DNA of 38,063 nt from Blastococcus atacamensis (GTDB lineage: Bacteria > Actinomycetota > Actinomycetes > Mycobacteriales > Geodermatophilaceae), in NCBI RefSeq assembly GCF_002938425.1, contig NZ_POQU01000030.1, positions 1-38,063 of the forward strand. Direction: 5' to 3'. A program made the position numbers and the translations under genes. Shown piece by piece: positions 1-38,063 of the stretch; position 1 is the stretch's first letter; each line of letters starts with the position of its first letter. The notes under the pieces are model-generated. The model was not told where the DNA came from, ran no database searches, and saw only the letters and a list, made by a program, of their open reading frames with translations.

Positions 1-1
1 G

Positions 2-103
2 GCGAGCGCGGTCCAGGCCTGGTGGCAGGCCAACGCCGAGGTGATCGGGCCGGACCCCGACCTCCTCCTCCCGGGCCAGGTCCTGCGCCCGCCCCGACTC
101 TGA
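2..103 (+). CDS. LysM-type peptidoglycan-binding protein, C-terminal end only
   Basis: An open frame enters from the left edge and stops at TGA 101-103. The visible tail includes WWQANAEVIGPDPDLLLPGQ followed by VLRPPRL. The pattern W-x2-N, then a run ending in D-x-L-x-P-G-Q-x-L-x-P-P, is what the end of a LysM domain normally looks like; LysM modules bind the glycan strand of peptidoglycan. Only about 33 residues are visible, so the rest of the architecture (signal peptide, other domains) is unknown. It lies 34 bp before the Rv3235-family gene on the same strand, so the two may be co-transcribed. The assignment rests on this short motif alone. Confidence 0.6.
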   Translation, partial: ASAVQAWWQANAEVIGPDPDLLLPGQVLRPPRL

Positions 104-137
104 CCGATCACCCGCCCCACGCTGCAGGGAGCTCCCG

Positions 138-680
138 ATGACCGCACCGACCCGCACGGCTCCGCCTCCGGCCTCCCCGGCACTCCGGCCGACCGTCGTC
201 CCGACGCCGCAGCCTCCGCTGGAGCCGCGACCGGCGCTGCGCCTGGTCCAGCCCGGCCGCCTGATCCCGCGCCCGGCGCACCGGCCCGGCCCCCCGCCGC
301 GGCAGGCCATCGCGGCGATGCCGGCCGACGAGTTCGGTCCCGTCCGCTCTCCGCGCGCCGACCTGCCCCCCGCGGTCGAGGCCGGGCACCGCCTCGTCCG
401 GACGACCCTCGAGGCACTCGCCGGCCGGCGCCCCCTGACGCACGTGCGCGACCTGACCTCCCCGGGCGTCTTCGCCGCACTCACCGCGGGACGCCGCCCC
501 ACCTGGTGCACCGCGAGCGGCGCCCCGCTGGTCGTCGGGCGGATCCGCGTCTGCGAGCCCGTCGACGGGGTGGCCGAGATCAGCGCGGTGGCCCACCGCG
601 GTGGGCGGGCGCACGCCGTCGCCGCCCGGCTCGAGGGAATCGACGGGCGCTGGCGCTGCACCGCCCTCCAGGTGGGCTGA
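138..680 (+). CDS. Rv3235 family protein
   Basis: A 180-residue protein with no assigned reaction. Residues 1-75 are proline- and alanine-rich and probably disordered. Residues ~80-180 form the conserved part, with RRPLTHVRDLTSPGVFAAL, a W-C pair, and a C-terminal GRWRCTALQVG. This combination, together with its place next to secA, matches the actinobacterial Rv3235 family. No signal peptide or membrane segment is visible. The ATG at 138 is preceded by GGGAGC at a usable spacing. It converges on secA and the two share a strong hairpin between their stops. The family call comes from recognised sequence pattern and synteny; the function is unknown. Confidence 0.75.
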   Translation: MTAPTRTAPPPASPALRPTVVPTPQPPLEPRPALRLVQPGRLIPRPAHRPGPPPRQAIAAMPADEFGPVRSPRADLPPAVEAGHRLVRTTLEALAGRRPLTHVRDLTSPGVFAALTAGRRPTWCTASGAPLVVGRIRVCEPVDGVAEISAVAHRGGRAHAVAARLEGIDGRWRCTALQVG

Positions 681-690
681 GGCCGGTGAC

Positions 691-729
691 GAGAGGGCCC
701 CTGTCGACGGGATCGGCAGGGGCCCTCTC
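691..729. terminator. bidirectional hairpin terminator between the Rv3235-family gene and secA
   Basis: Perfect 13-bp inverted repeat: GAGAGGGCCCCTG at 691-703 and its complement at 717-729, separated by 13 nt. It lies 10 bp after the plus-strand stop and 16 bp after the minus-strand secA stop, so it can serve both convergent genes. There is no U-tract, which is usual in high-GC actinobacteria. Confidence 0.75.
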
Positions 730-745
730 GGTCAGACGGGTGCGG

Positions 746-3721
<2,976 letters not shown>

Positions 3722-3728
3722 GTGCCCC

Positions 3729-3734
3729 AGCGTA
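3729..3734 (-). promoter_or_regulatory. -10 box TACGCT for secA, probably leaderless
   Basis: TACGCT on the minus strand is followed by 7 nt and then the secA GTG. The expected transcription start is therefore at or next to the start codon. No Shine-Dalgarno and no clear -35 hexamer are visible. This is inferred from spacing and from the same arrangement at several other genes in the window. Confidence 0.5.
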
Positions 3735-3793
3735 GGCGGCGCAGCCCCGAGTGCGGTCTCCCCGACCGTCCACGGCACCACGCGCCCCATCCG

Positions 3794-3799
3794 TACGCT
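3794..3799 (+). promoter_or_regulatory. -10 box TACGCT for the split-barrel gene, probably leaderless
   Basis: TACGCT is followed by 6 nt and then ATG 3806. There is no Shine-Dalgarno. The same hexamer serves divergent secA 60 bp away, making a back-to-back promoter pair in an 84-bp spacer. Confidence 0.5.
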
Positions 3800-3805
3800 G
3801 CACCG

Positions 3806-4198
3806 ATGGCGCGCGACCTCTCCGATCCCGGCCCCGGTCTGCTGGAGTTCCTCACCGAGCGGCACCTCGCGACGCTGACCACGCTGCGCCCCGACGGGAC
3901 ACCTCACGTCGTGCCGGTCGGCGTCACCTACGACGCGGGCACGCGCACCGCCCGGGTGATCACCTCCGGCACGTCGGCGAAGGCGAGGCACGTCCGCGGC
4001 GGGCAGGCCCGCGTCGCCGTCTGCCAGGTCGACGGTCGCCGCTGGGCCACGCTGGAGGGGACGGCGGTGGTGCGGGACGACGCCGCGTCCGTGGCCGACG
4101 CGGTCGACCGGTACGCGCAGCGGTACCGCCAGCCGCGGGAGAACCCGGCGCGGGTGGTCATCGAGATCTCGGTGGACCGGATCCTCGGCAACGCCTGA
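3806..4198 (+). CDS. PPOX-class (split-barrel) F420/FMN-dependent oxidoreductase
   Basis: A 130-residue single-domain protein of the pyridoxamine-5'-phosphate-oxidase-like split-barrel fold. Diagnostic stretches are [20 protein letters not shown] near residue 22, then [13 protein letters not shown] around residue 55 and [11 protein letters not shown] around residue 80. Actinobacterial members of this size class often use the deazaflavin F420 to reduce organic substrates; others use FMN or heme breakdown products. The substrate cannot be read from the sequence. F420 biosynthesis genes lie 27 kb away, which is compatible with F420 but not proof. The long open frame running through from position 1361 on this strand is the antisense shadow of secA; homology starts at MARDLSDPG, right after a TACGCT box. 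Confidence 0.85.
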
Positions 4199-4254
4199 AG
4201 CACCGCGCCGGCAGCCGAGCAACGGCGCTGTCCGGCCGGTCGACCGGCGGCTGC

Positions 4255-4283
4255 GCGGGGCGCGGCCAGGAGCCGCGCCCCGC
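4255..4283. terminator. hairpin terminator between the split-barrel gene and hpf
   Basis: 12-bp perfect stem (GCGGGGCGCGGC type arm at 4255-4266, complement at 4272-4283) with a 5-nt loop. It lies between two convergent stops (4198 and 4288) and can act in both directions. Confidence 0.75.
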
Positions 4284-4287
4284 CCGG

Positions 4288-4974
4288 TCAGACGGTCGCC
4301 GGCTGCGGCACCTCCGTCGACGACGGCGCGGCGCCGTCCTGCGACACGGGTGCCAGCCTGATCAGGCCGTAGTCGTAGGCGTGCCGGCGGTAGACGACCG
4401 TCGGCTGGCCGGTGTCGGCGCACTGGAAGAGGAAGAAGTCGTGGCCGACCAGCTCCATCTCGTGGAGCGCCTGGTCCACGGTCATGGGAGTCGCCGGGTG
4501 GTGCTTCTCCCGCACGACCTGGCCGGGCAGGTGCTCGTCGAGATCGGTGACCTGCGGGCCGGTGGACAGCTCGCGGTCCCGTTCCAGCTGCGCCTCGATG
4601 GCGAGCTCGGGTGCACCGGCGTCCAGCGCGGAACCCGGCACGCGGACGCTGTCCGGTGTCCGGCGGCCGTGGTGGACCCGGCGGCGGTCGGCCGCGCGGC
4701 GCAGGCGGTTGTCCAGCTTGCCGGAGGCGAGGTCGAGCGCGGCGTAGAAGTCGGGCCCGCAGGCCTCGGCGCGGACGACGGGGCCCTTGCCCCTCAGCGT
4801 GATCTCCACCCGTTGGCAGTTGGCCGACTGGCGGGGGTTCTTCTCGTGGAAGAGTTCCACGTCGATGCGCGAGAGCTTGGTGTCGAACCGCTCCAGCTGA
4901 CCGACTTTGTCCTCCACGTGCTGGCGGTAGTGCTCGGGAACTTCGACGTTACGACCACGGACCACGATCTCCAT
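4288..4974 (-). CDS. hpf: ribosome hibernation promoting factor, long form
   Basis: 228 residues. The N-terminal ~100 residues form the S30AE/RaiA domain ([20 protein letters not shown], then VEITLRGKG and [19 protein letters not shown]), which sits in the 30S decoding region and blocks translation in resting cells. A variable linker (~105-165) leads to a C-terminal domain with [20 protein letters not shown] and [11 protein letters not shown], the dimerisation domain of long HPFs that pairs 70S particles into 100S. Length and both domains fit the long actinobacterial form. ATG 4974 has a strong GGGAGG Shine-Dalgarno. It lies 39 bp downstream of comF on the same strand, as in mycobacteria (Rv3241c beside Rv3242c). 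Confidence 0.93.
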
Positions 4975-5013
4975 GAGACCTCCCGGTTGGGACGGGCATT
5001 GGTCGCTTCGACG

Positions 5014-5802
5014 CTAGTCGCAACTCCCCTGTCCCGACAGTCGATCGTGATGGCCGGGAGGGACGTTCCGGACCCGGTACCGCGGGGACCCGGTGACGCC
5101 CGCCGCCGATGCCGCGGAGGGCCGCGGAGTAGCGGCCACGACCGCCGCGAGCACCGGTCCTCCGCCCTCCGGGACACGCTGCTCGAGCACCGCCGCGGCG
5201 GCGCACAGGGTGGCGCCGGTGGTCACGACGTCGTCGACGAGCACCAGCAGCGCAGCCTCGGGAGGACGACCGCCCCCGGGGTCCGCAGCGAAGGTCCCGG
5301 CCAGGTTCGCCCGGCGCTGAGCCGCGGTCAGCCCGGCGGAATCGCGCACCCTCCCACGTCGGCGGAGCAGCCGGCGCTGCTCGGCGACCACTCCCTCCGC
5401 GCGCAGCACGGCCACCGCCCGGAGGGTCAGTTCGCGCACGTGGTCCCGGCCCCGTGCGGCCAGCGCCGCCCGGGACGCGGGGACCGGCACGAGGACCACC
5501 GGCCCCGCTCCGGGGACCCCGGTGCGCACGGCGGCCACGGCCAGGGCCAGGGCAGCGCCCAGCGGGCGGGCCAGCTCCGCGCGACCGTGCTCCTTGAACG
5601 CGTTGACCACCGGCCGCACGGCGCCCGCGTAGGCGCCGGCGGCCACCGTCGGCGGGAACCCGGGCGGGAACCGGCGGGGCTGGGCCAGCCTCGGCACGGT
5701 GAGCAGGACGGCGCACCGCGGACAGAGACTCCGACCCGGCACCCCGCACCCCGCGCAGGTGCGGGGCAGCACGAGGTCGGCGAGCACCGGGAGCAGACCC
5801 AT
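5014..5802 (-). CDS. ComF family phosphoribosyltransferase-like protein
   Basis: 262 residues. Near the N-terminus is a Cys4 zinc knuckle: CAGCGVPGRSLCPRC, with two CxxC pairs. The C-terminal half is a type I phosphoribosyltransferase fold with the PRPP loop LVLVDDVVTTGATL near residue 200. ComF proteins assist uptake of single-stranded DNA in competent bacteria. In actinobacteria the gene stays beside hpf but its role is not established. The start at MGLLPVLADLVLP is chosen because the zinc knuckle normally follows within 20 residues; the frame is open further upstream without similarity. No clear Shine-Dalgarno helps. The homologue in M. tuberculosis is Rv3242c by position. Confidence 0.88.
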   Translation of the reverse strand: MGLLPVLADLVLPRTCAGCGVPGRSLCPRCAVLLTVPRLAQPRRFPPGFPPTVAAGAYAGAVRPVVNAFKEHGRAELARPLGAALALAVAAVRTGVPGAGPVVLVPVPASRAALAARGRDHVRELTLRAVAVLRAEGVVAEQRRLLRRRGRVRDSAGLTAAQRRANLAGTFAADPGGGRPPEAALLVLVDDVVTTGATLCAAAAVLEQRVPEGGGPVLAAVVAATPRPSAASAAGVTGSPRYRVRNVPPGHHDRLSGQGSCD

Positions 5803-5871
5803 CCGGTCAGCGTGCCCCCCATGCGCCCGCGCCGACGCCGTGCACGGCGACCTGTGGACACGTGGCCCCCG

Positions 5872-5929
5872 GAAGGACCCCGTCCCTCCCGCCGCTCGCA
5901 GGCTCACGGCGAGCCTTCGGACGGGGCCG
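5872..5929 (+). repeat. 58-bp two-tier hairpin element, copy A
   Basis: Lies in the 152-bp gap between comF and lpqB. The outer stem is CCCCGTCC (element positions 7-14) against GGACGGGG (48-55), a perfect 8 bp. The inner stem is GCTCGC (23-28) against GCGAGC (38-43). It matches copy B at 48 of 58 positions without gaps. As it follows the lpqB stop (minus strand) by 26 bp, it may also act as the lpqB terminator. Confidence 0.8.
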
Positions 5930-5954
5930 GACGACGCCTGCCGGGATTCCTTCC

Positions 5955-7685
5955 TCAGAGCGGGTAGAACGGCGCCCCACCGGTGAGCGGCTCCGCTCCC
6001 CGCACCAGCGTCGTCCAGGTGCCGCCGGCCAGCTGCCACACGGTGTCGCCGGCGCTCACCAGCGCCCGCCGCGTGGGCGCCACCGCCAGCGCCGTGGGCT
6101 GGCTGGGCAGGCCGGACGTGCTGATCCGCGTGAGGCCCCAGCCGTCCACCCCGACCGAGTAGGGCACGATCCGGTCCCGGCTCTCGTCGCCGGCGAGCAC
6201 CATCAGGCTGCTGCTGTCCCGCCAGCCGACGTCGATGACCTGGGCCAGCGTCGGAGCTGCCTCCCGGAGGTCCCGCAGCACGACCGCGCCGTCCGCGGGC
6301 GATCGCACGACGGTGCCCACGTAGAGCCGCCGTCCTTCCGGTCCGTCGACGACGACGGCCGCCCGCACCCCGTCGGGTGACAGCTGCAGCACCTCGGTGC
6401 GGCCCAGGCCGGCCAGCGTGGGCGCGGTGACCTGCTGCGGCGGGGCCCCCGCGGGCACGCGCGTCACCGTCACGCCGTCCTGCACGACCCAGGCCTCGGC
6501 GCGGGTCCCGGGCACCGTCGGCGCGCTGAGCGAGGCGCCGGAGAGCACCGGGGAGAGCGCTCCGTCGTACGGACCGGCCAGGAGCGTCGCGCCGGCCCCT
6601 TCCGGGCGCACCCCGGTCAGGAACGACAGCTGCCCGGTCCGTGGGTCGGCGGCGACCGCGGCACTGACCAGGCCGTAGGCACCCTCCCCTGCCGGTCCGG
6701 GCGTGGCCCGGCCCTCGGTCGCCGTGCGCAGCGCGCCCGCGTCCAGGTAGTGGCCCACGCCGTCGATCGGCACGGCGTCGGGATCGAACGACGCCCAGTC
6801 CTCGACGGTCTGCCTCTGGGGGATCCGCTCCGGTGACACCGGCTCGCCGTCCACGATGACGACGACGTCGCTGATCCGGCCGTTTCCGAGCTGCTGCAGC
6901 GACCAGACGAGCTGCGGGCACACCTGGTCCAGCAGCGGGGAGTCGGCGGGCAGGCCGGTCAGCTCCACGGTCGCCGTGCCGTCCTCGACCACCACCGACC
7001 GGCCCAGCTGCACACCGCCCAGCGGGTTGGAGACCCCGGCGGCCAGGGCCGACGACGGTCCGCCCAGCAGCCGCTCGACCAGCGTGGTGGGCTGCGCGTC
7101 GCCGTCGATCAGGTAGCGCGGATCGGGGACCACCCGCGAGGCGGTCGGGTCGAGGAAGTAGGCCTGCACCTCGTCGTAGAGCCGTTGGAAGTCCGGCTCG
7201 AGCATGATCAGGCCGTCGGGGGGATCGCTGATCCGCCACTCGCCGTCCACCTGCTGGAGACGGAACTCGCGGGTGAAGATCCCCCGCCCGGCGACGGTGA
7301 ACACGCCTCTCGGGTCCACGGTGCCGATCAGGTTGGCCGTGATGGACACGGTTCCGGCGTCGGTGGTGACGATGGCGTAGTCGGTGCCGATCACGCTGAT
7401 GCCGCTCTCGTCGGACCACGTCCCGGCCGCCTCGGGCACCAGGTGCTGGCGGGCCACCGGGTGCCCACGCGCTGTGCTGGCGGAGGCGTCGATGAACGTG
7501 CGCACGACCTCCTCGGCGATGGCGCCCGGCGCAGGCGGCAGCGGCTCGATGCCCACGGACTCCGTCGGCCGGGCCTGCGCCTGCGGGATCTCCACCGTCG
7601 GCGAGCTCGTCGGCACCGTGGAGCAGGAGGCCAGCGGGAGCACCACCGCGAGGAGGGCGACCGCCAGTGCCCGGGGCCGGCTCAC
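5955..7685 (-). CDS. lpqB: lipoprotein LpqB, accessory of the MtrAB two-component system
   Basis: A 576-residue exported lipoprotein. The GTG start gives SRPRALAVALLAVVLPLASC, a short signal peptide with lipobox LASC and lipidated Cys21. A domain of GerMN type follows (~residues 170-290), then a LpqB beta-propeller region to the C-terminus. LpqB contacts the extracellular part of sensor kinase MtrB and tunes MtrA phosphorylation, linking envelope state to division and wall hydrolases. The GTG overlaps the mtrB stop by 4 bp (GTGA), so translation is coupled. A longer reading to 7820 exists but would bury the signal peptide, so it was rejected. The stop is followed by hairpin element A. Confidence 0.95.
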   Translation of the reverse strand: MSRPRALAVALLAVVLPLASCSTVPTSSPTVEIPQAQARPTESVGIEPLPPAPGAIAEEVVRTFIDASASTARGHPVARQHLVPEAAGTWSDESGISVIGTDYAIVTTDAGTVSITANLIGTVDPRGVFTVAGRGIFTREFRLQQVDGEWRISDPPDGLIMLEPDFQRLYDEVQAYFLDPTASRVVPDPRYLIDGDAQPTTLVERLLGGPSSALAAGVSNPLGGVQLGRSVVVEDGTATVELTGLPADSPLLDQVCPQLVWSLQQLGNGRISDVVVIVDGEPVSPERIPQRQTVEDWASFDPDAVPIDGVGHYLDAGALRTATEGRATPGPAGEGAYGLVSAAVAADPRTGQLSFLTGVRPEGAGATLLAGPYDGALSPVLSGASLSAPTVPGTRAEAWVVQDGVTVTRVPAGAPPQQVTAPTLAGLGRTEVLQLSPDGVRAAVVVDGPEGRRLYVGTVVRSPADGAVVLRDLREAAPTLAQVIDVGWRDSSSLMVLAGDESRDRIVPYSVGVDGWGLTRISTSGLPSQPTALAVAPTRRALVSAGDTVWQLAGGTWTTLVRGAEPLTGGAPFYPL

Positions 7686-9403
7686 CGGGACACCCCGGGT
7701 CGCCGCAGCCGCACCGGGCGCAGCGGCAGGGGCGAGCTGGTCAGGTCGGTGCCGGCCACCAGCGGCAGGGTGAGGCGGAACTGCGCGCCGGCACCCGGCT
7801 GGCCCCACACCTGCAGCCATCCGCCGTGCAGGCGGGCGTCCTCCAGGCTGATCGAGAGCCCCAGCCCACTGCCGCCCACGGTGCGCACCCGCGAGGGATC
7901 GGCCCGCCAGAACCGGTCGAAGACGTGCTGCGCCTCCCCCGCGCTGAGCCCCACGCCGTGGTCGCGGACCGTCACGGCCGCGGCCGATCGGTTGGCGGCG
8001 AGGGTGATCTCCACCGGGTGACCGGCACCGTGCTCGATGGCGTTGCCGACCAGGTTGCGCAGGATCCGCTCGACGCGGCGCGCGTCGGTCTCGGCGAGGA
8101 CGCTCTCGGAGGGCAGGGAGACCTGCAGCTCGCAGTCGTGCCGCTGCGCCAGGGCGCCCATCCGGTCGACCACCCGCCCGACCAGCAACCCGAGGTCGGT
8201 CGGCGCGGCGTCCAGGACCGCGGCGCCGGCGTCGTACCGGCTGATCTCCAGGAGGTCGGTCAGCAGGGCCTCGAAGCGGTCGAGCTCGGTGTGCAGCAGC
8301 TCCGCCGACCGGGCCACGTGCGGGGCGAAGTCCTGGCGCGACTCGTGCAGCACCTCCGCGGCCATCTGCACGGTCGTGAGCGGCGTGCGCAGCTCGTGGG
8401 ACACGTCGGAGGTGAACCGCTGCTGCAGCTGGGACAGACCCTCCAGCTGGGTGATCTGCCGCTGCAGGCTGTCGGCCATGGCGTTGAAGCTGGTCGCCAG
8501 CCGGGCCAGGTCGTCCTCGCCGCGGACGGCCATGCGTTCCTCCAACTGGCCCTCCGCCAGCCGTTGCGCCGTTCCTGCCGCCCGCCGGACGGGATCGACG
8601 ACCAGCCGGGTCACCAGCACGGCGATCCCGACGACGAGCAACGTCAGCGCCACACCGCTGATGACCACGGTGCTGCGGATCAGCGACAGGCTCTCCTGCT
8701 CCTGCTGCAGCGGGAAGGAGTAGTACAGCTCGATCCGGTCGGGCGCCTGCGGGTCGCCCAGCACCGGGGCGCCGACCAGGAGGGTGGGCCGCTCGGTGCC
8801 CGAGGCATCGGCGACGACGTCGTACTTCGAGGCCTGGCTGCCGCCGTCGACCGCCGCCCGCAGCTCCTGCGGCAGCGCCTCGTACAGCGGGCGCCGGGTG
8901 GTGGTCGCCCGGTCCGGGTTGCCCGGCCGGTAGACCATGACGACGTCGAAGTCACCGGCGGCTCCGCCGCGCTCGAGCAGGTTGTTCACCGTCCGGGTCA
9001 GCGTGGAGCGGACGCTGGCGGCGTCCCCGGTGGCGATGCCGGTGACCTCGCTCTGGGCGTAGACGACGCCGGCCTGGACCTGGTCGATGGCGGCCTGGCG
9101 CTTGACGTCGAGCAGCTGGTCCCGGATCTGGCTGAACAGCACCAGGCTGACGATCACGACGACCGTGCCGGCGACGACGGTGGTGATGGCGCCGATCCGC
9201 ACCTGGAGCGAGGAGCGCCACGTGTGGAGCGCCTGCGCCACCAGCCGGCGGCTGCCGCGGCGGAGCCTCCGCCGTGCGCGGACCGCGCGCCGCCGCAGAC
9301 CCCGCTGGATCCGGCGCAGCTCGGTGCCGCGCGAGCGCACCGGTGCCGTGCCGACGGTCGGTTCCACGCCGGTACCCGACTCGGGTGCGCGGGTGGCGGT
9401 CAC
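7682..9403 (-). CDS. mtrB: MtrB sensor histidine kinase
   Basis: 573 residues. A basic cytoplasmic head (30-65) is followed by TM1 at ~70-92, an extracellular sensor region at ~93-243, TM2 at ~244-268 and HAMP at ~266-318. HisKA has SDVSHELRTP with phospho-accepting His336. The HATPase domain has an N box with NLVGNAIEHG near 450-460, G1 DHGVGL at 481-486 and G2 GSGLGLSI at 511-518. All catalytic boxes are intact. It phosphorylates MtrA. The order mtrA-mtrB-lpqB on one strand is the canonical actinobacterial operon. The start is GTG 9401-9403; the Shine-Dalgarno is weak. A 100-bp gap separates it from mtrA, so an internal promoter is possible. Confidence 0.96.
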   Translation of the reverse strand: MTATRAPESGTGVEPTVGTAPVRSRGTELRRIQRGLRRRAVRARRRLRRGSRRLVAQALHTWRSSLQVRIGAITTVVAGTVVVIVSLVLFSQIRDQLLDVKRQAAIDQVQAGVVYAQSEVTGIATGDAASVRSTLTRTVNNLLERGGAAGDFDVVMVYRPGNPDRATTTRRPLYEALPQELRAAVDGGSQASKYDVVADASGTERPTLLVGAPVLGDPQAPDRIELYYSFPLQQEQESLSLIRSTVVISGVALTLLVVGIAVLVTRLVVDPVRRAAGTAQRLAEGQLEERMAVRGEDDLARLATSFNAMADSLQRQITQLEGLSQLQQRFTSDVSHELRTPLTTVQMAAEVLHESRQDFAPHVARSAELLHTELDRFEALLTDLLEISRYDAGAAVLDAAPTDLGLLVGRVVDRMGALAQRHDCELQVSLPSESVLAETDARRVERILRNLVGNAIEHGAGHPVEITLAANRSAAAVTVRDHGVGLSAGEAQHVFDRFWRADPSRVRTVGGSGLGLSISLEDARLHGGWLQVWGQPGAGAQFRLTLPLVAGTDLTSSPLPLRPVRLRRPGVSR

Positions 9404-9503
9404 TGCCCCATTGTCGGTGACGCTGCGGCCGGAGCGGTGAGCCCACGCCCGCGACGTCCGCTCACGACGCCGGCAGGCCTGCTGACGGCGCCTTGATGTC
9501 CGC

Positions 9504-10220
9504 TCAAGCGGGCCCGGCCTTGTAGCCGACCCCGCGGACGGTGAGCACCACCTCGGGCTTCTCGGGGTCGCGCTCGACCTTGGCCCGGAGCCGCTGCACG
9601 TGCACGTTGACCAGGCGGGTGTCCGCGGCGTGCCGGTAGCCCCACACCTGCTCGAGCAGGAGCTCGCGGGTGAAGACCTGGCGCGGCTTGCGGGCCAGCG
9701 CCACCAGCAGGTCGAACTCCAGCGGGGTGAGGGCGATCTGCGCGCCGTCCCGCGTTACCTGGTGCGCGGGGACGTCGATCTGCACGTCGCCGATGCTCAG
9801 GTTCTCGGCCTGCCCGGTCTCCCCGCGACGCAGCTGCGCTCGCACCCGGGCGACCAGCTCCACCGGCTTGAACGGCTTGGTCACGTAGTCGTCGGCGCCC
9901 GCCTCCAGCCCCTGGACGACGTCGATCGTGTCGCCCTTGGCGGTGAGCATGACGATCGGCACGGTCGACTGCTGGCGGATGTCCTGGCAGATCTGCAGAC
10001 CGTTGCGGCCGGGCAGCATCAGATCCAGGAGCACCAGGTCCGGTCGGGTCTGCTGGAAGACGCCGACCGCCCGGTTGCCGTCGGAGACGAACGCCGGTTC
10101 GTACCCCTCCCGGCGAAGCACGATGCCCAGCATCTCGGCGAGGGCGGCGTCGTCGTCGACGACCAGGACACGGCCGCGAGCGGGCCCGTTCTGGGGAGCG
10201 GTGGGTGGCACGGCGACCAT
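9504..10220 (-). CDS. mtrA: MtrA response regulator, OmpR/PhoB family
   Basis: 238 residues from ATG. The receiver domain has acidic pocket Asp22-Asp23-Asp24, phospho-acceptor Asp66 (DLVLLDLMLP), Thr93 and Lys115 (VTKPFKP). The C-terminal winged helix has LTPLEFDLLVALA, VWGYRH and VRGVGYKAG. MtrA controls cell-wall hydrolases and division genes in mycobacteria and corynebacteria. Start choice is uncertain: a TTG six codons upstream (10236-10238) has GGGTGGGA 7 nt before it, whereas ATG 10220 has no Shine-Dalgarno. I give the ATG. Unlike mycobacteria, no tmk gene lies between sahH and mtrA; a long palindrome takes its place. Confidence 0.95.
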   Translation of the reverse strand: MVAVPPTAPQNGPARGRVLVVDDDAALAEMLGIVLRREGYEPAFVSDGNRAVGVFQQTRPDLVLLDLMLPGRNGLQICQDIRQQSTVPIVMLTAKGDTIDVVQGLEAGADDYVTKPFKPVELVARVRAQLRRGETGQAENLSIGDVQIDVPAHQVTRDGAQIALTPLEFDLLVALARKPRQVFTRELLLEQVWGYRHAADTRLVNVHVQRLRAKVERDPEKPEVVLTVRGVGYKAGPA

Positions 10221-10291
10221 TCTGCGCTGATCAGGCAAGAACGTGTCCCACCCGCCCGGGTGAGATCACGTGGCAACCCGTCCCGGTGCCG

Positions 10292-10352
10292 AGGCATGGG
10301 AAGCTTTACCTGCGTTTTGGGCCCCGAAACGCAGGTAAAGCTTCCCATGCCT
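10292..10352. repeat. 61-bp near-perfect palindrome between sahH and mtrA
   Basis: The arms 10292-10317 and 10327-10352 are perfect 26-bp complements. The 9-nt centre TGGGCCCCG can pair further, including a G.T wobble. The arm contains GGGAAGCTTTACCTGCGTTT. Its GC content is near 50%, against over 70% around it. The element begins 5 bp after the sahH stop and ends ~55 bp before mtrA. It can work as a terminator, but the length, perfection and foreign composition suggest a dispersed palindromic repeat. No second copy was seen in this window. Confidence 0.85.
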
Positions 10353-10357
10353 GGGGC

Positions 10358-11842
<1,485 letters not shown>

Positions 11843-11984
11843 GTCGCTCCAGTGTCCGCGCCCGGCCGGGAGCCGGCGGGCGCTGCGGGGTCGTCCGGGA
11901 GAGCGAGCATGCCGAGGCTTCGGCGGGGCTCGTGCCGTGGCCCAGTTTAGACGCGCGGCCCCGTCAGGGCGTCCGCCTCGCCCC

Positions 11985-12008
11985 GGACAGGTCGGGCACG
12001 ACCTGTCC
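11985..12008. terminator. hairpin terminator after the nuclease gene
   Basis: Perfect 10-bp stem GGACAGGTCG / CGACCTGTCC with a 4-nt loop. It lies 23 bp past the minus-strand stop at 12032 and ~140 bp before sahH. Confidence 0.7.
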
Positions 12009-12031
12009 CGGCACGGCACCCCCTGCCGGCG

Positions 12032-13378
12032 TCACGTGTCGCAGCCGATGCCGTCCCGGTCGCGGTCGAGGTGCGTTCCGTATCCCGGCTGCCCCTGCCG
12101 GATGGGTGCCGCGCCCGCGGCCCGGGCGGCGTCGCAGTTCTTGTAGTAGACCGACGACGGTTCGGGCGCAGGAGCGGGTGCGGGCGCAGGTGCGGGTGCA
12201 GGTGCGGGTGCAGGTGCCGGGCGCGGCGCCGGAGCGGGCGCCGGCTTCGGCGCAGGGGCCGGAGCAGGCGCGGGGGTCGGCGCGCGCTCGGGCAGCGTCG
12301 CCACCACGCCGCCGGGCAGCGGCTCACCCGGGCAGGTGCTGAGCACCGTGGCCATCGTGTTCTTCTCCGCCTGGGTGACCCACACCTCGTAGGTGACCTT
12401 CACGGCCACCTGCCGGGCGACGTAGGCGCAGCGGTAGGAGGTCGCCGGTGGCAGCCAGGTGGCGGCGTCGCCGTCGCCCTTCTGCATGTTCAGCGGCCCG
12501 TCGACGGCGAGCAGGTTCAGCGGGTCGTTGGCGAAACGGACGCGCTGATCGGTCGACCAGCCCTGCGCGCCCTTCTGCCAGGCGTCGGACAGGGCGACGA
12601 CGTGGTCGATCTGGACCGCTTCGCTGGTGCCCTGGCCGCGCGTGAAGGCGATGCGGCGACCCGAGTAGGGGTCGGCCAGCGAGCCGGTCAGCACCACGCA
12701 GTTGCGCGTGCCGGCCTTGTAGGTCTCGCCGGTCAGGTCCCGGGTGAGCACGTCGTTGCGGGTGTCGCAGCCGTTCCGGTCGGTGTCCACCCAGCCGGAG
12801 CCGAAGAGGTCGCGGTCGTAGCCGGTGCGCGGCGCCCGCCCCTTCACCTCGAGGGCCGCCAGGGCCGCCAGCGCCGAGGTCGGCGCGGCGGACCCGACGA
12901 CGGCCTCGGCGCTGGTGGGGTTCAGCACTCCGGCGGCCCTGGCGATCCGGTCCGCCTCGACGGCCGCCTCGGCCGTCTCCTGCTCGGCCAGCGCCGCGTC
13001 GGCCGCCGCCGCTGCTGCCTCGATCTCCGCCTGGCTGAGCGTGGGCTCAGCCGTCTCGTCGGCGTCCCGCGTCTCCGCCGCGGTGGTCGAACCCGCCTCC
13101 TCGGCCGGCGGCAGGGTGCCGCCGCCGACGGCCGCGGCCACCAGGCCGGCGACGGCGACGACGACGGCGGCCCGCCGGGTGGCGATGAACGCCCACCGGG
13201 CCCGGCCGGTCACCACGGCCCCCAGGCCCACCAGCAGGAGCACGACGCCGAGCGCGATCAGCGCGCCGGCCAGCCCGTCGGACGCCGCCCCCGCCAGGAC
13301 GAGGACGGCGGTGACGGCAGCCACCACCAGGAGGACGGTGCGGCGCGGACGGACGGCGGGCTCAGCGAACACGGGCAC
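12032..13378 (-). CDS. membrane-anchored DUF1524/HNH-type nuclease with Excalibur domain
   Basis: 448 residues. The N-terminus has three hydrophobic helices (~13-33, 38-58, 68-88). After an Ala/Glu-rich stalk comes a DUF1524-like HNH region: RNGCDTRNDVLTRDL, then QIDHVVALSDAWQKGAQGW with the catalytic His, and FANDPLNLLAVDGPLNMQKG. A long Ala-Pro linker (~365-415) leads to a C-terminal Excalibur calcium-binding motif (YKNCDAARAAGAAPI ... DRDRDGIGCD). This fits a cell-surface nuclease held outside the membrane, presumably for nutrient or competence-related DNA handling; the substrate is inferred from the family. GTG 13378 is used; a second GTG at 13372 has a slightly better GGGG upstream. It is divergent from the wlb operon. 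Confidence 0.85.
   Translation of the reverse strand: MPVFAEPAVRPRRTVLLVVAAVTAVLVLAGAASDGLAGALIALGVVLLLVGLGAVVTGRARWAFIATRRAAVVVAVAGLVAAAVGGGTLPPAEEAGSTTAAETRDADETAEPTLSQAEIEAAAAAADAALAEQETAEAAVEADRIARAAGVLNPTSAEAVVGSAAPTSALAALAALEVKGRAPRTGYDRDLFGSGWVDTDRNGCDTRNDVLTRDLTGETYKAGTRNCVVLTGSLADPYSGRRIAFTRGQGTSEAVQIDHVVALSDAWQKGAQGWSTDQRVRFANDPLNLLAVDGPLNMQKGDGDAATWLPPATSYRCAYVARQVAVKVTYEVWVTQAEKNTMATVLSTCPGEPLPGGVVATLPERAPTPAPAPAPAPKPAPAPAPRPAPAPAPAPAPAPAPAPAPEPSSVYYKNCDAARAAGAAPIRQGQPGYGTHLDRDRDGIGCDT
12166..12283 (-). repeat. hexanucleotide-like microrepeat coding an Ala-Pro linker
   Basis: Runs of GCAGGT/GCGGGT-type 6-mers that read as Ala-Pro on the minus strand, within the nuclease gene. They form a stiff spacer of roughly 45 residues between the HNH and Excalibur domains. 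Such stretches are prone to slippage and to misassembly. Confidence 0.75.
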
Positions 13379-13617
13379 CCCAGATGCGAGACGGCGACGT
13401 CTGGCACGGTAGGCCGCCTGGGCGCTGCGGATCGCGCACGACGGGCACCCGGGTCACGAGTGTCAGGTGGGGTTCGGAGCACCGGGCACGTGAGCGGGGC
13501 CACCCGCAGGCCGATAACCTCCTCCCGAGCAGCCGCCCGCGTCAGCGTCGGGAGCGGCAACGGGCCACCGGCCGGTCGGACGCGTCTCACGACCGGCGCA
13601 GATCGGAGCGGACGACC

Positions 13618-14211
13618 ATGACCTCGGCACAGCAATCCACCCGCCATCCAGCGGCGGCCCACGAGACGGCGATCGTCGAGGAGCCGGCCACCATCGGGGC
13701 CGGCACCCGGGTGTGGCACCACGCGCACGTGCGCACCGGCGCGACGATCGGCGCCGGGTGCGTGATCGGCAAGAACGTCTTCGTCGACGCGGGCGCCGTC
13801 GTGGGCGACCGCTGCAAGATCCAGAACAACGTCTCGGTCTACAACGGCGTGACGCTGGGATCCGACGTGTTCGTCGGACCGAGCGCGGTGTTCACCAACG
13901 ACCTGCGACCGCGGGCCGCGTCCGCCGACTGGTCGATCACGCCGACCGTCGTCCAGGACGGCGCCTCGATCGGCGCCAACGCGACCATCGTCTGCGGCAC
14001 GGTGCTCGGCACCTCCTGCATGATCGCGGCCGGCTCGGTCGTGACGCGGGACGTGGCACCCAACCAGGTGGTCGCGGGCAACCCCGCCCGGCACCACGGC
14101 TGGGTGTGCGCCTGCGGAGAACTGATCAGCCGGGACGCGGAGCGCCCCGAGGACCCCATCTGTGACCGGCACCGGGCCGGCGCACCCGACGACCGGACGG
14201 CAGAGGCATGA
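13618..14211 (+). CDS. wlbB: WlbB-like UDP-amino-sugar N-acetyltransferase (left-handed beta-helix)
   Basis: 197 residues. Hexapeptide repeats run from ~27 to 160 (for example TIGAGTRVWHHAHVRTGATI and VIGKNVFVDAGAVVGDRC). The segment FTNDLRPRA carries the Asn of WlbB/WbpD enzymes, and AGNPAR closes the helix. The family transfers acetyl from acetyl-CoA to the 3-amino group of UDP-2-acetamido-3-amino-2,3-dideoxyglucuronate. After the helix there is a tail with Cys-Ala-Cys and, 20 residues later, Cys-x2-His, perhaps a small metal knuckle. ATG 13618 has GGAG upstream. It is first in a three-gene operon; its TGA overlaps the next ATG (ATGA). Confidence 0.85.
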   Translation: MTSAQQSTRHPAAAHETAIVEEPATIGAGTRVWHHAHVRTGATIGAGCVIGKNVFVDAGAVVGDRCKIQNNVSVYNGVTLGSDVFVGPSAVFTNDLRPRAASADWSITPTVVQDGASIGANATIVCGTVLGTSCMIAAGSVVTRDVAPNQVVAGNPARHHGWVCACGELISRDAERPEDPICDRHRAGAPDDRTAEA

Positions 14212-15314
14212 CAGCCACCCAGATCCCCATCTCCGTGGTCGCCATCGGCGACGAAGAAGAGCAGCTCGTCCTCGAGGTCCTCCGCTCGGGCCGGCTGGCC
14301 CAGGGCCCGAAGGTCGAGGAGCTCGAGCGCCGCTTCGCGGCAGCCCACGACGTCGAGCACGCCATTGCCGTGAACAACGGCACCACCGCGCTGGTGGCGA
14401 CGCTGCAGGGCCTCGGCATCGGGCCGGGCGACGAGGTGATCACCACCCCGTTCAGCTTCGTGGCCACGCTGAACGCCATCCTCGAGACCGGCGCCACCGC
14501 GCGCTTCGCCGACATCGGTGACGACTTCTGCCTCGACCCCGCCGCGGTCGAGCCCCTGCTGGGCGACCGGACCCGAGTGGTCATGCCCGTCCACCTGTAC
14601 GGGCTGCCGGCCGACCTGCCCCGGTTCGACCAGCTCACCCGCGACCGGGGGCTCGCCCTCGTCGAGGACTCCGCCCAGGCGCACGGCGCTCGCATCGACG
14701 GCCGCTCGGTGGGCTCCTTCGGCGCCGGCTGCTTCTCCTTCTACGCCACGAAGAACGTCATGTGCGGCGAGGGCGGCATGATCACGACCAACGACGCGGC
14801 CCTCGCCGACCGCATCCGGGTGCTGCGCAACCAGGGCATGCGCGCCCAGTACGAGTACGAGGTGCCCGGCCACAACTACCGCCTCACCGACCTGCAGGCC
14901 GCCATCGCGCTGCCTCAGCTGGGCCGACTGGCCCAGATCAACGAGGCCCGCCGCAGCAACGCCGCATACCTGTCCGAGCACCTCCGCGACGTCCCGGGAC
15001 TCCGGCTGCCGGAGGTCCCCGCCGGACGCGAGCACGTCTTCCACCAGTACACCGTCCGCGTCACGGCGGAGGCGAGCGTGGACCGCGCGGGCTTCGTGGC
15101 GGCGCTCGGCGAGCGCGGCGTCCGGGCCGGTATCTACTACCCCCGGCTGATGCACGACTACGACTGCTACCGGGAGCACCCCCGGGTGGTCGTCGACGAG
15201 ACCCCGGTCGCCCTCCAGGCCGCGGCCGAGGCGGTCTCGCTCCCCGTCCACCCGCAGCTGAGCGGCGCGGACCTCGAGCGCATCGTCGCGGCCGTCACCG
15301 AGGTGCTCCGGTGA
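14208..15314 (+). CDS. wlbC: WlbC-like DegT/DnrJ/EryC1 sugar aminotransferase
   Basis: 368 residues. A PLP enzyme of the DegT/DnrJ/EryC1/StrS family that aminates keto-sugar nucleotides with glutamate. Visible are NNGTTALVATLQ (56-67), DEVITTPFSFVAT (75-87), VEDSAQAHGA (152-161) and the Schiff-base lysine Lys182 in FYATKNVMCGEGG. Near the C-terminus lies IYYPRLMHDYDCY. In the WbpE/WlbC setting it aminates C3 of the UDP-2-acetamido-3-keto-glucuronate made by the oxidoreductase downstream. It overlaps wlbB by 4 bp and the next gene by 4 bp, so all three are translationally coupled. Substrate is inferred from the trio, not from residues. Confidence 0.88.
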   Translation: MTATQIPISVVAIGDEEEQLVLEVLRSGRLAQGPKVEELERRFAAAHDVEHAIAVNNGTTALVATLQGLGIGPGDEVITTPFSFVATLNAILETGATARFADIGDDFCLDPAAVEPLLGDRTRVVMPVHLYGLPADLPRFDQLTRDRGLALVEDSAQAHGARIDGRSVGSFGAGCFSFYATKNVMCGEGGMITTNDAALADRIRVLRNQGMRAQYEYEVPGHNYRLTDLQAAIALPQLGRLAQINEARRSNAAYLSEHLRDVPGLRLPEVPAGREHVFHQYTVRVTAEASVDRAGFVAALGERGVRAGIYYPRLMHDYDCYREHPRVVVDETPVALQAAAEAVSLPVHPQLSGADLERIVAAVTEVLR

Positions 15315-16261
15315 CCCGCGTCGCCGTCGTCGGCGCCGGGATCATGGGCGCCAACCACGCCCGCGTCCTGCACCGCTCCCGCTCCGACCTCACGCTCATC
15401 GTCGACCCCGACGAGCGGCGCGGGCGGGCGCTGGCCGACTCCGTCGGCGCCGCCTACAGCTCATCCCTCGACGCCGTGCCCGAGCACGCCGATGCGGCGA
15501 TCGTGGCCGGTCCCAGCGAGCTGCACGCCGAGATCGGCATTCCACTGCTCGAGGCCGGTCTCGACGTCCTCATCGAGAAGCCGATCGCCATGAACGTGGC
15601 TGACGCCGACGACCTCATCAAGACGGCGAGCGCTCGCGACCGGATCCTCATGGTCGGGCACATCGAGCGCTTCAACCCGGCCGTGCTCCAGCTCGACGGG
15701 CTGATCCAGGACCCGCTGCACATCGAGCTGACGCGGATGGGGCCGTTCTCCCCGCGCGTCAGCGCCGACGTCGTGCTCGACCTGATGATCCACGACCTGG
15801 AGCTGGCCCTCGCCATCTCCGGCTCGGAGGTCGTGCGGGTGGAGGGCATCGGGCTCAAGGAGCGGACCGAGTCGCTGGACCTGGCGACCGCGCTGCTGCA
15901 GTTCCGCAACGGGGTGACCGCCACGGTGACGGCCAGCCGGATCGGTCAGCCCAAGATCCGCCGGATCGAGCTGACCCAGCGGGCGAACTTCCTCACCGTC
16001 GACCTGATCCGCCAGGACGTCGAGATCCGCCGGGTCGACCACAACGAGTTCCTGTCCGAGGGCGGCGCGCGGTACCGCCAGACCGGCATCGTCGAGATCC
16101 CGTTCCTCGACCACCAGGGCGAGCCGCTCGCGCTCGAGCTCGCGGAGTTCCTGGGCTGCGTGGCCGAGCGCCGCCAGCCGCGGGTGACCGGCCTGCAGGG
16201 ACGCCGGGCTCTCGAGCTGGCGCTGGCCGTGCGCGAGTCGGCTCAGGCCCGCAGCCGCTGA
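15311..16261 (+). CDS. wlbA: WlbA-like Gfo/Idh/MocA sugar-nucleotide 3-dehydrogenase
   Basis: 316 residues. The N-terminal Rossmann domain has VAVVGAGIMGANHARV (GAGIMG at 8-13). The hallmark EKP (Lys90-Pro91) is within VLIEKPIAMNV. VGHIERFNPAV and LMIHDLELAL carry the catalytic-region Asp/His pattern of the family. It is the NAD-dependent oxidation partner of WlbC: it oxidises C3 of UDP-GlcNAc-uronate before transamination. The GTG overlaps the wlbC stop by 4 bp. The UDP-GlcNAc 6-dehydrogenase needed to supply substrate is not in this window. A WlbA assignment over other Gfo/Idh/MocA activities relies on the operon. Confidence 0.85.
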   Translation: MTRVAVVGAGIMGANHARVLHRSRSDLTLIVDPDERRGRALADSVGAAYSSSLDAVPEHADAAIVAGPSELHAEIGIPLLEAGLDVLIEKPIAMNVADADDLIKTASARDRILMVGHIERFNPAVLQLDGLIQDPLHIELTRMGPFSPRVSADVVLDLMIHDLELALAISGSEVVRVEGIGLKERTESLDLATALLQFRNGVTATVTASRIGQPKIRRIELTQRANFLTVDLIRQDVEIRRVDHNEFLSEGGARYRQTGIVEIPFLDHQGEPLALELAEFLGCVAERRQPRVTGLQGRRALELALAVRESAQARSR

Positions 16262-16290
16262 CCCGGGCCCCCGACCACTGACGCCGTGCG

Positions 16291-16327
16291 GCGGCTCGCG
16301 ACCGGCTACGGCCGGGTCGCGTGCCGC
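16291..16327. terminator. bidirectional hairpin between wlbA and the GT2 gene
   Basis: GCGGC-T-CGCGACC (16291-16303) pairs with GGTCGCG-T-GCCGC (16315-16327): 12 bp with one T-T mismatch, around an 11-nt centre. It overlaps the last codons of the minus-strand glycosyltransferase and follows the plus-strand wlb operon by 29 bp. Confidence 0.55.
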
Positions 16328-17166
16328 CGTCGGATCCCGAGCAGTCCGACGCCCATCTGCCACACGTCGCCGGGCGTGATCCGGCTGGCGTGGTCGCGGT
16401 GCGCCGCCGACAGCCGGACCGGCACCTCCACGGGCACCAGCCCCGAGCGCTCGGCGAGGAAGCACAGCTCCGTCGACAGCAGGTAGCCCCCCTCGCTCAG
16501 CTGGGGAGCGATCGAGCGCAGCCAGGCGCCGTCGACGACGAACGTGCCCTGGGGATCGAGCGTCCGCATGCCCAGGACCACCCGGCGCAGCAGCCAGAAG
16601 CCGCCGGTGAGCACTCGGCGGAGCAGCCCGCGGTCCACGTCGGAGTCGCGGTGCCCCTTCGAGCCGATCACCACCGGATGCGACGCCGCGTCCAGTTCCA
16701 GCGCGGCGTCGAGGTCGTCGAACCCGAACGGGAGGTCGTCGGCCGTGAGCAGCACGCGGTCCCCGCGGCTGGCCGCGATCCCGGTGCGGTAGGCGTTGCC
16801 CATGCCCTTGTCCGAGGTGAGCACGACCAGGCGCACGCCGGGGCTCGCCCACTCACGCTGCAGCCGCGCGAGCAGCTCCGGTGTCCCGTCGGTCGAGCCG
16901 TTCTCCACCACGACGACCTCGGCGTCCATGCCGTCCAGGCGGGCGGCCAAGGCATGCAGCGTCGCCTCGATGGCCACGGTGCTGTTGTGCGCGGGGACGA
17001 CGTAGCTCAGCGCGGTCGTCCCGGAGGTGCCCACTGTCGAATCCTCCGCGGCGTCGGTCCGTGCCCCGTCCATGTCTCTGGCCCCAGCTCTCTCGTCGTC
17101 CCCTACGGGCCCATGTCCGCCTGGGAGGATAGAGGACGTCGGGGTACCGTCGCGGACTGTTGCCAT
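16306..17166 (-). CDS. family 2 glycosyltransferase, polyprenyl-phosphate-sugar-synthase-like
   Basis: 286 residues. The GT-A fold begins at ~48 with LSYVVPAHNST; VVVENGSTDGTPELL and KGMGNAYRTGI follow, then LLTADDLPFGFDDL in place of the usual metal-binding DxD, and VIGSKGHRDSDVDRG. This pattern resembles DPM1/GtrB-like enzymes that load a sugar onto polyprenyl phosphate on the cytoplasmic face. There are no membrane helices of the GtrB C-terminal kind, although GGFWLLRRVVLGM is hydrophobic. ATG 17166 is chosen for its GGGAGGAG Shine-Dalgarno 7 nt upstream. The gene is divergent from the GT-C-like gene (133 bp gap). Sugar and lipid are unknown. Confidence 0.8.
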   Translation of the reverse strand: MATVRDGTPTSSILPGGHGPVGDDERAGARDMDGARTDAAEDSTVGTSGTTALSYVVPAHNSTVAIEATLHALAARLDGMDAEVVVVENGSTDGTPELLARLQREWASPGVRLVVLTSDKGMGNAYRTGIAASRGDRVLLTADDLPFGFDDLDAALELDAASHPVVIGSKGHRDSDVDRGLLRRVLTGGFWLLRRVVLGMRTLDPQGTFVVDGAWLRSIAPQLSEGGYLLSTELCFLAERSGLVPVEVPVRLSAAHRDHASRITPGDVWQMGVGLLGIRRRHATRP

Positions 17167-17286
17167 CTGTGGACTCCTCCCGGCGAGGTCGGTCCGCGCC
17201 CAGGTGCTCGCGGCCGGGTTACCGGTCGAGGCCGGCGTCCGGACGCCGGCGGAGTGCCGCGGCGGCAGTCCCCGGCCACCCCCGAC

Positions 17287-17302
17287 AGGAGGTCCTCCGC
17301 TG
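17287..17302 (+). promoter_or_regulatory. AGGAGG Shine-Dalgarno with apparent CTG start codon
   Basis: AGGAGG at 17287-17292, then 7 nt, then CTG 17300-17302, in frame with the large membrane protein. No ATG, GTG or TTG lies at a usable distance in this frame: the nearest upstream GTG (~17204) has no Shine-Dalgarno, and the next ATG falls inside the first membrane helix. The site therefore suggests CTG initiation. Confidence 0.55.
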
Positions 17303-19597
17303 AGCACCGCTCTCGAGACCGCCCGCCGACCAGCGGTCGCGGCGCCGCGCGCTCGCCGGGTGCCCGAGGTGGGCGTCGTCCTGCTGGTCGGGGCGCTGGC
17401 CGCCGCCATGATGACCGTTCCGTTCCTCCACCGGCACGCCTTCTACTACGGCGGCGACAACCCCGAGTCCTTCGTCCCGCTGTGGCACCACTTCGGGCAG
17501 CAATTGCGGGCGGGGCAGTGGCCGACGATGGACCCCGCCGGCTGGTACGGCGGAAACTACGCGGCCGAGGGCACCTACGCCCTGTGGAACCCGGTGCAGG
17601 TGCTCGACTACCTGCTGGTGTCGTTGTTCGACGACCTCGCCGCGGCCGCCGCGCTGGTGCAGATCCAGTTCCTGGCCCTGCTCGCCATGGGCTCCTATCT
17701 GCTCTTCCGCGAGTACGGCGCCGGCCGGCTCGCCGCGGTCGCGGTGGCGACCGGAATCCCGACCATCGGGTTCACCGTGTTCTACGAGGCGAACGGCTGG
17801 CCCGCCGGGCTCATGGCCTTCACCTGGGTCACCTGGTTCTGGTGGGCGGCGCTCCGGCAGTCGCACGGCCGGCTCCTGCCGCTGGTCCCCTTCGTGCTCG
17901 GGGCCCTCGGCATGACCACCGGCAACCCCTATGCCGCGCTCGGCATGGTGATCGTGCTGCTCGGGCTCGCCGTCGAGCTGCTCGTGCGGCGCGAGACGCG
18001 CCGGTTGGTGCACCTCGTCGTCACCGGGGCCTGCGTGGGCGCGGTGGCCGCGCTGGTGTTCCTGCCGATGCTGGGCACCCTTCCGGTGACCGACCGCCAG
18101 GAGGTCGCCGGCCTGATGAACAGCGGGTTCCTGGTGCCCCAGCTCGGCGACGTCGCCGGTGCCAGCAGCCCGAGCTACCTGCCCGCGATCCTCAACTGGG
18201 GTGGCGCCCTCTTCGAGCGGCGCCCGTCCACCTATTTCATCTGGTTCGCGTGGCCACTTCTGCCGTGGCTGCGCTGGCGAGAGGTCCGTCGACCGGGTGG
18301 ACGACCGACCAGCGTGCTGGTGATCGCCACGGTCTTCGGCGCGCTGAGCCTCGGACCGTCGAACCTGTGGCTGTTCCGCTGGCCGATCCGGTTCATCGAG
18401 TACTTCTACCTCGCGCTGGCCGTCCTGCTCGCCCTTGCGCTCTCGCGTGGCCTGGCGACCGACGCCGTCCGGACGCGTGTGGCGGCGACCGTCGGGATCG
18501 TCGGGATCGGGGCGTACCTCGCCTTCTCCACCCGGCCCGACATCTACGCAGTCCACGCCGTGGCAACGTTCGGCGTGCTCGCACTCGTCCTTCTGGCGGT
18601 CGCCGCGACGCACCGCCGGGGCCGTGTCGCCGGGGCGGCGGTCCTCGTGCTGGGCACCGCACTGGTGCTCCTCTACCAGTCCGTGAAGTTCCCGCTCCCT
18701 ACCCGCTCGGCGAGCGCAGAGCCACTGGCCCGCGTGCCGGCGTCCCTCATCTCGCAAGCGCGCGACACGACCTCGTCGCACGAGGGCACCGTGCTGCAGC
18801 TCGGGGACCTCGAGTCGTTGGAGACGCCCCGGCTCGACCTGGACGGGGCACTCCTCTTCGGCAACCTGGGTCTCATGACCGGTCGGGAGACGGTCGTGCG
18901 GTACAGCGGCATGGGATTCGCGGAGTTCAACGAGGCCCTGTGCATGGACTACCGGGGGCAGGTCTGCCCGGAGGCCTTCGACCGGATCTGGGCACCGGTC
19001 GAGGGCATCGGCGTGCCACTGGTCGACCTCATGGAGGTGCAGACCCTGGTCATCGACGCCCACCTGCTCCCCGGCCCGGCCGGCGCGGAGCCCCCGCGGG
19101 GCTGGTCGGTGGCCGCCCGCGACGACCTCCGGACCGTGTGGGTGCGGGACGAGGCACCGAACTACGCGGGGCGGCTGTCCTGGGCCTCCCGGGACATCGA
19201 TGTGCTGTCCGAGCGCGGTGCGGGCACCAGCGAGACGGTCGCGTTCGACGCCGACACCGCGGGCGACCTCGTGTTCGCGCGCCTGGCCTGGCCGGGCTAC
19301 AGCGCGACCGTGGACGGGGAGCCCGTCGAGGTGAGCGACGGACCGGCGGGTCTGCTGAGCGTGGCCGTGCCCGCGGGTGAGCACACCCTCGAGCTGGAGT
19401 TCCGCTCCCCCGGCCTGACCGCGGGCATCGTTGCGGCCGTGCTCGCCGCCGTGGTGAGCCTGGTCCAGACCGCGGTGTGGCTGGTCCCGGCTCTCCGGCG
19501 ACGCCGGGGCGGCCCTGCGGCCGGTCCGGCAGCCCCGTCGGACCGTTCCGAGCCAACGCCGCGGGAGGCGCTCGCCGGGACCGCGGGGCGAGGATGA
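17300..19597 (+). CDS. large YfhO/GT-C-like membrane protein
   Basis: 765 residues from CTG. TM1 is at ~28-45 (EVGVVLLVGALAAAMM), followed by a first loop with YYGGDNPESFVPLWHH, then about ten further hydrophobic helices up to ~residue 465. The soluble C-terminal part has DRIWAPVEGIG, and then LAWPGYSATVDGEPVEV followed by VAVPAGEHTLELEF. This is the beta-sandwich signature of YfhO-type proteins. YfhO and GT-C enzymes transfer sugars from polyprenyl-phosphate donors outside the membrane. A final hydrophobic helix lies at ~710-735 before a polar tail. It sits between the GT2 gene and a flippase-like gene, which supports a shared lipid-linked sugar route. Acceptor and donor are unknown. Confidence 0.75.
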   Translation: MSTALETARRPAVAAPRARRVPEVGVVLLVGALAAAMMTVPFLHRHAFYYGGDNPESFVPLWHHFGQQLRAGQWPTMDPAGWYGGNYAAEGTYALWNPVQVLDYLLVSLFDDLAAAAALVQIQFLALLAMGSYLLFREYGAGRLAAVAVATGIPTIGFTVFYEANGWPAGLMAFTWVTWFWWAALRQSHGRLLPLVPFVLGALGMTTGNPYAALGMVIVLLGLAVELLVRRETRRLVHLVVTGACVGAVAALVFLPMLGTLPVTDRQEVAGLMNSGFLVPQLGDVAGASSPSYLPAILNWGGALFERRPSTYFIWFAWPLLPWLRWREVRRPGGRPTSVLVIATVFGALSLGPSNLWLFRWPIRFIEYFYLALAVLLALALSRGLATDAVRTRVAATVGIVGIGAYLAFSTRPDIYAVHAVATFGVLALVLLAVAATHRRGRVAGAAVLVLGTALVLLYQSVKFPLPTRSASAEPLARVPASLISQARDTTSSHEGTVLQLGDLESLETPRLDLDGALLFGNLGLMTGRETVVRYSGMGFAEFNEALCMDYRGQVCPEAFDRIWAPVEGIGVPLVDLMEVQTLVIDAHLLPGPAGAEPPRGWSVAARDDLRTVWVRDEAPNYAGRLSWASRDIDVLSERGAGTSETVAFDADTAGDLVFARLAWPGYSATVDGEPVEVSDGPAGLLSVAVPAGEHTLELEFRSPGLTAGIVAAVLAAVVSLVQTAVWLVPALRRRRGGPAAGPAAPSDRSEPTPREALAGTAGRG

Positions 19598-19637
19598 AGC
19601 ACCAGCCGGAGCACACGACGGAGAAGAAGGCGGTCCG

Positions 19638-20654
19638 ATGAGGGCTGACGTGCCTGAGGCGACGACCGATCCCGGACCGTCCGAGCGAACGACCGACGAG
19701 GGCGCCGCGCTGCCGACCGGCTCGAGCGGCGGGCTCCTCGTGTGGGTGCGGCGGGTCGTGGTCGTCGTGGTGGTCGCGCTGGCGACGGTCCAGGTCGTCC
19801 GCGAGTGGTCGGAGGTCTCGGCGACCCTGGCGGACCTCCAGGTCGTCCCCGTGCTGCTGTCCTTCCTCGCGGTGAGCGTGGGCGTGCTGCTGGGCCCGCT
19901 GGTCTGGCGCGAGGCGCTGGCCGCGGTGGGCTCGCAGGTGCGGATCCCCGACGCCGCCAAGATCTACCTCGTCGGCCAGCTCGGCAAGTACGTCCCGGGC
20001 TCCGTCGTGGCGTTCCTGCTCCAGATGGAGCTGGCGAAGTCGGCCGGCATCACGCGCATGAACGGCTTCATCGCCTCGCTGGTCACCGCCGGGGTCGCGG
20101 TCGTCACCTCGCTGCTGGCCGCGACGACCGCCGTTCCGGCGCTCATCCGGAACGAGCCGAGCCTGCTGTGGCTGTTCCTGCTCCTGCCGGTCGGGCTGGC
20201 CATGCTGCACCCGACCCCCCTGACCTTCGTGGTCCAGAAGCTGCTCGTGCTGCTGCGCCAGCGGCCCCTGGAGCAGCGGCTGACCGGCCGGGCCCTCGCC
20301 CGGGCGACCGGGAGCAGCCTGCTGATCTACGTCGCCTACGGCCTGCACCTGTTCGTCCTGGTCAGCTCGCTCGGTTCCGAGTGGCCGATGGGTGCGGGGC
20401 TGGGCCTCGTGCTGTGCATCGGCACGATGGGCATGGCCATGACCGCGGGCCTCGTCGCGTTCGTCCTGCCCTCGGGCATCGGCGCGCGCGAGCTGGTCGT
20501 CGTCGGTGCGCTCGCCGCGGTGCTGCCCTACGGCCAGGCGCTGGCCCTGGCCATCGTCTCCCGCGTCATGTTCACCGTCGTGGAGCTCGTCTTCGCCGGC
20601 GTCGCCACCCTCGTCGCCCGCCTGTCGGCCGACGTCCGGACGCCGGCTGCCTGA
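19638..20654 (+). CDS. lysylphosphatidylglycerol-synthase-like / UPF0104 membrane protein, possible flippase
   Basis: 338 residues. A polar N-terminus (1-30) is followed by about eight hydrophobic helices. Family markers are VWREALAAVGSQV, IYLVGQLGKYVPGSV around 112-126 and GLVAFVLPSGIGARELVVVGAL around 272-293, typical of the transmembrane part of LPG synthases and UPF0104 proteins. There is no C-terminal aminoacyl-transferase domain, so lysine transfer to lipid is unlikely. Stand-alone members occur in polysaccharide clusters and are suspected lipid flippases. ATG 19638 has a weak AAGGCGG upstream. It follows the GT-C-like gene by 40 bp and is probably co-transcribed. Confidence 0.78.
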   Translation: MRADVPEATTDPGPSERTTDEGAALPTGSSGGLLVWVRRVVVVVVVALATVQVVREWSEVSATLADLQVVPVLLSFLAVSVGVLLGPLVWREALAAVGSQVRIPDAAKIYLVGQLGKYVPGSVVAFLLQMELAKSAGITRMNGFIASLVTAGVAVVTSLLAATTAVPALIRNEPSLLWLFLLLPVGLAMLHPTPLTFVVQKLLVLLRQRPLEQRLTGRALARATGSSLLIYVAYGLHLFVLVSSLGSEWPMGAGLGLVLCIGTMGMAMTAGLVAFVLPSGIGARELVVVGALAAVLPYGQALALAIVSRVMFTVVELVFAGVATLVARLSADVRTPAA

Positions 20655-20674
20655 CCGGCGACCCGGCCCCGGGG

Positions 20675-21850
20675 TCACCCGAGGTTCGTGGTGGCCCGGT
20701 AGAGGACGGCGGGCCCGCGCACGGTCACCCGTGTGCCGGCCGGCACGAACGCCGACGCTCCCCGCGCCAGTCGCAGCTCGCCGTCGTCCGCGGTGAGCAC
20801 CGCCGCGCCCTCGGTGCAGAGGACCACCTGCGGCCCGCCGGTCGTCAGGTCGTCGGCGTTCTCCCCCACCTCGCTGCGTGTCAGGTCGAAGTCGGTAACC
20901 GGGACCGGGTAGCGCAGGCCGCCGGGACCGGGCACCGGGTGCACGACCGGGACGCGGCCGTCGGTGAAGTCGAGCACCTCGATCAGCGCGGCCAGGTCGA
21001 CGTGCTTGGCGGTCAGCCCGCCGCGGAGCACGTTGTCGGAGCCGGCCATCACCTCGACGCCGGCTCCGGACAGGTAGGCGTGCAGGTTCCCCGCCGGGAG
21101 GAAGACCGCCTCCCCCGGCGCCAGCTTCAGGTGGTTGCACATCAGCGAGATGACCACGCCGGGGTCGCCCGGGTAGGTCCCGGCCAGGGAGGCCGCCCAG
21201 CGGTAGGTGTTGAGGAACTCGGGATCCTCCGCGGAGACGAAGCGCTCCGCCGCGGTGGCGACGGCGCTCACCAGCTCGGTGCGCCGCGCACCGGTCAGCG
21301 CCAGCAGCTGCGGCACGGCCGCACGCAGCCCGCCGCGGGCCAGCGCCGCGATGGTCGGCTTGAGCTCGGGCACCTGGAGCTTCGCCAGGCAGTGCAGCGA
21401 CTCCTCCACCGGACGGAAACCGCACAGCGCCTCCACCGGGGTGAGGGCGAGCAGGAGCTCCGGCTTGTGGAAAGGGTCCTTGAAGGTCCGGGCGGGGTCG
21501 TCGCGCGCGATGCCGGCGGCCTCCTCGGCCGCGAAGCCCTTCCGGGCCTGCTCCGTCGTGGGATGCGCCTGCAGCGACAGCGGCGTCTCCGCCGCGAGCA
21601 CCTTCATCAGGAAGGGCAGCCGCGACCCGAAGCGCTCGTGCACCTCGGCGCCGAGCATCCCCTGCGGATCCGCGGCGATCGCCTCGTGCAGGGGACGGCC
21701 GTCGGGGAGCATGCTCGGCTCGTCGGGGTGGGCCCCCATCCACAGCTCGGCGTGCGGTCGGTCGGCCGGCACCTGGGCCCCGAGGAGCTCGGGGATGACC
21801 GTGCGGCTGCCCCAGGAGTAGTAGCGGACGCCGTTGCTGAGCTGCCACAT
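20675..21850 (-). CDS. manA: mannose-6-phosphate isomerase, class I
   Basis: 391 residues. A cupin zinc enzyme that interconverts fructose-6-P and mannose-6-P, feeding GDP-mannose for wall polymers. Visible are NGVRYYSWGSRT (6-17), ELWMGAHPDEPS, KVLAAETPLSLQAHP (Gln94 and His96 are two zinc ligands), ALCGFRP and FLPAGNLHAYLSGAGVE with a further ligand His. Length is that of the class I family. The ATG at 21850 has no Shine-Dalgarno but a TAGCCT box 10 nt before it. It converges on the flippase-like gene with only 20 bp between stops. It corresponds to Rv3255c by synteny, though glpD and a DUF808 gene now separate it from the SIS gene. Confidence 0.95.
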   Translation of the reverse strand: MWQLSNGVRYYSWGSRTVIPELLGAQVPADRPHAELWMGAHPDEPSMLPDGRPLHEAIAADPQGMLGAEVHERFGSRLPFLMKVLAAETPLSLQAHPTTEQARKGFAAEEAAGIARDDPARTFKDPFHKPELLLALTPVEALCGFRPVEESLHCLAKLQVPELKPTIAALARGGLRAAVPQLLALTGARRTELVSAVATAAERFVSAEDPEFLNTYRWAASLAGTYPGDPGVVISLMCNHLKLAPGEAVFLPAGNLHAYLSGAGVEVMAGSDNVLRGGLTAKHVDLAALIEVLDFTDGRVPVVHPVPGPGGLRYPVPVTDFDLTRSEVGENADDLTTGGPQVVLCTEGAAVLTADDGELRLARGASAFVPAGTRVTVRGPAVLYRATTNLG

Positions 21851-21860
21851 CGTGGGATCG

Positions 21861-21866
21861 AGGCTA
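21861..21866 (-). promoter_or_regulatory. -10 box TAGCCT for manA, probably near-leaderless
   Basis: TAGCCT on the minus strand with 10 nt to the manA ATG. A weak TTCCCG lies 17 bp upstream as a possible -35. No Shine-Dalgarno is present. Confidence 0.4.
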
Positions 21867-21925
21867 CGGGGGCGGGGACGGGCACGGGAACAGCGGCTCG
21901 ACCGAGGTCACCCGAACGCGGTGCC

Positions 21926-23689
21926 TCAGACGGCGGCGCGCACGTCCGGGGCGCCCAGCCGCGCGGCGTCGGCGGTCCGGTCGTCGGGCATCCGCTGCGA
22001 CTCCCGCTCCGCGTCCACGCGCGCCTCGTAGTGCGCGATCTCGCGGGCCAGGAAGTCGTCCTGCCAGCCGTGCACCCTCGCCATGAGGCGCGCGACCTCC
22101 GGTGCCGACTCCACCCCGCGGTGCGGCGTCTCGATCGAGATGCGGGTGCGCCGGGTCAGGACGTCGTCCAGGTGCAGGGCGCCCTCGGCCATCGCTGCGT
22201 GCACGATTTCCGCCCCCAGGTGCCCGGGAGCGCCCGGGAGCGGGCGGCCCAGCGACGGGTCGGCCCGCACCAGGTCCAGGACTGCGGGCACCTGGTCGCC
22301 GTGCCGGTGCAGCAGCCGCTCGACCGCCTCCTCCGGCACGCCGTAGGCGGCGCCCAGCTCGGCCGCGCGATCCCGCACCTCCGTCCAGCGGCGCGCGCCC
22401 ACCAGCGGGAGCTCCGCGGTGCGCGAGCCCGGCGCCCCCGGCAGCCGCTCGACCGCGGCGTCGACGGCGTCGGCCGCCATGACCCGGTAGGTCGTGTACT
22501 TGCCCCCGGCCACGAGCACCAGGCCCGGCACCGGCATGACGACGGCGTGCTCGCGGGACAGCCGGCTGGTCTCGTCGGACTCCCCGGCCAGCAGAGGCCG
22601 CAGCCCCGCGTAGACGCCGACGATGTCGTCGGCCGTGAGCGGGGTGGTGAGCACCTTGTTGACCTGGTCGAGCAGGTAGTCGATGTCGGCGCTGCTGGCC
22701 GCCGGGTGGTCCCGGTCGAGCGTCCACGGGGTGTCGGTGGTGCCGACGATCCACTGGTCGGCCCACGGGATCACGAACAGCACGCTCGTGGGGGTGCGCA
22801 GGATCAGCCCGTGCTGCCCGATGTGCCCGCCGTCGATGGCCGAGCGCGGCACGAGGAGGTGGACCCCCTTGGAGGCCCGGACCTTGAGACTGGGTGCGGA
22901 CTCCCCGAGCATGGCGCCGACGTCGTCGCTCCAGACCCCGGTCGCGGCGATCACGCTGCGGGCGCGGACGGTGAACGAGGAGCCGTCGGTCAGGTCGGCG
23001 ACCCGCGCGCCGACGACCGGCGCATCCGCTCCGTCGCCGTCGCGCAGCAGCCCGACGACCCGTGCGCTGGAGAGCACGTGCGCGCCGTAGCCGGCGGCGG
23101 TGCGCACCACCGCGAGGGTGTGCCGGGCGTCGTCGACCTGCGCGTCGTAGTAGCGGATCGCGCCGCGCACCACGTCCCGTCGGAGGGCGGGGAACGCCTC
23201 GAGAACGGCACGCCGGGAGAGATGACGGTGCCTGGGGATCCCCCGTCCACCCTTGGCGCGGTTCCGCGCGAAGGCCGCCCCCATCGCGTCGTACAGGGCC
23301 ACGCCCGCGCCGTAGTAGGCGCGCTGCCACACCGGCGCGGTGAGCGGCAGCAGGAAGGGCAGCGGCCGCACCAGGTGCGGGGCGATGGTGCGCACCAGGC
23401 GGGCGCGCTCCTTGAGCGCCTCGTGCACCAGCGGGAAGGCCATCTGCTCGAGGTAGCGCAGACCGCCGTGGATCAGCTTGCTCGACCGGCTGGAGGTGCC
23501 GGCTGCCCAGTCCCGGGCCTCCAGCAGCCCCACGGTCAGCCCGCGGCTGGCCGCGTCCAGCGCGGCGCCGGCGCCGGTCACGCCGCCCCCGATGACGAGG
23601 ACGTCGACGACCTCGTCCGCCAGGCGGGCGCGGTCGGCCCGACGGCGTTCCGGTGACAGCTGCGTGCGGTCGGTGTCCCCCGGGTGCAT
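21926..23689 (-). CDS. glpD: aerobic glycerol-3-phosphate dehydrogenase
   Basis: 587 residues. An FAD enzyme that oxidises sn-glycerol-3-phosphate to dihydroxyacetone phosphate and passes electrons to quinone at the membrane. Seen are the dinucleotide fold VLVIGGGVTGAGAALDAASRG (~29-49), TSSRSSKLIHGGLRYLEQ around 65-82, GVWSDDVG, KGVHLLVPRS, and GGKYTTYRVMAADAVDA in the FAD cap. The C-terminal DAO_C domain is complete. The ATG at 23689 has AGGAG two nt upstream, tight but usable. It stands between manA and the DUF808 gene, an interruption of the mycobacterial manA-SIS order. It is probably transcribed alone. Confidence 0.95.
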   Translation of the reverse strand: MHPGDTDRTQLSPERRRADRARLADEVVDVLVIGGGVTGAGAALDAASRGLTVGLLEARDWAAGTSSRSSKLIHGGLRYLEQMAFPLVHEALKERARLVRTIAPHLVRPLPFLLPLTAPVWQRAYYGAGVALYDAMGAAFARNRAKGGRGIPRHRHLSRRAVLEAFPALRRDVVRGAIRYYDAQVDDARHTLAVVRTAAGYGAHVLSSARVVGLLRDGDGADAPVVGARVADLTDGSSFTVRARSVIAATGVWSDDVGAMLGESAPSLKVRASKGVHLLVPRSAIDGGHIGQHGLILRTPTSVLFVIPWADQWIVGTTDTPWTLDRDHPAASSADIDYLLDQVNKVLTTPLTADDIVGVYAGLRPLLAGESDETSRLSREHAVVMPVPGLVLVAGGKYTTYRVMAADAVDAAVERLPGAPGSRTAELPLVGARRWTEVRDRAAELGAAYGVPEEAVERLLHRHGDQVPAVLDLVRADPSLGRPLPGAPGHLGAEIVHAAMAEGALHLDDVLTRRTRISIETPHRGVESAPEVARLMARVHGWQDDFLAREIAHYEARVDAERESQRMPDDRTADAARLGAPDVRAAV

Positions 23690-23759
23690 GGCTCCTACTG
23701 TCCCCCGCCCAAGGGTCCTCGTGTCGAGAACCGGGTCACACGTCGCCCCGGCGATCCCG

Positions 23760-24713
23760 CTAGTGCGCGCCGGCCCCGTCCGTCGTCGCCTTCTTACGGT
23801 GGAAGGTCAGGCTCATGACCAGCACGATCAGCGCGCCGACGACGAGCCCCAGGAGCGCGCTGCCCAGCGTGTTGACCAGCCAGCCCACGACCCCGCCCAG
23901 GGCGCCGGTGGCGTCGTGCGCCAGCTCCTCGAGGTGGTGCACGAACTCGTAGAGCGGGTGGAAGCCGAGCTCGTCGGTGCCCAGCAGGATGATGTGCCCA
24001 CCCACCCACAGCATGGCCGCAGTGCCGACGACGGTGAGGACGCTCAGCAGCTTCGGCATGCCCTTGACCAGCCCGCGGCCGAGCGCGGCGACGCCCTTGG
24101 TGGGCCGTTGCGACAGGTTCAGCCCGACGTCGTCCATCTTCACGATGACCCCGACGACGCCGTACACGAGCACGGTGATCCCGAGGGCGACCACGATCAG
24201 GATGATCGCGCGCGACACGAACCCCTCGCCGGCCACCTCGTTGAGGCTGATCACCATGATCTCGGCGGACAGGATGAAGTCGGTGCGCACCGCTCCGGTC
24301 ACGATGGTCTTCTCGTCCGGCAGCGCGTCCTCGACCGATCCGTGCTCCTCCGCGTGGCCGCTGATCCGGTGCCAGATCTTCTCGGCGCCCTCGTAGCAGA
24401 GGTAGGCGCCGCCCAGCATGAGGATCGGGGTGAGCAGCCACGGCAGGAACTGGCTGAGCAGCAGGATCGCCGGGAGGATGATCAGCAGCTTGTTGCGCAG
24501 CGACCCCAGCGCGATCTTGCGGATGATCGGCAGCTCGCGGTCGGCGGTGAGGCCGTGCACGTACTGCGGGGTGACGGCGGTGTCATCCACGACGACCCCG
24601 GCGGCCTTGACGCTGGCCCGCCCGGCGGCGGCGCCGATGTCGTCGATCGATGCGGCGGCTGCTCGTGCGAGCACCGCCACGTCGTCCAGGAGCGCTACGA
24701 GTCCACCCGCCAC
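23760..24713 (-). CDS. DUF808 (YedI-type) integral membrane protein
   Basis: 317 residues. The family hallmark is the N-terminal half: GLVALLDDVAVLARAAAAS, DIGAAAGRASVKAAGVVVDD, VTPQYVHGLTADRELPIIRK and LGSLRNKLLIILPAILLLS. At least five membrane helices follow (around 85-105, 165-195, 222-240, 265-305), with a short acidic cytoplasmic loop containing GSVEDALPDEKTIVTGA. DUF808 proteins have no proven function. GTG 24711-24713 has AAGGA six nt upstream. It stands alone between glpD and the SIS gene, with ~70 bp gaps on both sides. Identification is by the N-terminal signature. Confidence 0.9.
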   Translation of the reverse strand: MAGGLVALLDDVAVLARAAAASIDDIGAAAGRASVKAAGVVVDDTAVTPQYVHGLTADRELPIIRKIALGSLRNKLLIILPAILLLSQFLPWLLTPILMLGGAYLCYEGAEKIWHRISGHAEEHGSVEDALPDEKTIVTGAVRTDFILSAEIMVISLNEVAGEGFVSRAIILIVVALGITVLVYGVVGVIVKMDDVGLNLSQRPTKGVAALGRGLVKGMPKLLSVLTVVGTAAMLWVGGHIILLGTDELGFHPLYEFVHHLEELAHDATGALGGVVGWLVNTLGSALLGLVVGALIVLVMSLTFHRKKATTDGAGAH

Positions 24714-24788
24714 GGGAAGTCCTTCCGATCGGTCAGCACGTCGATGCCGCTGCAGGAATGGTCGCCTGTCCGGACGCGATGTGCGCGG

Positions 24789-25931
24789 TCACGAGCCGAG
24801 GGCGCGCTCGGAGTCCAGCGCCAGTGCCAGGTAGACGGCGGTGAAATCGGCGACGGCCAGCTGACGGGCGAGCCGCGGCAGACGGGGGAACCGGCCGGGC
24901 TCGCCGTGCTCGGCCAGGCCGCTGACCGGCACGCTGTTCACGCCGGCGGTGCGCAGAACCTGCTGCATCGCCTCCGCCGCCGAGCGCGGCTCCCGCTCGC
25001 CCGATCCGTCGTGCCCACCGGCGTCGGGGTCGCGGATGGTGAGCAGCCGGAGCCGCCGCCCCTCGTCGTCGGCGCGGTCCCGGAAGAAGTCGTCCGCCTC
25101 GCGCGGGGCCAGGGGCCCGCCCAGGACCGCGCAGGCAGCCACGCGCTGGTCGGGCAGCCGGAAGCCGGTCGCCGGCAGCCCGGCGAGGGTGGCCAGCTGG
25201 TCGGCGATCCGGATCGCCGCCGCACCGGCCAGCGGACCCTCCGCGGCGATGACCGGCAGGGCGTCGAGGAGCTCCAGAGCGAGGGTCTTGGCCGGGTTCA
25301 CGAAGGATTCGCGGGCCGGCCCGCACTCCCCGGCGACCTCGTCCAGGGCAGCGGCCACCTCGTCGGGGTCGGCCACCCCCGCGGACAGCAACCCGAGGTC
25401 GGTCGCCAACCGGAGCATCGGCGTGAGCAGGGACCAGAGGGTGGTGTGCTGGACGCGGCTCTGCGGAAGGGCCACGTAGGGGGCGCGGGCGCTCGAGCAG
25501 GCGGCACGCAGTGGCGCGTCGTCGGCTCCGATGCCCACGAGGGAGACCCCGCGGCGGGCGGCCTCGTACGCGGGGCCGACGGCGTAGCTGCCGGCGCCGG
25601 TGCGGGTGGCCACCACGGCGATGTCGCTGGGCCCGGCCCACACCGGCAGCGCCGGTCCCGGGACGACGTCGACGGTCACCGGGCTCGACGCCCCGAGCAG
25701 GGCGCGCAGCACCGACGCCGCGACCGCCCCCTCGCGGCGCGCCACGATGATCAGGCCACGGGGCCGCCCGCCGTCGGTGACCCGGGTCAGGTCCGCCTCG
25801 TCGGTCAGCCGCGCGGTCTCGCGCACCTGGGCACCGGCGCCGGCGACCGCGGGCAGCAGGCCGCGGGGATCCCGGGCGCGCAGCAGGTCGAGGTCGTCGA
25901 GGACCTCCTCGGCGAACTCGGGCGAGGTCAC
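24789..25931 (-). CDS. SIS-domain phosphoglucose/phosphomannose isomerase-like protein
   Basis: 380 residues with two SIS-like halves. The N-terminal half has RGLIIVARREGAVAASVLRA and VVATRTGAGSYAVGPAYEAARRG. The C-terminal half has the PMI-like end with NPAKTLALELLDALPVIAAEG and a terminal FTAVYLALALDSE. This is the actinobacterial homologue of Rv3256c, always next to manB. The canonical glycine- and serine-rich phosphosugar loops look weak here (STGAGSY-like only), so it may be catalytically modified. GTG 25931 has GAGAGGGG upstream. It is third in the manB-trm112-SIS operon, 11 bp after the Trm112-like gene. Confidence 0.82.
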   Translation of the reverse strand: MTSPEFAEEVLDDLDLLRARDPRGLLPAVAGAGAQVRETARLTDEADLTRVTDGGRPRGLIIVARREGAVAASVLRALLGASSPVTVDVVPGPALPVWAGPSDIAVVATRTGAGSYAVGPAYEAARRGVSLVGIGADDAPLRAACSSARAPYVALPQSRVQHTTLWSLLTPMLRLATDLGLLSAGVADPDEVAAALDEVAGECGPARESFVNPAKTLALELLDALPVIAAEGPLAGAAAIRIADQLATLAGLPATGFRLPDQRVAACAVLGGPLAPREADDFFRDRADDEGRRLRLLTIRDPDAGGHDGSGEREPRSAAEAMQQVLRTAGVNSVPVSGLAEHGEPGRFPRLPRLARQLAVADFTAVYLALALDSERALGS

Positions 25932-25942
25932 GGTGGCCCCTC

Positions 25943-26149
25943 TCAGCCGCGCGTCCGCGCCTCGTCGAGCAGGAGCACCGGGATGCCGTCGCGCACCGGG
26001 AAACCGCGGTCGCAGGTGGCGCAGACGAGCTCGCCGGCCGCCTCGTCCACGGTCAGCGGCGTGTGGTGGGTGTCGGGGCAGGCGAGGATCTCGAGCAGGT
26101 CGGCGTCCAGGCCGAGGGGACCGCTCGTGGCGCCGGGGGAAGTGGTCAT
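25943..26149 (-). CDS. Trm112-like zinc-ribbon protein
   Basis: 68 residues. The conserved core is DLLEILACPDTHHTPL, ELVCATCDRGFPVRDGIPVLL. The C-x2-C in VCATC and the single Cys of ACPD make the partial zinc site usual for bacterial members. In eukaryotes and archaea Trm112 supports methyltransferases; in actinobacteria the small form is encoded next to manB and its partner is unknown. The ATG overlaps the manB stop by 4 bp (ATGA), so it is translationally coupled. Confidence 0.9.
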   Translation of the reverse strand: MTTSPGATSGPLGLDADLLEILACPDTHHTPLTVDEAAGELVCATCDRGFPVRDGIPVLLLDEARTRG

Positions 26150-27522
26150 CTCTGCTCCTGTTCCGCGCGCACGGTGCTCAGCACCCGGTCGCGCAGTTCG
26201 GTCATCCGCGCCAGATCCGGCGCCTCCACGTTCAGCCGCAGCAGCGGCTCGGTGTTGCTGGCCCGCAGGTTGAACCAGGCGCCGTCGGGCAGCTCGACGG
26301 TCAGCCCGTCCAGCTCGTCGAACGTCGCCCCCTCGGCCTGGAAGACCTCCCGCACCTCGGCCACCCGCGCCGACGCGTCGGCCACGGTGGAGTTGATCTC
26401 CCCCGAGGCCGCGTAGCGCTCGTAGGCGGAGGTCAGGTCCGACAGCGGGCGGGACTGCTCCCCCAGCGCGGCGAGCACGTGCATGGCCGCGAGCATGCCC
26501 GTGTCGGCCCGCCAGAAGTCACGGAAGTAGTAGTGCGCGGAGTGCTCACCGCCGAAGACGGCGTCGGTGCGGGCCATCTCCGCCTTGATGAACGAGTGCC
26601 CGACCCGCGTGCGCACCGGCTGACCGCCGTGCTCCCTCACGATCTCGGGGACCGCTCGCGAGGTGATCAGGTTGTGGATGATCGTGGTCCCGCGGCCCTT
26701 GGCGAGCTCGCGCACCGCGACCAGGGCGGTGATCGCCGAGGGGCTCACCGGCTCCCCGCGCTCGTCGACGACGAACACCCGGTCGGCGTCGCCGTCGAAG
26801 GCCAGGCCGATGTCGGCCCCGTGCTCCAGGACGGCGGCCTGCAGGTCCACCAGGTTCGCCGGGTCCAGCGGATTGGCCTCGTGGTTGGGGAACGAGCCGT
26901 CGAGCTCGAAGTACAGCGGGACGACGTCGAGCGGCAGGTCGGCGAGGACGACCGGCACGGTGTGCCCACCCATGCCGTTGCCCGCGTCGACGACGACCTT
27001 CAGCGGCCGGATCGAGGACAGGTCGACCAGCGAACGCAGGTGCGCGGCGTACCCGGCGAGCACGTCCTGGGAGCTCACCGAGCCGATTCGGGTGGGCACG
27101 CGCTCGTAGGCGTCGCGCTCGGCCCACTCGCGGATCGTCACCAGACCGGAGTCCTGCCCGATGGGCGCCGCACCCGCCCGGCACATCTTGATGCCGTTGT
27201 ACCGGGCCGGGTTGTGGCTCGCGGTGAACATGGCACCGGGCAGGTCCAGCGAGCCGGCGGCGAAGTACAGCAGATCGGTCGAGCCCAGCCCGGCCTCCAC
27301 GACGTCGAGACCGCGGGCGATGACGCCCTCGGCGAAGGCGCGGGACAGCGGGATCGAGGACTCACGCATGTCGTGCGCGGTGACCACGGTGGTGGCGCCG
27401 CTGTCGGCGAGCACGAACTCCGCGAACGCGGCGCCGATGGCCCTCGCCGTCGACTCGTCCCACTCGTCGGGGACGACGCCACGGACGTCGTAGGCCTTGA
27501 TCAGCGCGGACAGGTCTGCCAC
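26146..27522 (-). CDS. manB: phosphomannomutase/phosphoglucomutase
   Basis: 458 residues. It converts mannose-6-P to mannose-1-P through a phosphoserine. The active-site loop FTASHNPARYNG has Ser102. The metal loop is AFDGDADRVFVVDE near 245. The sugar loop is FGGEHSAHYYFRD. The C-terminal phosphate-binding region has LRASNTEPLLRLNVE. All four alpha-D-phosphohexomutase domains are present and length is normal. GTG 27522 has no Shine-Dalgarno but a TAGTCT box 7 nt before it. It heads the manB-Trm112-SIS operon and works with ManA and ManC in this same window. It matches Rv3257c by position. Confidence 0.95.
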   Translation of the reverse strand: MADLSALIKAYDVRGVVPDEWDESTARAIGAAFAEFVLADSGATTVVTAHDMRESSIPLSRAFAEGVIARGLDVVEAGLGSTDLLYFAAGSLDLPGAMFTASHNPARYNGIKMCRAGAAPIGQDSGLVTIREWAERDAYERVPTRIGSVSSQDVLAGYAAHLRSLVDLSSIRPLKVVVDAGNGMGGHTVPVVLADLPLDVVPLYFELDGSFPNHEANPLDPANLVDLQAAVLEHGADIGLAFDGDADRVFVVDERGEPVSPSAITALVAVRELAKGRGTTIIHNLITSRAVPEIVREHGGQPVRTRVGHSFIKAEMARTDAVFGGEHSAHYYFRDFWRADTGMLAAMHVLAALGEQSRPLSDLTSAYERYAASGEINSTVADASARVAEVREVFQAEGATFDELDGLTVELPDGAWFNLRASNTEPLLRLNVEAPDLARMTELRDRVLSTVRAEQEQR

Positions 27523-27529
27523 GCGCAGA

Positions 27530-27535
27530 AGACTA
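27530..27535 (-). promoter_or_regulatory. -10 box TAGTCT for manB, probably leaderless
   Basis: TAGTCT on the minus strand, then 7 nt, then GTG of manB. No Shine-Dalgarno and no evident -35. Confidence 0.45.
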
Positions 27536-27547
27536 TCGGCGGGGACC

Positions 27548-27898
27548 TCAGGGGAGGTCGGGCAGGACCCGCAGGTGACCGCGGCGGATGCCGCGGCCGT
27601 CGTCGGCGGGGTCGCGCGGGGGCTCCGGCCGGGCGGCCTCGCGGACCGCGTCGGCCAGCGCGAGCAGGTCGTCGCCGGTCGGGCCCGAGTCGTCGAGGTC
27701 GATCTCGTGCCGGACGACCTCCCAGCCGCGCGGCACGGTCAGCCGCTCGGCGTGGAACTCGCACAGGTCGTAGCTGTGCGGCTCCGAGAACGTCGCGAGC
27801 GGGCCCACGACAGCGGTCGACTCCGCGTAGACGTAGGTCAGGGTCGCCGCTGCCGGTTGCGCGCAGCCGCTGCGCGAGCAGCGACGTGACTGCCTCAC
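27548..27898 (-). CDS. DUF3499 family protein
   Basis: 116 residues from GTG. Near the N-terminus are paired cysteines (RRCSRSGCAQPA), then the family core LTYVYAESTAVVGPLATF, followed by SYDLCEFHAERLTVPRGWEV. The four Cys/His positions suggest a small zinc site. The acidic C-terminal half is poorly conserved. The start at GTG 27896-27898 is chosen because GAGGAA stands 6 nt upstream and the family begins at RRC; a GTG at 27976 would add 26 residues without similarity. It is the homologue of Rv3258c, ~25 bp upstream of manB on the same strand. Function unknown. Confidence 0.88.
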   Translation of the reverse strand: MRQSRRCSRSGCAQPAAATLTYVYAESTAVVGPLATFSEPHSYDLCEFHAERLTVPRGWEVVRHEIDLDDSGPTGDDLLALADAVREAARPEPPRDPADDGRGIRRGHLRVLPDLP

Positions 27899-28102
27899 CA
27901 CCGGTTCCTCACGAAAGGCACAGTAATCCCGCTGCGCCGTGCGCGACAGCAGGCGCACCGGTATTCGGACCGCCACGCACCATCCTGCACGATGGTCCCG
28001 TGGGCATCGTCACCGGTCGGGAGCGGGATGCGGCCCCCTGCGGCACGACCGGGGAAATCCCCGCCGAAGTCGTTCCACGGCCCGGCGTGTCGGCCGTCGC
28101 CG

Positions 28103-28108
28103 TACGCT
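28103..28108 (+). promoter_or_regulatory. -10 box TACGCT for the metallopeptidase-like gene
   Basis: TACGCT with 10 nt to ATG 28119; no Shine-Dalgarno. A transcript from here would have a leader of 0-4 nt. No -35 is evident. Confidence 0.4.
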
Positions 28109-28118
28109 TCGACGCGTC

Positions 28119-28586
28119 ATGAGCTCCTCCCGGCGCCGCCCCGCCCGCTCCCGCCGCGACCGGCACGGCCGTGGCCTGCGCGGACGCCTGGTGCCGAACG
28201 AGGTACCCCTCGCACGCAGCCGGGGTGAGGCGTTCGACGACCTCGTCCTCGACGCGGTCGAAGACCTCGAGCGTCGCTGGGAACGCGAGCTGGCCGGGGT
28301 CGAGTTCGCCGTCGAGGACGTGCCGTGGGTGGAGCACACCGATCCCGACGAGGTCGTGCTCGACAGCGACGTGCTCGACGACGGCGGCGTCCCGCTGGCC
28401 CGCGTGCTGCCGGCCCGGCGGGAGCAGGGCGAGGAGCTGCCGCCGCGCGTCGTCGTCTACCGGCGGCCGCTGGAACTGCGCGCCAACGACCGTGAGGACC
28501 TCGCCGACCTCGTCCGTGACGTCGTGGTCGACCAGATCGCGACGCTGCTCGGCCGGGACCCCGAGGAGATCGATCCCACCGGCTGA
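28119..28586 (+). CDS. metallopeptidase-like family protein (Rv3259 type) without HExxH
   Basis: 155 residues. Basic N-terminus, then FDDLVLDAVEDLERRWERELAG, VEFAVEDVP, ARVLPARREQGEELPPRVVVYRRPLE and LADLVRDVVVDQIATLLGRD ending EEIDP. This is the fold of the minimal zinc-metallopeptidase family found beside whiB2 in actinobacteria. At the position where a peptidase has HExxH, the sequence reads VRDVVVDQIA, so there is no zinc-binding His pair. I infer a non-catalytic or changed role. It is divergent from DUF3499 and followed by an unknown membrane protein 27 bp downstream. Confidence 0.8.
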   Translation: MSSSRRRPARSRRDRHGRGLRGRLVPNEVPLARSRGEAFDDLVLDAVEDLERRWERELAGVEFAVEDVPWVEHTDPDEVVLDSDVLDDGGVPLARVLPARREQGEELPPRVVVYRRPLELRANDREDLADLVRDVVVDQIATLLGRDPEEIDPTG

Positions 28587-28613
28587 CCGGCGGGAACGCT
28601 CGGAGGGGCTGAG

Positions 28614-29486
28614 ATGCTGAGGGCGATGGACGTCCCGATCGCCGGCAGCGCTGCCTGGCTCGTGCTCGGCGCGGTGCTGGGCGTCCTGCTCGCGGCCGCC
28701 GTCGGCACGGCCGTCCTCGCCGCCCGCCGACGCTCCGCTCCCCCGACCGCCGACGCCGTCCCGGCCGATCCGCGGGTCGACGACCTGGCCGACTTCCTGG
28801 AACACCCCCCGGGCACCCGCCCCGGGCAGCCGGCGGCCGGCGGCTGGGTGTCCCTCTCCGCGCCGCCGTCGCGGCCGGAACCCGGTCCGGTGCCCGCGCC
28901 GCGCGACGACTCCTCCGCGCTCCGGTCGCTCGCGGCGCTGACCTTGGTCGCGCTGCTCCTGGTGGGCCTCGCCGCCGCGGTGGCCGCCGGCAGCCGCGGG
29001 CAGGACCACTCGGACGCGGGACGATCGTCGGCATCCGCATCGGCGCGACCGGACGACGGCACGGAAGGCCGGCTGACCGGCGGTGGACTGGTCCTGGAGC
29101 AGCGGGCCGTCGGCATCACGGTGACCTATCCCGAGCTGCGGCTCTCCACCGACGGCCCGGCGGGACGGCTGGAGTTGCGACTGCCCACCTGGAACTGCCT
29201 GGCCGCCCGTGCACCCGCGGACCCGGCGGCGGCCGGCTGCGCCCCCTCGCTGGTGGAGCACGCGGTGCTCTCCTCTCCCGAGCTGGTCGTCGAGCAGGAC
29301 GAGGACCGGCTCCTGCTGCACGGCCCGGCGGCGACCGAGGTGCGGCCGGCGGGCTCGGCGCCGGAGCCGACCGGGCGCGTCTACGACGTGGAGCTGACCC
29401 TCACGCCGGTCGACGGCGTGGCCTCCGGCGAGGTGCGGATCGGCACCGGCAGCGCCCCGGTGACCGGCGAGCTCAGTCCCGGCTGA
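28614..29486 (+). CDS. unknown two-helix membrane protein
   Basis: 290 residues; I do not recognise the family. TM1 is at ~12-37 (LVLGAVLGVLLAAAVGTAVL), followed by a Pro-rich cytoplasmic or loop segment with ADPRVDDLADFLEHPPG. TM2 is at ~103-126 (SLAALTLVALLLVGLAAAVA). A ~160-residue C-terminal domain, likely outside, is predicted to be mostly beta and has two Cys (NCLAAR and GCAP) that could form a disulfide. ATG 28614 has GGAGG seven nt upstream. It follows the metallopeptidase-like gene closely and its end overlaps the next, convergent gene by 14 bp. Codon use matches the neighbours, so it looks like a real gene. Confidence 0.7.
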   Translation: MLRAMDVPIAGSAAWLVLGAVLGVLLAAAVGTAVLAARRRSAPPTADAVPADPRVDDLADFLEHPPGTRPGQPAAGGWVSLSAPPSRPEPGPVPAPRDDSSALRSLAALTLVALLLVGLAAAVAAGSRGQDHSDAGRSSASASARPDDGTEGRLTGGGLVLEQRAVGITVTYPELRLSTDGPAGRLELRLPTWNCLAARAPADPAAAGCAPSLVEHAVLSSPELVVEQDEDRLLLHGPAATEVRPAGSAPEPTGRVYDVELTLTPVDGVASGEVRIGTGSAPVTGELSPG

Positions 29487-30309
29487 CGCCGGGCAGCGGC
29501 GGCCAGGAGCGGGCCGGGACGGCGAGCCCGACCAGCGGCGCCCCCATCTCGGCGCCCAGGCCGGCGCCGGTCCCCCACCACGGCCAGCGGTCCGCGCCGT
29601 CGACCAGGGTGAGCAGCGCCCCGCGCAGGACGTCGCCGTCGGCCAGGACCGCGACCTCCAGCTGGCCGATCGCCGCGTGCAGGCGCGCGGCGGCGCGCAG
29701 GAGACCGCGCGACCGGCGGTCCGGCTCGGCGTCGAGCAGGGCGGGCAGCAGGCGCTCGACCACGCGCGGGTCACGGGAGCGCTCGACCGGGCCGGCGGCG
29801 TCCAGGTCGTCGACGAGCCGGACGCTGCGCACGTTGGCCAGCACGGCGGTGGGCAGCCGGGCGGCGAGCGCGCGGGCGGTGGGATCACCCAGCGGGAGGC
29901 CGGCCAGTCGCAGGGAGACCGGTCCGTGCAGCGCGTCGAGCAGGCCGACGACGCCGGTCGCCAGCCGCTCGGCGGAGGCGTCGTCGCCCGCGAGGAGGCG
30001 GGCGGTCGGCCGGCCACCCGGCAGGGGCCCGGCGGACTGGCCCAGCAGCTCGACGACGGTGACCGGCCCGCGCCGCCGCACCAGCAGGAAGGCCGCCGCC
30101 AGGGGCGGGGCACCAGCGGCGCCGTCGACCACGACGGCGACCGGGCGGCCGGACCGACGGCGGGCGGCACCCTCGTTGAGGACGACGGTCAGCCAGGGCG
30201 CCCGGGCGGTCGGCGGCGCGGACAGCCGGGCCATGAGAGGGCCTGCGGCCAGCACCTCGCGGGCGACCCCGTCCCGTCCGCGGACCATCCGGGCGGCGGG
30301 CTCGAGCAC
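29473..30309 (-). CDS. unknown protein, possibly acyltransferase-like
   Basis: 278 residues, no family recognised with confidence. There is no signal peptide or clear membrane helix. The stretch LTVVLNEGAARRRSGRPVAV, then AAAFLLVRRRGPVTVVELLG, faintly recalls the N-terminal GNAT half of BioF2/CelD-type acetyltransferases. LDALHGPVSLRLAGLPLGD and a C-terminal WPWWGTGAGLGAEMG follow. GTG 30309 or ATG 30288 could start it; neither has a Shine-Dalgarno. It converges with, and overlaps by 14 bp, the two-helix protein gene. Strong GC3 bias supports coding. A structural search would be needed to name it. Confidence 0.6.
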   Translation of the reverse strand: MLEPAARMVRGRDGVAREVLAAGPLMARLSAPPTARAPWLTVVLNEGAARRRSGRPVAVVVDGAAGAPPLAAAFLLVRRRGPVTVVELLGQSAGPLPGGRPTARLLAGDDASAERLATGVVGLLDALHGPVSLRLAGLPLGDPTARALAARLPTAVLANVRSVRLVDDLDAAGPVERSRDPRVVERLLPALLDAEPDRRSRGLLRAAARLHAAIGQLEVAVLADGDVLRGALLTLVDGADRWPWWGTGAGLGAEMGAPLVGLAVPARSWPPLPGVSRD

Positions 30310-30368
30310 GGCCCGAACACAACCACAGCCGCCGACGGGGGACGTCGGCGGCTGGGTGAGGAATTTCT

Positions 30369-30426
30369 CGGCCCTTCGCAGGGCCCCGCCGCGAGCGTGC
30401 GAGCGGTGGGGGGCGAAGGGTCCTTC
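30369..30426 (-). repeat. 58-bp two-tier hairpin element, copy C (inverted)
   Basis: Read on the minus strand it aligns without gaps to copies A and B over 58 positions. Its outer stem is CCCTTCGC/GCGAAGGG, a perfect 8 bp. Relative to copy A, pairs 10-52, 11-51, 12-50 and 13-49 are all changed on both sides. The loop CCGCTCGCACGCTC is kept, but the inner-stem partner GCGAGC has been lost. It lies 10 bp after the whiB2 stop and may terminate whiB2. Confidence 0.7.
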
Positions 30427-30435
30427 AGGGGGTCC

Positions 30436-30816
30436 TTAGACGGCGCGGCGGCGGAGCCGGCGGCGCTCACGCTCGGAGAGGCCACCCCAGATGCCGAAGC
30501 GCTCGTCGTTGGCCAGCGCGTACTCGAGGCACTGGGCCTTGACCTCGCAGCCGGTGCAGATCTTCTTGGCCTCCCGCGTCGAGCCGCCCTTCTCGGGGAA
30601 GAACGCCTCCGGGTCCGTCTCCGCGCACAGCGCCTGCTCCTGCCAGGACTGCGCGTCGGCCTCCAGGCCGAAGCCCAGGAACCCGACGAAGGGCTGGCCG
30701 GTGCCCTGGCCCACGGCCTGCTGCCCCACGCCCGAGGCCACCGAGGTGACCCCCAGACGGTCGGCCGACCGCTCTGTCCCGTTCACGTAATCGCTCAACC
30801 ACGACACCTCAGCCAT
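30436..30816 (-). CDS. whiB2: WhiB2-type iron-sulfur transcription factor
   Basis: 126 residues from MAEVSWLSDYV. The four cluster-binding cysteines are Cys64, Cys87, Cys90 and Cys96 (LCAETDPEAFFP ... ICTGC ... AQC). The conserved GIWGG turn is at 108-112, and a basic tail SERERRRLRRR binds DNA. The WhiB2/WhiB class is essential for septation and sporulation control (WhmD in mycobacteria, WhiB in Streptomyces) and binds SigA. An upstream GTG frame to 30894 exists, but the family begins near MAEVS and AGGGGA lies ~10 nt upstream of this ATG. It has a good promoter with a long leader. It is divergent from cofD, as Rv3260c is from fbiA. Confidence 0.95.
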   Translation of the reverse strand: MAEVSWLSDYVNGTERSADRLGVTSVASGVGQQAVGQGTGQPFVGFLGFGLEADAQSWQEQALCAETDPEAFFPEKGGSTREAKKICTGCEVKAQCLEYALANDERFGIWGGLSERERRRLRRRAV

Positions 30817-30901
30817 GACGGTGCGTCCCCTCTCGCTCTCGCCACGGTGCTCGGCCGGCAGGAGGTTCCCGGGCCGTTCAGCACTCGTTGACACCGCCGG
30901 A

Positions 30902-30931
30902 ATTACACGCGTGTCGTTGCCCCGTCGTCAA
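30902..30931 (-). promoter_or_regulatory. SigA-type promoter for whiB2, with overlapping palindrome
   Basis: On the minus strand TTGACG (30926-30931) is followed by 18 nt and TGTAAT (30902-30907), the best -35/-10 pair in the window. The expected start gives a leader of ~80 nt. A 10-bp palindrome ACACGCGTGT (30905-30914) overlaps the upstream edge of the -10, a plausible operator site. Confidence 0.65.
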
Positions 30932-31048
30932 CTTTGCCCGGTGTAAGCGACACGCCACACCAGCCCCACCAGCCCCACCCCGTTCGTCACATCTCGCAGC
31001 ACCCCTCGACACGCCCGGCGAACAGTCGACAAGTGCTCATCAGGCACG

Positions 31049-32008
31049 ATGCGTTTCGTGCAGATCGTCGTGCTGGCAGGTGGGACCGGAGGGGCTCGAT
31101 TCCTGCGCGGAGTCCGCGCGGCGGCCCCTGAGGCGGAGATCACCGCCGTCGTGAACACCGGCGACGACGTGACGATGCACGGCCTGCGGATCTGCCCGGA
31201 CCTCGACACGGTCATGTACACCCTCGGCGGCGGCATCGACGAGGAGCGCGGCTGGGGCCGGGCCGGGGAGAGCTGGACGGTCAAGGAGGAGCTGGCCGCC
31301 TACGACGCCGACCCCACCTGGTTCGGCCTGGGCGACCGCGACCTCGCCACGCACCTGGTGCGCACCCGGATGCTCGACGCCGGCTACGCCCTGTCCGCCG
31401 TCACCGCCGCGCTGTGCGCCCGCTGGCAGCCGGGCGTGACGCTGCTGCCGATGAGCGACCAGCGGGTGGAGACCCACGTCGTCGTCACCGACCCCGAGAG
31501 CGGGCGGCCGCAGGCGATCCACTTCCAGGAGTGGTGGGTGCGCCACCGCGCCGCGCTGGACCCGGCGGCCTTCGTCCAGGTGGGCGTGGACGCCGCCCGC
31601 CCGGCCCCCGGCGTGGTCGAGGCCTTCGCCGCGGCCGACGCGATCCTGCTGGCGCCGTCGAACCCCGTGGTCTCCATCGGCACCGTCCTGGGCGTGCCCG
31701 GTCTGCGGGAGGCGCTGCTGGCCTCCCCGGCCCGCGTCGCGGGCGTCTCCCCGATCGTGGGTGGCGCTGTGGTGCGCGGCATGGCGGACCGCTGCCTGCC
31801 CGCCATGGGCATCGAGGTCAGCGCCGAGGGCGTGGGCCGGCACTACGGGGCCCGCTCCGAGGGCGGGCTGCTCGACGCGTGGCTGGTGGCCGAGGACGAC
31901 GCCGCCGACGTGCCGGGCGTGGACGTGCGCGCCCGCCCGCTGCTCATGTCCTCCCCCGAGGCCACCACCGACCTCGCCCGAGCCGCACTCGGCGCCTGCG
32001 CCCGGTGA
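31049..32008 (+). CDS. cofD: 2-phospho-L-lactate transferase (CofD/FbiA), F420 biosynthesis
   Basis: 319 residues. It joins the activated phospholactate or phosphoenolpyruvyl group to the deazaflavin Fo, giving (dehydro-)F420-0. Visible are VVLAGGTGGARFLRGV (7-22), VVNTGDDVTMHGLRICPDLDTVMYTL, LAPSNPVVSIGTVL around residue 205, and SPIVGGAVVRGMADRCL. Length is standard. ATG 31049 has only a weak AGG upstream. A 232-bp gap to the divergent whiB2 holds the promoters. It overlaps cofE by 4 bp (GTGA). It corresponds to fbiA (Rv3261). Confidence 0.95.
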   Translation: MRFVQIVVLAGGTGGARFLRGVRAAAPEAEITAVVNTGDDVTMHGLRICPDLDTVMYTLGGGIDEERGWGRAGESWTVKEELAAYDADPTWFGLGDRDLATHLVRTRMLDAGYALSAVTAALCARWQPGVTLLPMSDQRVETHVVVTDPESGRPQAIHFQEWWVRHRAALDPAAFVQVGVDAARPAPGVVEAFAAADAILLAPSNPVVSIGTVLGVPGLREALLASPARVAGVSPIVGGAVVRGMADRCLPAMGIEVSAEGVGRHYGARSEGGLLDAWLVAEDDAADVPGVDVRARPLLMSSPEATTDLARAALGACAR

Positions 32009-33123
32009 CCGACGAAGGACCCCGTCCTCCTCACGGCTCGCACGCTCGCCGCGAGCCTCTGGACGGCGCCGTTCCATCGGGCGTCTCGGTCGTCCCCGTC
32101 GCCGGACTGCCGGAGTTCGCCCCCGGGGACGACCTGGCCGCCGTCGTGGCGTCGGCCGCGCCCTGGCTCGCCGACGGCGACGTCGTCGTCGTCACCTCCA
32201 AGGTCGTCTCCAAGGTCGAGGGCCGGGTGGTCCACGTGCCGCCCGGTGAGGACCGCGAGACAGTGCGCCAGCGGGCCATCGACGGTGAGACGGTGCGCAC
32301 GGTGGCCCGCCGGGGACCGCTGAAGATCGTGCAGACCCCGCAGGGGTGGGTGGTGGCCGCGGCCGGCATCGACGCGTCGAACGTCGCCTCCGACACCCTC
32401 GTGCTGCTCCCCGCCGACGGCGATGCCTCCGCCCGGCGGCTGCGGGCCCGGCTGCACGAGCTGGCCGGGGTCGACGTCGCCGTGGTCGTGAGCGACACCT
32501 TCGGCCGCACCTGGCGCGAGGGCCTCACCGACGTCGCGGTCGGTGCGGCCGGGATCCCGGCGCTGGAGGACCACCGCGGAGCGGTGGACGGGCACGGCAA
32601 CCGGCTCGAGACCACCCGCGTGGCCGTGGTCGACGAGATCGCGTCGGCCGCCGACCTGGTCAAGGGAAAGCTGGCCGGCGTCCCGGTGGCCGTGGTCCGG
32701 GGCCTCGCCCTGCGGCGCAGCGCCGGCGACCTCGACGAGGGCACCCGGCCGCTGGTCCGCCTCCCGGCCGACGATCTCTTTCCCTACGGCTCGCGGGACG
32801 TCGTCACCTCGCGCGCGCCCGGAACCGGCCTGGTCCCCCGGCCCGGGGAGCGCGAGGCGGTCGCCGAGGCCTTCCGCGTCGCGGCCGCCGCCCTGCCGGA
32901 GTTCCCCGTCGTGCTGCGCTACGGCGGCGAGGACGACGGCGTCGTCGACGTGCACCTCTCCGACGCCGTCACCGTGACGACCGCGCTGAACCTCGGCGCC
33001 GTGGTCGGTGTCGCCGTCGTCCAGCTGCACGCCATGGGTTGGGCGACCCGGTGGGAACCCGTCGGCACCTCCGGGGGGACCTCACTCGTCGGGAGGCTGT
33101 GGTTGGGCGATCCGGGGCTCTGA
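32005..33123 (+). CDS. cofE: F420-0:gamma-glutamyl ligase (CofE/FbiB) with short C-terminal domain
   Basis: 372 residues. Residues ~27-255 are the CofE ligase that adds glutamates to F420-0: [19 protein letters not shown], then [35 protein letters not shown] and [19 protein letters not shown]. The following ~115 residues end in [21 protein letters not shown], resembling only the last part of the nitroreductase-like domain of FbiB, which normally spans ~200 residues and reduces dehydro-F420-0. The first ~22 residues are encoded by hairpin element copy B; no other ATG/GTG/TTG start is available before the conserved core. GTG 32005 overlaps the cofD stop. Confidence 0.9.
32014..32071 (+). repeat. 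58-bp two-tier hairpin element, copy B, inside the cofE reading frame
   Basis: Identical to copy A at 48 of 58 positions without gaps. The outer stem CCCCGTCC/GGACGGCG pairs at 7 of 8 positions; the inner stem GGCTCGC/GCGAGCC is a perfect 7 bp. It starts 9 bp after the cofE GTG and is read as [20 protein letters not shown]-type sequence. Confidence 0.8.
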
Positions 33124-33138
33124 GCGCCGCGCATCGCC

Positions 33139-33144
33139 TACGGT
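33139..33144 (+). promoter_or_regulatory. -10 box TACGGT for rmlA, probably leaderless
   Basis: TACGGT with 8 nt to ATG 33153, located in the 29-bp gap after cofE. No Shine-Dalgarno is present. Confidence 0.45.
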
Positions 33145-33152
33145 TCGTCCCC

Positions 33153-34019
33153 ATGCGCGGGATCATCTTGGCCGGTGGCACGGGGAGCCGTCTGTTCCCC
33201 ATCACGCAGGCCGTGAGCAAGCAGCTCATGCCGGTCTACGACAAACCGATGATCTACTACCCGCTCTCCACGCTGATGATGGCCGGCGTCCGCGAGGTGC
33301 TCGTCATCACCACGCCCGCTGACCAGGAGGCGTTCCGCCACCTGCTCGGCGACGGCAGCCGGCTCGGCATGCGCATCGAGTACGCCGTGCAGCCCCGGCC
33401 CGAGGGCCTGGCGCAGGCGTTCCTCATCGGTGCTGGGTTCCTCGGCGGCGAGGCGGCGGCGCTGGTCCTGGGCGACAACATCTTCTACGGCGCCGGTCTC
33501 GGCACCGCCCTCTCGCGGCTGCCCGAGCCCGACGGCGGGCACGTCTTCGCCTACCACGTCGCCAACCCGCAGGACTACGGCGTCGTGGAGTTCGATGCCG
33601 TCGGCCGGGTCCTCTCCATCGAGGAGAAGCCGGCCGAGCCCAAGAGCTCCTACGCCGTCCCGGGGCTCTACTTCTACGCCGGCGACGTCGTCGAGGTGGC
33701 CAAGGGCATCACCCCAAGCGCCCGCGGCGAGCTGGAGATCACCGCCGTCAACGAGCACTACCTGCGCGCGGGCCGGCTCACCGTCACCGCCCTGGACCGC
33801 GGCACCGCCTGGCTCGACACCGGGACCTTCGCCTCGCTGCGCCAGGCCACCGAGTTCGTCTCGGTGGTCGAGGAGCGCCAGGGGCTGAAGATCGGCTGCA
33901 TCGAGGAGGTCGCCTGGCGCAACGGCTGGCTGGACGACGACGGGCTGCGGGCGATCGCGGAGCCGCTGGGCAAGAGCGGGTACGGCAGCTACCTGCTCGG
34001 CCTGCTGAACGACCGCTGA
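33153..34019 (+). CDS. rmlA: glucose-1-phosphate thymidylyltransferase
   Basis: 288 residues. The first step of dTDP-L-rhamnose synthesis: glucose-1-P plus dTTP to dTDP-glucose. Motifs are [15 protein letters not shown] (4-18), [40 protein letters not shown] with the metal-binding Asp, [17 protein letters not shown] and TAWLDTGTF. Length and motifs match RmlA of the short cofactor-free type. The product sugar is the substrate of the WbbL-type enzyme at the right end of the window. It runs tail-to-tail with the DNA glycosylase (7-bp gap). rmlB, rmlC and rmlD are not in the window. Confidence 0.96.
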
Positions 34020-34026
34020 GCCGCGG

Positions 34027-34989
34027 CTAGACCCGGCGGTAGTTCGTCGGGGCGAACCGGGGCCCGCGCCGGGGCCGGCGCGGTCCGCCGGCGAGGATCA
34101 ACCGGACGACGCGCTGCCGCTGGCCGCGCCACGGCTCGAGCAGGGCCAGCATCTCCTCGTCGTCGGCGTTCCGGCGCCCGGTCAGCGCGAAGCCCACTGT
34201 GTTCTTCAGGTGGTAGTCGCCAACGCTGACGGTGTCGGGGCACCCCAGGGCCCGCTGCACCACCTCGGCGGCGGTCCACACGCCGATGCCGGGCACTATC
34301 CGCAACCGGCGCTGCAGCTCCGCCGAGTCGCACCCGGTCTCCGGCTCCATCCGGTGCGCCACCCCGGCGACCGCCCGCAGGGCCCGGCGCCGCGCGCCGT
34401 CCAGGCCGCAGCGGTGCCACTCCCAGTCGGGAACCTCCAGCAGCCGCGGAGCCGAGGGGACGACCCGCATGCCGTCGGGAGCGGGGCCGGGCGCCGGTTC
34501 CCCGGCCAGCCGGCAGAGCTCCCGGAACACCCGGTAGGCCTCCACGGTGGTGACCTTCTGCTCCAGGACCGCGGGCAGGAGCGCGTCCCACGTCCGCCCG
34601 GTCCGGCCCAGCCGCAGGTGCGGATGGGTCCGGTGCAGCTCCGTCACGAGCGGATGGGCGTCGCCCGGGCGGAAGTCCTCGGGCCTGTCCTCGGCACCGA
34701 GCCATCCGGGCACCGCCGAGCCGGCACGCTCGGCTCCCGGACCCCACGCCTGGATCCGCACCTCCCCGGCCACGCGGGTGATCCGCACCGTCGCGGGGCC
34801 GTCCGGCGTGCTCGTCGTCCGCCAGAGACCCCCGTCGGCGACCTGCATCGTCGGGTCGGCGGCGCCGCGCCGGTGCGGGGCGAGCGCCCGCGCCAGGTCC
34901 AGGGGCCAGTCGGGCACCCAGGCGGTCGCGAAGTCCGCGACGGCCCGGGTGCCCGAGGTCGCGGCGCCCGTGGTGGTGCTCGTGGTCAG
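34027..34989 (-). CDS. AlkA-type DNA-3-methyladenine glycosylase 2
   Basis: 320 residues if started at CTG 34987-34989, 296 if at GTG 34915-34917. It removes alkylated bases in base excision repair. The HhH-GPD core is in the C-terminal half: ALLPAVLEQKVTTVEAYRVFREL, the hairpin LRIVPGIGVWTAAEVVQRALG, and the catalytic Asp in VSVGDYHLKN. The CTG is favoured because GGAG lies six nt upstream and only 17 bp separate it from the SDR stop, while the GTG has no Shine-Dalgarno. The CTG reading gives TTSTTTGAATSGTRAVADFA before the recognised part. It is likely co-transcribed with the SDR gene. Confidence 0.88.
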   Translation of the reverse strand: MTTSTTTGAATSGTRAVADFATAWVPDWPLDLARALAPHRRGAADPTMQVADGGLWRTTSTPDGPATVRITRVAGEVRIQAWGPGAERAGSAVPGWLGAEDRPEDFRPGDAHPLVTELHRTHPHLRLGRTGRTWDALLPAVLEQKVTTVEAYRVFRELCRLAGEPAPGPAPDGMRVVPSAPRLLEVPDWEWHRCGLDGARRRALRAVAGVAHRMEPETGCDSAELQRRLRIVPGIGVWTAAEVVQRALGCPDTVSVGDYHLKNTVGFALTGRRNADDEEMLALLEPWRGQRQRVVRLILAGGPRRPRRGPRFAPTNYRRV

Positions 34990-35006
34990 GGGGTGCTCCG
35001 GGAAGA

Positions 35007-35777
35007 TCAGCGAGGGGCCATCCGCAGCGCGCCGTCCATCCGGATGACCTCACCGTTGAGATAGCCGTTCTCGACGATCGAGAGGGCGAGGTGGGCGAAG
35101 TCCGACGGACGGCCGAGCCGCTTGGGGAAGGGTATGCCCGCCGAGAGCGCGGCCCGCGCCTCCTCGGGCAGGCTGCCCAGCAACGGCGTGTCGACCAGGC
35201 CCGGGGCGATGGTGCAGACGCGCACGCCCACGCTGGACAGGTCGCGGGCGGCCGGCAGGGTCATGCCGACGACCCCGCCCTTGGACGCCGAGTACGCCAG
35301 CTGGCCGATCTGCCCGTCGTAGGCGGCGATCGAGGCGGTGTTCACGACGACACCGCGCTCCCCCTCCTCGCCCGGCTGGGTCTGCGCCATCGCGGCCGAG
35401 GCGAAGCGGAGCACGTTGAACGTGCCGACCAGGTTGACCGCCAGCACCTTGCTGAAGGCGCCCAGGTCGTGCGGCTCGCCGTTGCGACCGACGGTCCGCT
35501 GGGCGATGCCGATCCCCGCGCAGCTGATCGCGATGCGCAGCGGCCGGTCCTTGCCGGCCGCCTCGGCCACCGCCGCCTGGACCGACGCCTCGTCGGTGAC
35601 GTCGGTCCGGACGAACGTTGTGGAGCCCCCCAGCTCGGCGGCGAGCGCCTGCCCGCGCTCCTCGTTGAGGTCCAGGACGGTCACGGCGGCGCCCCGGGCG
35701 ACCAGGGCGCGGGTCGTGGCCTCACCGAGCCCGGAGGCTCCCCCGCTGACAACAGCTGCGACGTCGAAGCTCTTCAT
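35007..35777 (-). CDS. short-chain dehydrogenase, 3-hydroxyacyl-CoA dehydrogenase type II-like
   Basis: 256 residues. The cofactor loop is [16 protein letters not shown] (10-25); Asp36 ([11 protein letters not shown]) favours NAD. The catalytic triad is visible as [45 protein letters not shown] and [14 protein letters not shown] follow. The overall pattern is that of HSD17B10/HADH2-type enzymes that oxidise short-chain 3-hydroxyacyl-CoA. The real substrate cannot be read. The ATG at 35777 has no Shine-Dalgarno, and a TACGTT box lies 6 nt before it. It precedes the DNA glycosylase by 17 bp. Confidence 0.88.
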
Positions 35778-35783
35778 GCCCGC

Positions 35784-35789
35784 AACGTA
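35784..35789 (-). promoter_or_regulatory. -10 box TACGTT for the SDR gene, probably leaderless
   Basis: TACGTT on the minus strand with 6 nt to the ATG at 35777; no Shine-Dalgarno and no clear -35. Confidence 0.45.
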
Positions 35790-35811
35790 GCCCGGAGCAG
35801 CGGCGGTGCCT

Positions 35812-35838
35812 GCAGGGTCCCGCCGCGGCGAGCCCTGC
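35812..35838. terminator. hairpin terminator after manC
   Basis: GCAGGG (35812-35817) pairs with CCCTGC (35833-35838) around an inner palindrome CGCCGCGGCG. It starts 1 bp after the manC stop on the minus strand and lies upstream of the SDR promoter. The core GCGGCGAGCC recalls the 58-bp element and could be a decayed copy. Confidence 0.6.
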
Positions 35839-35839
35839 C

Positions 35840-36940
35840 TCAGCTGAAGCGGGCCCCGTGCTCCGCCTCGACCGCCGCCAGGAGCTGCTTGACCCGCTCG
35901 GCGTCGGTGACCGGGCAGACCATCGTCACGTCGGCGGTGTGCACCACGACGCTGTCGCGGACGCCGACCAGCGCGACCAGGTGGCCCGGGTCGTCGCAGA
36001 GGACGACGTTCCCCGATCCGTCGAGGACCACGGACATGCCGCGGACGGCGTTGCCTGCGCCGTCGTCGTCCAGGGTGTGGGTCAGCGCCGGCCACGAGCC
36101 GACGTCGACCCAGCTCACGTCCAGGTCCACGACGAGGACGCGGCCCGGTTCCGTGGCGGCCGGCTCCAGCACGGCGTAGTCCACGCTGATCCGCGGCAGC
36201 GTCGGGAAGACCTCGGCGAGCGCCGCCTCCCGCTGTGCCCCGGCCGGCGCGGCGACGATGCGGGCCAGCCCCTCGGCGGAGGCGGGCAGGTGCTGCGCGA
36301 GCGCCTCGAGCACGGTGCGGGCGCGCCAGACGAACATGCCGGAGTTCCAGAGGTACTCACCCGAGGCGAGGTAGGCCTCGGCCGTGGCCCGGTCCGGCTT
36401 CTCCCGGAAGGCGGCGACCTCGGCCACCCCGGGCAGCTCCGTGGGTCCGCCGCGTCGGACGTAGCCGAACCCGGTGGCCGGGGACGTGGGGGCGATCCCG
36501 AGGGTGACCAGCGACCGGGGCCGCGCCTCCACGGCCTCGAACGCGATCCGCAGCGCCTCGGCGAACCGCTCCACCGGCCGGATCACCTGATCAGCGCTGA
36601 CCACGGCCAGCGCGGCGTCGGCATCGACGTCGGCGACCAGCGCCGCGGTCAGCCCGACGGCGTTGGCGGTGTCCCGGGCCACCGGCTCCAGGACCAGCCG
36701 GTCCGGGCACAGGTCCGGGAGTGCGGCGCGGACCTGGTCGGCATAGCGGATCCCGGTGCAGACCCAGATCCGCTCGGCCGGCAGGACCGCGCGCAGCCGG
36801 CTCCACGCCTCGAACAGCAGGCTCCGGGTCACGCCGTCGTCACCGGTCACCACGTCGAGCAGCTGCTTGGGCCGTTCCATCCGGGACAACGGCCACAGCC
36901 GCGTGCCGGACCCGCCGGCCATGATCACCGCGTGCCGCAC
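35840..36940 (-). CDS. manC: mannose-1-phosphate guanylyltransferase
   Basis: 366 residues. It makes GDP-mannose from mannose-1-P and GTP, completing the ManA-ManB-ManC route. The N-terminal signature is [20 protein letters not shown] (5-24) with KQLL after it; [50 protein letters not shown] and [10 protein letters not shown] follow. It is the short single-domain form without the C-terminal isomerase domain, consistent with a separate ManA. GTG 36938-36940 has a strong AGGAGG six nt upstream, placed within the end of wbbL; only 1 bp separates the genes, so they form an operon. It matches Rv3264c. Confidence 0.95.
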
Positions 36941-36941
36941 G

Positions 36942-37886
36942 TCAGCCCTCCTCGCGCTCGCGGAGGGCGGGCTCGGGGACCGCGGACAGCTCCTTCGCCT
37001 TACGCTGGAACCGGGCGCCCGCGGCCACGCGGCCGCTGACGTAGGAGACGAGCATGCGGCCGCCCAGGCCCGCGCGCAGTGCTCCGCGCAGCGGCGCGTT
37101 GCGCCGGCCCGGGTACTGACCGGAGAGATATCTCAGGGCGCTGGTGTGGTGCACGCGCTGCATCCGGTGCGGCTCGCGGCGGGTGGCGTGCCCACCCTCG
37201 TGCTCGACGACGGCGGTCGGCACGTAGACGTGCAGCCAGCCGCGACGCCCCAGCCGCTCGGCCAGGTCCACGTCCTCGAAGTACATGAAGTACCCCGGGT
37301 CGAAGCCACCCACCGACCAGTATGCCTCCAGGTCGACCAGGAGGCAGGACCCGCTCAGCCAGCCGGCCGGGCGCTCCCGCGGCGCCTCGCACTCCCGCCG
37401 GTAGCGGGCGGTCCAGGGGTTGCCCGGCCACGCCCACCCGACGAGGGCGTGCCCGGCGCCGGTCGACAGCCGGGGCAGGTCGCGCGCGGAGGGGTAGAGC
37501 TCCCCCTCCGGCGTCATGATCGCCGGCCCCAGGGTGGCGGCCCGGGGCCACCGGTCGGCGGCCGCGAGCAGCTCGTCGATCGAGCCGGGGTGGAACCGCA
37601 GGTCCGGATTGGCGATGAGGGCCCGCCCGGTCCGCAGGTCGGCCAGGCCGGCGTTGGCCGCGGCGCCGTACCCGATGTTCCCGCCGGTGCGCAGCACCCG
37701 GACGTGCGGGTGACGTGCCGCGGCGCGCTCCGGAGCCCCGTCGGTGGAGCCGTTGTCGGCCAGCACCACCTCGACCGGCCGGGACGTGGCGTGCGCCAGG
37801 GACTCGAGGAAACCCTCGAGCGCCGCACCGGGTGAGTAGGTGACCGCGACGACGCGCAGCGGACGCGGGTCTGGAGTGGGTGCCAC
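36942..37886 (-). CDS. wbbL: WbbL-type rhamnosyltransferase, family 2 glycosyltransferase
   Basis: 314 residues. By family and position (Rv3265c, wbbL1) it adds rhamnose from dTDP-rhamnose to decaprenyl-diphospho-GlcNAc, forming the linker between arabinogalactan and peptidoglycan. Visible are RVVAVTYSPGAALEGFLESL, VLADNGSTDGAPERAAARH, RALIANPDLRFHPGSIDEL with the NPD metal motif, GWLSGSCLLVDLEAYWSVGG, and GYFMYFEDVDLAERLGRRGW with the catalytic-base Asp. The start is GTG 37884-37886, 7 nt after a TAGGGT box; GTG 37904 is an alternative. The gene is intact although the real sequence ends ~30 bp further on. Confidence 0.9.
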   Translation of the reverse strand: MAPTPDPRPLRVVAVTYSPGAALEGFLESLAHATSRPVEVVLADNGSTDGAPERAAARHPHVRVLRTGGNIGYGAAANAGLADLRTGRALIANPDLRFHPGSIDELLAAADRWPRAATLGPAIMTPEGELYPSARDLPRLSTGAGHALVGWAWPGNPWTARYRRECEAPRERPAGWLSGSCLLVDLEAYWSVGGFDPGYFMYFEDVDLAERLGRRGWLHVYVPTAVVEHEGGHATRREPHRMQRVHHTSALRYLSGQYPGRRNAPLRGALRAGLGGRMLVSYVSGRVAAGARFQRKAKELSAVPEPALREREEG

Positions 37887-37893
37887 GGGAGGA

Positions 37894-37899
37894 ACCCTA
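37894..37899 (-). promoter_or_regulatory. -10 box TAGGGT for wbbL-manC, probably leaderless
   Basis: TAGGGT on the minus strand with 7 nt to GTG 37886. Any -35 would fall in or beside the adapter-derived end and cannot be judged. Confidence 0.4.
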
Positions 37900-37917
37900 G
37901 GCACCCACCCCCTGGCC

Positions 37918-38063
37918 CTGGCTCTTATACACGTCTGAAGCTGCAGACGAAGAGGATAGGTTAAGTACGGGGCGCCGGAGGAACGATAAAAAAACAGCGA
38001 AAAAGAGAATAATTAGAAATAGCACAGTAGAGGCAAAGACAGTTATAAGACCACAGTCAGGAA
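37918..38063. other. sequencing artefact: degraded Nextera adapter and low-quality tail
   Basis: 37918-37936 matches the Nextera mosaic end (CTGTCTCTTATACACATCT) at 17 of 19 positions. 37937-37950 matches the adjoining GACGCTGCCGACGA at 12 of 14. 37951-37958, AGAGGATA, is the exact complement of i5 index TATCCTCT. 37959-37987 is a poor match to the P5 adapter end, and 37988 onward is A-rich noise. GC falls from over 70% to below 45%. This is not genomic sequence. Confidence 0.92.

What the first reader, a model, noticed from the sequence alone, without database searches (positions are those of the whole stretch)
5872..5929. 58-bp hairpin element family with compensatory changes (copies A, B, C)
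Three gap-free 58-bp copies occur in one window: 5872-5929, 32014-32071, and inverted at 30369-30426. A and B agree at 48 of 58 positions. Between A and C, four outer-stem pairs are replaced on both sides (C:G to T:A, G:C to T:A, T:A to C:G, C:G to G:C) while all 8 pairs are kept. That covariation means the fold, as RNA or as cruciform DNA, is under selection or is generated by structure-dependent copying. The constant parts are GAAGGACCC and CCGCTCGCA. Each copy directly abuts or follows a gene end. This looks like a REP/BIME-like family, possibly with terminator or mRNA-stability function, that I do not know as a described family.
Basis: seen in the sequence. Interest (0 to 1): 0.75.

Follow-up and report, generated by a model that had tools for sequence, protein, structure and literature searches.

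The report
Stop-codon-hugging DNA hairpin repeat family
The three hairpins belong to a large, apparently undescribed family of short repeated DNA elements in desert and stone bacteria that are found mostly directly behind the ends of genes, although the enzyme known to move similar repeats elsewhere was not found in these bacteria.

Summary
In detail: copies A, B, C are at the stated coordinates (A-B identity 47/58, not 48), and four outer-stem pairs differ on both sides between A and C. They belong to a large family: 149 matches at E<=0.01 in the window's own genome (scoring cap 150), and matches in all 19 congeners of that search. Of 80 listed loci in a capped named-genome scan, 79 are Geodermatophilaceae, one is labelled Bacillus. 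Genus of the window: Blastococcus (inferred). Copies are dispersed insertions: of 68 own copies with an orthologous region held in the sister genome, 38 have no model match there (28 with a net gain of 40 bp or more; at least one missed copy). The co-oriented upstream stop codon lies at -4..+3 nt in 67 of 78 cases; a named set of relatives repeats this (79 of 95). A plain terminator role is not supported: native hairpins persist downstream (9/29) as often as at ends without an element (30/98), and sense-strand wobble is not in excess. Y1/RAYT transposase: 0 of 112 family genomes. Best reading: an untagged, RAYT-less REP-like DNA-hairpin element at stop codons, its stems kept matched at DNA level (inferred). 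The mover is unknown. New variant of a known kind.

The parts
5872..5929 (+). copy A; lies antisense between two minus-strand genes
   Evidence: (E 1.6e-10); in the orthologous gap six relatives (G006, G026, G100, G023, G022, G011) have a model match of opposite orientation
32014..32071 (+). copy B; at the cofD / F420-ligase GTGA junction, 57 bp (19 codons) longer than in G021, in frame
   Evidence: filled in 7 of 23 genus genomes (one of the 7 inverted), not filled in 16; frame read in five genomes
32072..32076 (+). TTCCA, start of the 3' tail GTTCCAGCACGTCACC that follows part of the copies
30369..30426 (-). copy C; between the WhiB stop codon and the native terminator-like hairpin
   Evidence: (best hit, E 1.1e-12)
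30427..30435 (-). GGACCCCCT directly after the WhiB TAA stop; looks like the 5' remnant of an older element at the same site (inference)
   Evidence: TAAGGACC starts the element at this site in G022 and G005
30326..30354 (.). CAGCCGCCGAC...GTCGGCGGCTG hairpin downstream of copy C, kept in most filled and unfilled relatives; probable native terminator of the WhiB gene (inference)
32005..33123 (+). F420-0:gamma-glutamyl ligase gene; copy B encodes part of its N-terminus
   Evidence: (PF01996, E 9.1e-50)
31049..32008 (+). cofD gene upstream of copy B
   Evidence: PF01933, E 4.1e-60
30436..30816 (-). WhiB-family gene upstream of copy C
   Evidence: PF02467, E 9.7e-27

Best explanation
A dispersed, REP-like DNA element of Geodermatophilaceae: a 58-bp two-part hairpin (GAAGGACC, variable outer stem, inner stem with a conserved A.C position, loop TCGCANGCTC, CCCTG, outer stem, GGCC), in part of the copies with a 3' tail GTTCCAGCACGTCACC. 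It lies directly behind stop codons, mostly in the gene's orientation, as an insertion, generally without a target-site duplication and without displacing the native terminator. Shown: family, dispersal, stop-codon abutment, presence/absence between sister species, no Y1/RAYT transposase found. Inferred: that the stems are kept matched at DNA level (a single-stranded or cruciform hairpin in which one arm templates the other, or DNA-level selection) rather than by selection on the sense RNA; that an unidentified machinery moves it; that effects on the host (mRNA 3' end, ribosome release) are secondary.
For: 149 matches at E<=0.01 in the own genome and matches in 20 of 20 genus genomes, own included, 2-150 each (cap 150); 9 of 9 family genomes but 2 of 72 others in an order sample. 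Own vs sister G021: 68 of 112 own copies have an orthologous region held; 25 filled same way, 5 inverted, 38 without a model match, 28 of these with a net gain of 40 bp or more. Of 16 of these 38 printed with real flanks, cases 37, 105, 31, 53 and 68 show the extra DNA right after TGA/TAG. Stop codon at -4..+3: 67 of 78 own, 79 of 95 named relatives, 56 of 63 G021, 34 of 47 syntenic (sets overlap in part). Divergent gaps avoided: 5 of 95 element-bearing pairs although they hold 14.7 of 48.9 kb of intergenic DNA. Native hairpins retained, 9/29 vs 30/98. Y1 transposase 0 of 112. No general TSD. Sense-strand wobble not in excess: G.T 10, A.C 20 in 43 codirectional copies.
Against: The mover is unknown, and off-stop copies show no TGA/TAG motif at the edge, so DNA targeting alone does not explain the abutment; selection or RNA function may contribute. 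Compensated changes also occur at high-identity orthologous copies (20 both-sided cells, 16 of them Watson-Crick, against 2.9 expected and 41 single-sided, counted from both sides), which selection on a fold also predicts. An apparent split between decaying inherited copies and compensated replaced copies was not reproduced. The minus strand folds better in 108 of 112, largely through one conserved A.C column; in the 16 antisense copies wobble on the transcribed strand is slightly more frequent (9 vs 5), so an antisense RNA role is not excluded. Copy B is 98% identical between own and G006 while flanks are 85-93%, and its peptide is much alike in five genomes, unlike a decaying insertion. Of the 38 'empty' G021 sites, 10 show a net gain below 40 bp and one (case 41) plainly holds a copy the model missed.
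Confidence: 0.6

Rival explanations
1. Transcription terminator or mRNA 3'-end stabiliser: the RNA hairpin behind the stop codon ends or protects the transcript, and selection on the RNA keeps the stem paired.
For: Position behind stop codons and between convergent genes (22 of 95 element-bearing pairs); strong fold and covariation; compensated changes at orthologous sites; at site C several unfilled relatives carry a plain GC hairpin instead.
Against: No U-run in the consensus after the hairpin in the sense direction (98 copies); native hairpins remain downstream at the usual rate (9/29 vs 30/98 with 50 bp or more to the next gene; 0 of 14 where the gap is shorter); no excess of G.U on the sense strand and few G.U; copy B sits in frame in the F420-ligase gene in five genomes; no model match at 38 of 68 sister sites.
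Confidence: 0.2
2. A classical REP family whose RAYT was lost: the copies are fossils of past Y1-transposase activity.
For: Gene-end position, occasional inverted neighbours and intragenic copies resemble REPs as described in PMC3733652 section 15; [quoted passage not shown]
Against: Y1 transposase in 0 of 112 genomes across 12 genera; no tag at the 5' edge (GTAG in 10 of 112); many differences between sister species, which suggests turnover after any family-wide loss.
Confidence: 0.2
3. A MIRU-like element: it moves into stop/start junctions so that coupled genes stay expressed.
For: Copy B at the GTGA junction of cofD and the F420 ligase with frame kept; case 88 shows AGGCATGA on the left and AGGCGTGA on the right of the element, so that one gene keeps a stop and the next its start. 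MIRUs are described as inserting at start codons with coupling (PMC12548453, one passage).
Against: Most of 112 copies are at gene ends followed by intergenic gaps or convergent genes; no general target duplication. A coupled small ORF in the element was not tested.
Confidence: 0.1
4. Chance or GC-rich low-complexity hairpins.
For: The window is 73.7% GC; the loose pattern had more reversed-control hits (41) than real hits (30).
Against: CM E-values to 1e-12, shared loop and tail motifs, family-restricted distribution.
Confidence: 0.01

Closest known systems
REP/BIME repeats (GTAG- and CGTC-tagged families, PMC3733652)
   Same: High-copy palindromic repeats beside 3' ends of genes, between unidirectional and convergent genes, sometimes in frame inside genes and sometimes supplying the stop codon (abstract and section 15 read)
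   Different: 58 bp plus tail rather than 20-40 bp; no tag at the 5' edge; no Y1/RAYT gene found in the family; closer to the stop codon than the distances I saw described there (<20 bp)
E. coli REPs within 15 nt of stop codons
   Same: Hairpin close behind the stop; passages in PMC12306157 say that an earlier study found such REPs stall ribosomes and down-regulate translation
   Different: 446 of 4,072 REPs by RepRanger, 260 of 496 by that earlier study, are that close; here 67 of 78 co-oriented upstream stops lie at -4..+3
MIRU (mycobacterial interspersed repetitive units)
   Same: Actinobacterial short mobile repeat at gene junctions (one passage in PMC12548453)
   Different: Sequences were not compared; the present element is a hairpin and mostly not at coupled junctions
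Template switching between hairpin arms (PMC8794818, PMC7202029; listing and start of abstract only)
   Same: A mutational process that changes both arms in concert
   Different: A process, not an element family

Membership tests
REP (GTAG/CGTC superfamilies) | High-copy extragenic palindrome | tested here: met
   149 matches at E<=0.01 (cap 150); 13 of 112 in called genes, some probably by caller error
REP (GTAG/CGTC superfamilies) | GTAG or CGTC tag at one end | tested here: not met
   at -3..0 GTAG in 10 of 112; at -8..+3 GTAG 16 and CGTC 3 of 112; within 8 nt after GGCC either tag in 4 and its complement in 6 of 98; CGTC occurs further out in the tail (within 18 nt) in 31 of 98
REP (GTAG/CGTC superfamilies) | Location at 3' ends, avoiding divergent gaps | tested here: met
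RAYT-mobilised REP | Y1 (PF01797) transposase in the genome or lineage | tested here: not met
   0 of 112 family genomes; control genomes positive 5 of 14
Intrinsic terminator | U-run after the hairpin in the gene's direction | tested here: not met
   consensus tail GTTCCAG... over 98 copies; single copies not checked; the minus direction has TCCTTC
Intrinsic terminator | Takes the place of other terminators | tested here: not met
   9/29 vs 30/98 native hairpins retained; exceptions at site C
Intrinsic terminator | Ends transcripts in vivo | not testable with these tools
   no RNA-seq available
MITE | Target-site duplication | tested here: not met
   direct repeats at the edges close to control in 203 copies; 3 of 203 reach 9 nt or more (0.6 expected), two of them in tandem arrays
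MITE | Parent DDE element with the same ends | not tested
   no search made
MIRU | Insertion at stop/start junctions with coupled ORF | tested here: inconclusive
   site B and case 88 fit the junction; most copies do not; no coupled ORF was looked for
Rfam families | Match at gathering score | tested here: not met
   0 in the window

The most novel reading that the evidence does not exclude
A mobile DNA-hairpin element with no known transposase whose insertion is coupled to translation stop codons, and whose stems are renewed by arm-to-arm templated copying, so that perfect covariation arises without RNA selection.
Probability: 0.25. Interest if true: 0.8.

Novelty: new variant of a known kind. 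Interest (0 to 1): 0.55.

Why it matters
REP-like repeats are often explained by RAYT transposases. Here a family-wide hairpin repeat with high turnover exists where no Y1 transposase was found in any of 112 genomes, which makes other routes of dispersal testable. The near-exact placement at stop codons poses a clear question (targeting or selection), and the abundant compensation without an excess of sense-strand wobble warns that covariation alone does not prove an RNA function.

Tried and rejected
Rfam on the window gave nothing. The idea that elements replace terminators first seemed supported (9 of 96 element ends vs 56 of 164 others have a strong hairpin), but that stretch is filled by the element itself; scanning beyond it reversed the conclusion. 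A GTAG/CGTC tag was tested and dropped. A general TSD was tested and dropped. The bimodal single/double-change pattern was not confirmed and is not relied on. In one search the flanks printed for the empty allele are copies of the filled allele's flanks; one search shows real ones. Gene calls come from a home-made codon-model caller, not from annotation. One search stopped with a script error after its first two lines; the rest was rerun. Papers: PMC12306157 passages; PMC3733652 passages, abstract and section 15; PMC9686282 passages; PMC12548453 one passage; for all others only the listings.

Full report
Observation. The three 58-bp copies are where the finding puts them. A-B identity is 47/58. 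The outer arms of A and C differ at four pairs on both sides with all eight pairs kept. A, B and C are all found in the own-genome model search.

Family size and range. A 12-copy alignment gave model R1. In the own genome (3.89 Mb, 163 contigs, window = contig C88) it finds 150 matches at E<=1 and 149 at E<=0.01; 150 is the scoring cap, so the true number may be higher, and a few matches are partial. All 20 genus genomes (own plus 19 others) are positive, with 2 to 150 matches. In an order sample of 81 genomes, 9 of 9 of the window's family and 2 of 72 others have matches; the two outsiders have three hits in all, which I could not tell from contamination. G027's contig of 1,179,004 bases equals in length NZ_HG931174.1, Candidatus Blastococcus massiliensis, so the window's genus is Blastococcus by inference.

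Anatomy. GAAGGACC; variable outer stem; inner stem with a conserved A opposite C (80 of 112); loop TCGCANGCTC; CCCTG; outer stem; GGCC; in roughly half of 98 copies the next letters follow GTTCCAG. Tandem arrays (66 and 84 bp) and some head-to-head pairs occur.

Covariation. 283 both-sided cells in 112 copies against 105.8 expected by shuffling and 9-30 with slid partners; 186 against 33.5 and 7-40 in 122 named copies. These alignments were fitted to the model, so counts lean towards the structure. Wobble: leaving out three columns, G.T 34 and A.C 55 over 112 copies (32 and 38 if a fourth column is left out too); 10 and 20 (10 and 15) in 43 codirectional, stop-abutting copies; in 16 antisense copies, where the minus strand is the transcribed one, A.C 9 and G.T 5 (6 and 4). 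Selection on the sense RNA would predict more G.U on that strand. At 25 orthologous same-orientation pairs with G021 (two G021 copies used twice) both compensated and uncompensated changes occur: in the 18 with identity 0.8 or more, 20 both-sided and 41 single-sided cells, 2.9 both-sided expected; in the other 7, 26 and 38, 9.9 expected. Arm-to-arm template switching is a described process that could give this (listing only); selection on a DNA hairpin is the alternative. This point is inference.

Context. Gene calls come from my own codon model. The 112 own copies come from targeted regions, not a random sample: 51 between codirectional genes in element sense, 16 in antisense, 26 convergent, 4 divergent, 13 inside called genes, 2 at edges. 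The co-oriented left gene's stop is at -4..+3 in 67 of 78; of 16 antisense copies, 8 have the other end at a stop. Replication: 79 of 95 (named set, Blastococcus included), 56 of 63 (G021), 34 of 47 (syntenic regions of 21 genomes) (sets overlap in part). Off-stop copies show no common TGA/TAG at the edge.

Insertion and turnover. Site B: 7 of 23 genus genomes carry an element (one inverted), 16 have a short junction; in the own genome it adds 57 bp to the F420-ligase N-terminus compared with G021, and own, G006, G005, G022 and G023 all read through it in frame with a similar peptide. Site C: elements of differing stem type in several genomes, plain hairpins in others, the downstream hairpin mostly kept. 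Site A: opposite orientation in six relatives with model matches. A 21-genome tree puts G021 as sister (support 0.93). Own against G021: of 112, 44 not held, 25 filled alike, 5 inverted, 38 without a model match (G021 regions were chosen around its own copies, which favours 'filled'). Of the 38, 28 show a net gain of 40 bp or more in the own genome and 10 do not; case 41 plainly holds a copy that the model missed. Real-flank alignments of 16 of the 38 show several clean additions after TGA or TAG, two cases (34, 48) where the element seems to supply an earlier stop, and some less clear ones. No general TSD.

Terminator test. Strong hairpins occur at 56 of 164 ends without an element and in 6 of 164 shuffled sequences. 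Downstream of stop-abutting codirectional elements with at least 50 bp to the next gene, 9 of 29 keep such a hairpin, against 30 of 98 comparable ends without an element; where the gap is shorter, 0 of 14. The element thus seems inserted between stop and terminator rather than replacing it.

Mover. A Y1 transposase (PF01797) was found in 0 of 112 genomes of the family, 96 of them at least 90% complete and at most 5% contaminated; 5 of 14 control genomes were positive. Other transposase families were not tested.

Comparison and novelty. Position and intragenic cases match REPs; tag and transposase do not. No description was seen in the listings or in the passages read; subscription literature was not searched. 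I file it as a new variant of a known kind: REP-like, not a member of the tagged REP superfamilies.

Noticed in passing
window 10289-10355: A nearly perfect 33-bp inverted repeat (1-nt spacer) directly behind the stop of the minus-strand gene ending at 10358; similar palindromes occur in own-genome loci L103 and L105, in relatives (L201, L202, L204, L228) and in L337, so it looks like a second palindromic repeat family.
   Followed up: partly
window 14208-20654: Five genes called in this block (among them a DegT-type aminotransferase and a protein with a weak YfhO match) were matched in no other of 21 syntenic regions; looks like a strain- or species-specific island, perhaps for surface sugars.
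   Followed up: no
window 32014-32071 and relatives: Copy B is 98% identical between own and G006, although their sisters G021 and G026 lack it and flanks are 85-93% identical: precise loss, lateral exchange, repeated insertion or selection on the peptide.
   Followed up: partly
G022, G023, G005 at site C: Three closely related genomes carry clearly different elements at the same stop codon (65-77% element identity, left flanks about 95-97%), suggesting replacement in place.
   Followed up: partly
L137, L097:17895-17953, L120, L117: Behind several tails follow partial copies of the element's right half, as if by repeated unequal duplication.
   Followed up: no
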